This document shows positions 1-64,000 of a stretch of DNA of 64,000 nucleotides, one piece after another. The position numbers and the translations under genes were made by a program. Position 1 is the stretch's first letter. Each line of letters opens with the position of its first letter. The DNA is from Zhihengliuella flava (GTDB lineage Bacteria > Actinomycetota > Actinomycetes > Actinomycetales > Micrococcaceae): contig NZ_JADOTZ010000001.1 in NCBI RefSeq assembly GCF_015751895.1, forward strand, positions 1,550,001 through 1,614,000, read 5' to 3'. A model generated the notes under the pieces. That model had not been told where the DNA came from, ran no database searches, and saw only the letters and a list, made by a program, of their open reading frames with translations.

Positions 1-568
1 CCTTGCTCAGCAGAAGCACGATCACCAGCGTCATCGCGGCCAGCCCGATGTTCTGCAGGCTCCCGTAGTCGGCCGCCGACTCATCGCCGCCCATGGACCA
101 ATTCGCGGCCACCGGCGTCAGGGACATGCCAATCATGGTGATGACCACGCCGGTGACCACGGGCGGGAAAAAGCGAATGACCCGGGCGAAGAACGGGGCG
201 ATCGCAAACCCGATTACCGCCGCAACCAAGACGGCCCCGAAAACGGCTTGAATGCCGCCATCACCCTGCGCGATGGCGACGAGGGTGGCCACGGAGGCGA
301 AGGACGTCCCCTGCACCAACGGCAGCTGTGCCCCGAAGAAGGGCACGCCCACGGTCTGCAGGATCGTGGCTACGCCGCCGACGAAGAGGCAGCAGGAAAC
401 CAGCAGGGCCACCTGCGTGCTGTCCAGCCCCGCTGCGCCGCCGATGATCAGTGGTGGGGCGATAATGCCGCCATACATTGTGAGAACATGTTGTAATCCG
501 TAGGCGAACGTGCGCCCCAACGGCAGTCGTTCGTCCTCCGGACGTTTCGATGTGCTTGCAGCTGCCAT
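1..568 (-). CDS. NCS2 family urate/xanthine permease, partial
   Basis: Membrane symporter for purine bases, most likely urate or xanthine given its neighbours. About 189 N-terminal residues are visible; the 3' end lies outside the window. Translation begins at an ATG preceded by AAGGAGA. The early QHVLTMYGG stretch (about residues 26-34) is the conserved first-helix motif of the nucleobase:cation symporter 2 family. It is followed by alternating hydrophobic segments and a GAQLPLVQGTSFA loop, also typical. It is the last gene seen of the leftward urate operon and is separated from uox by a strong hairpin. Substrate is inferred from context. Confidence 0.9.
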   Translation of the reverse strand, partial: MAAASTSKRPEDERLPLGRTFAYGLQHVLTMYGGIIAPPLIIGGAAGLDSTQVALLVSCCLFVGGVATILQTVGVPFFGAQLPLVQGTSFASVATLVAIAQGDGGIQAVFGAVLVAAVIGFAIAPFFARVIRFFPPVVTGVVITMIGMSLTPVAANWSMGGDESAADYGSLQNIGLAAMTLVIVLLLSK

Positions 569-590
569 AGCTGGTCTCCTTGTGCATAGT

Positions 591-650
591 CCGGAGCGGA
601 TGGCCGGGCCCGGTGTTTGCGGCACCGGACCCGGCCTCGCCCTGCTCCGG
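591..650 (-). terminator. Intercistronic nested hairpin between uox and the permease gene
   Basis: Outer arms CCGGAGC and GCTCCGG enclose a 12-bp inner stem, ccgggcccggtg with caccggacccgg (one mismatch). No T-run follows, so it may attenuate or protect the transcript rather than end it fully, lowering permease expression relative to the enzymes. Confidence 0.5.
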
Positions 651-669
651 ATCCTGGTGGGGTGGGGGC

Positions 670-1596
670 TTAGCAGAATCCGGAGGAGTTCTCCCAGATC
701 GGGTGCGTGTCAGCGACGCCGTCGCGCTTGATGGCGGCCTCAATGAGCCCGTACGGGCGGTCGGCGGCGAAGAACACCTCGTTCGGGTTATCGAGGGAGA
801 AGCTCTCCAGATCCACCAAGAAGTGGTGATTGTTCGGCAGGCTCATCCGGATCTCATCAATCTCCGGGTGCGCCTCCAGCACGGCGCGTCCCATCTCAAA
901 CATGCTCTGCTGTAGCGCGAGGGAGTGGGTATTGGCGAAGGCGCCCAACAGCAGCTCCCGCACTGAGGCGTAGATGTCGTCGAACTGAATGTCGCCCGCG
1001 TTGACCGCGTCCGTGTTGTAGCGCCACTTGGCGGTCAGGTCCGTGGCCAGAATCCGGTCCGTGGTTTCCTTCAGCGTGGTGAATCGGTCCCGCGGGAAGC
1101 CATGGAACTCGCTGCCGGTGGACTTCAGGACGGTCACGCCCTCGATGCCGGCGATGATGTTCTTCCGCCCGTCGGCGATCTCCAGCACCGCGGTGCGGAC
1201 CTCGGACTTGTTGCGGGAGAACGCGTGGTCGTGATCCTGGATCCGGTCCCAGAAGTATTGCTCGGCCGCCCAGCGGCCTCCGCTGACCCAGTCGAACTCG
1301 CCCGTAAAGTGCTCGCCGAGGCGGGTCAGGAAACGCTCCATGGTGCCGACGCCGTCGCGGGCGAAGCCATACACCGTGTTCTTCTGGGTGTCGGTCGCCA
1401 CCACCTTGCTGTTGTCGCCCTCGGTATGAGCGCTTTCGAAGTCCCCGTGCAGCTGCGAGCTCACGTTGAGGTCCTCGATCTGGTGGCGCGCGGTGTCGCG
1501 GGTGATCTTCACCAGGCGGACTTCGGCCTTGCCGTACTGATTCTTGCCGAGCACAATCTTCGTGCCGGTCGCTGTCTCCGGTGCTGTCATGGTCAT
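670..1596 (-). CDS. uox: Urate oxidase (factor-independent urate hydroxylase)
   Basis: Cofactor-free uricase, oxidising urate to 5-hydroxyisourate. The 308 residues match the family length (about 300). Lys23 (in YGKAEVR) and Thr68 (in VVATDT) align with the catalytic Lys-Thr dyad of fungal uricase. The family signature VLKSTGSEFHGF and the C-terminal LPNNHHFLVDL are present. Two starts are possible (ATG ACC ATG); the first is 2 nt past the uraH stop codon, behind GAGGGAG. It is the third gene of the leftward operon uraD-uraH-uox-permease, so the enzymes acting immediately after it are encoded just upstream. Confidence 0.97.
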   Translation of the reverse strand: MTMTAPETATGTKIVLGKNQYGKAEVRLVKITRDTARHQIEDLNVSSQLHGDFESAHTEGDNSKVVATDTQKNTVYGFARDGVGTMERFLTRLGEHFTGEFDWVSGGRWAAEQYFWDRIQDHDHAFSRNKSEVRTAVLEIADGRKNIIAGIEGVTVLKSTGSEFHGFPRDRFTTLKETTDRILATDLTAKWRYNTDAVNAGDIQFDDIYASVRELLLGAFANTHSLALQQSMFEMGRAVLEAHPEIDEIRMSLPNNHHFLVDLESFSLDNPNEVFFAADRPYGLIEAAIKRDGVADTHPIWENSSGFC

Positions 1597-1598
1597 GG

Positions 1599-1955
1599 TT
1601 AGCTCCCTCGGTAGCTGGAATAGGCGAATGGGCTGATCAAGAGCGGTACGTGGTAGTGCTGTTCGACGTCGGCGACGACGAAGCTGAGCACCACCTCGGG
1701 GAAGAAGGTTTCCGTGCCCGACGTCCCGAAGTAGGCACCGGTGTCAAAGGTGATCCGGTAGGTTCCTGCTTCTACGCTGGCCGGTCCAAGCTGACTGATC
1801 CGGCCATCGCCGTCCGTCGTGCCTGAAGCGACCTCCTGCCAACCGGAAGCGCTCCTGCGCTCCAGCGTGGCCCTGACACCGGAGGCAGGCCTCCCGGTCC
1901 CGGTGTCGAGTACATGGGTGGTGATGTGGCTGCGATCGCCATCGGTGTGACTCAT
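1599..1955 (-). CDS. uraH: 5-hydroxyisourate hydrolase (transthyretin-like)
   Basis: Hydrolyses 5-hydroxyisourate to OHCU, the second step of urate breakdown. The protein has 118 residues. The N-terminal HITTHVLDTGTGRPA and the C-terminal YRGS tetrapeptide are diagnostic of bacterial transthyretin-like HIU hydrolases and distinguish them from true transthyretin. An in-frame start 13 codons upstream exists, but the ATG chosen follows AGGAGG at ideal spacing. It lies between uraD and uox in one transcription unit. Confidence 0.97.
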   Translation of the reverse strand: MSHTDGDRSHITTHVLDTGTGRPASGVRATLERRSASGWQEVASGTTDGDGRISQLGPASVEAGTYRITFDTGAYFGTSGTETFFPEVVLSFVVADVEQHYHVPLLISPFAYSSYRGS

Positions 1956-2016
1956 GTGAGTCCTCCTCTGCGCTGAGGTGTGGATCCTCTCCACACGGGA
2001 GAGGGGCTGGGAAGGT

Positions 2017-2538
2017 CTAAGAAGAGGTGCGGGCGCTGGCAGCCGGTGCCGGCTCCAGCAGGCTCGTCAGCCGCAACAGCCCGATCTCGCAGAGCTGCTC
2101 CCCCGTTTCCCGTTCCTCCGCGGCCGGGGTGTTATCCAGGCGACGGTTGAGCTCGGCGAGGATCTCTTGGGGGCTCCGGCCGGCGGCACGGATGAGGAAG
2201 ACGCGGCCGAACCGTTGCTCGTAGGCCACGTTCCCGGCGCCGATCCGGCGGGCGACGTCGGAGTCCGGATCGACGCCGGACTGCTCATGGCGGCTGAACG
2301 TGGCCTCCGCGGAAGCACCATCGGCGCGCTCTCCGATGCGCGGATGGTGCGCCAAGGCTTGCTGGATTTCTGCGGAGGTCAACGGCAGGACGCTCCGGGA
2401 GGCCGCTCCGAGGTCTTCAAGGTGTGCCACGGGGCGGGCGGAGGCGATCGCGTCGATCCAGCGATCGACGTCGAGGCAAGGGCGCAGGGTGTCGCGCAGC
2501 GCCGTGGCGTCGTGCGCGTTGAAGTCATCAAGTCTCAT
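2017..2538 (-). CDS. uraD: OHCU decarboxylase
   Basis: Converts 2-oxo-4-hydroxy-4-carboxy-5-ureidoimidazoline to S-allantoin, completing the uricase pathway. The protein has 173 residues. The HPRIGE motif (His65 onwards) carries the catalytic histidine, and YEQRFGRVFLIRAAGRS matches the conserved FGxxFxxxxxG segment. It is the first gene of the leftward urate operon, so the operon promoter should lie just above it. No allantoinase or later gene is seen in the window. Confidence 0.95.
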   Translation of the reverse strand: MRLDDFNAHDATALRDTLRPCLDVDRWIDAIASARPVAHLEDLGAASRSVLPLTSAEIQQALAHHPRIGERADGASAEATFSRHEQSGVDPDSDVARRIGAGNVAYEQRFGRVFLIRAAGRSPQEILAELNRRLDNTPAAEERETGEQLCEIGLLRLTSLLEPAPAASARTSS

Positions 2539-2919
2539 GCGGGGTTCAGCTTTCGTCGTACCGACAGCTCCGCCTCAGTGCTGAACACCCTTAACCATTG
2601 GCCGTGACCAACTTGACTCGATGTTTCTGTATGACGGAACTTTCATTTCATTAACACCATGTAACGCAGCTCACATGGTCGCTGTCAAGAGTCTCGGCCC
2701 AAGAATTTTTGTCCCGCCGCACGTGGGCTCGAGCCGCCAGCACGCGGGGGCCGCCCCGATCGCATGCCACCAGAGGCTTGTGCAATCCCTCGGCCTCGGT
2801 GATACTGGAATTCCGCAATTCAATAAAACGCTTCCACATTACGGAATGACTGACACCGCAGAGCACGTCCGCTCAGATCGCCCCCCATGGGCGCGGACGG
2901 TCACCGCACAGGAGGAACC
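2539..2919. promoter_or_regulatory. Divergent regulatory region between the urate operon and a small gene
   Basis: This 381-base gap separates divergent genes and holds no credible ORF. It contains an AT-rich stretch around 2600-2660 suited to the leftward urate promoter. For the rightward gene there is a candidate promoter, TTGTGC (2778-2783), a 17-base spacer, then GATACT (2801-2806). Just after it lie a TTCCG half site (2811-2815) and the 15-bp element ttccacattacggaa (2832-2846, TTCC-N7-GGAA), which resembles IclR-family operators. No experimental meaning can be read from this. Confidence 0.5.
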
Positions 2920-3156
2920 ATGACCCAGGATCAGCGTCTCGATCAGGCCGCACACACCGTACGGCACGGCTCCGCGCCGGCCGAGGAGACCGCGCTCGAC
3001 GCGACACACCGCCCGAGCGTGAGCCAGGAGCCGGACGCGACGAGCACCGGCGTCGACTCCTCGTTCTATGCCGGGGGCCTCGATCCGGATTTCGTGTTGC
3101 CCACCCCGGCGGACGCGTCCTGGTGGAGCCGCCTGCGGCACCGGTTGGCCGGCTAG
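2920..3156 (+). CDS. Hypothetical protein, 78 residues
   Basis: A small acidic soluble protein that I do not recognise. The ATG follows AGGAGG at ideal spacing, which supports a real gene; an in-frame start 11 codons earlier lacks a ribosome binding site. The sequence is polar for about 45 residues, then has SSFYAGGLDPDFVLPTP and a basic C terminus, WWSRLRHRLAG, that could touch a membrane. It is divergent from the urate operon and convergent with aceE across a shared terminator. Confidence 0.65.
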   Translation: MTQDQRLDQAAHTVRHGSAPAEETALDATHRPSVSQEPDATSTGVDSSFYAGGLDPDFVLPTPADASWWSRLRHRLAG

Positions 3157-3224
3157 GCCCGGCCTCCTCGCCGCACCACAGCGCGCGCTTCCAGCGCGGC
3201 AGCGCCGATCATCATTCAAGGCAT

Positions 3225-3254
3225 GCGGGGGCTGGCCTCACGGCCGGCCCCCGC
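3225..3254. terminator. Bidirectional terminator between the small gene and aceE
   Basis: A 13-bp stem, gcgggggctggcc with ggccggcccccgc (one mismatch), closes on a 4-base loop. It sits between two convergent stop codons, so it can serve both. Confidence 0.8.
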
Positions 3255-3286
3255 TTGCGTGCGCCCCGCGTCGGGGCCCGCGCCGC

Positions 3287-5992
3287 CTAGTGTTCGCCCT
3301 CAGCAGCTGGCATCTGGTCCAGCCCGTAGCGGACGAAGGCCTGGCGGGGAACGTCGGGGGCGACGTCGCCCCGATCGGCCAGCAGCTGGAGCGCGCGCAC
3401 TACCACGCTCTCGGCGTCGATCGTGAAGAACCTGCGCGCGGCCGGGCGGGTGTCCGAGAACCCGAACCCGTCCGCGCCGAGGGTGGCCCACTGGTTCGGC
3501 ACAAACTGCCGCACCTGGTCCGGGACCTGGGTCATGTAGTCCGTGACCGCCACGACGGGCCCTTCGGCACCGGCCAGCTGCCGGGTGATGAAGGGGACGG
3601 GCGGCTCTGCTGACTCCGCCCCCATAAAGCGCTCACGCTCGGCAGCCAGGCCATCGCGGCGCAATTCAGTCCAGCTGGTCACGGACCACACATCGGCCGT
3701 GACACCCCACTCTTCAGCCAGGAGCTGCTGCGCCCGCAGCGCCCACGGAACGGCCACGCCGGAGGCGAGCAGCTGCGTCGTCGGGCCCTGCCCCGCGCCG
3801 GCACTGACCCGATGGATACCGCCAAGGATGCCGGCGACGTCGACATCCTCGGGCTCAGCCGGCTGCGCGTACGGCTCGTTGTAGACGGTCAGGTAATACA
3901 TGACGTTGGGGTCCTCGTGCTCCCCCGAATACATGCGTTCCAACCCGGCGCGGACCAGATGCCCGATCTCATACCCGAACGCGGGGTCATAGGTCAGCAC
4001 GGCCGGATTGGTGGCCGCCAAGAGGGGCGAGTGCCCATCCGCGTGCTGCAGCCCCTCCCCCGTGAGCGTGGTGCGCCCCGCCGTGGCACCAATGATGAAT
4101 CCCCGCGTCATCTGATCCGCTGCGGCCCAGAAGGAGTCCCCGGTCCGCTGAAAACCAAACATCGAGTAGAACACGTAGAAGGGCACCAGCGGCTCGCCGT
4201 GCGTGGCGTACGCGGTCCCGGCCGCCGTGAAGGCCGCCACCGCGCCGGCCTCGTTGATGCCCGGATGAATCAACTGGCCCGCGGCGGACTCCTTGTAGGC
4301 CAGCACTAGGTCCCGGTCCACGGAGAGGTACTCCTGCCCCGATGGGTTGTAGATCTTGGCCGAGGGGAAGAACGCGTCCATGCCGAACGTGCGGGATTCG
4401 TCGGGAACGATGGGCACGATCCGGTGCCCAAAGTTCTTGTCCCGCATCAGGTCCTTGAGCAAGCGCACGAAGGCCATGGTGGTGGCGGCCTGCTGCTTGC
4501 CGGAGCCCCGCCGGGCGGCGGCGTACGACGACGGCTCGGGCAGTGCGACGGCGGCGCGGCGGCCGCGCCGCTCCGGGAGGTACCCACCCAAGTCCCTGCG
4601 TCGTTCCTGCAAATACGCCAGTTCCGGGGCGTCGGCGCCCGGGTGATAGTACGGCGGGCGGGCCGGATCTGCTTCGAGCTCCTCATCGCTGATGGGGATG
4701 CGCAGGTAGTCGCGGAAGGATTTGAGGTCCTCCAACGTCAATTTCTTCATCTGGTGGGTAGCGTTGCGGGCCTCGAAGTGCGGGCCGAGGCCGTAGCCCT
4801 TGACCGTCTTGGCGAGGATCACCGTCGGCTTGCCGGTGAATTCCGTGGCCGCACGGTAGGCCGCATAGACCTTGTGGTAATCGTGGCCGCCGCGCTTGAG
4901 GTTCCAAATCTCGTCGTCGCTCATGCCCGCCACCATTTCCTTGGTGGCCGGCGTGCTCCCAAAGAAGTGCTCGCGAACGAACGCCCCGGACTCTGCCTTG
5001 TACGTCTGATAATCGCCATCCCGCGTGCGGTTCATCAGGTCCACGAGGTCGTCCGCATGCTCGCCGGCGAGGAGCGGATCCCACTCGCGCCCCCACACCA
5101 CCTTGATGACGTTCCACCCGGCACCGCGGAAGAAGGCCTCGAGCTCCTGCATGATCTTGCCGTTGCCGCGCACGGGCCCGTCGAGCCGCTGCAGGTTGCA
5201 GTTGATGACGAAGTTCAGGTTGTCCAGCTTCTCGTTGGCGGCCAATTGCAGCAGGCCGCGGGATTCCGGTTCATCCATCTCCCCATCGCCCAAGAAGGCC
5301 CAAACCTGCTGATCGGAGGGTTCCTTGAGCCCGCGGTTCTCGAGGTACCGGTTGGATTGGGCCTGGTAGATCGCGTTCATCGGCCCGATTCCCATCGACA
5401 CCGTAGGGAATTCCCAGAACTCCGGCAGGTTGCGCGGGTGTGGATAGGACGGCAACGCGTGACCGAGGCGGGACTTTTCCTGACGGAAGCCGTCCAAGTC
5501 CTCTTCGCTCAGCCGACCTTCGAGGAAGGCTCGGGCATACATGCCGGGGGAAGCATGACCCTGAAAGAACACCTGATCGCCGCCACAGGGGTGATCCTTG
5601 CCGCGGAAGAAGTGGTTGAACCCCACCTCGTAGAGGGTGGCCGCTCCCGCATACGTGGAAATGTGGCCGCCCACCCCAATGCCGGGGCGCTGCGCCCGGT
5701 GCACCATGATCGCCGCGTTCCAGCGCATCCACGCCCGGTAGCGGCGCTCGGTGGCCTCGTCGCCCGGGAACCGCGGCTCCTGGTCGGCCGGGATGGTGTT
5801 GACGTAGTCGGAGGTGATGGCGGACTCCACAGCGACCTGCTGCTGGCGAGCGCGCTCCAGCAGGCGCTGCATGATGGTGCCGGCGTGGTTGGCGCCGCCC
5901 GCGGCCAGCATGGAGTCGAACGATTCGATCCACTCGGCCTGCTCTTCGGCGTCCGGATCGAGTGCGAACCCGGGTTCATCGATGATGGTCAT
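3287..5992 (-). CDS. aceE: Pyruvate dehydrogenase E1 component (homodimeric type)
   Basis: Thiamine-diphosphate-dependent decarboxylation of pyruvate, first step of the pyruvate dehydrogenase complex. At 901 residues it has the length of homodimeric AceE (about 890-930). The thiamine-binding motif begins with GDGEMDEPE near residue 235 and ends in [29 protein letters not shown] and [18 protein letters not shown] regions are typical. It starts at ATG behind GAAGGGAAG. It stands alone, as usual in Actinobacteria, where the E2 gene is elsewhere. A long imperfect palindrome lies in its promoter. Confidence 0.98.
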
Positions 5993-6034
5993 GATCTTCC
6001 CTTCGAGGTCGGCAGCGGTGGCCGCCGCGTCACA

Positions 6035-6076
6035 GTACTATCGCAATGCGGAATTTCTTTTTCGCATAATAGTATT
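6035..6076. promoter_or_regulatory. Imperfect palindrome in the aceE/SDR divergent promoter
   Basis: The arms agtactatcgcaatgcggaa (6035-6054) and ttcgcataatagtatt (6061-6076) share TACTAT and ATGCG blocks in inverted order, in an AT-rich 148-base gap. TTCCGCATTGCG on the minus strand resembles half of an IclR-type operator and is similar to the TTCCG element near 2811. It probably holds promoters and a repressor or activator site for aceE. Confidence 0.45.
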
Positions 6077-6141
6077 AAAGTGAATGGCGTCACGTCGCGG
6101 ATGTCAATCCGTGCCATCCCACGTCCGCCCCAGGAGGTCCC

Positions 6142-6897
6142 ATGAGCCCCACCGCGCCCCGCACCGCCGTCGTCACCGGGGCCGGATCCGGCATCGGCGC
6201 CGCCGCCGCGCGGCGGCTCCTCGCGTCCGGCTGGAACGTGGTGCTCGCCGGACGCCGCGCCGACCCCCTGGAGCACACGGCGGCCGCTCACCCGGCCGCG
6301 CTCACCGTGCCCACCGATGTCACGAACGCCGGCGACGTCACCGCGCTGTTCGACGCCGCGCAGGAACGCTTCGGACGGATCGACCTGCTGGTCAACAACG
6401 CCGGAACGTTCGGCCCGGCCGCCGACGTCGGCGAGCTCGCCCTGGCCGAGTGGGACGCCGTCGTCGCCGTCAATGTCACGGGCGCCGTCCTATGCGCCGG
6501 AGAGGCGTTCCGCAGGATGCGCGCCCAGCGCCCCACGGGCGGCCGCATCATCAACAACGGTTCCATCTCCGCCCAAACACCCCGCCCACGCTCAGCGGCC
6601 TACACCACGACTAAGCACGCGATCGCGGGCCTGACCAAGTCGATCGAGTTGGACGGCCGGCCGCACGGGATCACCTGCACGCAACTGGATATCGGCAACG
6701 CGGCCACCGCCATGATGACGGACCTCGGCACGGCCACCGGCGCGCTGCAGGCCGACGGCACGCGACGCGCCGAGCCCAGCTTCGACCTCGAGGAAGCGGC
6801 CCGCGCCATCGAATACCTCGCTGACTTGCCGGCGAGCGCCAGCGTGAACCAGCTGACCCTCACGGCGGCCGGCATGCCCTTCATTGGCCGCGGCTAA
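6142..6897 (+). CDS. SDR family oxidoreductase
   Basis: NAD(P)-dependent short-chain dehydrogenase with 251 residues, the classical SDR length. The cofactor motif TGAGSGIG (12-19), NNAG (85-88) and the catalytic tetrad Asn111, Ser141, Tyr154 and Lys158 (YTTTK) are all present. A basic pair (GRR, 37-39) after the second strand suggests a preference for NADP. ATG follows CAGGAGG. It is divergent from aceE. The substrate cannot be told from sequence. Confidence 0.93.
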
Positions 6898-6945
6898 AAC
6901 CGGGCCCATCCACCCCTTGCCACCGGTGGTCAGCGGTGCTGAACT

Positions 6946-8115
6946 GTGACCATGAGCACAGCAACGGCACCCGCCGAGACCATGACACTGCTGGCGATCG
7001 GAACCAAGAAGGGCCTATGGCTCGCCTCCAGCGAGGACCGCGTGAACTGGACCCTCTCCGAACCGCACTTCCTCGTCCTCGAGGCCTCCTCCGTCGCCAT
7101 CGATACCCGGTCCGGAACCCCGCGCGTGCTCGCGGGTCTGCTGGACTGGCACTGGGGGCCCACCGTGGTGACCTCTGACGATTTGGGTGCCACGTGGAGC
7201 GACCCCGAGCACGGTGCCATCACCTTTCCCGAGGACACTGGCGCGGCGCTCGAACGCGTCTGGCACCTGCGCCCGGACGCTGACGCGCGCCCCGGCGTCG
7301 TGTGGGCGGGGGCCGAACCGCACTCGTTGTGGAAGTCCGACGACGGCGGCTCATCCTTCCAGCTGAACCGCGGCCTGTGGGATCACCCGCAGCGCCAGCA
7401 GTGGCAGCCCGGCGGAGGCGGCCCGTGCCTGCACACGGTGGACCCGGACCCCTCCAGCGATCAGATTCATGTGGCCGCCTCGGCGGCGGGCGTCTACCGA
7501 TCGGACGACGCCGGCGCCTCGTGGGAGCCGGCCAACCGCGGCATCGCGGCCGGCTTTCTGCCCGGTGAGGAACCGGAATTCGGGCAATGCGTGCACCGGA
7601 TCGCCCGGGATGCGGAGAATCCTCGGCGCCTTTACGCACAGAACCACGGTGGCGTCTACCGCTCGGACAACGCGGGCGAGCACTGGGAGTCCATCGCCGA
7701 GGGGCTACCCGGAGACTTCGGCTTCACGTTTATGGTGCACCCGCGCAAGGGCGGCACCGCATGGATTGTGCCGATGGCCGCGGACATCGACCGCATTCCC
7801 GCGGGCGCCCGCGTCTCCGTGTACAAGACGGAGGACGCCGGGGACACGTGGACTGAGCACCACGACGGGCTGCCGGATACGGACTTCAATACCATCCTCC
7901 GCGACGCGCACGGCGTGGATGACCACCCCGATTCCACCGGCGTGTACTTCGGCACGCGCGGCGGCGAGGTGTTCGCTAGCGCGGACGAGGGGCTGACGTT
8001 CAACCGCGTGGCCCACCGCCTGCCGGACGTGCTCAGCGTGCGCGCCGCCGTCGTGCCCAAGGCCGACCTGCCGCTGCGTTCGGAAAAGTACGTGCCGCAG
8101 TTCCCGGAGGAGTAA
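6946..8115 (+). CDS. BNR/YVTN-repeat beta-propeller protein (sialidase-like fold)
   Basis: A protein of 389 residues built from repeated Asp-box units of the form S/T-x-D-x-G-x-x-W: SDDLGATW, SDDGGSSF, SDDAGASW, SDNAGEHW, TEDAGDTW and SADEGLTF. This predicts a six-bladed propeller. It has no signal peptide and is likely cytoplasmic, so secreted sialidase activity is doubtful despite the fold. Start is GTG or the ATG two codons later. Its stop overlaps by one base the start of a MoaD/ThiS-like gene (TAATG), implying translational coupling and a shared job that I cannot name. Confidence 0.85.
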   Translation: MTMSTATAPAETMTLLAIGTKKGLWLASSEDRVNWTLSEPHFLVLEASSVAIDTRSGTPRVLAGLLDWHWGPTVVTSDDLGATWSDPEHGAITFPEDTGAALERVWHLRPDADARPGVVWAGAEPHSLWKSDDGGSSFQLNRGLWDHPQRQQWQPGGGGPCLHTVDPDPSSDQIHVAASAAGVYRSDDAGASWEPANRGIAAGFLPGEEPEFGQCVHRIARDAENPRRLYAQNHGGVYRSDNAGEHWESIAEGLPGDFGFTFMVHPRKGGTAWIVPMAADIDRIPAGARVSVYKTEDAGDTWTEHHDGLPDTDFNTILRDAHGVDDHPDSTGVYFGTRGGEVFASADEGLTFNRVAHRLPDVLSVRAAVVPKADLPLRSEKYVPQFPEE

Positions 8116-8402
8116 TGCGGGACGTGGTGGTGGACGTGCCCAACGTGCTCGCCGCGTCCGTGGACGGGGCCCGCGAGCTGCGGGTCGAGGTCGCGGACGG
8201 GGCGAGCGTGGGCGATGTCCTAGACGTGCTGGCGGAGCGCTTCCCGCGGTTCGGGCGGAAGGTGCGCAATGAGCTCGGCGAGGTGCGCCGGTACGCCAAC
8301 GTGTTCGTCGGCCAGGACAACATCCGGGACCTCGAGGGCCAGGCCACGGTGGTGCCAGCCGGCGAGCGCATCATGATCGTGCAATCGGTCGCGGGCGGGT
8401 AA
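8115..8402 (+). CDS. MoaD/ThiS family ubiquitin-like sulfur carrier
   Basis: A protein of 95 residues ending in the Gly-Gly dipeptide that E1-like enzymes adenylate and thiocarboxylate in this family. The ADGASVGDVLDVLAERFP region matches the first helix of the beta-grasp fold, and VVPAGERIMIVQSVAGG the final strand and tail. It overlaps the BNR-repeat gene (TAATG) and follows GGAGGAG. No MoeB/ThiF, MoaE or ThiG gene is nearby, so it is unlikely to be the dedicated molybdopterin or thiamine carrier. Confidence 0.85.
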   Translation: MRDVVVDVPNVLAASVDGARELRVEVADGASVGDVLDVLAERFPRFGRKVRNELGEVRRYANVFVGQDNIRDLEGQATVVPAGERIMIVQSVAGG

Positions 8403-8460
8403 GTCGCGACGGCGCATAGACTGGCGGGGCACACCCACGCACTGAACGACCCCGAGGACA

Positions 8461-9753
8461 ATGATGCCCCACCTTCTGCAGCCCGCCAGCGCCCGCGTCA
8501 CCCGCGAGGACTGCGTGGCGGCCGATGCGGCGAACCCGCTCGCCACCTTCCGTGACCGTTTCGCGTTGCCGGAGAACACCATCTATCTGGACGGGAACTC
8601 CCTCGGCGCGCGGCCCAAGGGCTCCGCTGAGCGGGCGGCCGCCGTCGTCGAGCAGGAGTGGGGTGAGGGCCTCATCCGCTCGTGGAACACGGCCGGGTGG
8701 TTCGACCTACCGCGCACGCTCGGAGACAAAATCGCCCGGCTCATCGGCAGCGGCGAGAACGAGTGTGTGGTTACGGACACCACCACCCTCAACCTCTTCA
8801 AGGCGCTCGCCTCGGCCCTGCGCATCCAGCAGCAGGAGCGCCCGGGCCGCCGCGTCATCCTCACCGAGCGGGACAACTTCCCCACGGACATCTACATTGC
8901 CGAAGGCCTCGCGGACTTCCTCAACAGCGTCGGCGGCGACTATGAGGTCCGGCTGATCGACGAAGAGCTGACGCTGGAGGAGGCACTGGACGACGACGTC
9001 GCCGTCGTCGCGTTGTCCCACGTCAACTACCGCACCGGCGCCATGTGGGACATGGCGGCCGTGACGGCCAGCGCGCACGACGCCGGCGCTCTGGCGATCT
9101 GGGACCTGGCCCACTCTGCGGGCGCCGTGGAGGTGGATCTGCGCGGCGCGGATGCCGACTACGCCGTGGGGTGCACGTACAAGTACCTCAACGGTGGCCC
9201 GGGCGCCCCGGCCTTCATCTGGGTGCACGAACGCCACCAAGCGCGCTTCTGGCAGCCGCTGTCCGGGTGGTGGTCCCACACCTCCCCGTTTGCCATGGCT
9301 GACGCCTACGCCCCGGCGAATGACATCCGTCGCTTCATGTGCGGCACGCAGCCGGTCACGTCTCTGGCGATGGTGGAGAACGGCGTGGATCTCGCCCTCG
9401 AGGCGGACATGGCTACGGTCCGCGCGGTCTCCTTGGAGCTCACAGACCTGTTCATCCGGCTGGTGCGCGAGCGCTGCGGGGACCACCCGCTGACACTCAT
9501 CACCCCCGAAGAGCATGGTCGCCGCGGCAGCCACGCCAGCTTCCGCCATCCGGAGGGCTACGCGGTGATGAGCGCGCTGATCGCCCGCGGTGTCATCGGA
9601 GACTATCGAGAGCCGGAGGTGCTGCGTTTCGGCGTCACCCCGCTTTATGTGGGGTTTGCGGACGTGTACGACGCCGTGGAGGAGCTGCGGGACGTCCTTG
9701 ACACACGCGCGTGGGACGCCGCAGAGTTCACAGTACGCAACGCCGTCACCTAA
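8461..9753 (+). CDS. kynU: Kynureninase
   Basis: PLP-dependent hydrolysis of kynurenine or 3-hydroxykynurenine to anthranilate or 3-hydroxyanthranilate plus alanine, in tryptophan catabolism. It has 430 residues, as expected. YLDGNSLG near the N terminus, the PLP lysine Lys241 within [11 protein letters not shown], and PLSGWWSH are family hallmarks. Two tandem ATG codons follow GAGGA; either may start. No other kynurenine pathway gene is in the window. Confidence 0.96.
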
Positions 9754-9785
9754 TCGCCGGCGCCACATCCATCCGGGAGGCTGTC

Positions 9786-10304
9786 ATGATCCGCTCCGAA
9801 CCACACGCCGAACCGGTCATCGTCCAGGTCTCGGCCGCCCGCACCGCCGTCGTCCGGGGCACCGACGTGCCGTTCGCTGAGCTGACGGCGTTTTACGATG
9901 CCGCCTTCGCGGCGCTGGGCGAGGTGCTGAACGCCGAGGGCCTCTCACCCGTGGGCCCGGCGTTCGCGTTGATGACGCGCGAGCCGTCGGAGTCCATGGA
10001 CTTCGAGGTGGGCTTCGCGATCGACCATCCCCTGGAGGGCTCCCGCACCTCGGCCGCTGGCACCGTCGTCGAGCCGTCCGTCCTCCCCGAGGGCACCACC
10101 GCCGTGGCCTCTCACCTTGGTGCCTACGACGCCTTGGGCGATGCGTGGGGCGGGCTGATGACGTGGATCGGCGAGCACGGATACTCCCCACAACTGCCGT
10201 TCTGGGAGGTCTACGTCACGGAGCCGTCGCCGGAGGCGGACCCGGAGTCGATGCGTACCGATCTGTTTGTGCCGGTGGTCAACGAGACAGGCAACACCGC
10301 GTGA
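9786..10304 (+). CDS. GyrI-like / AraC effector-binding domain protein
   Basis: A stand-alone small-molecule-binding domain of 172 residues with no DNA-binding segment. The alternating strand pattern around VQVSAARTAVVRG, the ASHLGAYDALGDAWGGLMTWI helix, and the C-terminal WEVYVTEPSPEADPES match the GyrI/Rob effector domain. ATG follows GGGAGG. Its stop overlaps the next start (GTGA), so it is cotranslated with cysE. Confidence 0.85.
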   Translation: MIRSEPHAEPVIVQVSAARTAVVRGTDVPFAELTAFYDAAFAALGEVLNAEGLSPVGPAFALMTREPSESMDFEVGFAIDHPLEGSRTSAAGTVVEPSVLPEGTTAVASHLGAYDALGDAWGGLMTWIGEHGYSPQLPFWEVYVTEPSPEADPESMRTDLFVPVVNETGNTA

Positions 10305-10894
10305 GTCTGCGTCACATGCTGCGGGAGGATCTGCTCGCCGCCCGTGCGCAGGATCCTGCGGCCCGGAATAACGTGGAGGTGGCGCTCGCTTATTCGGGCG
10401 TGCACGCCATCTGGGCCTACCGCATAGCGCATGAGATGTGGGTACGGCCCCCGTTCCGGCCGGCGGCGCGCGTGCTGAGCCAGCTGGCCCGGTTCTTCAC
10501 CGGCGTGGAGATCCACCCGGGAGCGCGGATTGGCCGGCGCCCGTTCATTGATCACGGCTCGGAGATCGTCATCGGCGAAACCACGGTCATGGGAGACGAC
10601 GTCATGATGTATCAGGGCGCCACCGTGGGCGGGCGCACCCTGCAGGTGCCGTTTGATCGCGGCGCCCGCCGCCACGCGATCATCGGCAACCGCGTCATGC
10701 TCGGCGCAGGCTGCCGCATCATTGGCCCCATCTCGATTGGTGACGATTCCGCCATCGGCGCCAACGCCGTCGTCGTGCGGGACGTACCGGCCGATTCGAT
10801 CGCGATTGGCATGCCGGCCGTGCACCGCCACAAGGACAGCGACTACCCTCTGGATCCGCGCACGGACCTCATCGATCCGGCCGTGCTGCTCTAG
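10301..10894 (+). CDS. cysE: Serine O-acetyltransferase
   Basis: Makes O-acetylserine from serine and acetyl-CoA for cysteine synthesis. It has 197 residues from a GTG overlapping the previous stop; an ATG five codons later is also possible. LREDLLAARAQDPAARNN and HAIWAYRIAHEMW match the N-terminal helices, followed by left-handed beta-helix hexapeptides with IGRRPFIDHGSEIVIGET and a MPA closure. Where many relatives have GVTLGGTG, this has GATVGGRTL, a mild divergence. No cysK is adjacent. Confidence 0.92.
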   Translation: MSLRHMLREDLLAARAQDPAARNNVEVALAYSGVHAIWAYRIAHEMWVRPPFRPAARVLSQLARFFTGVEIHPGARIGRRPFIDHGSEIVIGETTVMGDDVMMYQGATVGGRTLQVPFDRGARRHAIIGNRVMLGAGCRIIGPISIGDDSAIGANAVVVRDVPADSIAIGMPAVHRHKDSDYPLDPRTDLIDPAVLL

Positions 10895-10912
10895 TGACCG
10901 CCCGCAGACCCG

Positions 10913-11134
10913 TCAACACAACTCGCGGCTGAGCGCTGACGGGGGCACGCACGGCGCCTCCTGCAGGTCCACCCGCCGAGCGGCGCATTCGCCGCACACG
11001 ACGTAGACCACCAGGCCCGCGGACGTTCGGTGACTCGACTCCACGCGCCACCCGTGCTCATGCTCGAGCACCGGGGCGAGGAGCGGGGCTGGGAGCGGAG
11101 CGGAGCGGTCTATGGCCTGGTCTCGACTGTTCAT
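10913..11134 (-). CDS. Small Cys-rich hypothetical protein, 73 residues
   Basis: The conserved-looking core reads HGWRVESSHRTSAGLVVY then CGECAARRVDL, with a CxxC knuckle that may bind zinc. I recall similar short proteins in other Actinobacteria but cannot name a function. The ATG has no strong Shine-Dalgarno; a TTG 12 codons earlier is an alternative. It is convergent with cysE and divergent from the CGNR gene, whose start is about 25 bases away, so the two may share a promoter region. Confidence 0.6.
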   Translation of the reverse strand: MNSRDQAIDRSAPLPAPLLAPVLEHEHGWRVESSHRTSAGLVVYVVCGECAARRVDLQEAPCVPPSALSRELC

Positions 11135-11159
11135 AGGAACACCATGATGTAATGCCCTT

Positions 11160-11693
11160 ATGCATCTCAACCCTTACGGAGAGTATGCGGTGCTGCTCGC
11201 CGCGTCACTGGCTAATGAGTGGCCCGCGGATCGCGCCGGCATCGAGGAACGGACCCGCCAGTTTGGCATGACCATGGCCTTTCCCGTGGCGCCCGGCGAT
11301 CATGAGGCCACCCGCGGCGTGATTGACGCCTGGCTCGAGGTCGTCGACGCCGCGGATGACCCAACCCGGGCGCGGCTCCTCAATGCGCAGCTGGCGGCGG
11401 CGACGGCGTATCCGCGGCTCACCGATCACGACGGCGAGGGCTGGCACCTGCACTACCGCGACCAGAACCAGGCCCTGCCCCACGTGCTCCGCGCCGTCAT
11501 CGGCGTCGGCACGGCCCTGCACCTCACCACGCGCGGCATGCACCGCTTGGCCCGGTGCGCCGCGGGGCCGGCCGCGTCGGATGAGTGCACCAACGTCGTC
11601 GTGGACGTCACCCGCAACGGCCGGCAACGGTACTGTTCGGTGCGCTGCGCCAATCGCGCAGCCGTCCGCCGGCACCGGGCGCACCAGCGCTAA
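11160..11693 (+). CDS. CGNR zinc-finger / ABATE domain protein
   Basis: Putative DNA-binding stress regulator of 177 residues. The C-terminal CSVRCANRAAVRRHR with the preceding cysteines is the CGNR treble-clef zinc finger. The N-terminal half (AxxLANEWPADR and a run of helices) matches the ABATE region that accompanies it. It is convergent with the HAD gene, leaving 21 bases between stops. Confidence 0.9.
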   Translation: MHLNPYGEYAVLLAASLANEWPADRAGIEERTRQFGMTMAFPVAPGDHEATRGVIDAWLEVVDAADDPTRARLLNAQLAAATAYPRLTDHDGEGWHLHYRDQNQALPHVLRAVIGVGTALHLTTRGMHRLARCAAGPAASDECTNVVVDVTRNGRQRYCSVRCANRAAVRRHRAHQR

Positions 11694-11714
11694 CGTGAGC
11701 CCCGGCCCCGTGGA

Positions 11715-12509
11715 TCAGCCGAGCAGGCCGTCAAGGACGCGGACGACGCCGGCGCTGGCGTTGGTGCCGGCCGTGTTCCGCGCCGCCGCGAGCACGTCCG
11801 GGTGGGCGTTGTCCATCGCGTAGGCGTGCTCAGCACGCGCGAGCATGCCGAGGTCATTGAGGTAGTCGCCAAACGCCACCGTCTCCGCGGGCGTGACCCC
11901 CAGCTCTGCCTGCAGGTGGGCCAGCGCGTGGCCCTTGTCCACGTCGGGGCGCATGATGTCCGCCCACTTCGGCCCGGACACCACCAGCCGGTGCCCCGCA
12001 GCAATGCCGGTCAACTCGTCCTCGAGGCGAGCGGCATCCTCCTCGAGATCGCACACCGCAATCTTCAGGAAATCGTCCTGGACCGCCAGCAGGTCCTCCA
12101 CCGGCTCGAGTGCCGCGTAGTAGTGCCGTGCCTGCTCCCGGAAGTGCGCATCCTGCCGCTCGATGTAGGCGGACCGCTTGCCGCACAGCACCACGCCCAG
12201 ATTCTCGCGCGCAGCCACCTCCCGCAAGGCCGCCAGCATGTCCCGCACGGCCGCCGCCTCGAGGGTGCGGGAAAACAGCTCGGTGCCGTCGTGGGTGAGT
12301 AGCGCCCCATTCTCAGCAATGATGTGCAGGGGACCGCGCCCGGCGAAGTCCCGACTCAAGGCGGCGTGCTGCCGGCCCGAGGCCGGCACAAACGTGATGC
12401 CCTGAGCACGCATACGCTCCAGGAGGGGCCAAAACGCGGCCGGCACCGTGCCGTCGTCGTGCAGCAACGTGCCGTCCATGTCGGTGACGACCAGCCTGAT
12501 GCCCGCCAC
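11715..12509 (-). CDS. HAD superfamily (Cof-type) phosphatase
   Basis: Cytoplasmic sugar or nucleotide phosphatase of 264 residues. Motif I DMDGTLLHDDG (Asp10 and Asp12) and the late motif IV GDYLNDLGML are intact, with the C2-type cap of the Cof family between them. Its GTG start shares one base with the dnaB stop (TAGTG), so it is translated from the dnaB message. Substrate is not predictable. Confidence 0.9.
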   Translation of the reverse strand: MAGIRLVVTDMDGTLLHDDGTVPAAFWPLLERMRAQGITFVPASGRQHAALSRDFAGRGPLHIIAENGALLTHDGTELFSRTLEAAAVRDMLAALREVAARENLGVVLCGKRSAYIERQDAHFREQARHYYAALEPVEDLLAVQDDFLKIAVCDLEEDAARLEDELTGIAAGHRLVVSGPKWADIMRPDVDKGHALAHLQAELGVTPAETVAFGDYLNDLGMLARAEHAYAMDNAHPDVLAAARNTAGTNASAGVVRVLDGLLG

Positions 12510-13876
12510 TACATGCCGCCTTCGGAAGCCATGTTGGAAAAGCGCGAGTAGTGGCCCTGGAAGGCGACCACGATCGTCTTGGTGGGGCCGTTACGGTGCT
12601 TGGCCACGATCACGTCCGCCTCGCCGGCCCGAGGGGACTCCTTGTCATAGATGTCTTCACGGTGGAGCAGGATGACCATGTCGGCGTCCTGCTCAATCGA
12701 ACCGGACTCACGCAGGTCAGACACCATGGGCTTCTTGTCTGTGCGCTGCTCGGAGCCACGGTTCAGCTGCGAGAGCGCGATCACCGGGACCTCCAGCTCC
12801 TTGGCGAGGAGCTTGAGCGCACGCGAGAACTCGGAGACCTCCTGCTGGCGAGATTCGACGCGCTTGCCCGAGCTCATCAGCTGCAGGTAGTCGAGCACCA
12901 CGAGCTTGAGGTCATTCTTTTGCTTCAGCCGACGGCACTTGGCCCGGATCTCCATCAGGGACATATTCGGCGAATCATCAATGTACAGCGGGGCGTCGTT
13001 GAGCCGCCCCATGGTGGTGGCAATTTTGCCCCACTGCTCATCCTTCACCGTGCCCTTACGCAGATCTTGCAGGCCAATCGAGGCCTCCGCGGAGAGCAAG
13101 CGCATCGCGATTTCATTCCGCCCCATTTCGAGGGAGAAGAAGACGGTGGTCATGTTGTTCTTGATGGCCGCCGAGCGGGCGAAGTCCAGCGCGAACGTGG
13201 ACTTGCCGACCGCCGGACGCGCGGCAATCACGACCATCTGGCCGCCCTGCAAGCCCTGGGTCAGCTCGTCGAGCTCATAGAATCCGGTGGGTACGCCGAT
13301 GATGCCCTCGCCGCGGCTGCCGGCGGACTCGATCTCATCGACGGTGCCCTCGATGATGTCCCGCAGCGGGACGTAGTCCTCGCCGCCGCGGCGCTCCGCG
13401 ACGGTCATGACCTCCGCCTGCGCGGTGTTGACGATGTCCTCCACCTCGCCGTCTTGCGAGTAGCCGAGCTGGACGATCTTGGTGCCGGCATCGACGAGGC
13501 GGCGCAGCACCGCGCGCTCGGCGACGATCTCCGCATAGAAGCCCGCGTTGGCCGCCGTCGGGACGGACTGAATCAGGGTGTGCAAATACGCGGGGCCGCC
13601 GACGCGGGAAATGTCTCCGCGCTTGGTCAGCAAGTCCGCGACGGTGACCGCGTCCGCGGGTTCTCCACGGCCGTAGAGGTCAATGATGGCCTCATAGACC
13701 AGCTCATGGGACGGGCGATAGAAGTCCGGGCCGCGCAGGACTTCCACGCAATCGGCGATGGCGTCTTTGGAGAGCATCATGCCGCCGAGCACCGACTGCT
13801 CGGCGACGATGTCCTGCGGCGGGGTCCGCCCAGCGTCCGCGGAGTGCTCCTCGATCTCGCTGTGGGTCAGTGTCAC
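12509..13876 (-). CDS. dnaB: Replicative DNA helicase
   Basis: Hexameric fork helicase of 455 residues, the normal intein-free length. The DnaB N-terminal domain opens with EQSVLGGMMLSKDAIADCVEVL; Walker A is ARPAVGKST, Walker B is VVLDYLQLM, and the C-terminal SDLRESGSIEQDAD segment is typical. The GTG start follows AAAGGA. It lies downstream of rplI as in many Actinobacteria, but here a short rightward gene pair and the flavin reductase intervene. The region above it carries several DnaA boxes. Confidence 0.97.
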   Translation of the reverse strand: MTLTHSEIEEHSADAGRTPPQDIVAEQSVLGGMMLSKDAIADCVEVLRGPDFYRPSHELVYEAIIDLYGRGEPADAVTVADLLTKRGDISRVGGPAYLHTLIQSVPTAANAGFYAEIVAERAVLRRLVDAGTKIVQLGYSQDGEVEDIVNTAQAEVMTVAERRGGEDYVPLRDIIEGTVDEIESAGSRGEGIIGVPTGFYELDELTQGLQGGQMVVIAARPAVGKSTFALDFARSAAIKNNMTTVFFSLEMGRNEIAMRLLSAEASIGLQDLRKGTVKDEQWGKIATTMGRLNDAPLYIDDSPNMSLMEIRAKCRRLKQKNDLKLVVLDYLQLMSSGKRVESRQQEVSEFSRALKLLAKELEVPVIALSQLNRGSEQRTDKKPMVSDLRESGSIEQDADMVILLHREDIYDKESPRAGEADVIVAKHRNGPTKTIVVAFQGHYSRFSNMASEGGM

Positions 13877-14376
13877 CAAAGGTCCTTTCGCCGGCGCCGA
13901 CGTTTGCCTCAATGATCCACCCGGCAGGGCACAAAATAGGTACGCGTTCGCGCGCGAGGCTGCTTGAACTGTAGGCCCCCTCAGCCCCCACGCCAAGGGA
14001 GTTATCCACAGGGGCTGTGGGTAAACGCGCCCAACCTGTGCACAGCGTGGGGACGACCCTGTGGACAGCGGATTATTTTCTCTCCTAAATACATTCTGAC
14101 TAGTACTTTCATGTGTGTACAGGTGTGGATTCACACATTTTTGTCCCCAACCTTCAGCCTTCACTGAGGGTTGAAGGCCCGGAGAGGACACCCGGGTGTT
14201 GAAAACCAGCCCCACTTATCCACAGCTTGGCCCGGGTTACCCACAGACACGCCCGAACCCCGCGCACATGCTCCTCAAGGGTGATGCGCTCCGGGGACAA
14301 GCGCCGTAGATTAGTCACTAGGCACCGCGCGGATCGGCTCGGTGCGGCTTCGTCACGCGGGACTAGGAGGCACCAA
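13877..14376. promoter_or_regulatory. dnaB upstream region with DnaA-box cluster and AT-rich core
   Basis: A 500-base gene-free region. It contains two exact TTATCCACA boxes (14002-14010 and 14216-14224), two TTACCCACA-type boxes (14016-14024 minus strand, 14237-14245 plus strand), TGTGGATTC (14124-14132) and weaker TGTGGACAG (14060-14068) and TGTGCACAG (14038-14046). Between them is an AT-rich segment (about 14070-14113). A hairpin with CCTTCA/TGAAGG ends lies near 14151-14177. The layout looks like a small origin or a DnaA-titration or control site. Confidence 0.6.
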
Positions 14377-14733
14377 GTGTTCGGTATTTCGGTCACGGAG
14401 GCACTGATCTTCCTCCTCGTCGTCGCGGCGATTGTCGCCGGACTGTGGTGGATCTTTAGCTCCCGGCCCCACTCCGGGCTCAGCGAAGAGGAACAGTACA
14501 TTCAGCAGCTGAATCGCCAAGTCGAGGAGCAGCGGCGGCAGGACGAGCAGCGCGCGGAGCAGATTCGTCAAGAGAGCCAGCAGCGCTTGCCGCACTCGTC
14601 CTCCGCGACTCCCTCCGCGACACCGCAGGACCCCACCTCACCGCCGGCGGAGAACGGAATTCCGCAGGACCCCACGGCACCGCCCCTCGGCGAACCCATC
14701 GTCAAGCGCCTCACGGGGTCTCCCCGGTGGTGA
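14377..14733 (+). CDS. Membrane-anchored hypothetical protein with coiled coil
   Basis: A protein of 118 residues. The first 30 (FGISVTEALIFLLVVAAIVA, then GLWWIF) form one N-terminal membrane helix recalling TatA/TatB proteins, but the Gly-Pro hinge of Tat subunits is absent. A charged Glu/Gln/Arg-rich helix of about 40 residues follows, probably coiled coil, then a Pro/Ser/Thr-rich tail with two copies of PQDPT. GTG follows AGGAGG. Its stop overlaps the start of the DUF1801 gene. Confidence 0.75.
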   Translation: MFGISVTEALIFLLVVAAIVAGLWWIFSSRPHSGLSEEEQYIQQLNRQVEEQRRQDEQRAEQIRQESQQRLPHSSSATPSATPQDPTSPPAENGIPQDPTAPPLGEPIVKRLTGSPRW

Positions 14734-15200
14734 AGCGCGCAGCGGCACCGGTCATGCAGCCGACCGACGTCGACCCCCGCGAGTTCATCGCGTCCGTCGA
14801 GAACGCGCGGCGCCGCGAGGACGCCTCCGTGCTCGTGGAGCTCCTGGAGGAGATCAGCGGCCACCCCGCTCAGATGTGGGGGCCGTCCATCATCGGATTC
14901 GGCAGCTATCACTACCGCTACGCGTCAGGCCACGAAGGCGACGCCCCGGCCCTCGGGTTCTCCCCGCGCAAGGCTCACCTCGTGATCTACGCGATTAACG
15001 ACACGGAAGAATCCGCTGCAGCCCTTGCGGACCTCGGAAAGTACAAGCGCAGTACGGCCTGCCTTTACGTGAACAAGCTGGCGGACATCGACCCCGACGC
15101 GCTGCGCCGGTACCTCGTGGAGAGCTACCGTCACGTCATGGACGCGATGCACCGCCCGGACCCTGATAGCGGAACCACGGAGCGCGCCCGACGCGACTGA
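14730..15200 (+). CDS. DUF1801 domain protein (YdhG-like)
   Basis: A soluble protein of about 156 residues. MWGPSIIGFGSYHYRYASG, LGFSPRKAHLVIY and KYKRSTACLYVNKL are hallmarks of the DUF1801 / YdhG fold. Starts at overlapping GTG codons (14727 or 14730) or an ATG at 14754 are possible; the GTGA overlap with the previous gene favours coupling. It is convergent with the flavin reductase gene. Biochemical role is unknown. Confidence 0.85.
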   Translation: MKRAAAPVMQPTDVDPREFIASVENARRREDASVLVELLEEISGHPAQMWGPSIIGFGSYHYRYASGHEGDAPALGFSPRKAHLVIYAINDTEESAAALADLGKYKRSTACLYVNKLADIDPDALRRYLVESYRHVMDAMHRPDPDSGTTERARRD

Positions 15201-15220
15201 CCGGCCGCGGGGCCACTGAT

Positions 15221-15745
15221 TTAGTGGGCGAACGCCGGCTCGGCCAGGGTGGTAAAGCCCGAGTTGTGGAACAACAAGGGCCGCGCCTGGCTGGGGTGTG
15301 TGGAGTGCCCGTGCACCCGCAAGAGCACCACGTAGTGATCCCCCGCCTCGATCTGCTGCTCAACGCTGGTCTCCAACCAGAGGGAGGCGTCGCGGAGGAA
15401 CAGGGACCCGGCGTCGTTGGTCTCGAGGGCGAGCCCAGCAAAGCGATCCCCGTCCCGCGAGGCGATCTGCTGGCAGACCCCCTGATGCTCGCTCGCGAGG
15501 ATGGACACGCCAATTCGGCTGGCTTCGCTGACGATCGGCCAGGTCCGCGACGTCTTTTGGACGGCGAACATCACCAGTGGCGGGTCTAGGGACACCCCCA
15601 CGGTGAAGGAGGAGGCCACGATCCCCTGCGGTCGGCCGTCGATCACGGCACAGAGCGCGGCAATACCGGAGGGGTGCTGGGCAAAAGCGTGCCGAAGGGC
15701 CAGCGGGGAAAGATCATCGGAAAGAACGGACGCGTGCGCAGTCAT
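15221..15745 (-). CDS. Flavin reductase family protein
   Basis: NAD(P)H:FMN oxidoreductase-like protein of 174 residues. FAQHPSGIAALCAVIDGRPQG, then VASSFTVGVSLDPPLVMFAV, are the FMN-binding signatures of the DIM6/NTAB split-barrel family, and GDHYVVLLRVH the late strand. The ATG is preceded by AGGTGG. It probably supplies reduced flavin to a monooxygenase encoded elsewhere; no partner is adjacent. Confidence 0.92.
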   Translation of the reverse strand: MTAHASVLSDDLSPLALRHAFAQHPSGIAALCAVIDGRPQGIVASSFTVGVSLDPPLVMFAVQKTSRTWPIVSEASRIGVSILASEHQGVCQQIASRDGDRFAGLALETNDAGSLFLRDASLWLETSVEQQIEAGDHYVVLLRVHGHSTHPSQARPLLFHNSGFTTLAEPAFAH

Positions 15746-16065
15746 GCTCACCACCTGTCGTGCGGTACTTGCCCGACCGGTTTTCCGGTGGGCCGAATCG
15801 TCACCTGGAGCACCCCACTACCGAGGAGAGGGTTGCCGTTCAACGAGCCAGGGCTTTACGTTGAATCTCTTGATTCAGTCCCCACGTTACGGTCCGTGGC
15901 GCACCGTGGCCAAGGCGGGCCGCAATATTTCGCAAGGTTGCCACCGCCCCAGGGGCCACCAACGCCGAGGGGCGCGCCGTCGTCGTCCGTTAAACGCGTG
16001 AGGCCCCACCCACTCGGGGCGGGGCCTCACGGCCGAAGTCCGGGAGCGGCTATCGCCGCGGCCAG
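15746..16065. other. Gene-free spacer between flavin reductase gene and rplI
   Basis: 320 bases without a credible ORF. A small hairpin (ACCGG-TTTT-CCGGT) sits near 15778-15792 above the flavin reductase gene, and the rplI terminator is at its right end. I saw no known riboswitch pattern. Confidence 0.5.
15998..16030 (-). terminator. Terminator of the rpsF-ssb-rpsR-rplI operon
   Basis: A 10-bp perfect stem (gtgaggcccc with ggggcctcac) and 13-base loop lie 35 bases beyond the rplI stop, followed in the leftward direction by GCGTTTAAC. Confidence 0.75.
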
Positions 16066-16527
16066 TTACTTCTTCTTGGCAGCCGGGACGACCTGCAGCG
16101 CGATGGTTGCGGAAACGTCCTCGTGCAGACGCACGGTGGCCTCGTAGTTGCCGGTGGCCTTGATGTGCTCCGGCAGCTCGACCATGCGCTTGTCGATGGA
16201 GCCGAGCCCCGCGGCCTCAACGGCCTGCGCGACGTCGGCGCCCTTGACGGTGCCGAACAGACGACCGGAGTCGCCCGTCTTCACCTGCACCTTGACCGGC
16301 TTGGAAGCCAGCTTGGCGGCAACCGCCTTGGCCTCTTCCAGCGAGGCAACGGCGCGGGCAGCGCGGGCGGCCTTGATGGACTCGACCTGCTTCTCGCCAC
16401 CCTTGCTCCAGGTCACGGCGAAGCCGCGCGGCAGAAGGTAGTTACGTGCGTAACCGTTCTTCACCTCGACGATGTCGCCAGCGGTACCGAGACCGGTCAC
16501 TTCGTGGGTCAGAATGAGCTTAGCCAT
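16066..16527 (-). CDS. rplI: 50S ribosomal protein L9
   Basis: Binds 23S rRNA at the base of the L1 stalk. It has 153 residues with the L9 N-terminal signature [25 protein letters not shown] in two blocks, [14 protein letters not shown], a long connecting helix and a C-terminal domain ending in a lysine run. It is last in the leftward ribosomal operon, 18 bases after rpsR. Confidence 0.98.
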
Positions 16528-16545
16528 AGTTGTTGTCCCCTTCCC

Positions 16546-16785
16546 TTAGCCGCGGCCAGCGCCGGAGTAAGGCAGCAGGGCCACCTCACGGGCGTTCTTG
16601 ATGGCCTGCGCAATCTTGCGCTGCTCCTGCACGGACACGCCGGTCACGCGACGAGCACGGATCTTGCCGCGATCAGAGATGAACTTACGCAGCAGGGCGA
16701 CGTCCTTGTAGTCGATGACAGTGATGTCAGCGGCCTTCAAGGGGTTGGACTTTGGTTTGGGCTTGCGAATATCAGCCTTAGCCAT
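16546..16785 (-). CDS. rpsR: 30S ribosomal protein S18
   Basis: Pairs with S6 on the 30S platform. It has 79 residues; [19 protein letters not shown], then [20 protein letters not shown], are the S18 signature. It has none of the Cys residues that would mark a zinc-binding form. It sits between ssb and rplI. Confidence 0.98.
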
Positions 16786-16848
16786 CGTGGAGCTCCTTAG
16801 TGTGTGGAGCCCGCAGAGTGTTCTGCGGGATGGTGAATAGAAATAGGT

Positions 16849-17442
16849 TTAGAAAGGCGGTTCGTCGTTCCCAGCGCCCCAACCGCCACCGTTGTTACCA
16901 CCGGTGGAGGGAGTGGACCAGGGATCGTCGGCCGGGGCGCCCCAGCCGCCACCGGCGTTGCCGCCGGACTGCTGCTGCGGTGCGGCGTTGCCGCCGCCAA
17001 AACCGGCATTTCCGCCGCCGAAGCCGCCTGCGGGAGCACCGCCGCCGAAGCCACCCTGATTGCCTCCACCGCCATTGCGCTGGGTGCGGGTGACCTTAGC
17101 GGAGGCGTAACGCAGGGAGGGGCCGATCTCGTCGACATCCAGCTCCATGACGGTGCGCCGTTCGCCTTCCTTGGTGTCGAACGAACGCGACTTGAGCCGA
17201 CCTTGGGCCACAACACGCATGCCCTTGGTCAGCGTCTCGGCGACATTCTCGGCAGCGTCGCGCCACACCGAGGAGCGCAGGAACAGCGTTTCGCCGTCCT
17301 TCCACTCGTTGGTCTGGCGGTCGAACGTCCGCGGGGTGGAAGCGATGGTGAAGTTGGCCACCGCAGCGCCCGACGGGGTGAAACGCAATTCCGGGTCACC
17401 GGTGAGATTACCGATGACCGTAATGACTGTCTCGCCTGCCAT
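16849..17442 (-). CDS. ssb: Single-stranded DNA-binding protein
   Basis: An OB-fold (about residues 1-115: [35 protein letters not shown]) is followed by a long Gly/Asn/Gln-rich linker. The C-terminal tip is NDEPPF, a variant of the usual DDDxPF partner-binding tail. Total 197 residues. Being encoded between rpsF and rpsR is the standard bacterial arrangement and marks it as the essential SSB copy. Confidence 0.98.
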
Positions 17443-17498
17443 GACTGTCTCCTGACGTGTCGGTTCGTTCGATTACTCGAGCAATTCCCGCAGGGGAA

Positions 17499-17804
17499 TT
17501 ACTTGGCGGAAACCTTCTGATCCTCCGGGCGGATGATCTTGGTGCGCAGGATCGTCTCATTCAGAGACAGCTGGCGATCAAGCTCGGCAGAGGTTGCCGG
17601 GGTGGCGGTGAAGTTGACCACGGCGTAGATCGCCTCGGACTTCTTCTGGATCTCGTAGGCCAGACGACGGCGGCCCCAGATGTCAACGTTTTCGATGGTC
17701 CCGCCATCGTTGCGGACAACGTCCAGGAACTTGCCGAGCGTCGGCTCGACGGTACGCTCGTCGACCTCTGGGTCGATCAGCACCATGAGTTCGTAAGCAC
17801 GCAT
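17499..17804 (-). CDS. rpsF: 30S ribosomal protein S6
   Basis: It has 101 residues; [16 protein letters not shown] and [20 protein letters not shown] are S6 hallmarks. ATG follows AAAGGAGGTGGGTTCAC, an unusually strong Shine-Dalgarno that an upstream CCTCCT could mask. It is first in rpsF-ssb-rpsR-rplI. Confidence 0.98.
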
Positions 17805-17928
17805 GTGAACCCACCTCCTTTGGGCTAAACGGTCACGGTCTCTCCGTAACAGGAGGTTCTTTGCGTTGGTTGCCGGCCCACCCGCTTTTCGGGCAGGGGT
17901 GTAGACAACCTCATCTATCCTACCCGAT
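17805..17928 (-). promoter_or_regulatory. Structured 5' leader of the rpsF operon
   Basis: Read leftward, a TAGGAT -10-like element near 17915-17920 is followed by two hairpins: CCCTGCCCG/CGGGTGGG, then GTTACGG-agaga-CCGTGAC. The second is enclosed by CCTCCT (complement of 17851-17856) and the Shine-Dalgarno AGGAGG (complement of 17814-17819), which can pair and hide the ribosome site. The CCG-containing stem recalls the S6:S18-binding autoregulatory leaders described in many bacteria. Confidence 0.5.
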
Positions 17929-17962
17929 AGCACGCCCGGGCCCTGACGGACCCGGGCGTGCT
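17929..17962 (-). terminator. Terminator downstream of rpf
   Basis: A 12-bp perfect stem, agcacgcccggg with cccgggcgtgct, and a 10-base loop lie about 70 bases beyond the rpf stop and just above the rpsF promoter. Confidence 0.75.
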
Positions 17963-18031
17963 CTCCAACACGAGGAAATGAGGGGCGGACGACGGCGCAA
18001 CGGCCGCCGCCCGCCGGACGTCTCGGCGCTC

Positions 18032-19027
<996 letters not shown>

Positions 19028-20341
19028 TTAGCTCGCGAACAACCGCACGCCCACCCTGGCCAGCCGCCACGGGTCCGCCACGCCGCACATCTCCCGCGCG
19101 GAATGCATCGACAGGAGCGGAATGCCGACGTCGAGCGTGCGGATACCCAGGCGGGTGGCGGTCAGCGGGCCGATCGTGGAGCCGCACGGCATCATGTTGT
19201 TGGAGACGAACTCTTGGTACGGCACCTCCGCCTCGGCGCAGAGCCGGGACCACAGGGCCGCGCCCACGCCGTCGGTGGCGTAGCGCTGATTCGCGTTGAT
19301 CTTCAGCAGCGGGCCAGCGCCGAGCAGCGGCTGGTTGGCCGGGTCATGCCGCTCCGGGTAGTTCGGATGAATCGAGTGGCCCGCGTCCGCGGAAACGCAC
19401 ACCGAGTCCGCGTAGGCGCGGTAGCGATCCGAATCGCTGGCCCCGAACGCGTTGCCGATCCGCTCGAGGACCTCTTGCAGGAACGGCCCCGAGGCCCCGG
19501 AACGGGATCCGGAACCGATCTCCTCGTGATCGAACGCCGTCAGCATGGCGATGTGCTCGCCCCCGCCGGCGCGGGCATGCTCCACCAGCGCCACCACGGA
19601 GGCGTGCATCGAGGAGAGGTTATCCAGGCGGCCGGAGGCGAAGAACGCGCCGTCCTGCCCGAACTCGGCCGCCGGCTGAGCGTCCGCCACCACGACGTCG
19701 TACCCACCGATCTGTGCCGCCTCCACGCCAGCGGCGTCGGCCAGCACGCCCAGCAGGTCCTCTTGGCTCGGCACGCCGGTCCCCCACACCGGGTTCATGT
19801 GGCGCTGCTTATCCAGGGTCAGGCCATCGTTGACCTGCCGGTCGAGGTGGATGGCCAACTGCGGAAAGCGCAACAGCGGATCGGTACGGGTCAGCACCTC
19901 GGTGCCGTCAGTCAGCACCAGCCGCCCGGCCAACAGCAGCTCGCGGTCCAGCCACGAGTTCAGCAGCGGGCCGCCATAGACCTCGACGCCGGCCTGCAGC
20001 CACCCGTGCGCACCAATGGTCGGCTTGGGCTTGAGTTTGAACGACGGCGAATCGGTGTGCGAGCCCAGCAGGTGAAAGCCCGTGCGCGGGCCCGCCCCCT
20101 CCGGGACCACCCACGCGATGATCGCGCCGTCGCGCACCACGTAGTAGCCACCCGGTTCACGACCGAACTCGTCCACCTCGTCGAGCCCGGTAAAGCCGGC
20201 CTCGCTCAGCCGGCGCGCCGCCTCGGCGGCCGCGTGGTAACTCGACGGCGACGCGGCCACAAACGCCCCCAAGTCGCGGGCGTGCTCGCGCGCTGCATCG
20301 CTAATGTCCCGTGCGGCACTCAGGGTGCTCTGCTCTGCCAA
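19028..20341 (-). CDS. M18 family aminopeptidase
   Basis: Cytosolic zinc metallo-aminopeptidase of 437 residues, with the family architecture intact. Metal and catalytic elements appear in order: GSHTDSPSFKLKP, GRLDNLSSMHA, AFDHEEIGSGSRSGA, SADAGHSIHPNY and the final LLSMHSAREMCG. DNLSS with DHEEIG distinguishes M18 from M20 and M42. It is monocistronic and leftward. Cleaves N-terminal residues from peptides; substrate range unknown. Confidence 0.95.
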   Translation of the reverse strand: MAEQSTLSAARDISDAAREHARDLGAFVAASPSSYHAAAEAARRLSEAGFTGLDEVDEFGREPGGYYVVRDGAIIAWVVPEGAGPRTGFHLLGSHTDSPSFKLKPKPTIGAHGWLQAGVEVYGGPLLNSWLDRELLLAGRLVLTDGTEVLTRTDPLLRFPQLAIHLDRQVNDGLTLDKQRHMNPVWGTGVPSQEDLLGVLADAAGVEAAQIGGYDVVVADAQPAAEFGQDGAFFASGRLDNLSSMHASVVALVEHARAGGGEHIAMLTAFDHEEIGSGSRSGASGPFLQEVLERIGNAFGASDSDRYRAYADSVCVSADAGHSIHPNYPERHDPANQPLLGAGPLLKINANQRYATDGVGAALWSRLCAEAEVPYQEFVSNNMMPCGSTIGPLTATRLGIRTLDVGIPLLSMHSAREMCGVADPWRLARVGVRLFAS

Positions 20342-20407
20342 GGTGACCTCCGTCGTCGTGCTCGTTCATGTTTTCAACGCTTGCTTCAGTTTCCTCAGGA
20401 CACGATG

Positions 20408-20569
20408 TTAGCCCTGCCGGTACCTCGCGTACCCCATCAGGAGCAGGCCGGCCACGACGGCGCCCCACCCCAGCACCGGCCACCCGGGCACCGCAAGGAT
20501 GAAGGCTCCCGCCACTAACAGCAGGACCGCGAGCATGAACCAGGGGCTGCGCAGGAACTCGATGTTCAT
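20408..20569 (-). CDS. Tiny two-helix membrane protein (53 residues)
   Basis: Starts at an ATG overlapping the stop of the response-regulator gene (TAATG). The protein has two hydrophobic segments (FMLAVLLLVAGAFILAVPGW and WGAVVAGLLLMGYA) joined by a short turn, with a basic tail YRQG. Exact overlap, codon use and hydrophobic pattern argue that it is real. It may be an accessory membrane component of the two-component system or merely cotranscribed. Confidence 0.6.
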   Translation of the reverse strand: MNIEFLRSPWFMLAVLLLVAGAFILAVPGWPVLGWGAVVAGLLLMGYARYRQG

Positions 20570-21273
20570 TAGTAGTCCAGCCCCTGCGTGGGGACCACCA
20601 GGCCGGTCTCGTACGCGTAGACGACGGCCTGCACGCGGTCCCGCAGGTGCAACTTGGTCAGGATGCGGCGCACGTGAGTCTTGACCGTGGCCTCGGAGAG
20701 GAAGAACTTGTGCGCAATTTCCGCATTGGACAGCCCCTCGGCCAGCACGGTCAACACCTCCCGCTCGCGCGCCGTGAGGTCCTGCAACAACGGATCCTCC
20801 GGCGGAGCCTCCGCGGGCTCGGGAGCCTGGGCCGACGCACCGGCTCCCGGCGCCACCCGCACGTACGTTTCCAGCAGCCGCTGGGTCACGCGCGGCGCCA
20901 CGACGGCGTCACCGCTGGCCACCACCCGGACGGCCTGGACCAGTTCGGCCGGCGCCACGTCCTTCAGCAGGAAGGCGGACGCGCCGGCTCGCAACCCGTC
21001 GAAGGCGTACTCGTCCACATCAAAGGTGGTGAGAATAATGACGCGGGTCTCTGGATGCTCGGCGACGATCCGCCGGGTCGCCTCGATGCCGTCCAGCCGG
21101 GGCATCCGAACGTCCATCAGCACGACGTCGGGTGCGTGCTCGGCCACGGCGGCGATCGCCTCGAGCCCGTCCGAGGCCTCGGCGACCACCTCCAGGCCCT
21201 CCTCGGCCTCCAGAATCAGCGAGAATCCGACGCGCAGCAGCGGCTGGTCGTCCACCAATAACACGCGCGTCAT
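20569..21273 (-). CDS. NarL/LuxR family response regulator
   Basis: Two-component transcription factor of 234 residues. The receiver domain has the acidic pair in LLVDDQ, the phosphoacceptor Asp54 (MDVRMP), Thr in LTTFD and Lys in FLLKDV. A Pro/Ala/Glu linker leads to the C-terminal LuxR helix-turn-helix (TAREREVLTVLAEGLSNAEI, SEATVKTHVRRIL). The ATG overlaps the kinase stop (ATGA). It forms a cotranslated pair with that kinase and may control the adjacent ABC exporter. Confidence 0.96.
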   Translation of the reverse strand: MTRVLLVDDQPLLRVGFSLILEAEEGLEVVAEASDGLEAIAAVAEHAPDVVLMDVRMPRLDGIEATRRIVAEHPETRVIILTTFDVDEYAFDGLRAGASAFLLKDVAPAELVQAVRVVASGDAVVAPRVTQRLLETYVRVAPGAGASAQAPEPAEAPPEDPLLQDLTAREREVLTVLAEGLSNAEIAHKFFLSEATVKTHVRRILTKLHLRDRVQAVVYAYETGLVVPTQGLDY

Positions 21274-22622
21274 GACTCCCGCGCCCCTCTCGTTTCTTCG
21301 GTTCCCGGCTCCTGACGCGGCCGTCCGCCGCGTGGATCGGCGCCGCCTGGCTCGGGGCAAGTCTCCGCATTCACGGCCAGGCGCGCGTCCACCGTCCAGC
21401 CACCCTGCTCCCCCGGACCGGCCGTCACGTCTCCATCGTAGATCGCCACCCGTTCGGCAATGCCGCGCAAGCCTGCGCCGGCACCCACTTGCGGGCGGGC
21501 CTCACCGGAGCGTCCGTCGTCGTGCACCCTCACCCGAACCGCGTCGGCGGTCACGGTGCATTCCACCGTCACCGCCGTCACGTCACGCCCATAGCGCAAC
21601 ACGTTGGTGAGGGATTCCTGAATGATCCGGTACACGGTCAACCGCAGGCCGGGATCCTCCGGCAATGGATGCCCGGAATGGGTGTAGCTCAGGGGCAGGC
21701 CCGCGGCCCGAAACCCTTCCAGGAGCTCGGGAATGGACGAATGGGCCGGTTGTGGATGCAGCGGTGCCCCGGAGTCATCCCGCAAGACGCCGATGACCCG
21801 GCGCATGTCCCGCAGCGCCGTCCGGCCGGTCGCTGAGAGCTCACCGAGGACCCCGCGGGCGCGGTCGGGGCTCTTCTCCATCACGACGCCGGCCCCGTCG
21901 GAGAGGGCAATCATCACGGACAGGGAGTGCGCGACGACGTCGTGCATTTCCCGGGCAATGCGGTTCCGTTCCGCCGTTTGGGCCAGGCGGGAGACGCGCA
22001 GGCCCCAGTTGGCCAACTCCGCCTGGTGCAGGCGATTGGCGCGCACGACGGCGCCGATGCCCGTCGCGAGCAGGTTCGCGGCCAGCAGGAGCACCGCAAC
22101 GCCGATCAGAATGGGGGCCTCACTGCGGCCGATGACAATCCCGTCGTGCGGCTCATGGGGCGTGCCCTGCAGGTGCGGGATGACCCAGAGGGCCATCATG
22201 AGGACCTGGCCGGCGCTGATCAGGACGGCCAGAGCGATCATGCGGCGGGCGGCATACTTGGTGCCGGCCGTATACAGCGCAAACCACAGGCCGATGCTGA
22301 TCACCCCGTGGAACGGGTCCACCACCATGAACACCAAGGTCGTGGCGGCGATGAAGGACAGCACTGCGAACGGGGCCCGGCGCCGGAACCAGAGGGCGAT
22401 CCCGACGCAGCCGACCACGGCGAGTGGCCAGAGCGCGTGGCCGGGGGCCGCGGCGATCAGGCCCAGCGCGGTGACACACAGATAGAGGGCGACGACGAGC
22501 GCGTCGCCCACAGCGGGGCGGCGGTGGAGCAGACGGCGCACGGGGCCGCGGCGGCGCTCGGCCAGCTCGGCGAAGCTGACGCGTACCGATTCGGCGGTGC
22601 CCGTAGCCGGTCTGTTCTCCAT
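21270..22622 (-). CDS. Sensor histidine kinase (HisKA_3 / NarX-DesK type)
   Basis: Membrane kinase of 450 residues. Several hydrophobic helices fill residues 40-200 with little extracellular loop, suggesting intramembrane sensing. The phosphoacceptor is His227 in REMHDVVAHSLSVMI. A HATPase domain with RIIQESLTNVLRYG and a GAGAGLRGIAERV G-box follows. The C-terminal 30 residues are Pro/Gly/Arg-rich. Located next to an ABC transporter, as in envelope-stress modules. Confidence 0.95.
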   Translation of the reverse strand: MENRPATGTAESVRVSFAELAERRRGPVRRLLHRRPAVGDALVVALYLCVTALGLIAAAPGHALWPLAVVGCVGIALWFRRRAPFAVLSFIAATTLVFMVVDPFHGVISIGLWFALYTAGTKYAARRMIALAVLISAGQVLMMALWVIPHLQGTPHEPHDGIVIGRSEAPILIGVAVLLLAANLLATGIGAVVRANRLHQAELANWGLRVSRLAQTAERNRIAREMHDVVAHSLSVMIALSDGAGVVMEKSPDRARGVLGELSATGRTALRDMRRVIGVLRDDSGAPLHPQPAHSSIPELLEGFRAAGLPLSYTHSGHPLPEDPGLRLTVYRIIQESLTNVLRYGRDVTAVTVECTVTADAVRVRVHDDGRSGEARPQVGAGAGLRGIAERVAIYDGDVTAGPGEQGGWTVDARLAVNAETCPEPGGADPRGGRPRQEPGTEETRGARES

Positions 22623-22636
22623 AGTGTGAGCCTAAG

Positions 22637-22678
22637 GCGTCCGCCAGGGTAGCCGTTCGTTTCTACCCCGGCGGACGC
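22637..22678. terminator. Terminator between the ABC exporter genes and the kinase
   Basis: A 16-bp stem (gcgtccgccagggtag with ctaccccggcggacgc, one mismatch) and 10-base loop sit directly after the permease stop codon, separating the ABC operon from the two-component operon. Confidence 0.8.
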
Positions 22679-22682
22679 GGTC

Positions 22683-23549
22683 TTAGAGGTCGCGCCAGCG
22701 CAGGACTGCGCCAGCGGCGACGAGCGGTGCCACCACCCAGGCGCCCAGCGTGAGCCAGGCCTGCCACACGGGCAGGGGCTCGGCCACGCCCATGGCCGCG
22801 GCGTCTTCTGCACTGAGGGCCGAGCTGGAGATCGCCGAGTAGGCGGCATCCGGCAAGTAGGCGGCCAGCGTGCTGAAGAAGTCGTTACCGATCATCATGA
22901 AGGCGATCGGCAGCACGAACAGCAGCGCCGCCAAGATCACGATGCCCCCGGCAGCATTGCGCAGCAGCATCCCTAACGCTAGCCCGATCAGGGCCGTTGC
23001 TACTAAATAGGCTACCGAAGCCCACAAGTCCTGTTGCGCAGCGGCGCCCAACAGGTCCAGCTCCATCGAGTAGTGTCCGGCGATCGGGGCGACGACGGCG
23101 GCGGACGCGGCGAACGCGATCAGCGCCGTGAGCGCGGAAACCACGCCGAGCACCACCACTTTGGCGAAGAACACGCTGAGTCGGCGTGGGACGGCGGTGA
23201 AGGTGGTGCGGGACATGCCGGTGCTGAACTCGGTGCTGCCCACCACCACGCCGAGGGCGCCGGTGATCAGCTGCGCGAACGCGACGCCCGAGTAGATGTG
23301 CGTCGTGGCGGAGATCTCCGGGGCACCGGCTTGGTCCACCATGTCCGCCATGAAGGCGCCGGACGCCCAGGCGGTCAGGGCCGCGAGGCCCACGGACAGG
23401 AGAATCACGCACAGCAGCAGCACGAGCGGTGCGGGAACGGTGAACAGCTTGATGACCTCGGAGCGGATGACGCGCAGCAGCGAGGTGGGGTGGGCCACGC
23501 CGCGGGCCGCGGCGCGATCCCGGCGGGGTGCTTCGGCGGTGGCGATCAT
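22683..23549 (-). CDS. ABC transporter permease (ABC-2 type)
   Basis: It has 288 residues with six predicted membrane helices. The first follows IRSEVIKLFTVPAPLVLLL, the classic entry of ABC-2 export permeases, and TGMSRTTFTAVPRR is the conserved cytoplasmic motif. It overlaps the ATPase gene (ATGA) and forms an exporter with it. Substrate is unknown; the neighbouring two-component system suggests drug, bacteriocin or envelope-stress export. Confidence 0.92.
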   Translation of the reverse strand: MIATAEAPRRDRAAARGVAHPTSLLRVIRSEVIKLFTVPAPLVLLLCVILLSVGLAALTAWASGAFMADMVDQAGAPEISATTHIYSGVAFAQLITGALGVVVGSTEFSTGMSRTTFTAVPRRLSVFFAKVVVLGVVSALTALIAFAASAAVVAPIAGHYSMELDLLGAAAQQDLWASVAYLVATALIGLALGMLLRNAAGGIVILAALLFVLPIAFMMIGNDFFSTLAAYLPDAAYSAISSSALSAEDAAAMGVAEPLPVWQAWLTLGAWVVAPLVAAGAVLRWRDL

Positions 23550-24454
23550 TTCATCCCTCCGGAAACGTATTCAACCTCGGACTGGGTCAGCTCCATGTAG
23601 GCGTCCTCGAGGGACGTGTTCTGCGGGGTCAGCTCGTAGAGCAGAATCCGGTTCTCCAGCGCGGCGGCGGCGATCGCTCGCGGGTCGAGCCCGGTGACCT
23701 CCACCGTGTTCGGCGCGGTGGCCGTCGTCGTGACGCCCTCGGCGGCGATGACGCGCATGAGGGATTCGACGTCGTCCGTGCGCACGAGGGTGCGCTGCCC
23801 ACCGCCGGCGAGGAACTCGTCGATGCCCGTATCCGCCAGGATGCGGCCGCGGCCGATGACGATCAGGTGGTGGGCGGTCTGCGCCATCTCGCTCATCAGG
23901 TGGGAGGAGAGGAAAACCGTCCGGCCCTCGGCAGCGAGGTGCCGGGCCAAATTGCGCACCCACAGCACGCCTTCGGGATCCAGCCCGTTGACGGGTTCGT
24001 CCAAGATGAGTGTCTGCGGGTCACCGAGCAGCGCGGCGGCGATGCCGAGGCGCTGGCCCATGCCGAGGGAGAACCCGCCGACCCGCTTGCGGGCCACTTG
24101 GGCCAGGCCGGTGAGTTCGATGACCTCGTCGACGCGCGTCGCGGCGACCGAATGGGTGGCGGCGATGGCCCGGAGGTGATTGCGGGCGCTGCGGGACTTG
24201 TGCACCCCCTTGGCCTCCAGCAGGGCCGCGGCCACAGCCAGCGGGGCAGGATGCTGACGCAAAGGTCGTCCCGCGACGGTGGCGGTGCCACTGGTAGGCC
24301 GGTCGAGGCCCATAATCATGCGCATCGTCGTCGATTTGCCGGCCCCGTTGGGCCCCAGGAAACCGGTAACCCGGCCCGGGTGCACGGTGAAGCTGACGTT
24401 GTCGACGGCGCGCTTGGAACCATAGTCCTTGGTGAGTGCGCTGACCTCGATCAT
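23546..24454 (-). CDS. ABC transporter ATP-binding protein
   Basis: It has 302 residues. Walker A is LGPNGAGKST, the signature is FSLGMGQRLGIAAALL (variant of LSGGQ, common in this exporter subfamily), Walker B is LILDEPVNGLDPEG and the switch His is in VFLSSHLMSEM. A C-terminal domain of about 90 residues follows. First gene of the leftward two-gene operon. Confidence 0.96.
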   Translation of the reverse strand: MIEVSALTKDYGSKRAVDNVSFTVHPGRVTGFLGPNGAGKSTTMRMIMGLDRPTSGTATVAGRPLRQHPAPLAVAAALLEAKGVHKSRSARNHLRAIAATHSVAATRVDEVIELTGLAQVARKRVGGFSLGMGQRLGIAAALLGDPQTLILDEPVNGLDPEGVLWVRNLARHLAAEGRTVFLSSHLMSEMAQTAHHLIVIGRGRILADTGIDEFLAGGGQRTLVRTDDVESLMRVIAAEGVTTTATAPNTVEVTGLDPRAIAAAALENRILLYELTPQNTSLEDAYMELTQSEVEYVSGGMK

Positions 24455-24544
24455 GCCTCCAGCCTAGGGCGGGGCGCTGCCGGCGTCGCCGCTCTCCCGG
24501 ATGATCTCTGGTCGCGCGCCTCTCAGCCCTAGGGATGAGGTTAG

Positions 24545-24559
24545 GCGCCCGGTGGGCGC
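24545..24559 (-). terminator. Short hairpin at the end of the FAD enzyme gene
   Basis: GCGCCC-ggt-GGGCGC overlaps the stop codon of the FAD enzyme gene, 90 bases above the ABC ATPase gene. A weak terminator candidate. Confidence 0.4.
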
Positions 24560-25968
24560 TACGCGGCGTCCGCTAGGGCGCGCACGGCGGCCAGGTGGCC
24601 GGCCATGCCGTGGACGGCGGGGCCGGGCCACGCGGACGACGACGCGAGGTACGCGCCGCCGGCCGATGAACCGGAGGCGGTGCGCCGTAGCCGGTACGCC
24701 ATGCCGCCCACGCCCGTCAGCCCTCCGGAGATGTCCCCGCCGATCAGGGCCGGATTACCCCTGACAAGTTCCCGGGGTGAGCGCACCCAAGCGCGGGTCA
24801 CGGTGTCCGCGAAGCCCGGCGCCTGCCGCTCGATCTGGCGGGTGACGGCGCCGATCACGGCGTCCTCTCCACCGAGGTCCGTCAGGCCGGCTCCCGCGGG
24901 CACGTGCACGTACGCCCAGAGCACGTGGGTCCCGGCCGGCGCCCGCGTGGCGTCGAACTGGCTGGGCTGGCTGAGCAGGACGTAGGGGTTCGCCGGGTCG
25001 AAGCGGCGGGCGGCGGCTCGTTCGCTACGGCGCAGCGCGGCGGCGGGCCCGCCGAGGTGGACGGTTCCGGCGCGGGCCAGGCGGGGGTCGGCCCAGGGGA
25101 TCGGCGCGTCGGTCGTCAGGTGCACGACGGCGCTGCCGGGACCGCGGGCCGGTGCCGGCGCACCGGCGAGCGCCTCGGGAGCCGCCGCCCACAGCACCAC
25201 GGGCTCGGAAAGCTCGTGGGGATCGGTCACCTCCCGCCCCAGCTCGTACCAGCCGTCACCACAGAGGTCCTCGATCTGTGCCGCGAGCGCGGCGATGATG
25301 GCCCCGGATCCGCCCACCGGCACGGGCCACCCGTGGTGGGCCAGCGCGCTGAGGAACAGCCCCGCCACGGTCGCTGCGGGCGAGTATGAGCCACCGGGAA
25401 TATGAGCCCGCACGCCCTCCAACGCGGCGGATACCTCTAACGGCATATGTGGCTGGTACGCAGCGGCCAGGGACCGCGCCAGCCGCAGCGCCGTCGTTCG
25501 CTCCTGCCACAGACAGGCGCCACGGGTGGCCAGCGGGTCGCCGAGGAAGAGCCGCCCGAGAGCGGGACCCTCAGCGGCCAGCGGACCCACGACGCGCGCA
25601 TAGGCTCGAGCGGCCGCGGACTGGCGGCCGAGCGACTCGAGCGTGCGCTCGTAGTCCCGAAAAATCAGGACGGACGCGGCACCGCCGGACGGTCCGGCAC
25701 CCAACGGGTGCGCGTAGGAAATCTCCGGGGTGACGAAGTCCACCGCGTCGGTGAGGCCCACTTGGCCGAAAAAGGGGGACACGGCCGCCGTGGGGTGCAC
25801 CGCGGAGCCCAGATCGTGCAGGGCGCCGTCGACGCGCTGGGTCGCGCTGGCCCCGCCGAGGTGTGCGGCCGCCTCGTAGACGCGCACGCGCCACCCGGCG
25901 CGGGCGAGCGTCAGGGCGGCGGCCAGCCCATTGGGACCGGAACCGACGACGGCGGCGTCGGCCGTCAC
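24559..25968 (-). CDS. FAD-dependent phytoene-desaturase-like oxidoreductase
   Basis: It has 469 residues. The N-terminal VVGSGPNGLAAALTLARAGWRVRVYEAA is the dinucleotide-binding motif, followed by GGASATQRVDGALHDLGSAVHP as in the phytoene dehydrogenase/NAD(P)-binding family. GGDISGGLTGVGGM near the C terminus binds FAD. Carotenoid genes are absent nearby, so substrate is open. The GTG start overlaps the GT87 stop (GTGA), implying cotranslation. Confidence 0.9.
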   Translation of the reverse strand: MTADAAVVGSGPNGLAAALTLARAGWRVRVYEAAAHLGGASATQRVDGALHDLGSAVHPTAAVSPFFGQVGLTDAVDFVTPEISYAHPLGAGPSGGAASVLIFRDYERTLESLGRQSAAARAYARVVGPLAAEGPALGRLFLGDPLATRGACLWQERTTALRLARSLAAAYQPHMPLEVSAALEGVRAHIPGGSYSPAATVAGLFLSALAHHGWPVPVGGSGAIIAALAAQIEDLCGDGWYELGREVTDPHELSEPVVLWAAAPEALAGAPAPARGPGSAVVHLTTDAPIPWADPRLARAGTVHLGGPAAALRRSERAAARRFDPANPYVLLSQPSQFDATRAPAGTHVLWAYVHVPAGAGLTDLGGEDAVIGAVTRQIERQAPGFADTVTRAWVRSPRELVRGNPALIGGDISGGLTGVGGMAYRLRRTASGSSAGGAYLASSSAWPGPAVHGMAGHLAAVRALADAA

Positions 25969-27467
25969 GACGCGTCCGCCGCCGGCGTCGTCACCTGACC
26001 CGCACCAGCTGGCCGGCGAGCGCTGGACCCCTGCCACCGGCGCGGCAGCACCCGTGCGCGCGCCGCGGCGATCCACGCCGCGTCCTCGGCGCCGGCGAAC
26101 GGCCCACCGGTGGGATCGTCCTGACCGACCCGGCGGACGGGGTCCGCGGACGGCACCCACAGGCTATGGACCACGCGGCCCATGAGGTACAGCAGCGCGG
26201 CCATGTGCCCGAACACCGCCAAGACGTACGCGGCGGGGCCCACCGCGTGCTGCGCCTCCAGCCCTGCCGTGAGCTGATACAGGTACGCCCAGATGGCAAA
26301 GAAGTGCAGGGCCTCGATGAACTGCCACACCAGAAAATCCCGCCATCGCGGCCACGCCAGCGCCGCCAGCGGGATGAGCCACACCACGAACTGCGGCGAG
26401 TACACCTTGTTGCACAGGACGAACGAGGCGACGATCAGGAACACCAGTTGGACCATCCGGGGGCGCTGCGGGGCCACGACGCCCAGCAGCGCGATCACCA
26501 CGCAACAGCCCAGGAACGCCAAGAACCCGGCCGAATTAATGGTCTCGGCGCTCATAGCCGGCGCACCGGTGGCGGAGGCAATGGTGTTCCAGGCGTGCCA
26601 CACCGAGGACCAACCAGCCTCCCGCTCGCGGGTGAAGGTCCAGAACACCTTCCAGCCCTCAAAACTGATGAGCATGGCCGGAAGGTTCACGGCCAACCAC
26701 GTGCCGGCCGCCGCGGCCGCGGTGATCCAGAAAACGCGTAGCTTGCCCGAGCGCACGGCCAGCACCAGCACCGCACCGAGGAACAGGACGGGGAAGAGCT
26801 TGGTGGCGGTCCCGAGCCCCACCATCACGCCAGCGAGGATCAGCCGGTGACGGGAAAAAGCCAACACGGCGCCGGAGAGCGCGGCGACGGCCCACAGGTC
26901 CCAGTTGATGGTGGAGGCCAGGATCATGCCCGGCGCCAGCGCCACCATGGCCGCGTCCCACGGGCGGCGCCCGGCCGAACGTGCCGTCATGATCACCACG
27001 GCGATCCACAGGGCCGCGATGAACAGCACGTTCAGGTCGAAGTAGGCCAGCGCCCGGTCGTACTCCCCCGGGACGATGGGCAACGAGGTCACGGAAGCGA
27101 CGAAGGACATGAGCACGGGGTACTCGAAGTTCGCGTCCGCGGCGAACGGGGCGAAGGGATTCTCGGCGAATCCGCGGGCATGGAAGAGCGGCGGCAGGTC
27201 CGAATAACAGGCCCACATGTAGGCGTTGCTTCCGCTCCAGCCACCCACCCGGCACGCGTTCTTCGCGGCGACGGCCGCGAGCGCGCCGACAAGGGTCATG
27301 AGGATCAGCACGCGCTCGATCGTGAAGAAACCCGTCGGGGTGACGCCGGGCTCGGTGCGGCGTCCCAGTGGGCCGCCGATCACCTCGGTGAAGCGCCGCA
27401 GCAGCGGGTCATTGCGGGTCGGAACCGTCACCCTGCCCTGACCCTGGGATTCGCGGCGCTCCGTCAT
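25965..27467 (-). CDS. GT87-family (DUF2029) polyprenyl-phosphate-dependent mannosyltransferase-like membrane protein
   Basis: It has 500 residues with around ten membrane helices. The first extracytoplasmic loop holds NAYMWACYSDLPPLFHARGFAENP-type acidic and aromatic residues expected of GT-C enzymes, and NKVYSPQFVVWL is a GT87 hallmark. Likely transfers a sugar from a polyprenyl carrier outside the membrane. A related gene neighbours rpsF in mycobacteria; here it lies 8 kb from rpsF, with the rpf, aminopeptidase, two-component and ABC genes between. Confidence 0.85.
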   Translation of the reverse strand: MTERRESQGQGRVTVPTRNDPLLRRFTEVIGGPLGRRTEPGVTPTGFFTIERVLILMTLVGALAAVAAKNACRVGGWSGSNAYMWACYSDLPPLFHARGFAENPFAPFAADANFEYPVLMSFVASVTSLPIVPGEYDRALAYFDLNVLFIAALWIAVVIMTARSAGRRPWDAAMVALAPGMILASTINWDLWAVAALSGAVLAFSRHRLILAGVMVGLGTATKLFPVLFLGAVLVLAVRSGKLRVFWITAAAAAGTWLAVNLPAMLISFEGWKVFWTFTREREAGWSSVWHAWNTIASATGAPAMSAETINSAGFLAFLGCCVVIALLGVVAPQRPRMVQLVFLIVASFVLCNKVYSPQFVVWLIPLAALAWPRWRDFLVWQFIEALHFFAIWAYLYQLTAGLEAQHAVGPAAYVLAVFGHMAALLYLMGRVVHSLWVPSADPVRRVGQDDPTGGPFAGAEDAAWIAAARARVLPRRWQGSSARRPAGAGQVTTPAADAS

Positions 27468-27476
27468 GCCTTCACC

Positions 27477-28445
27477 CTAGCCGCGCACGCTGCGGCGAGC
27501 GAGGTCGGCAGCGCCGATCAATCCGGCATCGGCCCCGAGCTGCGCCCGCACCACGGACGCATACGGCCGGTAGCCCCGACCGCTGAGGCTCGCCCGGTAG
27601 CGGGCATCAGCGGTGGCGATCAGCTCGTCCGACGCCGCGCCAAGGCCGCCGCCGATGACGAACGTCCCGGGGTCCAAGACGGCCGCCAAGTTGGCCAGGC
27701 CGAGCCCCAGCCAGCCACCCATCTCCACGATGAGGTCCCGGCAGGCCGGGTCCCCCGCGGCGGCGAGGCGAGTGACGAGTGCCCCGGTGACCTGCTCCGG
27801 GTCATCGCCGACGGCCTCGCGCAGCGCATAGGCCACCGGAGACTTCGCCGCCACCAGGGTGCGGCCTTCCCGGCCCAGGGCATTGCCGGAGGCATACTGC
27901 TCCCAGCAGCCCCGGTTACCGCACGCGCAACGGTGCCCCTCGGGGACGATGGTTTGGTGGCCAAACTCCCCGGCCACGCCGAACCGGCCGCGCCGCAGCT
28001 CACCGTTAATGACGATTGCCCCGCCGATGCCGGTCCCCAGGGTCAGCAACACCAAGTGGCTCTCGCCGCGCGCGGCGCCGAACCGGTGCTCGGCAATCGC
28101 GGCCGCGTCGGCGTCGTTGGTCAAGATCACGGGCCGATCGAGCGTGCGTTCGAGGCGCTCCTGCAGCGGCTCGTTGCGCCAGGCCAGGTGCGGGCTGAAC
28201 AGGACTTCCGTGCCTTCGGCGTTCATCCAGCCGGCCGCTCCCACACCAACGGGCGCGTCGGCGGCGTCGTGGCCCACCTCAGCCACGACGGCGGCGACGG
28301 CGGCCTCCACGGCGGCCGGATCGTGCCGCGGCGTCTGATGCTTTGCGGCGGCCACGATGCGCCCCTGAGCGTCCACAAGCCCTGCGGCGATCTTCGTGCC
28401 GCCGATGTCGATGCCGATGGCAAACTCTGGTGACGTACCGCTCAT
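27477..28445 (-). CDS. ROK family glucokinase
   Basis: ATP- or polyphosphate-dependent glucose kinase of 322 residues. The N-terminal GIDIGGTKIAAGLVD binds phosphate, LTLGTGIGGAIVING is the ROK motif, and HRCACGNRGCWEQYASG is the ROK zinc-binding motif. No helix-turn-helix precedes the kinase, so it is an enzyme and not a repressor. The ATG is preferred over a GTG three codons earlier. It is divergent from ino1. Confidence 0.93.
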   Translation of the reverse strand: MSGTSPEFAIGIDIGGTKIAAGLVDAQGRIVAAAKHQTPRHDPAAVEAAVAAVVAEVGHDAADAPVGVGAAGWMNAEGTEVLFSPHLAWRNEPLQERLERTLDRPVILTNDADAAAIAEHRFGAARGESHLVLLTLGTGIGGAIVINGELRRGRFGVAGEFGHQTIVPEGHRCACGNRGCWEQYASGNALGREGRTLVAAKSPVAYALREAVGDDPEQVTGALVTRLAAAGDPACRDLIVEMGGWLGLGLANLAAVLDPGTFVIGGGLGAASDELIATADARYRASLSGRGYRPYASVVRAQLGADAGLIGAADLARRSVRG

Positions 28446-28490
28446 GGGAATCACTCTAGCCCGGGCGGGAATACGCAGCCGACCATGTCA

Positions 28491-28503
28491 CTTAGACTCT
28501 AAG
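28491..28503. promoter_or_regulatory. 13-bp palindrome upstream of ino1
   Basis: CTTAGACTCTAAG is a perfect inverted repeat around a central C, 81 bases above the ino1 start and 46 bases above the glucokinase start. It may be an operator for one or both. Confidence 0.4.
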
Positions 28504-28583
28504 GAGTTTTGCCGCGCGCCCGCCGGGTGGGCGGCCGCTTCGATGTGAAGTCGAAGCGGGAGTCTGATGTTCTAGGAGTCACG

Positions 28584-29681
28584 TTGTCAGGTAACCCCAT
28601 TCGGGTCGCAATCGTCGGTGTCGGGAACTGCGCCACGTCGCTGGTTCAAGGCGTCGAGTACTACAAAGACGCCGCGGCAGACGCCTCCGTGCCCGGCCTG
28701 ATGCACGTCCAGTTCGGTGATTACCACGTGAACGACGTCCAGTTTGTGGCGGCCTTCGACGTCGACGAAAAGAAGGTGGGTCAGGATCTCTCCGACGCGA
28801 TCCTCGCCTCGGAGAACAACACCATCAAGATCGCTGAAGTCCCCGCCACGGGCGTGACCGTCCAGCGCGGCCCCACCCTGGACGGATTGGGCAAGTACTA
28901 CAGCGAGACCATCACGGAGTCCGCTGCGGAGCCGGTCGACGTCGTGCAGGCCCTGAAGGACGCCGAGGTCGACGTCCTGGTCTGCTACCTTCCGGTTGGT
29001 TCGGAAGAGGCGGCGCTGTTCTACGCGCAGGCCGCGATCGACGCCGGTGTGGCGTTCGTGAATGCGCTGCCCGTGTTCATCGCCGGCACCAAGGAGTGGG
29101 CGGACAAGTTCACCGCGGCCGGCGTCCCGATCGTCGGCGACGACATCAAGAGCCAGATCGGCGCCACCATCACCCACCGCGTGATGGCCAAGCTGTTCGA
29201 GGACCGCGGCGTCACCCTGGACCGCACCTACCAGCTGAACGTCGGCGGCAACATGGACTTCAAGAACATGCTGGAGCGCGAGCGCCTCGAGTCCAAGAAG
29301 GTCTCCAAGACCCAGGCCGTCACGTCCAACCTGAAGGGCGAGCTGGCCGACAAGCTGGACGACCGCAATGTCCACATCGGCCCGTCCGACTTCGTGTCCT
29401 GGCTGGATGACCGCAAGTGGGCGTTCGTGCGCCTCGAGGGCCGCAACTTCGGCGACGCCCCGGTCTCGCTGGAGTACAAGCTGGAGGTGTGGGATTCGCC
29501 CAACTCGGCCGGCGTCATCATCGACGCGGTGCGCGCGGCGAAGATCGCGAAGGACCGCGGCATCGGCGGCCCGATCCTCTCCGCCTCGAGCTACTTCATG
29601 AAGTCCCCGCCCGAGCAGTACGACGACGACACCGCGCACGCGGCCGTCGAGGCCTTCATCCGCGGCGACGTCGAGCGCTAA
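28584..29681 (+). CDS. ino1: Inositol-3-phosphate synthase
   Basis: NAD-dependent isomerisation of glucose 6-phosphate to inositol phosphate, feeding phosphatidylinositol and mycothiol. It has 365 residues. [20 protein letters not shown] is the NAD-binding start; [13 protein letters not shown] and [13 protein letters not shown]-like segments mark the family. The TTG start is chosen because TAGGAG precedes it at good spacing and it gives the usual length; upstream in-frame codons look non-coding. It is followed by a strong terminator. Confidence 0.96.
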
Positions 29682-29734
29682 ACAACACCGGGCGCTCAAC
29701 GACACGGAGCGCTCAGCCGCTCCCCCACCGCGCC

Positions 29735-29769
29735 GGAGGCCGGAGTCCCCACAGGGGGCTCCGGCCTCC
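29735..29769. terminator. Bidirectional terminator between ino1 and fhs
   Basis: A stem of at least 16 bp: ggaggccggag-tcccc with ggggg-ctccggcctcc, closing on a 3-base loop, between convergent genes. Confidence 0.85.
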
Positions 29770-29804
29770 GTGGTCTCCGCGGGCGACTGGCCCTGACCGC
29801 CCGC

Positions 29805-31463
29805 TTAGAACAACCCGGTCACCGTGCCGTCGTCGTGCACGCCCATGTGCTCGGCCGCCGGCCGGGCGGGCAGCCCGGGCATCGTCATGACGGTGCCGGT
29901 GAGCGCCACGATGAAACCGGCACCGGTTTTGGGCACCAGCTCACGCACCCGCACGGTGAAGCCGCTTGGCGCGCCGAGCAGCGTGGGGTCATCACTGAAC
30001 GAGTACTGCGTCTTCGCCACGCACACCGGCAGCTTCTCCCATCCGTGCTCGCGCAGGCGCTCAAGCTGGCGTCGGGCCTCGGCCGAGAACTCCACGCCCG
30101 CACCGCCGTAGACCCGCCGCACCAGCGCGTCCAGCTGCTCTTCGACGTCGGCTCCCTCCGGGTAGACGGGCGTGTACGACGGCGCCGCGTCCAGTAGTTC
30201 TGTCACGTGCCGGGCTAAGGCGGCACCACCGGCGGCACCCTCGGCGTGGACGGTGGTCACGGCGCACCTCACGCCCTGAGAGGCGCAATAGTCCTCGACG
30301 ACAGCGAGTTCCTCCTCCGTGTCCGTACCGAACCGGTTCAAGGCCACCACCGGCTGGTAGCCGTAGCGGCGCACGTTCTCAAGGTGCCGGGCGAGGTTCG
30401 TCAGCCCGGTGCGCACCGCACCCGGATCGTCAGCACCGACGGCGTCCACCGCGATCCCGCCGTGCATTTTCAGCGCCCGCACTGTCGCGACGACCACCAC
30501 TGCAGCGGGGGCGCAGTCGCCGGCGCGGGCCTTGATGTCCAAGAACTTCTCGGCGCCGAGGTCCGCACCGAAGCCCGCTTCCGTGACCACGACGTCGGCG
30601 AGACGCCGGGCTGTGGTGGTGGCGACGAGCGAGTTGCAGCCGTGGGCGATGTTGCCGAACGGTCCCCCATGCACCAGCGCCGGCGTGCCGGCCAGGGTCT
30701 GGACGAGGTTAGGTTTGAAGGCTTCCTGCAGCAGTACGGCCATGGCTCCGTCCGCCCCGAGGTCGCCGGCAGTGATGGCCCGCCCGTCACGGGCAAAGCC
30801 GATCGTCATCCGCGCCAAGCGCGCCGCCAGGTCGGCCCGATCGACGGCGAGGCACAGAATCGCCATGACCTCGCTGGCCGCAGTGATGTCGAACCCCGTG
30901 GACCGGCCGTCCCCACTCTCCAACCGGATTCGCCGCAGCGCGCGGTCATTGACGTCCAGCACGCGCCGCAGGGAGATGCTCTCCGGGTCCACGTCGAGCG
31001 CGTTGCCGTGGTGCAGGTGGTTGTCCACCATGGCCGCCAGCAGATTGTGCGCGCTGGTGATGGCGTGGAAGTCGCCCGTGAAATGCAGGTTGATGCTGAT
31101 CATCGGCACCACTTGAGCGTGCCCGCCACCGGTGGCGCCGCCCTTCATGCCGAAGACCGGGCCGAGGGACGGCTCGCGCAGCGCGATCATAGTCCGGTGC
31201 CCGGCGGCGGCCAGCGCGTCGCCGAGCCCCACGGTCACCGTGGATTTTCCCTCGCCGGCCGGCGTCGGGGACATGGCGGTGACGAGGACGACGGCGCCGG
31301 GTGGGGCCTCGCGGCTGACCCGATCCACGTCGATCTTGGCCTGATAGCGTCCGTACGGTTCCAGAGCGTCAGCCGCAAGGCCTGCGTCGGCGGCAATCTG
31401 AACGATGGGCTGTAGCGCGGTCGCGGCGGCGATGCTCGCGTCATCGAGAGCTTCAGTGTTCAC
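29805..31463 (-). CDS. fhs: Formate-tetrahydrofolate ligase
   Basis: ATP-dependent synthesis of 10-formyltetrahydrofolate. It has 552 residues, the normal length. The P-loop TPAGEGKSTVTVGLGDAL, REPSLGPVFGMKGGATGGG and FGNIAHGCNSLVAT are family signatures, and MTMPGLPARPAAEHMGV ends the enzyme. A GTG start is used here; a GGAGG lies rather far upstream, so a slightly longer protein is possible. Single gene. Confidence 0.97.
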   Translation of the reverse strand: MNTEALDDASIAAATALQPIVQIAADAGLAADALEPYGRYQAKIDVDRVSREAPPGAVVLVTAMSPTPAGEGKSTVTVGLGDALAAAGHRTMIALREPSLGPVFGMKGGATGGGHAQVVPMISINLHFTGDFHAITSAHNLLAAMVDNHLHHGNALDVDPESISLRRVLDVNDRALRRIRLESGDGRSTGFDITAASEVMAILCLAVDRADLAARLARMTIGFARDGRAITAGDLGADGAMAVLLQEAFKPNLVQTLAGTPALVHGGPFGNIAHGCNSLVATTTARRLADVVVTEAGFGADLGAEKFLDIKARAGDCAPAAVVVVATVRALKMHGGIAVDAVGADDPGAVRTGLTNLARHLENVRRYGYQPVVALNRFGTDTEEELAVVEDYCASQGVRCAVTTVHAEGAAGGAALARHVTELLDAAPSYTPVYPEGADVEEQLDALVRRVYGGAGVEFSAEARRQLERLREHGWEKLPVCVAKTQYSFSDDPTLLGAPSGFTVRVRELVPKTGAGFIVALTGTVMTMPGLPARPAAEHMGVHDDGTVTGLF

Positions 31464-31618
31464 AGCGCTGACGCTACCAATCCTCCGCGCCGAGCGGCAG
31501 AGCCTCCCAGCGAACCGGATGGGCCCGAGCGGGGACACGCGGAGACTTCACGCCACGTTCTTCCATCCGTTAACGGGTGGGCGTAGATTTTTCTCACCAA
31601 AGCCAGAGGGGAGCGTGC

Positions 31619-32098
31619 GTGGAGACCGTCAGTGGCGGCATCGTCGTGGTACACGCCGTGGCGGCATTATTCGTCTTGGTACTGGGCCCGGTGCAGTTCA
31701 TTCGCCGGCCCAAGGACCGGGTGCACCGCTACCTGGGCCGTGCGTGGCTCGGCGCCATGGTGGTGACGTGCGTGAGCAGTTTCGGCATCATGCCCGGCGG
31801 ATTCAGCTGGCTGCATGGGCTCAGCCTCTTCACGTTGGCCTCTGTCAGCACGGGCTGGGTGATGGCCCGCAAGAAGCAGTGGAGCACTCACGCGGGGTGC
31901 ATGATCGGCGCGTACGTGGGGACGGCCATCGCGTTTGTCTTCGCGGCGGCCGTCCCCACGCGCACCATTCAGGTCACGCTCGCCAGCGCGCCAGGCCTCG
32001 TGGTGGCGATCGTCGGGGGCGTCGTGACCCTGGCGGCGGGGGCGTTCCTTGCCGTGCGGCAGGTGGTGGAACGCTCCGCCGTGCAGGCGGACGACTAA
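31619..32098 (+). CDS. DUF2306-like four-helix membrane protein
   Basis: It has 159 residues and four membrane helices. LGPVQFIRRPKDRVHRYLGRAWLGAM is the conserved DUF2306 block, with histidines in HRYLGR and THAGCM that could bind heme or metal. GTG follows GAGGGGAG. Single gene; function unknown. Confidence 0.85.
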   Translation: METVSGGIVVVHAVAALFVLVLGPVQFIRRPKDRVHRYLGRAWLGAMVVTCVSSFGIMPGGFSWLHGLSLFTLASVSTGWVMARKKQWSTHAGCMIGAYVGTAIAFVFAAAVPTRTIQVTLASAPGLVVAIVGGVVTLAAGAFLAVRQVVERSAVQADD

Positions 32099-32111
32099 GG
32101 GTGCGCCCGGA

Positions 32112-32246
32112 TTAGCGGACGCGGAAGTACATTTCCCGTGGAACGTTGGCATCACGGCGTTGCATGGCCTGGAGCCGGATGGCCTCACGGTTGTACTGGG
32201 ACTGGGTGATCTGCTGAGAACCCTTTTTGGGGTGTTTGCGGCTCAT
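32112..32246 (-). CDS. Small basic protein, 44 residues
   Basis: A highly basic protein (MSRKHPKKGSQQ start, YFRVR end) rich in Arg, Lys and Gln, of the kind that binds RNA or ribosomes. Its ATG overlaps the stop of the upstream small gene (TAATG) behind the strong site GGAGGTGA. I do not recognise it. It is last of three tandem tiny leftward genes. Confidence 0.6.
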   Translation of the reverse strand: MSRKHPKKGSQQITQSQYNREAIRLQAMQRRDANVPREMYFRVR

Positions 32247-32416
32247 TAGAGCTTCACCTCCTCTCGCTCCAACAGCGCATCGACAGCGTCAATGCGGGGG
32301 CGCTTGGTGGTCCGGGGCGCAATCGCGTCGGGACCGGTGAAGTAGAACTCCGCGCCGTCGCCAGCGGTTTGGGCGACGAGGAGTCGGGTGGACTGGGGCG
32401 AGTACTTCGCGGACAT
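32246..32416 (-). CDS. Small protein, 56 residues
   Basis: Starts at ATG behind AGGAAGAG. The sequence mixes a polar start (SAKYSPQSTRLLVAQ), FYFTGPDAIAPR, a basic patch TTKRPRID and an acidic amphipathic end (AVDALLEREEVKL). Overlap with the 44-residue gene (TAATG) indicates coupled translation. I do not recognise the family. Confidence 0.6.
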   Translation of the reverse strand: MSAKYSPQSTRLLVAQTAGDGAEFYFTGPDAIAPRTTKRPRIDAVDALLEREEVKL

Positions 32417-32482
32417 CGCTGCTCTTCCTGATGGTGTGCCTGGGATACTGAGCCCCCGGCCGAGCAGCGGTGCGGTTCTTCG

Positions 32483-32590
32483 CTAGCTGAGGCTGCTCCG
32501 GAGGCGGGTGGGTGCAAACGCACGGCGAATACGGAACGGATTGCCCGTGCCCGTCAAAGTGCCGGTCCGCGTAAAAATTGCGTTGTTCAC
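32483..32590 (-). CDS. Possible leader peptide or micro-protein, 35 residues
   Basis: A GTG-initiated ORF behind GGAGGTGGGATAC, one of the strongest ribosome sites in this region. The peptide is basic and Thr/Arg-rich (IFTRTGTLTGTGNPFRIRR). It ends 66 bases before the 56-residue gene. It could be a real micro-protein or a leader peptide; length alone makes this uncertain. Confidence 0.4.
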   Translation of the reverse strand: MNNAIFTRTGTLTGTGNPFRIRRAFAPTRLRSSLS

Positions 32591-32811
32591 GTATCCCACC
32601 TCCAATCTTCGTTGGCCCCCGCGGTCTCCCACGCTGGCTCAGCCTGCAATGTCCTGATTCAGGAAGGCCAGTTGGCTTTCCCCAATCACATGCTTGACAT
32701 TACACGCTCACGGCGCATCGTGCCACCCATCCACCAAGACTTTTTCTCTTGAGTGTCAAGATCATCCTTGAGGACGACTCCGAGGGGCCCGCCGCCACAT
32801 ACTCTGGCGCC
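32591..32811. promoter_or_regulatory. Divergent region between the micro-gene cluster and the DUF418 gene
   Basis: Contains CTTGACA (32693-32699) and its inverted copy TGTCAAG (32753-32759), a near palindrome TCCTGA-a-TCAGGA around 32654-32666, and an AT-rich stretch. TTGACA-like -35 elements thus face both ways, but I could not place convincing -10 partners. Confidence 0.4.
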
Positions 32812-34032
32812 ATGCCCACGCCCTCCACGCCGCCTCCTCAGCCCCTTGGACTCCACCACGATCAGCAGCCGGCAGCACCCCGGACGCGCCTGCAGGACCT
32901 CGACGCCCTGCGCGCCTTCGCCCTCCTCGGCATTTTTCTGGTCAACGTGCAGCTCTTCGTCGAACCGGCCGCCCTCACCGGGGCGGCGCCGGTGTACGAC
33001 GACGCCGCGAGTGATCTAGTCAACGCCGTCGTCGGGGCCCTGTTTGCCGGCAAGTTCTACATCCTCTTCTCGTTCCTCTTCGGCTACAGCTTCACGCTCC
33101 TGTGGGACGCCAGCGCCCGGCGCGGCGTCGCCGTCGTCCCCGTCGCCCTGCGCCGCTTCCTGGGGCTCTTCGTCCTGGGCCTGGCCCACGGGCTGCTCCT
33201 GTTCACCGGGGACATCCTGCTCACCTATGCCCTGGCCGGGCTCATCCTGTTGGCCGCGCGGCACGCCTCCATCTCCGCCGCGCGCACCGCGGCGATCACC
33301 ATCACGGCCATCATGGGCGTGGGCCTCCTAGGGCTCGCCGCCCTGCTCGGCGCGGTCGAACAGTTCGGTGGCCTCTCGGCCGAGGAGCTCAGCGGCGCCG
33401 GCTTCGGCCCGGCACCAGAGCTGTTGCGCACCGACTACGCCAGCTACCTCGCCGGCGCGTATCCGCTCACCCTGCCCAACCTGCTGTTGGTTCAGGGGCC
33501 AGTGGCGCTCGCGATGTTCTTCTTGGGCCTCGCCGCGGCCAAGGCCCGCTGGATCGAGACGACGACGGCGCCCCGGTTGCGCCGCATGCTCCTGATCGGG
33601 TTGGCCGTCGGGTTGCCAGGCGGCGTGGCCTCCGGCTGGTTGCAGGTCTATGCCGGGACCACCTCCGGCGAACTCTTGGCCTTTGCGCTGGCCACGCTCA
33701 CGGGGCCGTTCCTCACCGCGGCCTACGTGGCCGGGCTCCTGCTGGCCTTCCGGACCGGCCCCGGCGCGAGACTGCGCGCGGCGATGGCACCAGCCGGCCG
33801 GATGGCCCTGACCAACTATGTGGCGCAATCGGCCGTCATGGCCTTGGTCTTTACCAGCTACGGCGCCGGGCTCAGCGGCAGCGTGCACCCGGGCACCGCC
33901 GTCGTCTTGTGCCTGGCCGTTTGGGCCGCGCAGTTGGGCCTGAGCGCCCTGTGGATGCGACGCTTTGCCCGCGGACCCCTCGAGGGCCTGCACCGGGCGC
34001 TGACGTACTGGCGCGCTCCCCGCTGGACCTAA
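32812..34032 (+). CDS. DUF418 family membrane protein
   Basis: It has 406 residues and about ten membrane helices. LDALRAFALLGIFLVN near the N terminus and the C-terminal PAGRMALTNYVAQS are the two hallmark blocks of YeiB/DUF418 proteins. The ATG has no Shine-Dalgarno but lies six bases after a TACTCT -10-like element, which suggests a leaderless mRNA. An upstream in-frame GTG extension seems unlikely. It is convergent with the phosphatase gene. Confidence 0.9.
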   Translation: MPTPSTPPPQPLGLHHDQQPAAPRTRLQDLDALRAFALLGIFLVNVQLFVEPAALTGAAPVYDDAASDLVNAVVGALFAGKFYILFSFLFGYSFTLLWDASARRGVAVVPVALRRFLGLFVLGLAHGLLLFTGDILLTYALAGLILLAARHASISAARTAAITITAIMGVGLLGLAALLGAVEQFGGLSAEELSGAGFGPAPELLRTDYASYLAGAYPLTLPNLLLVQGPVALAMFFLGLAAAKARWIETTTAPRLRRMLLIGLAVGLPGGVASGWLQVYAGTTSGELLAFALATLTGPFLTAAYVAGLLLAFRTGPGARLRAAMAPAGRMALTNYVAQSAVMALVFTSYGAGLSGSVHPGTAVVLCLAVWAAQLGLSALWMRRFARGPLEGLHRALTYWRAPRWT

Positions 34033-34054
34033 GCGGGCGGACGGCGAGGGACGG

Positions 34055-34660
34055 CTAGAGGCCCCATCCCAGCACGGCCGGCGTCGTCTTGTCCCAGCCC
34101 AGCCGTGCGGCCTTGGCCGTGCCGAGCAGAAAGTGCCGGCCCGTCTGCGGCGGGAGCCCCAACCAGCGGGCCACCATCACGCGGCTGAAATGGCCGTGGG
34201 AGAAGAGGATCGCGTGTTCGTGGTCGGCCAGCTCGGTGCGGACGCGCTCAATGATCCGGTCCGCCCGGGCGGCCACCTGCGCCAGTTCCTCGCCGCCCGG
34301 GACCCCGTCATCCCAGATCCGGTAGTCCGGGTTCTGGGCGCGGATGTCCTGGCTCGGCACGCCCTCGTACTCGCCGTAGTCCCACTCGTGGGCGTGCGGG
34401 ACGCGTTCGGCCTGGGCGAAGCCCGCCAGCTCCGCCGTCCGCCACGCGCGCTGCAACGGGCTGGACATGACGAGGGAAAATTCGACGCCGGCCGCGGCCA
34501 ACGTGTCTCCGGCCGCGCGGGCCTGCTCCTCCCCCTCGGGCAGCAGCGGGATGTCCGTCAGGCCGGTGTACTGGCCGGAGCGGGACCATTCGGTCTCGCC
34601 GTGGCGCACCAGCCACAAGGTGGGGCGGCCGCTTTGGGGCCCGCTCTTGTCGTGGCTCAC
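34055..34660 (-). CDS. Histidine phosphatase family protein
   Basis: Phosphoglycerate-mutase-like phosphatase of 201 residues. The catalytic VRHGETEWSRSGQYTG carries the nucleophilic His, SSPLQRAWRTAEL the second Arg, and FSHGHFSRVMVARWL the second His. A GTG start overlaps the stop of the CCA-enzyme gene (GTGA) behind GAGGAAG, so the two are cotranslated. Substrate unknown. Confidence 0.93.
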   Translation of the reverse strand: MSHDKSGPQSGRPTLWLVRHGETEWSRSGQYTGLTDIPLLPEGEEQARAAGDTLAAAGVEFSLVMSSPLQRAWRTAELAGFAQAERVPHAHEWDYGEYEGVPSQDIRAQNPDYRIWDDGVPGGEELAQVAARADRIIERVRTELADHEHAILFSHGHFSRVMVARWLGLPPQTGRHFLLGTAKAARLGWDKTTPAVLGWGL

Positions 34661-36144
34661 TGGGCTTCCTCCGTCGTCGTCGAGCCGTCCGCGGCGGCCG
34701 CGGTCTCCGAGCTGCGGCTCTCCGGCTGCTGCTCCCACCACGCGCGCAGGGCGGCGACGGCGGCGTCGTGCTCCATGGGGCCGTGGTCGAGCCGCAACTC
34801 GAGGAGGTGTTGATAGGCCCGCCCCACCACGGGGCCCGGGCGGATACCCAGCAGGTCCATGATTGCGCGCCCATCCAAGTCCGGGCGGACGGCGGCGAGC
34901 TCTTCCTGCTCGGCGAGCTCGGCGATGCGCCGCTCCAAGTCGTCGTAGGCGTGCGCCAGCCGCTCGGCCTTGCGCCGGTTCCGCGTCGTAACGTCGGAAC
35001 GCGTCAACCGGTGCAGGCGCTCCAGCAGGTCGCCGGCGTCGTTCACGTACCGCCGCACGGCCGAATCGCTCCATCCGGCGTCCCCGTACCCGTAGAACCG
35101 CATGTGCAGCTCCACGAGGCGCGCAACCGCCTTGGTGGTGTCGTTATCGAACCGGAGCGCCCGCATGCGCTTCTTCACCAGCTTGGAGCCCACCACGTCG
35201 TGGTGCCGGAAGGACACCGCACCGGAGGGCTCGAACCGCCGCGTGGCTGGCTTGCCGACGTCGTGCATCAGCGCCGCGAAGCGGAGCACAAAGTCCGGGC
35301 CGGGCACCGGGCCGTCGGGTCCCGTCTCCAGCTCCGTGGCCTGCTGGAGCACCTGGAGGCTGTGCTGGTAGACGTCCTTGTGGCGGTGGTGTTCATCCGT
35401 TTCCAGCCGCAGCGCGGAGACCTCCGGCAGCACCTGGTCCGCCAGACCCGTCTCCACCAAGAGATCCACGCCCGCACGCGGGTCCGCCCCGCAGATCAAC
35501 TTCACCGTCTCATCCCGCACGCGCTCCGCGGAGATGATGGTGATCCGCTCCGCCATATCCGTCATGGCGGCGCGCACGTCGTCGTGCACCCCCATGCCCA
35601 GCTGGGAGGCGAACCGAGCCGCGCGCATCATGCGCAGCGGATCATCGGAAAACGACGACGACGGCGCGCCCGGCGTGCGGATCACCCCGGCGCTCAGGTC
35701 CGCGTGACCGCCGAACGGGTCCACGAGCTCCAGCTGAGGCAGGCGCAGGGCCATGGCGTTCATCGAAAAGTCGCGGCGGTAGAGATCATCCTCGAGCGTT
35801 TCCCCGAACGCGACGACGGGCTTGCGGGAGGCCGGGTCGTAGGACTCGGCCCGGTAGGTGGTGATCTCGATCGTGTCCGCGCCGACGCGGATGGCGATCG
35901 TGCCAAAATCGCGGCCCACCTCCCAGATGGCGTCGGCGTAACCGGTCACCACCTCGAGGGTCTGCTCCGGCGTGGCGCTGGTCGTGAAATCCAGGTCCGG
36001 GGAGATCCGGCCCAGAAAGAGGTCACGGACGGGCCCGCCCACCAAGGACAACTCAAAACCCGAGGCGGTGAAGCGCTCCGCCAGATCAAAAACGACGGAG
36101 GGCAGGCGCTGGCGCAGGGCCTCGGGTGCGGGAAGCTGGTGCAT
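34657..36144 (-). CDS. cca: CCA tRNA nucleotidyltransferase
   Basis: Adds or repairs the 3' CCA of tRNAs. Both tRNA genes in this window lack an encoded CCA, so this enzyme is needed. It has 495 residues. The head domain has SLVGGPVRDLFLGRISPDLDF with the metal-binding Asp pair and RRDFSMNAMAL; an HD domain (LMHDVGKP) follows. The last 30 residues are a polar Glu/Ser/Thr tail. Next to murJ as in other Actinobacteria. Confidence 0.95.
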   Translation of the reverse strand: MHQLPAPEALRQRLPSVVFDLAERFTASGFELSLVGGPVRDLFLGRISPDLDFTTSATPEQTLEVVTGYADAIWEVGRDFGTIAIRVGADTIEITTYRAESYDPASRKPVVAFGETLEDDLYRRDFSMNAMALRLPQLELVDPFGGHADLSAGVIRTPGAPSSSFSDDPLRMMRAARFASQLGMGVHDDVRAAMTDMAERITIISAERVRDETVKLICGADPRAGVDLLVETGLADQVLPEVSALRLETDEHHRHKDVYQHSLQVLQQATELETGPDGPVPGPDFVLRFAALMHDVGKPATRRFEPSGAVSFRHHDVVGSKLVKKRMRALRFDNDTTKAVARLVELHMRFYGYGDAGWSDSAVRRYVNDAGDLLERLHRLTRSDVTTRNRRKAERLAHAYDDLERRIAELAEQEELAAVRPDLDGRAIMDLLGIRPGPVVGRAYQHLLELRLDHGPMEHDAAVAALRAWWEQQPESRSSETAAAADGSTTTEEAQ

Positions 36145-36288
36145 AGTCCCTTAATGGTGGCAGATTTTCCGTTCCCGCGATGACGGGGTGCGGGGGCAGT
36201 GGCTCTGGCACCGCCGTGTCGCCGTTCATGGCGGCCGACGTGGGCGGTAGCGCATTGACTCGACAAAAAGATCGCTAGAGTGGTCTCC

Positions 36289-36825
36289 ATGGCCCATCCC
36301 GTTCCGAGTGCTCCCAAGCGCACCCCATTGACTGCGTCAATGGCCCATGCGCAGGCGCAGCAGCAGGGCCAGCACACCCTCCCCACGGTGGAGGAGGTCT
36401 CCTCCGGCGGCGTCGTCGTGGACGTCACCCAGCCGGGCCTGCCTGTTGCGATCATCGCCCGCTACAACCGGGGCGGGCGGCTCGAGTGGTGTCTGCCCAA
36501 GGGGCACCCAGAGGGCACGGAGTCCAATCGCGAGGCCGCGGTGCGTGAGGTCGAAGAGGAAACGGGCATCGCCGGGGAGGTCCTGGCCCCGCTGGGCAGC
36601 ATCGACTACTGGTTCACCGTCTCCACGTACCGGGTGCATAAAACGGTGCACCACTTCCTGTTGCGCGCCACCGGTGGTCGCCTGACCATTGAGAACGATC
36701 CGGACCATGAGGCCGTGGACGTCGCGTGGGTCCCGCTGAAGGATCTAGGCCGGCGCCTCTCCTTCCCGAACGAGCGGCGCATCGCCGAGCTGGCCCGCGA
36801 GGTCCTGCCGCAGCATGTCGACTGA
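36289..36825 (+). CDS. NUDIX hydrolase
   Basis: It has 178 residues. The NUDIX box runs GHPEGTESNREAAVREV-EEETGI, matching Gx5Ex7REUxEExGU. The first 40 residues are a polar tail. The ATG lies seven bases after TAGAGT, with TTGACT upstream (36255-36260), suggesting a leaderless transcript. Its end overlaps the murJ start by 11 bases. Divergent from cca. Probably clears a modified nucleotide; substrate unknown. Confidence 0.92.
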   Translation: MAHPVPSAPKRTPLTASMAHAQAQQQGQHTLPTVEEVSSGGVVVDVTQPGLPVAIIARYNRGGRLEWCLPKGHPEGTESNREAAVREVEEETGIAGEVLAPLGSIDYWFTVSTYRVHKTVHHFLLRATGGRLTIENDPDHEAVDVAWVPLKDLGRRLSFPNERRIAELAREVLPQHVD

Positions 36826-38500
36826 GGCCACCGCCGAGCCGGCGAAGCAGTCCAACTCCCGCGCGTACGCGCTCATGGCGAGCGGCACCACGGTCTCCCG
36901 CGCGCTCGGGTTTGTCCGCACCGCCCTGCTCGCCGTCGCGATCGGCTCCGTCACGCCCATCGCGGATATTTTCGAGAAGGCCAACGTCATCCCGACGATC
37001 ATCTTCATGCTGATCGCCGGCGGCGTGTTCAACGTGGTGTTGGTCCCCCAGCTCATCAAGGCCTCCAAGAACGCGGATCGCGGTTCCGCATACACCTCTA
37101 AACTCATCACCCTCACGGTGGTCACGATGTTCGCGGCCACGGTTCTGCTCACGCTGCTGGCGGGACCGATCATCAGGATGCTGACCGTCGGGTGGTCTGA
37201 CGCCATGCTGACACTGGCGACGTCGTTCGCCTATTGGTGCCTGCCCCAGGTGTTCTTCTATGGCGTGTACTCGGTGGTGGGCCAGGTGCTCAACGCACAC
37301 GGGAAGTTCGGGTGGTTCATGTGGGCGCCCGCGCTGAACAACGTGGTGCAGATCGCCGTGATTGGCACCTACATCGGCCTCTTCGGCGCCTTCCGTGCGG
37401 GCACGGACCAGCTCGCCACGTGGACCACTCAGCAAACCATCCTGCTCGCGGGCGGCTCGACGCTGGGCATCGCCGTGCAGGCGCTCATGTTGTTCGCGCC
37501 GCTGCACACCACGGGCCTGAAAATCCGCCCGAACTTCCATTTCCGCGGCATGGGCCTGACGCACATCGGCCGGATCGCCTCGTGGACGCTGGCCTCCATG
37601 ATGGTCGGCAACCTCGCCTCGCTGCTGTACTCACGCATCGCCTCGGAAGCCACCGCGGCGCGTGAGCAGGCGCCGCCCGGGGTGATCGTGGCGGGCGAAT
37701 ACGCGCTCAATACCTCGCAGCTGATTACGGTGCTGCCGCACTCGATCTTCGCACTGTCCCTCGCCACGGTCCTCTTCAACGAGCTCACCCGGGCCTTCCA
37801 CGACCACCGCGTCCAGGACGTGCCTGCGCTGCTCTCCAAGGGATTGCGGACGACGGCGGTACCCATCGTCTTCGCGTCCGTCGCCATCGTCGTCCTCGCC
37901 GGCCCGCTCGGCCGCCTGTTCGGCGGCACGTCGGCCGACGGCGCCGCGGCCGGTGCCGCGATCGGTCAGCTCCTGCTCCTCACGGCGCTCGGCTTGCCGT
38001 TCAAGTCCGCCCACTTCTTCCTCATCCGCGTGTTCTTCGCGCAAGAGGACACCCGCACACCCATGCTCATCCAGACGTCCATCGCCGTGCTCGGCGTCGT
38101 GGCCGCCTTCACCATGAGCGCGTTCATCCCGCCGACGCATATCGTCCTCGGCATCGCGCTGCTCTACGGCGTGACCAACGTCCTCAGTGCCGTGATCGCC
38201 CACGTCCTCGTGGTGCGCCGGCACGGCCCCTACGGGGTCGGCGTCGTGGTGGACACCTACATCCGGCTGGGCTGGTTCGCGGTGCTGGCAGGCGCCGTGG
38301 GCGCCGTCGTCCTGTGGTGCTTCGGCGAGTTTGCGTTTGCCGGGATCGGTGAAGCCTTCCTCACCCTCGCGGTGTGCGGCCTCGTCATGGTCTCCGTGTA
38401 CCTCCTGCTGGTGCGTTCGGCGCGGATGGAGGAGCTGACCGAGTTCCTCGGCCCCCTCGCCCGCCGCATCCCCGATCTCTCCCGGATCACCCGCCGATAA
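36815..38500 (+). CDS. murJ: Lipid II flippase
   Basis: It moves lipid-linked peptidoglycan precursor across the membrane. It has 561 residues and about 14 membrane helices. SGTTVSRALGFVRTALLAVAIG at the N terminus, the NVVLVPQLIKASK loop and LPFKSAHFFLIRVFFAQEDTRTP are MurJ hallmarks. Unlike the mycobacterial protein it ends after the transmembrane core; a kinase-like protein is encoded separately 100 bases downstream. Overlaps the NUDIX gene. Confidence 0.97.
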   Translation: MSTEATAEPAKQSNSRAYALMASGTTVSRALGFVRTALLAVAIGSVTPIADIFEKANVIPTIIFMLIAGGVFNVVLVPQLIKASKNADRGSAYTSKLITLTVVTMFAATVLLTLLAGPIIRMLTVGWSDAMLTLATSFAYWCLPQVFFYGVYSVVGQVLNAHGKFGWFMWAPALNNVVQIAVIGTYIGLFGAFRAGTDQLATWTTQQTILLAGGSTLGIAVQALMLFAPLHTTGLKIRPNFHFRGMGLTHIGRIASWTLASMMVGNLASLLYSRIASEATAAREQAPPGVIVAGEYALNTSQLITVLPHSIFALSLATVLFNELTRAFHDHRVQDVPALLSKGLRTTAVPIVFASVAIVVLAGPLGRLFGGTSADGAAAGAAIGQLLLLTALGLPFKSAHFFLIRVFFAQEDTRTPMLIQTSIAVLGVVAAFTMSAFIPPTHIVLGIALLYGVTNVLSAVIAHVLVVRRHGPYGVGVVVDTYIRLGWFAVLAGAVGAVVLWCFGEFAFAGIGEAFLTLAVCGLVMVSVYLLLVRSARMEELTEFLGPLARRIPDLSRITRR

Positions 38501-38600
38501 GGCCGGATGGCGCGGCCCGGCTAGCACATGGCCGGTAGCATGTACTCCAACAGCCCCGCCCGGGGTGTCCTGTACCCGAGAATCAACTGGGGAGTTAAAC

Positions 38601-40196
38601 GTGTCGCAACCCATCGACGTCGGTGCCGTGCTCGGCGGCCGGTACAAGGTGACCGGTAGCGTGCTCACCTCGGATGAGGGCGATCTGGTCCTTGCCGGCA
38701 TGGATCAGGTCCTGAACCGGACGGTCAGCATCTTGGTCGCCACCGCAGAGAACTCCGCGCAGCTCACCTCGAGCGCCCGGGAGATCGCGCGCGGGGAGCG
38801 GGCCAGCAACGTGCAGGTCCTCGATCTGGGCACGTCCGGGGACTCCACGTACCTCATCACGAACACGGCGGCCCCGGTGGACCTGCTGGATCTCCTCGTG
38901 CAGTCTGAGGGCCCCTATGTTGAGCCGTTCTACACGGACACGTTGGGCTCGGAAATCTTTGGCGAGTCGCGTTCCAAGGAACCGCAGCGCTACGAGGACG
39001 ACGACGAGTACTACGCCGAGCTCGAGGAACACGAGCACCGCAATCCTCTCGCTGGACGCTTCAACAGCCTCCGTTCGCGGTTCTCGCGTGGCGGCGCTGC
39101 GGGCGCGGGTGCAGCTGCCGCCCACCACGCGGAAGGCGACTCCGAGGCCACAGGACAGCAGCCGGTCGCCGATTCCCCCCACACCGAGGAGAACGACGCC
39201 GTCTCCCCCACACCGACCGCCGCCGCACCGCAGGCGCCTAGGCCCGAAGCCCAAGCGCCCGCCCCGCGCGTCGAGGACTACGATGCGCCTGAGGATGCTC
39301 CGCAAGCGCGTCATGGCCGGTCCGCCGCTGGCGCTGGGGCGGCTGGAGCCGCCGCCGGTGCTGCCGCCGCAAGTGCCGCAGGTGCCGGTGGTGCCGCCAG
39401 TTCCGGCGCCGGAGACTCCCGCCCACCATCCACCTTCCCCGCCGCTGCCCGCGATTATCAAGATGAAGAAGCGGCGACGGCGACGAGCGCTTTTGCTTAT
39501 GAGGATGCCGACGAGGAGGAGGGCGGCAATAAGTTCACCCGCCTCATCGTGGGAGCTGTCCTGGGCATTGTGCTCATCGTGGCCGTGGTGTTCGCGTTTA
39601 ATATGCTCGGCAGCGTCGGCGGTGATGATGCCCCGCAGGCTGGTGGCGATTCCACCACGTCAGCAGAAGAATCGGCGTCATCTTCCGCAAGTAGTGAGGG
39701 CTCTGCCGCCCCATCGGAATCCAGTGACCAGCTTCCGGCACCGGCCGTTGCCGGCATTCAGCGCATCGTCCCGGGCAATCAGGAATTGAATGCGGACACG
39801 GACAATACGCTCGGCGACGCCGTGGACGGTAACGAGGCCACGATCTACGCCACGTACTCGTATGCTCAGCCGGCCTTCGGTGGGTTCGCCTCCAACATGA
39901 TTCTGGCGGTAGAACTGGAAGAGGCCTCCCAAATCAACCAGATCGAGTTGACCGGGTTGAATGGGTCCGGTGGATCCTACGAGGTCGCTATTGGCGATTC
40001 GAATGATTTCGGTTCCGCGCAGGTGGTCACCCAAGGATCCTTCACTGGACCCACGGTCAGCGTTCCGGTGACGGAAGAATCGAAGACGTCGGGCACCCAT
40101 GTTTTCGTCAACGTGACCGAGCTGCCCCGCCTGGCCAACCCCTACAACGATTCGCGCCCCTATGGCCTGCAGATCGCCGAGATCAAGGTGTCCTAG
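38601..40196 (+). CDS. Degenerate kinase-like membrane protein with C-terminal discoidin-like domain
   Basis: It has 531 residues. Residues 10-105 resemble only the N-lobe and hinge of a Ser/Thr kinase (GGRYKVTGSVLTSDEGDLVL, then NVQVLDLGTSGDSTYLIT). The ATP-binding Lys expected in VAIK is replaced (VSILVA) and the HRD and DFG motifs are missing. A low-complexity Ala/Pro/Glu region of about 200 residues, one membrane helix (LIVGAVLGIVLIVAVVFAF) and an extracellular beta-rich domain (DGNEATIYATY to LQIAEIKVS) follow. GTG follows GGGGAG. It matches in order the parts fused to MurJ in mycobacteria. Confidence 0.75.
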   Translation: MSQPIDVGAVLGGRYKVTGSVLTSDEGDLVLAGMDQVLNRTVSILVATAENSAQLTSSAREIARGERASNVQVLDLGTSGDSTYLITNTAAPVDLLDLLVQSEGPYVEPFYTDTLGSEIFGESRSKEPQRYEDDDEYYAELEEHEHRNPLAGRFNSLRSRFSRGGAAGAGAAAAHHAEGDSEATGQQPVADSPHTEENDAVSPTPTAAAPQAPRPEAQAPAPRVEDYDAPEDAPQARHGRSAAGAGAAGAAAGAAAASAAGAGGAASSGAGDSRPPSTFPAAARDYQDEEAATATSAFAYEDADEEEGGNKFTRLIVGAVLGIVLIVAVVFAFNMLGSVGGDDAPQAGGDSTTSAEESASSSASSEGSAAPSESSDQLPAPAVAGIQRIVPGNQELNADTDNTLGDAVDGNEATIYATYSYAQPAFGGFASNMILAVELEEASQINQIELTGLNGSGGSYEVAIGDSNDFGSAQVVTQGSFTGPTVSVPVTEESKTSGTHVFVNVTELPRLANPYNDSRPYGLQIAEIKVS

Positions 40197-40207
40197 CGAG
40201 CACCGCG

Positions 40208-40233
40208 GGAATAGGTCTAGCGGCACGGCCGTT
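40208..40233 (+). promoter_or_regulatory. SigR/SigH-type promoter of trxB-trxA
   Basis: GGAAT (40208-40212), an 18-base spacer and GTT (40231-40233) fit the consensus of the actinobacterial disulfide-stress sigma factor exactly, about 70 bases before trxB, a classical target. Confidence 0.75.
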
Positions 40234-40302
40234 GATCCAGAGACAATACTCAAGTCCACTCGAGCGCCCTGGCGCCACCATCGATAGAGAGGTTCACCGC
40301 GC

Positions 40303-41292
40303 GTGGCCACTGAAGCAGCAGATTCGATCCGCGACGTCATCATCGTCGGTTCCGGTCCGGCCGGATACACGGCGGCGATTTACACGGCTCGGGCCAACCT
40401 GAACCCATTGGTCATCGCAGGATCGGTGACGGCCGGCGGCGATCTCATGAACACCACCGAGGTGGAGAACTTCCCCGGCTTCCCCGAGGGAGTCCAGGGG
40501 CCGGAGCTCATGGAGCACATGCGCGCGCAGGCGGACCGCTTTGGCGCTGAGATCCAGTACGAAGACGTCGAGTCCGTCGAGTTGAACGGGGACCTCAAGA
40601 CGGTCACGTTGGCCAGTGGCGCCGTCTACCGCGCCCGGGCCGTCATCCTTTCCACGGGATCGGCCTACCGCGAGCTGGGCCTACCGGGCGAGAAAGAACT
40701 CTCCGGCCACGGGGTGTCGTGGTGCGCAACCTGTGACGGTTTCTTCTTCCGGGATCAGGAAATCGCCGTCGTCGGCGGCGGTGATTCGGCGATGGAGGAG
40801 GCGCTCTTCCTCACCAAGTTTGCTTCGAAGGTCACCGTCATTCACCGGCGCGACTCCCTCCGCGCCTCGCAAACCATGGCGGACCGCGCGTTGGCAGAGC
40901 CGAAGATCGAATTCGTCTGGAACAGTGCGGTCGATGGATTCGAGGGTGAAGACAAGCTGACAGGAATCAAGGTCCGGAACCTGCTCGACGATTCGGTGAC
41001 CTCACTGCCTGTGACCGGCTTGTTCGTGGCGATCGGGTCCGACCCGCGCGTGGACCTCGTCAAGGACCAGTTGGAGCTGACGGCGGACGGAAACGTGGCC
41101 GTGCAGGGGCGCACGTCGAAGACCAGCATCGCTGGCGTGTTCGCCGCGGGCGACGTCATTGACCCCACCTACCGTCAGGCCATCACTGCTGCAGGCTCCG
41201 GTTGTGTTGCCGCCATCGACGTCGAGCACTACCTCGGTTCCCTCACGCCGGCTGCGGAGGCGGCTCAGCCCGCCGAGTCGGCCATCGTCTAA
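40303..41292 (+). CDS. trxB: Thioredoxin-disulfide reductase
   Basis: NADPH-dependent FAD enzyme that reduces thioredoxin. It has 329 residues. FAD site [20 protein letters not shown], redox disulfide WCATCDG, NADPH site [15 protein letters not shown] with HRRDSLRAS, and GVFAAGDV are all intact. GTG start after a weak GAGAGG. First gene of trxB-trxA, behind an oxidative-stress promoter. Confidence 0.98.
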
Positions 41293-41327
41293 GATTCGCT
41301 GTTAACCGTCATCGAAAGGATTCACTC

Positions 41328-41651
41328 ATGAGCAATGCAAAGGACGTCACGGACGCCTCGTTCCAGGCTGACGTACTGGAAAACAGCAAGCCCGTCATCG
41401 TGGATTTCTGGGCAGAGTGGTGCGGCCCGTGCCGCATGCTCTCTCCGATCCTGGATCAGATCGCCGAGGAGCACGCCGAGAAGGTTGACGTCGTCAAGGT
41501 GAACGTCGACGAGAACCAGGGCATCGCCGCGAAGTACGGCATCACCTCGATTCCAGCCGTCTTCGTTTTCAAGGATGGCGAGCACGTGGCCAGCTCCATT
41601 GGCGCCAAGCCCAAGCAGGTCATCGAGCAGGAGTTCGCCGAGTACCTCTAG
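41328..41651 (+). CDS. trxA: Thioredoxin
   Basis: It has 107 residues with active site FWAEWCGPCRMLSP and the cis-proline in TSIPAVFVF. ATG follows GAAAGGA, 35 bases after trxB, so both are expressed together. A strong intrinsic terminator follows. Confidence 0.98.
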   Translation: MSNAKDVTDASFQADVLENSKPVIVDFWAEWCGPCRMLSPILDQIAEEHAEKVDVVKVNVDENQGIAAKYGITSIPAVFVFKDGEHVASSIGAKPKQVIEQEFAEYL

Positions 41652-41690
41652 GCACCGCCCGACTCGGCGGGAGAGCCTCGGCCGCCATCC

Positions 41691-41744
41691 AGCGCCGGGT
41701 CCACCCCTTACATCAGGTGAAGGGAATGGGCCCGGCGCTTTTTT
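41691..41744 (+). terminator. Intrinsic terminator of trxB-trxA
   Basis: A 13-bp stem, agcgccgggtcca with tgggcccggcgct (one G-U), is followed by a run of T, the clearest classical terminator in the window. Confidence 0.88.
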
Positions 41745-41964
41745 GTGAGGCTGCCTGGCATATCTGCTTGGATAGCCAGGATTGCAACCCTGAAAGTTAT
41801 CCAAACAGGCATATTCTCAAAGGCTCTTTGCTCAGTTTCCACAGACAAAGAACTTTCCCACAGGCGAACCTGTTCATAACTATGGTTCACATCGGCAAAG
41901 AGTTCGGCCTGAGGATCTTCTGGAAACGCCACGAAGGCAACACTCAGTCAGTGCTACCGATGAA
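41745..41964. other. AT-rich spacer between trxA and the parB palindrome
   Basis: No credible gene. It holds CCTGGC/GCCAGG and TTGGATA/TATCCAA inverted repeats and a few poor DnaA-box-like words (TTATCCAAA, TTTCCCACA). The amidase gene cwlM, found here in mycobacteria, is absent. Confidence 0.5.
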
Positions 41965-42006
41965 TCAGGGCGGTGGGTGTTTCACGTGAAACACCCACCG
42001 CCCTGA
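41965..42006. repeat. Perfect 42-bp palindrome centred on parS
   Basis: The two 21-base arms, starting TCAGGGCGGTGGGTG, are exact reverse complements and meet at the centre of parS. It begins 26 bases beyond the parB stop and can act as parB terminator while carrying a ParB site. A parS element is only 16 bp; the extra 13 bp of symmetry on each side needs its own explanation. Confidence 0.9.
41978..41993. promoter_or_regulatory. parS: parS site 1 (perfect)
   Basis: TGTTTCACGTGAAACA equals the universal 16-bp parS consensus. Nucleates ParB. Confidence 0.93.
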
Positions 42007-42031
42007 ACTCTGCCTCGCTCCAGTCTGTCAG

Positions 42032-43420
42032 CTATGACGTGGCGTCAGGGGCAATCAGGCCCATGATTCGGTTGAGGTCGTCGACGCTAGCGAACTCGAT
42101 GGCGACCTTGCCCTTCTTGGCGCCCAGAGAGATCTTGACGTTGGTATCCAGACGGTCGGACAACGAGTTGGCTAGGTAGTCCAGTCGCTCGTGACGTGCT
42201 GTGCTCTTCGGCTTCGCCTCGCGACGCTTCTTCTCGACCCCTTCGTTCATAGCCACGGCTTCCTCCGTGGCGCGAACGGACAGGCCCTCCGCGACAATCC
42301 GCTGAGCCAAACGCTCTATCTCGGCAGGATCGGACAGGGCGAGCAGGGCACGAGCATGCCCCTGACTGAGCACGCCCGCTGCTACCCGCCGTTGCACCAA
42401 GGGCGGAAGCTTCATGAGACGTATCGTGTTGGAGATTTGCGGGCGGGACCGCCCAATCTTGGCGGAGAGCTCATCTTGAGTGCACCCGAACTCATCAAGC
42501 AATTGTTGATAGGCCGCAGCTTCCTCCAGTGGATTCAGTTGGGACCGGTGCAGGTTCTCGAGCAGAGCGTCACGAAGCAAGTCCTCATCCGTGGTTTGCC
42601 GAACGATCGCCGGGATCGTCTCGAGTCCAGCTGCTTGCGTTGCTCTCCACCGACGCTCACCCATGACCAGCTCATAGGTCGCATCTTCTTGTTCCGTCGA
42701 GGGACGGACGACGATCGGCTGCAGCAGGCCGATCTCACGCACCGAGTGGACCAGCTCAGCCATCTCGTCCTCATCGAAGACCTGACGAGGCTGTTTTCTG
42801 TTGGGATGGATGTCCGTGACGGCAATTTCGGCGAAGCTAGCGCCCGGTACTGGTACCAAATCGCCCTGCACGGACTCCGACGACGGGCTGGGGTCTACCT
42901 GTCCTGCAGCTTCAAGGGGCTCCGATGGCGTCGACGCACTGCGGCTGCGCGCCTGTCCGATCACGTCCGGCATCTGCGGACGTTTGGTTGTCCGTGAGGT
43001 CTTGGACCGTGCCTGGCTCGACGCAGCGCGTGCCGGCTGCTCGTGATCATCATCGGCGGCTCGCCCGGGAGTGAAGAACATATCAACGGGACGCGACTTG
43101 CTCGTCGAGGCACCAGTCGCTGAGCCACCACTGGAGCGGGACGAGCTGGACTTCGACTTCGAACCCGGGGCGTTGCGGCTTCCCGCACCCTTGGTTGCGG
43201 ATTCGCCCTGAGCGCCCTCAGGAGCCTTGTCTGCGCCTCCAGAAGCCTTTCGCGCTGCCGTGCTGCTACGCTGCCGCGTAGAAGCGCCTGAAGCCTTCTG
43301 AGTGGCTTTGGGGGCGTCTTGATCGGGCGCCTCTTCTATGGCGGTATCCGTCTCACCAGCAGGCGAACTCGAGATCAAGGCTCCTAGCCCGCGGCCCAGT
43401 CCTCGACGCTTTTCAGCCAT
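42032..43420 (-). CDS. parB: Chromosome-partitioning protein ParB
   Basis: CTP-dependent clamp that loads at parS. It has 462 residues, longer than usual because about 190 N-terminal residues are low-complexity Ser/Ala/Lys after the [16 protein letters not shown] ParA-interacting start. Core motifs: [17 protein letters not shown], the CTP/Arg patch [12 protein letters not shown], and the helix-turn-helix [18 protein letters not shown]. The C-terminal dimerisation segment is present. ATG follows GAGAGG. Unusually it is not directly after parA. Confidence 0.96.
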
Positions 43421-43531
43421 GTTTTTCCTCTCGAATAGCATCGCAGACCTCACAGCCTGCCGCACTTGATGGCTGCTATCTTACTCGGCGAATTCAGGTG
43501 CAGCCTGCATACTCGGCGGTGGCGCGTACAG

Positions 43532-43547
43532 CGTTTCACGTGAAACA
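43532..43547. promoter_or_regulatory. parS: parS site 2
   Basis: CGTTTCACGTGAAACA, perfect 14-bp core, one outer base changed. About 110 bases above parB, so it may couple ParB binding to parB expression. Confidence 0.9.
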
Positions 43548-43755
43548 CGTCGTCCGAGAGCACGGCCCGCACGTACGAGCAGCACCTCCCTAGACCACTT
43601 CTCAGCCCCATCACCTCACCGGATGCTCGCCCCAGCACCGGCTCGTCCGCCTCAAGGCGGCACACGACTGCGTGCCTCACTGAGGCCGCAGCACGCGCGG
43701 TCTTCGTCAGGCCAACGTGAAACGGAGAGTCCTTGCGGATACCGGCGTCGAGTCA

Positions 43756-43771
43756 CGTTTCACGTGAAACC
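43756..43771. promoter_or_regulatory. parS: parS site 3
   Basis: CGTTTCACGTGAAACC, perfect 14-bp core. Confidence 0.9.
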
Positions 43772-44005
43772 AACGTGCTTCCACGCCTCGTTCTGCCGTG
43801 GTGCGTGGGCGAACACGTCTCCCTGTCAGTGCTTCCGCTCCCCTCGTGTCAACAGCGTAGGATTCGTCACCATGGCTTCAGGGATCACCTGTTAGATCAC
43901 GCATCATGACCGCGTCGTGGAGCCGTGCGGAGACTTCCATATCTGCCAACGCATCGCTGATGAATGCTGTGACAGGCCACGAATGGCTGGCAAGCGTCAG
44001 GATCG

Positions 44006-44021
44006 TGTTTCACGTGAAACT
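44006..44021. promoter_or_regulatory. parS: parS site 4
   Basis: TGTTTCACGTGAAACT, perfect 14-bp core. Confidence 0.9.
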
Positions 44022-44724
44022 CAGTTGCCGCTCTCGTCCGGCATTGAGGTGCGACCGACGTGTCAGCGGGTGGCAGTAGACAAGCCCTGGGTCCCTTGCC
44101 TCCGTGCCGCATTGAGATGCTCTCAAACTTGGACTCTCAAAACTGCCTCGCAAACTCCCCCCTCGCCCGGTCATGCCGCCGGCTGAGCAACGACCCAGGA
44201 AGCGAGCAGCTCTTGATGTTTTGGTCGGGCTCAGACCAACCTGCTGATCAAGTCTTCTCCTAAATAGTCCGAAAGCAACATCGCGATGCACTCGCCTTAG
44301 ATAGGAGCACATCCGATCTTTATGCTGGGATGCATCGCCACCAGTGCAACACGCTCTCCGAGGCATTCACACTTAAGGGAAGGCACGTCCGGCACGAGCA
44401 ACCGGGGCCGCTCGCCTAGATACCCCCTCATCCGCGATCTAGGAGCGAAGTCACCAAACTAAACAGCCGGACATAGTTGAATGCTGCGCTTTACGATGCA
44501 GACGCTCTTCTTCGCGAGATCGGCGGGCCATCATTATCCCCTCTCCCGTTCCCGTCGCGGGAAGACACGGGTAGGCCCAAGCAGTCAAGCCGTTCCACCC
44601 CAGTGTTCGGCCCCGTCAATCGCTACCAATCATGATGCCGGAGAACCGCATGCGTGACGTCAGCCGGCCCTTACTCACCTAGCTCAATGGCTCCCGATAC
44701 GGGCAACGGCCACGTGCTGGTCCG

Positions 44725-44740
44725 CGTTTCACGTGAAACA
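44725..44740. promoter_or_regulatory. parS: parS site 5
   Basis: CGTTTCACGTGAAACA, perfect 14-bp core. Confidence 0.9.
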
Positions 44741-45135
44741 CGATCACCGGTGCGTAGCACCCGATCATGAGCTCGAGAGGATCAGGTCATCATGAGCCGA
44801 TACGGTAGATCTCGGCACCACAATGCACTCCCCCTGCGCTGGAGCCGCACTCGTGGTGGGAGGATCAGGTTGTCAGATCTGTCCGCTGTCGTTGAACGAG
44901 CATGCAGACCACCATGCATGCGGGGCTAGGACAGCTCGCGAGCACCTTTCCAATGAAGAGTGATCGAAGCCCGCCGCGCGTCTTCAAGGTCTCCATCACG
45001 TTGTGCAGGCGGGCTTCAGGTCCGGCTTTGCCCTGCCACACTACCCATATACCGGACTTACCCAAATCACTAATGTTCCCGTGTCCCCTGACAGAAGTAT
45101 CGCCACGAACCGTGTTTCTTCCTCCGCACGCATCA

Positions 45136-45151
45136 TGTTTCACGTGAAACG
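45136..45151. promoter_or_regulatory. parS: parS site 6
   Basis: TGTTTCACGTGAAACG, perfect 14-bp core. Confidence 0.9.
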
Positions 45152-45480
45152 CACACCGCTGCGGAAGGTCGAAGGGCACAGCATAGACGCTGCATCATCG
45201 CTTCAGACGCTCGCTTCGACGTAGCTCGCGACGTTGCTGGCCAAACAGAGGTCACTGCCTGGCCACCGTAGATCCTGGATTCTCCCGCAGCCTCCACGGG
45301 CCTCAGATGCAGTTGCGCCTGAGCGTTGTCTTCGCAAACGTTTTATGGCCTTGACTCAGGCCAGAAAGGGCGCCGCTGAGCTGGACTCAGCGTCCACGCG
45401 ACCTCCGCCAATGGCGTACTCAACCGTTGACATGCAGCTAGCTTCAACCCGCGTCGCGCCAGGCAGGTAGATCGAGAGCT

Positions 45481-45496
45481 CGTTCCACGTGAAACA
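45481..45496. promoter_or_regulatory. parS: parS-like site 7 (one core change)
   Basis: CGTTCCACGTGAAACA, with T to C at one core position; probably a weaker ParB site. Confidence 0.65.
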
Positions 45497-45687
45497 TCGC
45501 CCTACCCAGTCGCGACGGCACGGATGGACTGCACTCCCCTAGCCACCAGACGGCGTGCTAGTCCGCTGGGCTATACCAGATCGCCGCAGAGGCCTGTTGA
45601 ACTGGGGACAGCGTATATGCACGTCACATCATGATGCCTGAGGGAACGCTTCTCGACTCATAGTGCCTCCCCCGCCCAACGCGTGCA

Positions 45688-45703
45688 CGTTTCACGTGAA
45701 ACC
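45688..45703. promoter_or_regulatory. parS: parS site 8
   Basis: CGTTTCACGTGAAACC, perfect core, about 60 bases past the parA stop codon. Confidence 0.9.
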
Positions 45704-45763
45704 TCGTGAGGTGCAGCCACATCGCGACGAGCCGATGCCAAAACGGTGAGCAGCAGGCCAGCG

Positions 45764-46882
45764 CTAGCTCTGGCTGACCCCACGGTCCGCAATTTCCGTC
45801 GCCGCTTCCATATAGGACAACGCACCCGAGGAACTGCGATCATAAGTGATCACGGACTGTTGGTAGCTGGGCGCCTCGGAAATCCGCACGCTGCGCGGAA
45901 TAACCGCTTCAAGGACTTCATTCGGGAAGTGATTGCGGACTTCTTGGGCCACCTGGGCGGCGAGATTGGTCCGACCGTCATACATGGTCAACAAAATGGT
46001 GGAGACCACCAGTTCATCGTTGAGGTGTTTCTGAATCATCTCAATGTTCTTGAGCAGCTGACTCAGCCCCTCTAGCGCGTAGTATTCGCACTGGATGGGG
46101 ATCAACACCTCACGTGCAGCCACAAACGCATTGACGGTGAGCAAGCCGAGGCTGGGCGGGCAGTCAATGAAAACATAGTCCAGGCGCTCGAGGCCGTTCT
46201 GTTCACGGTACTTGCCATACTGCTCCAAGGCCCTGCGCAGTCGCTGTTCACGGGCGACCAAGGACACGAGCTCGATTTCGGCCCCTGCGAGGTCGATCGT
46301 GGCCGGAGCAACCACCAAGTGGTCTAGATCAGGACAGGGCGCGACGACGTCCTGGAGGGGCAGGTCGTTGATCAGCACGTCATAGATGCTGTCCACTTCG
46401 GAGTGGTGTTCAATGCCCAGGGCCGTAGAGGCGTTGCCCTGGGGGTCGATGTCCACCACCAAAACGTTGAGGCCGGCCTGAGCCAACGCTGCAGCGACGT
46501 TGACCGTCGTCGTCGTTTTGCCGACGCCGCCCTTCTGATTGCTGATGGTGAAGAATCGCGTCCGGTCAGGCTTGGGAAGCTCGCGACCTTTGAGACGCTC
46601 GCGCCGCTTGTTCTCATTGACCAGCTGGCTCGCCAGCGGGGTGCTTTCGTCCATGCTGTCCATCATGTTCGGAACCCGTGCCTTTAGTTGTTGATCTACC
46701 GATCCAGCCTCACGCAACCCGGTATGTGCTGCCGATGTTTCATGTGAAACATTCCCGATTCCATCGGAAACAACTGAATCAGGGTGATTCTTAGGGTGAT
46801 CTCTCCCTGAACCGACGGTCTCGTCTAACCCGGCTCCCCTGAGGGACGTGAACGACGGAATCCGTCCGCCATGTTCTTTCAC
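45764..46882 (-). CDS. parA: Chromosome-partitioning ATPase ParA
   Basis: Walker-type ATPase that moves ParB-parS complexes. It has 372 residues from a GTG behind GGGGAG. About 105 residues precede the ATPase core; the deviant Walker A KGGVGKTTT is at 117-125, VVDIDPQGNAS and VFIDCPPSLGLL follow. Shorter starts (Met73, Met74 or Met77) are possible, which matters because a parS-like site lies in codons 45-49. It is downstream of rsmG, 58 bases apart. Confidence 0.95.
   Translation of the reverse strand: MKEHGGRIPSFTSLRGAGLDETVGSGRDHPKNHPDSVVSDGIGNVSHETSAAHTGLREAGSVDQQLKARVPNMMDSMDESTPLASQLVNENKRRERLKGRELPKPDRTRFFTISNQKGGVGKTTTTVNVAAALAQAGLNVLVVDIDPQGNASTALGIEHHSEVDSIYDVLINDLPLQDVVAPCPDLDHLVVAPATIDLAGAEIELVSLVAREQRLRRALEQYGKYREQNGLERLDYVFIDCPPSLGLLTVNAFVAAREVLIPIQCEYYALEGLSQLLKNIEMIQKHLNDELVVSTILLTMYDGRTNLAAQVAQEVRNHFPNEVLEAVIPRSVRISEAPSYQQSVITYDRSSSGALSYMEAATEIADRGVSQS
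46736..46751. promoter_or_regulatory. parS: parS-like site 9 inside the parA 5' region
   Basis: TGTTTCATGTGAAACA differs from consensus at one central base. If the long parA start is right, it encodes Val-Ser-His-Glu-Thr; if a shorter start is used, it lies in the parA leader. Confidence 0.7.
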
Positions 46883-46940
46883 TCCGGGTGACTCCCCTCG
46901 ATGCAGTCAGTGGAAAGCTTCACTGGTACAGACTATCGGT

Positions 46941-47570
46941 TCACGCCTGCCCGACTGCGATACGCACAACCGTGGTCGGTTCCTCGAGAACATCAGCCCC
47001 AGCCGTCAGGACCTCCGTCTCTTTCGCCCCCAGTTTCTTGAGCACCTTCCTGGCCTTCTCGATCTCTTCCGCTGCGCTGCGTCCCTTAAGGGCCAACAGT
47101 TCTCCCCGGCCTTGCAATAACGGGATCGTCAGGTTCGCGAGCTTGTTCAGCGCAGACACCGCACGGGCCGTCACAACATCAACATCGACCTCATTAAAGA
47201 ACTGCTCGGACCTCCCGCGCAGGACGCGTACGTTCGTCAGCTCGAGATCCTCGATTACTTCGTTGAGCCAGATGCACCGACGCTCAAGGGGCTCAATCAA
47301 CGTCACCGCCACGTCCGGACGAGCGATCGCAAAGGTGAGCCCTGGAAGCCCGGCACCACTGCCGACATCGGCCACTGTGGCCTCACGATCAATGAGATCC
47401 GTGACGACGGCGCAGTTCAGTACGTGCCGACTCCACAGTCGAGGAACCTCCCGGGGTCCGAGAAGCCCCCTCTCAATGCCAGTGGTCGCCAGGTGTTCCA
47501 CGTAGCGCTCAGCGAGCGCCAAGCGCTCACCGAACACCTGCTCGGCCGCTGCGCGTTCCACCGCGGTCAT
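46941..47570 (-). CDS. rsmG: 16S rRNA (guanine-N7)-methyltransferase
   Basis: Methylates the 16S rRNA 530-loop guanine using SAM. It has 209 residues; the SAM site VADVGSGAGLPGLTFAI, the LIEPLERRCIWLNEV segment and VVTARAVSALNKL are family signatures. ATG follows GGAGGAG; an in-frame GTG five codons upstream is an alternative. Between jag and parA, as usual. Confidence 0.97.
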   Translation of the reverse strand: MTAVERAAAEQVFGERLALAERYVEHLATTGIERGLLGPREVPRLWSRHVLNCAVVTDLIDREATVADVGSGAGLPGLTFAIARPDVAVTLIEPLERRCIWLNEVIEDLELTNVRVLRGRSEQFFNEVDVDVVTARAVSALNKLANLTIPLLQGRGELLALKGRSAAEEIEKARKVLKKLGAKETEVLTAGADVLEEPTTVVRIAVGQA

Positions 47571-47677
47571 CGCGTACTCCTCCACTGCTGCCCCTTCCGG
47601 CTGCCGGGCCGTCCAGCGCCCGGATGATGAACCGAAAACGGGCGGCCTCACGGACCGCCCGTTCCTTCGGATGAAGA

Positions 47678-48193
47678 TTACTCTGCTGGCATGACGACGA
47701 CGTGCCGCTTGGCGCCCTCGCCCTCAGACTCACTGTGCAGTCCACGGTCAGCTACGACGTCGTGTACTTGCTTGCGCTCGTAGGCGCTCATGGGCTGCAA
47801 CGCAACGCTGTCTCCACTGTCCTTAACCTTCGCGATGGCCTGCTCAGCCATCCGCTCCAGTTCTGCGGTGCGCCCCTGCCGGTAACCGAGAATGTCCAGC
47901 ATAAGCCGGGACCGGTTGCCCGTCTGCGTCAACACAGCCAGCCGCGTCAGCTCCTGCAGAGCTTCCAAGCCCGCTCCATCACGGCCGATCAGCTCGCGCA
48001 GAGCTGACTCGTCGCCCTCCTCCTGGACAATGGAAAGGTGCGTGCGCCCACCACGGACTTCGATGTCGATGTCACCATCGATGTCTGCAATGTCCAGCAA
48101 TTCTTCGAGGTAGTCGGCGGCGATGTCGCCCTCTTCCTCGGCGCGTGACCCGGCTGCCTGCTCAACCGCGGCGTTGTCCTGTGCGTGAGTCAT
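47678..48193 (-). CDS. jag: Jag/KhpB family RNA-binding protein (KH-R3H)
   Basis: It has 171 residues. A KH domain with LIGRDGAGLEALQELTRLAV (the GxxG loop is GRDGAG) is followed by an R3H domain ending QPMSAYERKQVHDVVAD, with the Arg-x3-His of R3H. The SEGEGAKRHVVVMPAE tail is typical. Two bases from yidC, so cotranscribed. Probably a post-transcriptional regulator of cell division and envelope genes. Confidence 0.95.
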   Translation of the reverse strand: MTHAQDNAAVEQAAGSRAEEEGDIAADYLEELLDIADIDGDIDIEVRGGRTHLSIVQEEGDESALRELIGRDGAGLEALQELTRLAVLTQTGNRSRLMLDILGYRQGRTAELERMAEQAIAKVKDSGDSVALQPMSAYERKQVHDVVADRGLHSESEGEGAKRHVVVMPAE

Positions 48194-48195
48194 GG

Positions 48196-49164
48196 CTACT
48201 TCTTCCTGCGATTCTTCCGTGCCGGCTGCTGACGCTGGCCCTTCGGCTGCTCCGGCACAGCCGCCTCGTCCTCCTCAGAGGGCTTCTTGTGCTTCTCGTG
48301 AATGGGCGGCAGGCCCTTCGCGGCGCGGCGGGCGTTGAGCTCCTTCTCCGCTTCGGAGCCCGGCGTCGGGTTGCGGCGAATGATGTAGTACTGCTGGCCC
48401 AACGTCCACAGGTTGGTCGCGGTCCAGTAGATGAGAACACCCAGCGGGAAGTTGATGCCGCCGATACCGAACACGAGCGGAAGAATGTAGAGCATCATCT
48501 TCTGCTGCTGCATGAAGGGGCCCTCGAGGGCTTCCTTGGTCATGTTCTTCGTCATGATCTGCTTCTGCGTGATGAACTGCGAAGCGACCATGGCCAGAAT
48601 CATGATGATCGAGATGATGATGACGCTGACATTGGGCGAACCCGAATTGAACGTGCCGAGGAAGGTTTCCGACAGTCCCGCGCCGAAGATCGACGAGTCG
48701 GCAAAGTGGTGCGTCTGCTCCACGGTCAGCGCACCAACTCGCTCGTTCGCCTCGGAGGCGCCGCGCGCACCGTTCAGCGAGTGGAACAGGGCGAAGAAGA
48801 ACGGCATCTGAATGAGCAGCGGCAGGCAGGAGGACAGCGGGTTCGTCTTGTGCCGCTTGAACAGTTCCCGCTGCTCGGCGAGCATCGCCTGCTGGGAGAC
48901 CTGATCCTTCTTGCCCTTGTACTTCGCCTGCAGTTTGCGCAGGTCAGGCTGTAGCGCCTGCATGGCTCGCTGGGCCTTGATCTGCTTGACGAATACTGGG
49001 ATCAGCGCGGCGCGGATGATCAACACCAACACCACAATCGACAAGGTCCAGTTCCAGCCAGACGTTGCATCGAACCCGATCGCCGTCAGCATTTGATGGC
49101 AGATCCGCAGCACCCAAGTGACCACCATCTGGAATGGCCACAAGATTGTGTCGAAGAATCCCAT
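48196..49164 (-). CDS. yidC: Membrane protein insertase YidC
   Basis: It inserts membrane proteins with or without Sec. It has 322 residues. Helices surround a hydrophilic groove with Arg in VLIIRAALIPVFVKQ; a charged loop (KLQAKYKGKKDQVSQQ) and LLIQMPFFFALF follow. GVLIYWTATNLWTLGQQYYI closes the core. A Lys/Arg-rich tail may contact ribosomes. Its ATG overlaps the yidD stop (TAATG). Confidence 0.97.
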   Translation of the reverse strand: MGFFDTILWPFQMVVTWVLRICHQMLTAIGFDATSGWNWTLSIVVLVLIIRAALIPVFVKQIKAQRAMQALQPDLRKLQAKYKGKKDQVSQQAMLAEQRELFKRHKTNPLSSCLPLLIQMPFFFALFHSLNGARGASEANERVGALTVEQTHHFADSSIFGAGLSETFLGTFNSGSPNVSVIIISIIMILAMVASQFITQKQIMTKNMTKEALEGPFMQQQKMMLYILPLVFGIGGINFPLGVLIYWTATNLWTLGQQYYIIRRNPTPGSEAEKELNARRAAKGLPPIHEKHKKPSEEDEAAVPEQPKGQRQQPARKNRRKK

Positions 49165-49574
49165 TACTCGTTAGCTCCTTGTGCCGCGTCAGCGGCGCGC
49201 TCGTCATCATCCGGCGGAATCGGCGGATGGTTCAACACCATAATCTTGGGCACTTTGCCCTCCGGCCAAATCCGTCCGCCCGGCGGTACATGGTCAATCC
49301 CGCCATGGCTCATCGGATTGCATCGCAGGATGCGCCACGTCGAGTACGCGACCCCTTTGACGGCGCCGTGGACGGTCACCGCTTCGAGGGCATACGCCGA
49401 ACAGCTGGGAAAGTACTTGCACACGTCGCCATAGAGCGGCGAGATCAGCTTCCGGTACAGCTTGAGGAAGCCAATCAACAGGTTGCGGGGAATGTCCACG
49501 ATGAAACGGACGACGCCGCCACCTGGCAGCTCCGGCTGCGTGCCCACCGCGCCTCGTGCTACGGGATTAGCCAC
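49164..49574 (-). CDS. yidD: Membrane protein insertion efficiency factor YidD
   Basis: It has 136 residues. [35 protein letters not shown] and [17 protein letters not shown] contain the three conserved cysteines of the family. An N-terminal amphipathic helix should bind the inner membrane. GTG start overlaps rnpA by 8 bases. Confidence 0.96.
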
Positions 49575-49956
49575 CGGAGGACCCCGATGTCACCGCGACG
49601 CTTCGAGCCTGCTTCTTGCGAGCCGCAGCGGTTGCTGCGCCCACTGCTGAGGCAACCTCTGCCTCCAGCACCGTAAACGGAGCCGCCGCCGACGCAGGCA
49701 AGGCGCGGACGACGACGTCGTACTCCCGCGGGTACTTCCGCAGCAATTGGGCGCTGATGGCGCGCAACCGCCGCTTGACCAAATTGCGGTGTACGGCATT
49801 GCCGACGGCCTTGGAGACGATGAAGCCGAACCGGCTGGGCTGGTCTTGGCGAAAGTGTGCATATAGCACGACGTTCCGGCGCCCCATCCGGGCGCCGGAA
49901 CGTACGGTGCTTTGGAAGTCCTGAGACGAACGCACCCGGTGAGCTTGAGGCAACAT
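49567..49956 (-). CDS. rnpA: Ribonuclease P protein component
   Basis: It processes the 5' ends of tRNAs with the RNase P RNA. It has 129 residues. [24 protein letters not shown] is the RNP signature, and [20 protein letters not shown] the N-terminal strand region. The last 25 residues are a basic Ala/Ser-rich extension. Directly after rpmH. Confidence 0.97.
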
Positions 49957-50018
49957 GGCGATCAGCCTGCTGTTCCAGCTAGAAAATCGGGGCGACGGTC
50001 ACAGGACGGCTGCCCGAT

Positions 50019-50156
50019 TTAGGCAGACAGTGCGCTGCGGCCCTTGTTGCGGCGGGCAGCCATGATGGCGCGGCCGGCGCGGGTACGCATACGAAGACGG
50101 AAGCCGTGCTTCTTGGCACGACGGCGGTTATTCGGCTGAAAAGTCCGCTTGCTCAC
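50019..50156 (-). CDS. rpmH: 50S ribosomal protein L34
   Basis: It has 45 residues. [20 protein letters not shown] then [19 protein letters not shown] are the universal L34 sequence. GTG start. It is the first gene of the leftward rpmH-rnpA-yidD-yidC-jag-rsmG-parA array and marks the left edge of the dnaA intergenic region. Confidence 0.98.
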
Positions 50157-50722
50157 AGTAGTAACTCCAAGACGATCAGGTGATGCGCCTTAACCCGTTG
50201 CTACAGGGGGAAGAACAGGCTGACGCTCTTATATTCGCGTCCCGTTCCCTAGATCATCGCCGCCGACCAGCCAGCAGATCGCGGCAGTCAGGGCACAAGA
50301 ATCCAGTAGAAACGGAAGCACAGGACTAAATAACGATAGGCGTGATGGAGGACCCCCGTCAAATGAGACCGGCAGTGTCCTCTAGCACATCAGCTGCGGG
50401 AAGTGGTGGAACCAGTAGTTGATCCCATCGTAGGTGCCCTCTGACTGGGAAGTCCACATCATGTGAACTGAAAATCCACAGGTGTGGAGGGGTGCGGCCC
50501 GTTGTTGCGTCGCCTCCAGTCCTCCGAGACGAGTTGTCCCCAGTCATGACGGGGGATCTGGGGAATCTGTGGATTGCGGCACGCGAGGCGCAGAGTCAGC
50601 GCGAGTTATCCACTACCTGTGAATAAAACTGTGGATATCGGCTACAGTTGATCTCCCTGACGTCGGCGCGTCCGACCTCAGGGACGAATCATGAGCCGCC
50701 ACGCGAAGGGACCGACCGCACC
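50157..50722. other. oriC: oriC, left part: rpmH-dnaA intergenic region
   Basis: 566 bases without a gene. Near dnaA lie DnaA-box-like words: AAATCCACA (50472-50480), TGTGGATTG (50569-50577), TTATCCACT (50606-50614), TGTGAATAA (50618-50626) and TGTGGATAT (50630-50638). A TACAGT (50643-50648) could be the dnaA -10 element, so boxes overlap the dnaA promoter, consistent with autoregulation. A TATAAG on the minus strand (50228-50233) may serve rpmH. Confidence 0.75.
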
Positions 50723-52258
50723 GTGACCACGGACGCAGACTCCAATCTCACTTCCCAGTGGCGCGAGGTGGTGGATCTCATCAAGCAAAACACCGAGGTC
50801 ACCCCCAGGAATCGAGCCTTCATTGAGCTCGCCAAGCCCCAAGGCCTGATCGGAACCACTCTGCTGGTGGCCGTCCCCAATGACCTGACCCGGGACATGC
50901 TGCAGACCAAGCTGAAGGACCCTCTGAGCGTGGCCCTGCGCGCGGTGTTTCAAGCGGAGATCGGGACGGCGTTCAGCGTCGATGCCTCGATGGAGTTGCA
51001 GCCAGAGGCACCGAGTGAGCCCGCCGAAGCTGAGGACGTCGATCCGCTCGGTCCGCCGGAGACCCCGGAGGAGGCTGTGGTCGCCGAGGCCCCCGCAATC
51101 TCCAAAGCGGCCGATCAGCACGAGGTGCTGCAGAGCGTTGCCCGAGCCCGGCAGGATAAGGAGCATGGCCCCCGCAACAAGCCGATCCCTGTTCCGACGC
51201 CGCCGTCGAACTCACAGGAGATTGGCCGGCTCAACCCGAAGTACATCTTCGAAACGTTCGTGATTGGCGCCTCTAACCGGTTCGCGCATGCGGCGGCCGC
51301 CGCAGTGGCCGAGGGGCCAGCCAAGGCCTACAACCCGCTGTTCATCTATGGTGAGTCCGGCCTCGGCAAGACGCACCTGCTGCACGCCATTGGCCACTAC
51401 GCTCGGCACCTGTTCAACGGCATCCGGGTGCGCTACGTCAACTCGGAAGAGTTCACGAACGACTTCATCAATTCCATTCGCGACGATGAAGGAACGAGCT
51501 TCAAGCAGACCTACCGCAACGTGGACATCCTGCTCATTGATGACATCCAGTTCCTGGCGAACAAGGACGCGACGCAGGAAGAGTTCTTCCATACCTTCAA
51601 TGCGCTCTACAACGACAACAAGCAGGTCGTCATCACCTCCGACCTACCGCCCAAGCAATTGGCCGGGTTCGAAAGCCGGATGCGTTCGCGCTTTGAGTGG
51701 GGCTTGATCACGGACATTCAGCCGCCTGAGCTGGAAACGCGCATCGCCATTCTGCGGAAGAAGGCGGAGGCCGAGGGTCTGCGCGCGCCCGATGACGTGA
51801 TGGAGTACATCGCCTCGAAGATCTCCACCAACATCCGCGAGCTCGAGGGCGCCCTCATTCGCGTCACCGCTTTCGCCTCACTCAACAATCAGCCGGTGGA
51901 TATGGCGTTGGCCGAATCCGTCCTGAAGGATCTCATCACCGACGAGGACGCCCAGGAGATCACCTCGCAGGCGATCATCGCCCAGACGGCGGAGTACTTC
52001 GGCCTCTCCATCGAAGAGCTCAACAGCAAGTCCAGGACGCGCACCCTGGTCACGGCACGGCAGATTGCCATGTACCTCCTGCGCGAGCTGACGGACCTGT
52101 CCTTGCCCAAGATCGGCGCGGAACTCGGCGGACGTGACCACACCACGGTCATCCATGCTGATCGGAAGATTCGCGATCTCATGGCCGAGCGCCGTTCGGT
52201 GTTCAACCAGGTCACCGAGCTGACCAATCGCATCAAACAACAGCAACGCAAGGGCTGA
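50723..52258 (+). CDS. dnaA: Chromosomal replication initiator protein DnaA
   Basis: ATP-dependent initiator that melts oriC. It has 511 residues. Domain I (to about 90) is followed by an acidic Pro/Glu-rich domain II. Domain III has [20 protein letters not shown] (Walker A), [13 protein letters not shown] (Walker B) and the arginine finger region [10 protein letters not shown]; domain IV has [19 protein letters not shown]. The GTG chosen has AAGGGA 12 bases before it; upstream in-frame codons lie in the box-rich region. Confidence 0.98.
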
Positions 52259-52658
52259 CGGCGCCCAATAATCACACCTGTGGATAACTCTGTGGATTGT
52301 TAAGTGGACGGTCGCGCAAACCTGCGCATAAGTCCCAGGGGTCCTGTGGAGGCCTTAAACGACGCGGATTTTTGCCCACAACCTGTCCCCCACCCTCACC
52401 GGAGGCGACCCACATCTTGTCAACACCCGACTTCGGCGTGGGCGAACGGATGGACCTAGTTATCCACAGAATCCACACGGGTTGTTAACACTACGAACCC
52501 CTTAATCAAAGCTCCCAGATAACAAGTTCCCCCACGCCATCCATCCACCCTCAGGCTTCCCCCAGATCATCCCGAGGCGATATCGCAGACCCCGGCGTTC
52601 GGGCTAAGCTTGCAGTCGAAGACTTGTCATTACCTTGCTGTGAAAGGCGGATCGCTAC
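52259..52658. other. oriC: oriC, right part: dnaA-dnaN intergenic region
   Basis: 400 bases without a gene. Two exact DnaA boxes: TGTGGATAA (52279-52287, minus orientation) and TTATCCACA (52460-52468); near matches TGTGGATTG (52291-52299) and GAATCCACA (52469-52477). AT-rich sequence follows at about 52484-52525 (TTGTTAACACTACG to TAATCAAAG), a likely unwinding element. Confidence 0.8.
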
Positions 52659-53783
52659 GTGAAGTTCAGTGTTGAAAGAGACGTGCTGGCGGAAGCTGTC
52701 TCCTGGACTGCCCGTTCGCTCTCCCAACGTCCGCCCTCTCCCGTCCTCGCTGGCATCCTCATCACGGCAGAATCCGGCACCGTCACCTTGGCGGGATTCG
52801 ACTACGAGATTTCTGCTCGTCTCGAAATTCCAGCGGACGTCGCTGAGGAAGGCACCATCCTGGTTTCCGGCAAGCTTCTTGCGGAGATCACACGAAGCCT
52901 TCCCCAAGCCCAAGTCACTCTCGAGACTGAGGGTTCTAAGGTCCAGGTCGCTTGCGGCCGAAGCCGTTTTAACCTCTCCACGATGCCAGTAACTGAGTAC
53001 CCGGACCTACCGAACCTGCCCGACGTCGCCGGCGTCGTTGATGGCGAGGCCTTCGCCCAGGCTGTTTCGCAAGTGATTGTGGCCGCCTCCAAGGACGACA
53101 CTTTGCCTGTCCTGACCGGCGTCAAAATGGAGATCGAGGATGACCTGATCACGTTCTTGGCTACGGACCGTTACCGCCTCGCTATGCGTGAAGTCTCGTG
53201 GCGTCCGCATACCCCGGGGATCTCCACCTCGGCACTCGTGAAAGCCAAGACCCTCAGTGAAGTCGCCAAAACTCTGGCTGGATCTGGGGATCTGAACATC
53301 GCCCTCAGCGACGGCAGCGACCTGATCGGATTCCAGAGCGGAAATCGCCGCACCACCTCACTGCTTGTCGATGGCGACTACCCCAAGATTCGCTCCCTCT
53401 TCCCGGACAACACGCCAATTCATGCCACCGTCGCGACGCAATCGCTCATCGAGGTCGTTCGGCGTGTGTCTGTCGTTGCTGAGCGGAACACGCCGGTACG
53501 TCTTGCCTTTACCGATGGCCAGCTGACCCTCGATGCGGGCACAGGCGAGGACGCCAAAGCGGAGGAGAGCATTGAGGCGCACCTCGATGGGGAGGACATC
53601 ACGGTTGCCTTCAATCCCGCGTACCTCAGCGAGGGCCTCAACGCCTTCAACAGCGAATTCGTCCGCTTCTCCTTCACCTCAGCCCCGAAGCCGGCCATGC
53701 TGACAGCTCAGGATTCACTCGAAGGCTCCGACTCGGACGCGTACCGCTATCTGGTGATGCCCGTCCGCCTGCCCAACAGCTAA
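52659..53783 (+). CDS. dnaN: DNA polymerase III sliding clamp (beta subunit)
   Basis: It has 374 residues with three clamp domains. MKFSVERDVLAEAVSWTARS, LPVLTGVKMEIEDDLITFLATDRYRLA and the final YLVMPVRLPNS are standard. GTG start. Order dnaA-dnaN-recF-dciA-gyrB-gyrA is the conserved origin cluster. Confidence 0.98.
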   Translation: MKFSVERDVLAEAVSWTARSLSQRPPSPVLAGILITAESGTVTLAGFDYEISARLEIPADVAEEGTILVSGKLLAEITRSLPQAQVTLETEGSKVQVACGRSRFNLSTMPVTEYPDLPNLPDVAGVVDGEAFAQAVSQVIVAASKDDTLPVLTGVKMEIEDDLITFLATDRYRLAMREVSWRPHTPGISTSALVKAKTLSEVAKTLAGSGDLNIALSDGSDLIGFQSGNRRTTSLLVDGDYPKIRSLFPDNTPIHATVATQSLIEVVRRVSVVAERNTPVRLAFTDGQLTLDAGTGEDAKAEESIEAHLDGEDITVAFNPAYLSEGLNAFNSEFVRFSFTSAPKPAMLTAQDSLEGSDSDAYRYLVMPVRLPNS

Positions 53784-53798
53784 TTCTGCGATCCGAGC

Positions 53799-55034
53799 GT
53801 GTACATTTCCCACCTCTCGCTCACAGACTTCCGGAGTTACGCCCAAGCAGACCTCGAGCTCTCCCCCGGAACCACCATTTTGGTGGGGTCAAACGGAGTC
53901 GGCAAAACCAACGTTGCCGAGGCCATGGGCTACTTGGCTACCCTGTCCTCCCACCGGGTAACCTCCGACAGCGCGCTGCTGCGCTTTGGCACCGAGCGCG
54001 CCTTGGTGCGGGCACAGGTCGTGCGGGGAAACCAAGTCACCTCGCTTGAGCTCGAAATCACGCGCGGGAAGAACAATCGGGTCCGCATCAATCGCGCCCA
54101 TCCAGTCCGCGCTCGCGATGTGCTGGGGATCGTCAAAACCGTTTTGTTTGCCCCCGAAGACTTGGCGCTCGTGAAGTCGGATCCGTCTTTTCGGCGGCGG
54201 TTCCTCGATGACCTGCTCGTGATTTTGCAGCCACATCAGGCCGCCACCCGCAGCGACTATGAGCGGGTGCTGCGTCAACGCAATGCCTTGCTCAAATCGG
54301 CGCGATCCGCGGGCAAACTGACCGCAACGCATGAGGCGACGTTGGACGTGTGGGATCAACACCTCGCCCAGGCTGGAGCGCGCGTGCTGCGTGGGCGGTT
54401 CGATGTGCTACACGCCCTGCGGGAACCTCTAGCCTCCGCTTATGCGTCCTTGACTGACGGCAGCAAGATCGCTTCCGCGCATTATCGTTCGACGGTGGTG
54501 GGCGAGGTGGATGAGGACGGCGAATCCTCCGCAGACACGCAGGAACCGAACGGTCTTCTCGACGTGTCCACCCAAGACCTTGAAGAACGAATTCGTACCG
54601 CGCTGGCCGCCAAGCGCAAACAGGAAGTCGAACGCGGAATGACCCTGGTGGGCCCCCACCGTGATGAGTTGGCCCTCGAGCTCGGAGGCGTTCCAGCCAA
54701 GGGCTATGCCTCCCACGGCGAGACGTGGTCTCTGGCCCTCGCGCTGCGCTTGGCCTCGTACCAAGCCATGCTCGACGACGATCCGACGGAGGGTGCAGGG
54801 CCCATCTTGATCCTCGACGATGTGTTTGCCGAACTCGATGCAGAGCGCCGCGCCCGACTAGCCCACGTGGTGACTCACGCAGAACAAGTGCTTGTCACGG
54901 CCGCCGTGGACGAGGACGTTCCCGATGAGCTCAAGGGGCATGTTCTGCGCGTCACGCCGGGGCAGATTCAGCCTGTTTCCTCGGCTTCCTCCGCGGAAGC
55001 GCCAGCCCAGGGCACGGGCGACGAGCCAGCATGA
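53799..55034 (+). CDS. recF: DNA repair protein RecF
   Basis: SMC-like ATPase that loads RecA at gaps. It has 411 residues. LTDFRSYAQADLELSPGTTI, then VGSNGVGKTNVAEAMGYLA (Walker A), the signature SHGETWSLALALRLASYQ and Walker B ILDDVFAELDAERR are present. GTG start, 15 bases after dnaN. Overlaps the next gene (ATGA). Confidence 0.97.
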   Translation: MYISHLSLTDFRSYAQADLELSPGTTILVGSNGVGKTNVAEAMGYLATLSSHRVTSDSALLRFGTERALVRAQVVRGNQVTSLELEITRGKNNRVRINRAHPVRARDVLGIVKTVLFAPEDLALVKSDPSFRRRFLDDLLVILQPHQAATRSDYERVLRQRNALLKSARSAGKLTATHEATLDVWDQHLAQAGARVLRGRFDVLHALREPLASAYASLTDGSKIASAHYRSTVVGEVDEDGESSADTQEPNGLLDVSTQDLEERIRTALAAKRKQEVERGMTLVGPHRDELALELGGVPAKGYASHGETWSLALALRLASYQAMLDDDPTEGAGPILILDDVFAELDAERRARLAHVVTHAEQVLVTAAVDEDVPDELKGHVLRVTPGQIQPVSSASSAEAPAQGTGDEPA

Positions 55035-55609
55035 ATCGAGATCGCGACGAGGTGCAGGCGCTGACGCCACATCAGGCGAGCGCAGATCCCGAGTTCGACG
55101 CCGCTCACGCCATGCTCAACCGCATGAGGCTCATTGCGGAGTCCCGCGGCGAGGCACGAATCGACGCGAAGCGGGCCGCGGCGATCGCGGACCGGCAGGC
55201 CGCGGCTCGCGCACAGCGAGCCCAACGGACGGAATCGGCGATGTACGACAACGGGCGAGATCCGCTCGGCATCGGTGCCGTGATGGACCGCCTCGTGCGC
55301 AACCGCGGGTGGACGTCCCCGGTGGCCGTGGGATCGGTGTTGACCGAATGGGATGCGCTGGTCGGACCGCAGGTCGCGGCCCATTGCCGCCCGGAGAGCT
55401 TTGAGGCCAGCACCGTCGTTGTGCGCTGTGATTCGAGCAGCTGGGCGACGCAACTGCGCCTCCTGAGCCACAATCTGCTGAAGACCTTTGACGAGAAGCT
55501 GGGTCACGGCGTCGTGACGTCCATCCAGGTTCTGGGCCCGCAGGCGCCGTCGTGGCGCAGAGGCCGCCGGACCGTCCAAGGACGCGGCCCGCGAGACACA
55601 TACGGGTAG
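55031..55609 (+). CDS. DciA-type helicase loader (DUF721)
   Basis: It has 192 residues. The C-terminal half (VLTEWDALVGPQVAAHCRPE, then VVVRCDSSSWATQLRLLSHNLL) is the KH-like DUF721/DciA domain, known to help load DnaB in bacteria without DnaC. The N-terminal half is a charged helix. The ATGA overlap with recF indicates cotranslation. No DnaC-type loader is in the window, which agrees with DciA serving the dnaB encoded here. Confidence 0.9.
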   Translation: MNRDRDEVQALTPHQASADPEFDAAHAMLNRMRLIAESRGEARIDAKRAAAIADRQAAARAQRAQRTESAMYDNGRDPLGIGAVMDRLVRNRGWTSPVAVGSVLTEWDALVGPQVAAHCRPESFEASTVVVRCDSSSWATQLRLLSHNLLKTFDEKLGHGVVTSIQVLGPQAPSWRRGRRTVQGRGPRDTYG

Positions 55610-55744
55610 CAGCATGCACCACGTCATTACATGTTGGCATTGGCATAAAAACGCTGCGCCGTCTCTGAGGGCCGCACCGAGGCCAACATAGACACCCTCA
55701 TTCGACGGGTATCGGGCGTTTCTGGGCCGGTTTTTTCGCCTCTA

Positions 55745-55784
55745 GCGGCCTATTCGTGGTGCAGAGCACCCATGAATAGGCCGC
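55745..55784. promoter_or_regulatory. Long hairpin overlapping the gyrB promoter
   Basis: Arms gcggcctattcgtggtgc and gcacccatgaataggccgc match except at two positions, forming a stem of about 18 bp with a 3-base loop. The right arm covers the -35 position of the putative gyrB promoter with -10 TAGAAT (55792-55797). It may end the dciA transcript, or act as a cruciform or attenuator. Confidence 0.6.
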
Positions 55785-55842
55785 GACGCGGTAGAATTGT
55801 GGCACGCGAGCTTTCCGATGCTATGAGGAGTCTGCAGCACCT

Positions 55843-57945
55843 GTGGATACAGAGAACACCGAACCCCAAGGACCAGCCGAGGCGCCCGTGGCTGCGGAGA
55901 GCGAATCAGCTGAGGCGCCTAACAGGGTCACCAACGAATACGGTGCCAGCGAGATCACGGTCCTCGAGGGCCTGGAGGCCGTCCGAAAGCGCCCCGGCAT
56001 GTATATCGGGTCCACTGGCGCGCGCGGACTGCACCACTTGGTGTACGAGGTCGTTGACAACTCGGTCGATGAGGCGCTGGCGGGGTACTGCGATCACATC
56101 AACGTCACGTTGACGGCAGACGGCGGCGTTCGAGTGGCGGACAACGGGCGCGGTATTCCGGTGGATCTTCATCCCACCGAGGGCAAGCCCACCGTCGAGG
56201 TCGTCATGACTATTCTCCACGCGGGCGGCAAGTTCGGTGGGGGCGGCTATGCGGTGTCCGGCGGCCTGCACGGCGTCGGTATTTCCGTCGTGAATGCGCT
56301 CTCGACGCGCGTGCTCACCGAGGTGCGTCGCCAGGGCTACGTCTGGAGCATGGAGTTTGGCGGCGGTGGCGTGCCGCAGAACGAGCTCACTCAGGGCGAG
56401 GCAACTGAGGAAACGGGCACCACCCAAACGTTCTATCCGGACCCGGAAATTTTCGACACGGTCGATTTCGATTTCGAGACGCTGCGCGCACGCTTCCAGC
56501 AGATGGCCTTCCTTAATAAGGGCCTGCGCATCACGCTGACCGACGAGCGCCGGCTTGACGACTCGAACGACGACGTCACGGATCCAGAGAACGACGGCGC
56601 CGCGGCCTCCGACGAGGCGGCCCAGGACGAAGAACCGAAGCACCGCGTCGTCGATTACCTCTACAAAGACGGTCTCCTCGACTACGTCAAACACCTGAAC
56701 ACCTCCAAGAAGGTGGAACTGGTGCACCCGGACGTGATCGCCTTCGAATCGGAGGACACCGAGCGCCAGATCTCCGTCGAGATCGCCATGCAGTGGACCA
56801 GCGCGTACTCAGAGTCGGTCCACACGTACGCGAACACCATCAATACCCACGAGGGCGGCACCCACGAAGAGGGCTTCCGTGCCGCGATGACCTCGCTCAT
56901 CAACCGCTACGCGCGGGAGAAAAACCTCCTGAAGGAGAAGGATGACAACCTCACGGGCGACGACATCCGCGAGGGCCTGACCGCCGTCATCTCCGTGAAG
57001 CTCGGCGAGCCGCAGTTCGAGGGCCAGACCAAGACGAAGCTCGGCAACTCGGTCGCCAAGGGCTTCGTGCAAGGCGTGGTTCATGAGGAGCTCGGCGACT
57101 GGTTGGAGCGCAATCCGCACATTGCCCGGGACATCGTCCGCAAGGCGTTGATGGCGTCTCAGGCCCGGCTCGCTGCCCGCAAGGCTCGAGACAATGCCCG
57201 CCGAAAGTCCCCTTTGGAGACGTTCGGCATGCCGGGCAAGCTCTCGGACTGCTCCTCGAAGAATCCGGCCGAGTGCGAGGTCTACCTGGTGGAGGGCGAC
57301 TCCGCGGGTGGTTCCGCCAAGCGTGGCCGCGATCCGCGGACCCAGGCCATCCTGCCCCTGCGCGGCAAGATCCTCAACGTGGAGCGGGCGCGTCTCGACA
57401 AGGCGCTGGGCAACGCCGAGGTGCAGTCCATGATCACCGCGTTCGGAACGGGGATCGGCGAAGAGTTCGACATGGCGAAGCTGCGCTACCACAAGATTGT
57501 GCTGATGGCCGATGCCGACGTGGACGGCCAGCACATCACCACGCTGATGCTCACTTTGCTGTTCCGCTACATGCGCCCGCTGATCGAGCACGGATACGTG
57601 TTCCTCGCGATGCCGCCGCTATACCGGATCAAGTGGTCTAACGCCGCACACGACTACGTGTTTACCGATGCCGAACGTGACGCGAAGCTCCGTGAGGGCC
57701 TGGCCGCCAACCGGCGCCTGCCCAAGGACAACGGGATTCAGCGCTACAAGGGCCTGGGCGAGATGGACTACTCCGAGTTGTGGGATACCACGATGGACCC
57801 GGCCCGCAGGACGCTGCAGCAGGTCACGATGGAGGACGCGGCCGCAGCGGATCAGATTTTCTCCGTGTTGATGGGAGAAGACGTCGAATCCCGCCGCAAT
57901 TTCATCCAGCAGAACGCCAAGGATGTGCGCTTCCTGGATATCTGA
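55843..57945 (+). CDS. gyrB: DNA gyrase subunit B
   Basis: ATPase subunit of gyrase. It has 700 residues. GHKL motifs [22 protein letters not shown] and [19 protein letters not shown] motifs [14 protein letters not shown] and [11 protein letters not shown]; end [13 protein letters not shown]. An acidic insert of about 30 residues near 245-275 ([14 protein letters not shown]) lengthens the transducer region. GTG start 12 bases after GAGGAG. Confidence 0.98.
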
Positions 57946-58012
57946 TCAGGCATATACACCAGTCAGATTTCCATTCCTGCGCGGATGCAGACTTAGTTAG
58001 AGGAAGAACTCG

Positions 58013-60688
58013 ATGAGCGACGAGACCCCAGAGAACCAGCCCGGCACCGCGGGCGAGAGCGCCGCGGAGGACGCGGCGGAGCAGCCCATGCAGGCGCCAG
58101 CCCCGGTGACCACGGAGGAGCTGGACCGGATTGAGCCGGTGGATCTGCAGACGGAAATGCAGCGGTCCTACTTGGACTACGCCATGGCCGTCATCGTTGG
58201 CCGTGCGCTACCGGACGTGCGTGACGGCCTCAAGCCGGTGCACCGCCGGGTGCTGTACGCCATGTACGACGGCGGATATCGCCCGGAGCGGGCCTACAAC
58301 AAGTGTGCCCGCGTGGTGGGCGAGGTCATGGGCCAGTACCACCCGCACGGTGACTCGGCGATCTACGATGCGCTGGTTCGCCTCATCCAGGACTGGGTCA
58401 TGCGCTACCCGCTGGCTCTGGGGCAGGGGAACTTCGGCTCCCCCGGCAACGACGGTGCGGCCGCCCAGCGTTATACCGAGACCAAGATGGCCCCGTTGGC
58501 CATGGAGATGGTCCGTGATATCGACGAAGAGACCGTCGATATGCAGGACAACTACGACGGCAAGAATCAGGAACCGACGATCCTGCCGGCTCGCTTCCCG
58601 AACCTGCTGGTCAACGGTTCCTCCGGCATCGCCGTGGGTATGGCCACCAACATCCCGCCGCACAACTTGCGCGAGGTGGCGGACGGCGTTCAGTGGTACC
58701 TGCAGAACCCTGAGGCCCCCAAGGAGGAACTCCTCGAGGAACTCATTAAGCGTGTGAAGGGACCCGACTTCCCCACCGGCGCGACCATCCTGGGACACCG
58801 GGGCATCGAGGACGCCTACCGCACTGGCCGCGGGTCGATCACGATGCGCGCCGTGGTTAACGTCGAGGAGATTCAGGGACGCACGTGCCTGGTCATCACC
58901 GAGTTGCCCTATCAGGCCAACCCGGACAACTTGGCGATCAAGATTGCCGACCTCGTCAAGGACGGCAAGATCCAGGGCATTGCTGACATGCGGGACGAGA
59001 CCTCTGGCCGGACCGGCCAGCGCCTCGTGATCGTGCTCAAGCGCGACGCCGTCGCCAAGGTGGTGCTGAACAATCTCTATAAGCACACCGACCTCCAGAC
59101 CAACTTCTCGGCGAATATGCTGGCGATCGTCGATGGCGTCCCGCGGACGCTCTCCCTCGACGCGTTCATCCGGCACTGGGTGGCCCACCAGATCGAGGTC
59201 ATCGTCCGCCGGACGAAGTACCGGCTGCGCAAGGCCGAGGAGCGCGCGCACATTCTGCGCGGCCTGCTCAAGGCCCTCGACGTCCTCGACGACGTCATTG
59301 CCCTGATCCGCCGCTCCCCCACCGTCGAAGACGCGCGGGACGGCCTCAAGGAGCTCCTCAGCATCGATGACCTGCAGGCGCAGGCCATTCTCGAGATGCA
59401 GCTGCGCCGCCTGGCTGCGTTGGAACGGCAGAAAATCCAGGACGAGCACGCCGAGCTGGAGACGAAGATCGCGGACTACAACGCGATTCTTGCGGACCCG
59501 GTGCGGCAGCGGTCCATCATCTCCGAGGAACTCGGCGAGATCGTTGAGAAGTACGGCGATGAGCGCCGGACCAAGATCCTCATGGGCTTCGACGGTGACA
59601 TGTCGATGGAGGACCTCATTCCCGAGGAAGAGGTCGTCGTCACGATCACCCGGGGCGGCTACGTCAAGCGCACCCGCATTGATCAGTACCGCTCGCAAAA
59701 TCGCGGCGGCAAGGGCATCAAGGGCGCCGCGCTGCGCGGGGACGACGTCGTCGAGCACTTCTTCGTGACCACGACCCACAACTGGCTGCTGTTCTTCACC
59801 AACCATGGACGCGTCTACCGGGCGAAGGGCTACGAGCTCGCCGAGGCCGGCCGCGACGCCAAGGGGCAGCACGTGGCCAACCTCATGGCCTTCCAGCCGG
59901 AGGAAACGATCGCCCAGGTCATGGAGCTCAAGTCCTACGAGCAGGCGCCGTACCTTGTGCTTGCCACGCGGAACGGCTTGGTGAAGAAGACGCGCCTCGC
60001 TGACTACGACACGAACCGCTCTAACGGCCTGATCGCGGTGAATCTGCGTGAGGATGACGAGCTGGTTGCTGCTCGCCTCGTCAGCGAGTCGGACGACCTG
60101 ATGTTGGTGTCCCGCAACGGCCAGTCCTTGCGCTTCACCGCCACCAACGAGGCGCTGCGGCCGATGGGACGCAATACCTCCGGCGTGACGGGCATGAAGT
60201 TTAAGGATGAAGACGTCCTGCTCAACGCGGACGTCGTGACCGACGACTCGTACTCGCTGGTGATCACCGACGGCGGTTTTGCCAAGCGCACCAAGATGGA
60301 CGAATACCGCGTCCAGGGGCGTGGCGGTTATGGCATCAAGGTGGCCAAACTGGCAGAACAGCGCGGTGGACTCGCCGGCGCGCTCGTCGTGGGCGAGGAC
60401 GACGAAGTGCTCGTGGTGATGGAGTCCGGCAAGGTGGTCCGGTCCCGCGTGGAACAGGTTCCTGCCAAGGGCCGCGACACCATGGGCGTCATCTTCGCGA
60501 AGCCGGATAAGAAGGACCGCATCATCGCCGTGGCTCGGAATTCTGAGCGGGGGCTCTCAGCTGACGCTGATGAGGATGCAGTACCGTTGGACTCTGAGAC
60601 TGAAAACGACACGGATGTTCCCGTGTCCGACGCCGACGCTCCGGCGGAACCGGGCGAGGCAACTGAGAACGACGGAGGTAATGCGTGA
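58013..60688 (+). CDS. gyrA: DNA gyrase subunit A
   Basis: DNA-cleaving subunit. It has 891 residues. The quinolone region reads [10 protein letters not shown] with Ser115 and Asp119, the drug-sensitive residues; the catalytic Tyr is in [10 protein letters not shown]. The GyrA-box [10 protein letters not shown] and beta-pinwheel repeats follow, then an acidic tail of about 55 residues. ATG follows AGAGGAAG. Last bases overlap the DUF3566 gene. Confidence 0.98.
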
Positions 60689-61326
60689 GCACCCCCAATA
60701 GCCCGCGTCCTAGCACGCGCCCGGCCAGCCAGTCAGGCAGCTCGGCCGGTCAGGGGCAGCGCCCGGTGACGGGTAACCGCCCCGCGTCCTCGGCTCGGCC
60801 GGCCCCCAGTAAGCCCCGCACCGGCTCTAGCTCGGCTCCGTCGCAGAAGTCGGCATCCCAGAAGCCGGCCGGGCAGAAGGCCGCGTCGTCGGCACCGGCC
60901 CAAGGCTCGGCTCGCCCCTCGGCGGGACAACAGCAGAAACTCGTGCGCCCGGCGCCGAAGGCGAAGGTGCGCAAGGCCCGGCTGCTGGTGAGCAAGGTGG
61001 ACCCGTGGTCGGTCCTCAAGCTGTCCTTCCTGTTGTCCGTGGCGCTCGGCATCGTGACGGTGGTGGCCGCCGTCGTACTGTGGACGGTTCTGGACCTGAC
61101 CGGCGTCTTCGACAGCGTGAATAACCTGTTGCAGGACATGGCCGGCTCCGGCAGTGGGTTCAACTTGGCGGAAATCGCCTCGCTGGGTCAGGTGGCGGCT
61201 TTTGCCACCATCGTCGCGGTCGTGAACGTCGTGCTCATCACCGCGCTGTCCACGCTGGCTGGCGTGCTGTACAACATTTCCTCGTCGCTGGTCGGCGGGA
61301 TCGGCGTCACGCTGACGGACGATTAG
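60685..61326 (+). CDS. DUF3566 membrane protein
   Basis: It has 213 residues. A low-complexity Pro/Ser/Ala/Gln N-terminal half (about 95 residues) precedes [20 protein letters not shown], the DUF3566 hallmark, and two membrane helices. GTG overlaps the gyrA stop (GTGA). Orthologues follow gyrA throughout Actinobacteria (Rv0007 in M. tuberculosis). Function unknown, presumably envelope or division. Confidence 0.92.
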
Positions 61327-61348
61327 CGCTAACGCCGCCGGGTCGGGA

Positions 61349-61381
61349 GGGCCCGGACGTGGTATTGGGCACGTTCGGGCC
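61349..61381 (+). terminator. Terminator of the gyrA-DUF3566 operon
   Basis: A 12-bp stem, ggcccggacgtg with cacgttcgggcc (one G-U), starts 23 bases after the stop codon. Confidence 0.75.
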
Positions 61382-61444
61382 GCCCCGATTTGTTCGGTGG
61401 CGAAAGGTTGTTGTAGAGTCTTATCTCGGTCCATGAGGCCAAGG

Positions 61445-61518
61445 GGGCGTATAGCTCAGGCGGTTAGAGCGCTTCGCTGATAACGAAGAGGTCCCAGGTT
61501 CAAGTCCTGGTACGCCCA
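61445..61518 (+). tRNA. tRNA-Ile (GAT anticodon)
   Basis: The acceptor GGGCGTA pairs with TACGCCC; D-arm AGCTCAGGCGGTTAGAGC; anticodon GAT at 61479-61481; T-loop GGTTCAAGTCC. 74 nucleotides, 3' CCA not encoded. It is not in an rRNA operon; the same tRNA follows gyrA in mycobacteria. Confidence 0.97.
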
Positions 61519-61544
61519 CGGAATCCCCTACATCAGGAGGAACA

Positions 61545-61661
61545 ATGCGGAAACTGCTCGCAGTCGCCGCCGCCGTTCTCTCCATCGTGGCTTACAAGAA
61601 GTGGCGGGAAACCGAACAAGAAAAGGCAGTCTGGCAGCAAGCCACTGATCGAGTAGACTGA
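61545..61661 (+). CDS. DLW-39-like micro-protein, 38 residues
   Basis: ATG follows AGGAGG at ideal spacing. A short hydrophobic helix (KLLAVAAAVLSIVAYKKW) is followed by a charged tail ending AVWQQATDRVD. This placement between tRNA-Ile and tRNA-Ala and the overall pattern match the actinobacterial DLW-39 family, although the DLW tripeptide itself reads AVW here. Function unknown. Confidence 0.8.
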   Translation: MRKLLAVAAAVLSIVAYKKWRETEQEKAVWQQATDRVD

Positions 61662-61668
61662 CCCATAC

Positions 61669-61741
61669 GGGGGCATGGCGCAATTGGTAGCGCATCTGCT
61701 TTGCAAGCAGAGGGTTAGGGGTTCGAGTCCCCTTGCCTCCA
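61669..61741 (+). tRNA. tRNA-Ala (TGC anticodon)
   Basis: The acceptor GGGGGCA pairs with TGCCTCC (one G-U); anticodon stem TCTGC/GCAGA with loop TTTGCAA, anticodon TGC at 61702-61704; T-loop GGTTCGAGTCC. 73 nucleotides, CCA not encoded. Confidence 0.97.
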
Positions 61742-61749
61742 CCGTAATG

Positions 61750-61778
61750 AAAAGCCCCGGGAGTTTCCCGGGGCTTTT
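61750..61778 (+). terminator. Intrinsic terminator after tRNA-Ala
   Basis: A 13-bp perfect stem, aaaagccccggga with tcccggggctttt, loop GTT, with its own T-run. Confidence 0.9.
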
Positions 61779-61830
61779 CGTGTTTTCCGATCCAGCTGCG
61801 GCCGCTCCTTGAATCGCGGTCCATTAAAAC

Positions 61831-61870
61831 GACGGCGCCCGGTCACCGCATGAGGTGACCGGGCGCCGTC
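61831..61870. terminator. Terminator of the leftward apolipoprotein-like gene
   Basis: A perfect 17-bp stem (starts gacggcgcccggtcacc) with a 6-base loop lies 17 bases beyond the stop codon at 61888. Confidence 0.85.
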
Positions 61871-61887
61871 GATTCGCGCTGAGGGAC

Positions 61888-62646
61888 TTACTCGCCCTTC
61901 ACCGCGGCGGCGGCTTCCTCAGTGGTCGCCTCGGTGTCGTTCTTCTCGGCCGACACCGGTGCAGGTTCCACCGGGGTCGGCGTCTTCCACGGATCCTCGA
62001 CTGGCTTGGAGGCCTTCCACGCGGCCACTCCAGCGGCAACGGCCGCAGCGACGACGGCGAACACGAGCAGGCCCTTTTTGCCGCCCTTCTTGTTGGCCTT
62101 CTCCGCCTTCTTCAGCTCCTTGGCGGCCTGCTTGGTGGCCTCGGCGGCTGCCTTCTGAGCCTTCTTGAGGGCCTTCTTGTTCTTCTTGGAGACCTTGACG
62201 ACCGGGGCAACGGCCTCGGGGATGCGCAGATCCTCGAGACGGTGCGCGGTGTAGTCCGCGGCCTCACCAAGCTTGGCGCTGGCGGTCGGCAGATACTCGT
62301 TGACGACGCGATCCCGTGCGGAATGCAGTGCCGGGGTGGTGCGGTCCAAGGTGGCCTGGATCTTCGGCGACGCGTCGTCGACGAATTTCGAGAACTTGGG
62401 GCCGAACTTGGCGATCTCTTCCTGCAGCTTCGGCGTGTACTTCGCGACGCCATCAGATACTTCGGTGGCGGCGCGCTGGAGGCCGGCCTGAACCTTCGGG
62501 GACACGACCTCGATTCCCTTTTCGACGCGCGGCGCGGCCCATTCCTTGGCCGCGTCCACCCGGGGGCCCGCCCAATCACGAGCCTGATCGACCGATGCGC
62601 TGACCGAATCGCCCAGCTCGCGCGCTACACGTTCTGACTTCTTCAC
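61888..62646 (-). CDS. Membrane-tethered amphipathic-helix protein, possible CwsA analogue
   Basis: It has 252 residues. The first 150 form long amphipathic helices with 11-22 residue periodicity (PRVDAAKEWAAPRVEKG, SPKVQAGLQ, TPKLQEEIAKFGPKFSK, SPKIQATLD), like apolipoprotein or YtxH-type repeats. A Lys/Ala-rich helix, one membrane segment (GLLVFAVVAAAVAAGVAAW) and a DPWKTPTPVEPAP tail follow. No signal peptide. It has the place, strand and membrane layout of CwsA, the wall-synthesis and polarity protein between alaT and ppiA in mycobacteria; homology is not proven. Confidence 0.75.
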   Translation of the reverse strand: MKKSERVARELGDSVSASVDQARDWAGPRVDAAKEWAAPRVEKGIEVVSPKVQAGLQRAATEVSDGVAKYTPKLQEEIAKFGPKFSKFVDDASPKIQATLDRTTPALHSARDRVVNEYLPTASAKLGEAADYTAHRLEDLRIPEAVAPVVKVSKKNKKALKKAQKAAAEATKQAAKELKKAEKANKKGGKKGLLVFAVVAAAVAAGVAAWKASKPVEDPWKTPTPVEPAPVSAEKNDTEATTEEAAAAVKGE

Positions 62647-62820
62647 AGGTGTCCTCCCGTAGATATCTAGCCTCTCCCGGCCCAGCCTACGCTGTCGGGG
62701 TGGGCCAGAGAACGATTTCTCAGCGTTCTCACGTGTAATTCTGGGGATTTTTCACTGTGCGCGTAGGACAGGAGGGGATTATTCGGCCCGCTGGGCCCTG
62801 CTCCATGGAAGAATGAAGCT

Positions 62821-63366
62821 ATGACTGCTATTCCCACGCATAAGGCGACCATCCACACGAGCCTCGGCGACATCGAGGTCAACCTGTTCGGGAACCATGC
62901 GCCGAAGACCGTGCAGAACTTCGTCGGCTTGGCCACGGGTGAGATCGAGTGGACTCACCCGGAATCCGGCGAGAAGAAGACCGGCACCCCGTTGTACAAC
63001 GGCACCATTTTCCACCGCATCATCTCCGACTTCATGATCCAGGGCGGCGACCCGCTCGGCATGGGCGTCGGCGGCCCGGGCTACCAGTTCGACGATGAGA
63101 TCAGCCCGGACCTGAACTTCAACGAGCCCTACAAGCTGGCTATGGCCAACGCTGGCATCCAGATGGGCCGCGGCACCAACGGCTCCCAGTTCTTCATCAC
63201 CTCGGTGCCGACCACGTGGCTGCAGGGCAAGCACACCATCTTCGGCGATGTGACGGATGAGTCCTCCCGCGCCGTCGTCGATCAGCTCAACAAGGTGGCC
63301 ACCGATGGGCGCGACAAGCCCAAGGAAGACGTGGTGATTTCCAGCATCGACGTCGTCGAGCTCTAA
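62821..63366 (+). CDS. ppiA: Peptidyl-prolyl cis-trans isomerase (cyclophilin)
   Basis: It has 181 residues, cytosolic. Catalytic-site residues lie in FHRIISDFMIQGGDP, GRGTNGSQFFITSV and WLQGKHTIFGDV. No signal peptide. ATG start. Its position after gyrA and the tRNAs matches ppiA (Rv0009) of mycobacteria. Confidence 0.97.
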   Translation: MTAIPTHKATIHTSLGDIEVNLFGNHAPKTVQNFVGLATGEIEWTHPESGEKKTGTPLYNGTIFHRIISDFMIQGGDPLGMGVGGPGYQFDDEISPDLNFNEPYKLAMANAGIQMGRGTNGSQFFITSVPTTWLQGKHTIFGDVTDESSRAVVDQLNKVATDGRDKPKEDVVISSIDVVEL

Positions 63367-63412
63367 GAACCCGTTGTTGGGCCCGCCGCGGCCCACCATC
63401 AGCTGGTGAGCC

Positions 63413-63438
63413 GGCCCTGCCCCTTGTGCGGCAGGGCC
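63413..63438 (+). terminator. Hairpin between ppiA and the rhomboid gene
   Basis: A 9-bp stem, ggccctgcc with ggcagggcc, loop of 8 bases, 46 bases past the ppiA stop. Confidence 0.6.
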
Positions 63439-63462
63439 GCTCGTCGTTAAAGAGGAGAGAGA

Positions 63463-64000
63463 ATGGCCTACGGTTCCGTCCCCGATCAGCAGGTCCCGGT
63501 GTGTCCCCGGCACCCTGAGCGTCCCAGCTACGTCCGGTGCCAACGGTGTGGTCAGCCCACGTGCGGCGAATGTCAGCGCCCAGCCGCCGTCGGTGTGCAG
63601 TGCGTGGCCTGCGTGCAGCAGGCCGCCAAGAGCGCGCCGCAGGTGCGCACCGCCCTGGGCGGGAAAGCTCGCGGCGAGAAGCCGGTGGTCACCTACGCCA
63701 TCATCGGGCTCTGCGCGGTGGTTTTTGGTGCCCAGTACGTGGTGCCAGGCCTGACAGAGCGCCTGCTCTTCGCGGGGGTGTACACGTCCCCGCAGATTGC
63801 CGGCTTGTTCCCGGACATCGGCCTCGAGCCGTGGCGCATGGTGACCAGCACGTTCCTGCATTCGCAGGGTTTCATCATGCACATCGCCTTCAACATGTAT
63901 GCGCTGTTCATCATCGGGCGGGTCTTGGAGCCCGCACTGGGGCGACTACGTTTTGCCGCCGTGTACTTAATCTCCGGGTTCGGTGGTTCCGTGGCCGTGC
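63463..64000 (+). CDS. Rhomboid family intramembrane serine protease, partial
   Basis: 179 residues are visible and the 3' end is outside the window. An N-terminal zinc-knuckle segment (CPRHPERPSYVRCQRCGQPTC in part, then CGECQ and CVAC) precedes the membrane domain, which has WRMVTSTFLHSQGFIMHIAFNMYALFIIG (rhomboid His-Asn helix 2) and RFAAVYLISGFGGS. The catalytic GxSG serine should lie just beyond the edge. ATG follows AGAGGAGAG. Confidence 0.93.
   Translation, partial: MAYGSVPDQQVPVCPRHPERPSYVRCQRCGQPTCGECQRPAAVGVQCVACVQQAAKSAPQVRTALGGKARGEKPVVTYAIIGLCAVVFGAQYVVPGLTERLLFAGVYTSPQIAGLFPDIGLEPWRMVTSTFLHSQGFIMHIAFNMYALFIIGRVLEPALGRLRFAAVYLISGFGGSVAV

Follow-up and report, generated by a model that had tools for sequence, protein, structure and literature searches.

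A gene-free island of parS sites lies between parB and parA in Zhihengliuella flava and recurs within the Micrococcaceae

In the chromosome of Zhihengliuella flava, parB and parA are separated by a stretch of DNA that carries an array of parS sites and no recognizable gene. We consider it probable (about 0.65) that this island is the centromere of the chromosome, a parS array for ParB loading set in a gene-free field, in which the number and spacing of the sites rather than the sequence are selected, and which split the parAB operon. ParB loads at parS, forms a clamp with CTP and slides along the DNA. Compact or intergenic parS clusters are already known; the aspect that appears new is a kilobase-scale parS island, free of genes, which separates parA from parB and whose size and number of sites are kept as its sequence drifts. 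The island bears on whether ParB clamps need clear DNA and on what sets parS number and spacing, questions so far investigated chiefly in a small number of model bacteria.

The island and its genes in Z. flava

The window, by which we mean the whole 64,000-bp stretch of DNA analysed, corresponds to bases 1,550,001–1,614,000 of a genome of 2.9 Mb in a single contig. The genes of the region are arranged in the order trxB, trxA, parB, gap, parA, rsmG, jag and yidC, the jag match scoring below its curated cut-off. The features of the locus are as follows, with a strand given for the genes.

41202..41651, plus strand: trxA frame, flanking, beyond parB on the far side
41979..41992: parS, exact, between trxA and parB
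42032..43420, minus strand: parB, 462 aa (ParB_N, HTH_ParB, ParB_C)
43421..45763: the parB-parA gap, a gene-free island of parS sites, 2,343 bp, without coding periodicity; found in 5/5 genus members examined
43533..43546: parS, exact, island
43757..43770: parS, exact, island
44007..44020: parS, exact, island
44726..44739: parS, exact, island
45137..45150: parS, exact, island
45482..45495: parS near match GTTCCACGTGAAAC, island; the same variant is aligned to it in genomes G002 and G003
45689..45702: parS, exact, island
45764..46882, minus strand: parA, longest frame, 372 aa
46737..46750: parS near match GTTTCATGTGAAAC, probably ahead of the true parA start
46941..47651, minus strand: rsmG, flanking gene

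The limits of the gap are set by the parB start codon at 43418–43420 and the parA stop beginning at 45764, which confirms the distance of 2,343 bases given in a preliminary description of this DNA. ParB contains N-terminal, helix-turn-helix and dimerisation domains (PF02195, PF17762 and PF23552) and matches solved Spo0J/ParB chains, and ParA is a Walker-type ATPase of the AAA_31 family whose gene is the neighbour of parB across the gap. Judged from their sequences, both proteins are of the standard chromosomal ParABS kind, with CTPase activity predicted for ParB. The parS sites near parAB are of the TGTTNCACGTGAAACA type, as in a chromosomal ParABS locus, but the operon adjacency of parA and parB that is also looked for in such a locus is missing here because of the 2,343-bp gap. 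Adjacency is usual for chromosomal ParABS systems and does not define them.

Searching for the 14-bp core GTTTCACGTGAAAC with at most one mismatch returned nine parS-like sites in the window, all within 41979–46750 (4,772 bp), and none in 100 shuffles. Six exact sites and one near match lie in the gap, at successive spacings of 224, 250, 719, 411, 345 and 207 bp. The preliminary description had reported this content, the 207–719-base spacings and the nine sites within 4.8 kb correctly, and the array supports its impression of a dedicated centromere. It had also counted a site in parA; this near match does fall within the longest parA frame, but the true parA start is probably near 46663, and the site at 46737 would then lie upstream of it, in the extension of the frame. 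The rest of the 2.9-Mb chromosome has one more site with a single mismatch, GTTTCACGCGAAAC, at genome position 1649433, outside the window and about 53 kb from the cluster.

DnaA-box-like sites are found at 50.5–50.6 and 52.3–52.5 kb, beside a 536-aa frame that occupies the usual place of dnaA (a placement by position, not by profile). The island would lie about 5–7 kb from this probable replication origin. Two further observations concern other parts of the window: a SAM-IV riboswitch at 15760–15875 on the minus strand, and genes for tRNA-Ile (gat) and tRNA-Ala (tgc) close together at 61445–61743, near the probable origin.

Several measures agree with the earlier claim that the gap has no credible coding sequence. 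The contrast in GC content between codon positions, in 300-bp windows, is 0.093 for the gap, close to that of the shuffled gap (0.082), versus means of 0.22–0.49 for the neighbouring genes. The longest open frame has 141 codons, compared with a shuffle mean of 166. Among the 16 gap ORFs of at least 50 aa lying wholly or mainly within the gap, the 10 that were tested gave no Pfam match, and Rfam gave no match in the gap at gathering thresholds; conserved coding genes and known RNAs were thus sought and not found. The gap accounts for most of a 3,225-bp run with little coding periodicity, the longest in the window (the next measures 1,050 bp), which extends into the 5' part of parB and slightly into parA. 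With a GC content of 0.596 the gap is AT-richer than the window (0.658) and parB (0.623), and about 4% of the window's 2,343-bp stretches are as low. The earlier statement that it is AT-richer than its flanks fails for parA, as the GC content of parA is itself 0.590.

Recurrence of the island and derivation of the split

In the genus of the window, the gap measures 2,019–2,343 bp and holds 6–8 sites in all five genomes examined, so the gap is no assembly artefact. For the family we compared 97 Micrococcaceae loci from 31 genera, the window included; L103 and L108, in which no parA was found, and the duplicates L063 and L064 were left out. An island, defined as two or more parS sites in a parA-parB gap of 500 bp or longer, is present in 45 of the 97 loci and 11 of the 31 genera and absent from 52 loci, proportions that are not frequency estimates because sampling leaned towards island-bearing genera. 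The comparison with relatives called for by the preliminary description thus shows that the gap recurs across the family. The parB start carries the usual motif in 87/97 family loci and 38/45 islands; the gap lengths of the other seven islands are lower bounds, since their starts are uncertain and the furthest one was taken. Island length is not fixed everywhere, as gaps in genus g13 range from 103 to 2448 bp.

The GC content of the gap is lower than that of its locus in 45/45 islands, and no more than two windows show coding-like periodicity in 42 of them. The three exceptions with more periodic windows are G055, with an IS110-type transposase, G078, with an IS481-type one, and G016, whose gap gave no Pfam match in its two tested frames. 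The IS481-type element occupies gap offset 1009–2076 in L106 (G078) and the IS110-type element gap offset 2322–3650 in L113 (G055), so islands are not always gene-free. In G157, a close sister of G078, the gap is 1.1 kb shorter and the first three parS offsets are shared. Among 22 gaps of at least 400 bp that were tested, 20 had no ORF that was homologous to one from a different locus. The g11 pair G052/G075 departs from this; its homologous frames run on both strands and lack codon periodicity, and were read as similarity of the DNA rather than as genes. A hidden gene in the window gap was likewise rejected, on the grounds of codon periodicity, the Pfam search of 10 of the 16 ORFs and these 20 of 22 gaps.

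Outside the family the arrangement is compact. In 30/30 genomes representing 17 further families of the order, examined as two sets of 10 and 20 with their parB starts checked, the parA-parB gap is at most 139 bp, with no parS inside and no gene between. Six of these genomes failed a strict start-motif rule (five from the larger set, one from the smaller), and a near-motif start gives them gaps of at most 14 bp. The earlier contention that parA and parB are truly split here and adjacent or overlapping otherwise is therefore upheld, and the uniformly compact outgroups indicate that the split is derived within the family. A quick tree of ParB+ParA with 68 rows, 21 of them island-bearing, requires seven changes of the island state, at least four of them on well-supported branches; the tree has several long branches and was built without bootstrap. 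On it the place of the field beside parB has changed at least four times, by gain, loss or movement, and the operon may have split more than once. As a separate observation, G104:C1:3300793-3301605 holds a ParB match with one in-frame TAG.

Sites are kept while the spacers drift

Across 41 genomes, 220 of 238 exact parS sites fall within the loci around parB, and in 33/41 genomes all of them do (G124, counted among the 33, has no exact parS at all). The main exception is G006, with 4 of its 11 exact sites in the locus. Beyond the 14-bp core only the adjacent base is clearly biased in 117 gap sites, with Y before and R after.

The DNA between the sites behaves differently. The sister genomes G003 and G002 share six island sites at the same offsets within 20 bp; the interior of the gap is 65.0% identical, compared with 63.5% when shuffled (SD 1.2, same scoring). 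Elsewhere in this pair ParA is 98.6% identical, the trxA-parB intergenic DNA 86.4% and 4-fold sites about 65%. Flanks beside matched sites are only slightly more similar than mismatched controls (0.447 versus 0.367), and a looser local alignment covers 35% of the gap at 66%. In three g4 pairs 3–5% of the gap could be aligned, as opposed to 94–97% of the trxA-parB intergenic DNA. In more distant pairs both the gap and the neighbouring intergenic DNA are often unalignable. In the search for a conserved RNA inside the gap, the parts of the genus gap alignment listed showed conserved blocks only beside parB and around some sites. In same-genus pairs, then, the spacers are mostly unalignable while parS presence and number persist, and in some genera (g4) the number and place of the sites also turn over. 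Hypermutation of the spacers was considered and dropped, since in the near-identical pair G078/G157 the gap is 95.6% identical and 4-fold sites 96.7%; no special mutation rate is needed.

Close neighbours among the sites are scarce. In the islands with three or more sites and a length of at most 3.5 kb (41 of 45, the length limit excluding G052 and G075), 11 of 212 spacings are shorter than 60 bp, against 45.9 expected from random placement, an expectation that arises partly from placements that would physically overlap. Taking one median p per genus gave a Fisher p of 7e-5, to be read with the reservation that related genomes are not independent. When the end sites were held in place and long islands were admitted, the per-genus p was 7e-4 (38 islands), and for the fields downstream of parB in other genera, again with end sites fixed, 7e-7 (25 fields). 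In the long islands of G052 and G075 the sites are clustered rather than even.

Possible function and alternative explanations

If the island is a centromere, ParB dimers would load at each of its parS sites, close as CTP-dependent clamps and slide into the DNA between sites, where they would build the partition complex for the action of ParA and SMC in segregation. Selection would retain the parS sites, their number and their spacing, together with enough clean DNA in between, and leave the spacer letters free to drift. In the Micrococcaceae the field would have grown inside the old parAB operon, with the result that parA ended before the field, in line with the hairpins after parA in most islands (see below), and parB came to be read from its far side, presumably by a promoter of its own. 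The gene-free, and perhaps transcriptionally quiet, state may aid clamp spreading or may merely reflect silencing of genes there. In the cited part of PMC10681803, transcription by RNA polymerase and Bacillus subtilis ParB condensates leave each other undisturbed in vitro, a result that, as far as that part goes, weakens the case for a strong need for quiet DNA. The 52 of 97 family loci without an island also count against the centromere reading, as does the compact Caulobacter cluster inside genes in the cited passages of PMC5815017. Further points against it are the insertion elements in two islands, the variable gap length of g13, the clustered sites of G052 and G075, the partial alignment of the G003-G002 gap under looser scoring and the weak parA hairpin of the window. 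We put forward more tentatively, and with some doubt, the broader proposition that in the Micrococcaceae selection acts on the length of the centromere DNA and on the spacing of its sites rather than on sequence, to provide a gene-free loading field for ParB clamps, and that the operon was possibly split repeatedly for the same physical need.

The field might instead serve mainly to uncouple parB from parA, with ParB at the proximal parS repressing its own promoter. In all seven g4 genomes (L041, L095, L114-L118) the first parS lies 43–48 bp before parB, and in 6 of 11 g13 genomes it lies at 109–112 bp, while the other sites drift. Hairpins after parA would fit as well: 36/45 islands have a stronger hairpin in the 120 nt that follow parA than in mid-gap (Wilcoxon p 1.5e-6), with values of -26.8 to -32.8 kcal/mol in the four other members of the genus. 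The corresponding hairpin of the window is weak (-15.6), and no strong one was found within 120 nt after its parA. There is also a precedent in Pseudomonas aeruginosa, where ParB represses parS-adjacent promoters according to the cited part of PMC7022226. However, one site would be enough for such control and 6–8 spread sites would be unneeded, first offsets in g1 range between 113 and 255, and around the window gap there are no promoter-like sites (1.3 expected by chance) and six terminator-like ones (4.1 expected), counts that tell little. We therefore judge regulation improbable as the main role of the field. ParA and ParB may plausibly be controlled separately, and the fixed proximal parS of g4 hints at parB autoregulation there.

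Three other accounts do without selection for a loading field. Clustered parS might lead to silencing by ParB that removes genes and lets unselected DNA accumulate, the gene-free state itself being useless. The low GC content of all 45 gaps and the free drift of the spacers fit unselected DNA, and two islands tolerate insertion elements. Bacteria tend to shed unused DNA, yet a length of about 2 kb persists in 5/5 genus members with strongly diverged spacers, and close neighbours are scarce; we regard this account as unlikely. The scarcity of close neighbours might itself be mutational. Since parS copies are identical short repeats, slippage could delete close ones and produce the clear deficit below 60 bp without selection, but pairs 34–38 bp apart persist in g4, g6, g11 and g14 genomes, and the upkeep of sites and of length would be left unexplained. 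Slippage concerns spacing only and is compatible with the centromere reading; as the cause of the spacing we rate it below even odds, though above the passive and the regulatory accounts. Finally, the preliminary description had offered a remnant of lost genes that parS sites colonised. Kilobase-scale non-coding DNA is indeed unusual in the window, whose next low-periodicity run is less than half as long as that of the gap. But the 30 outgroups, whose gaps never exceed 139 bp and never hold a gene, make lost genes an unlikely source, as does the lack of ORF homologues in 20/22 gaps; the Pfam search of 10 window ORFs, which covered intact frames, adds to this by giving no match. We give this suggestion very little credence.

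Relation to other parS arrays

In Corynebacterium glutamicum, ten parS sites, nine of them intergenic, extend over 35 kb on one side of oriC and 73 kb from it, as set out in the cited part of PMC7083940. The two systems are alike, within what that part covers, in their actinobacterial ParB, the 16-bp parS consensus and the mostly intergenic sites, and differ in that here nine sites fall within 4.8 kb, and the gene-free parB-parA gap alone holds seven. In Caulobacter crescentus the five strongest sites fit into 5 kb at a distance of about 8 kb from ori, and ParB spreads about 2 kb per site (cited passages of PMC5815017). It shares with Z. flava a compact cluster, near the probable origin in the latter, but its sites are described in those passages as lying within essential or high-cost genes, whereas the island is gene-free, unconstrained in sequence and splits parAB. 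Among the literature matches listed we found no gene-free parS island between parA and parB and nothing on parS layout in the Micrococcaceae, which does not imply absence in print. Given that sites stand in a gene-free gap in 45/97 loci and that spacer letters have drifted in same-genus pairs, the effects of spacing, density and transcription could be tested on natural variants, and the island could be rebuilt with random spacers.

Other genera of the Micrococcaceae also have counterparts. Among the 52 island-less loci, whose parA-parB gap is smaller, 41 have at least two parS sites downstream of parB, and 177 of 191 such sites lie in stretches without coding periodicity, although periodicity discriminates poorly when GC is moderate, and several of these stretches reach the edge of the locus. 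These downstream fields resemble the island in being mostly without coding periodicity and in having few close neighbours; they differ in lying beyond parB, with parA and parB nearly adjacent, whereas the window island splits the two genes. Island-less loci carry 6.2 sites per locus and island loci 8.2, some loci being incompletely covered. In island-less genera (for example at loci L045, L089 and L090) the downstream cluster often lies in long stretches without coding periodicity; a frame of about 400 aa in this interval is matched by homologues at 11 further loci and was not detected at the remaining ones.
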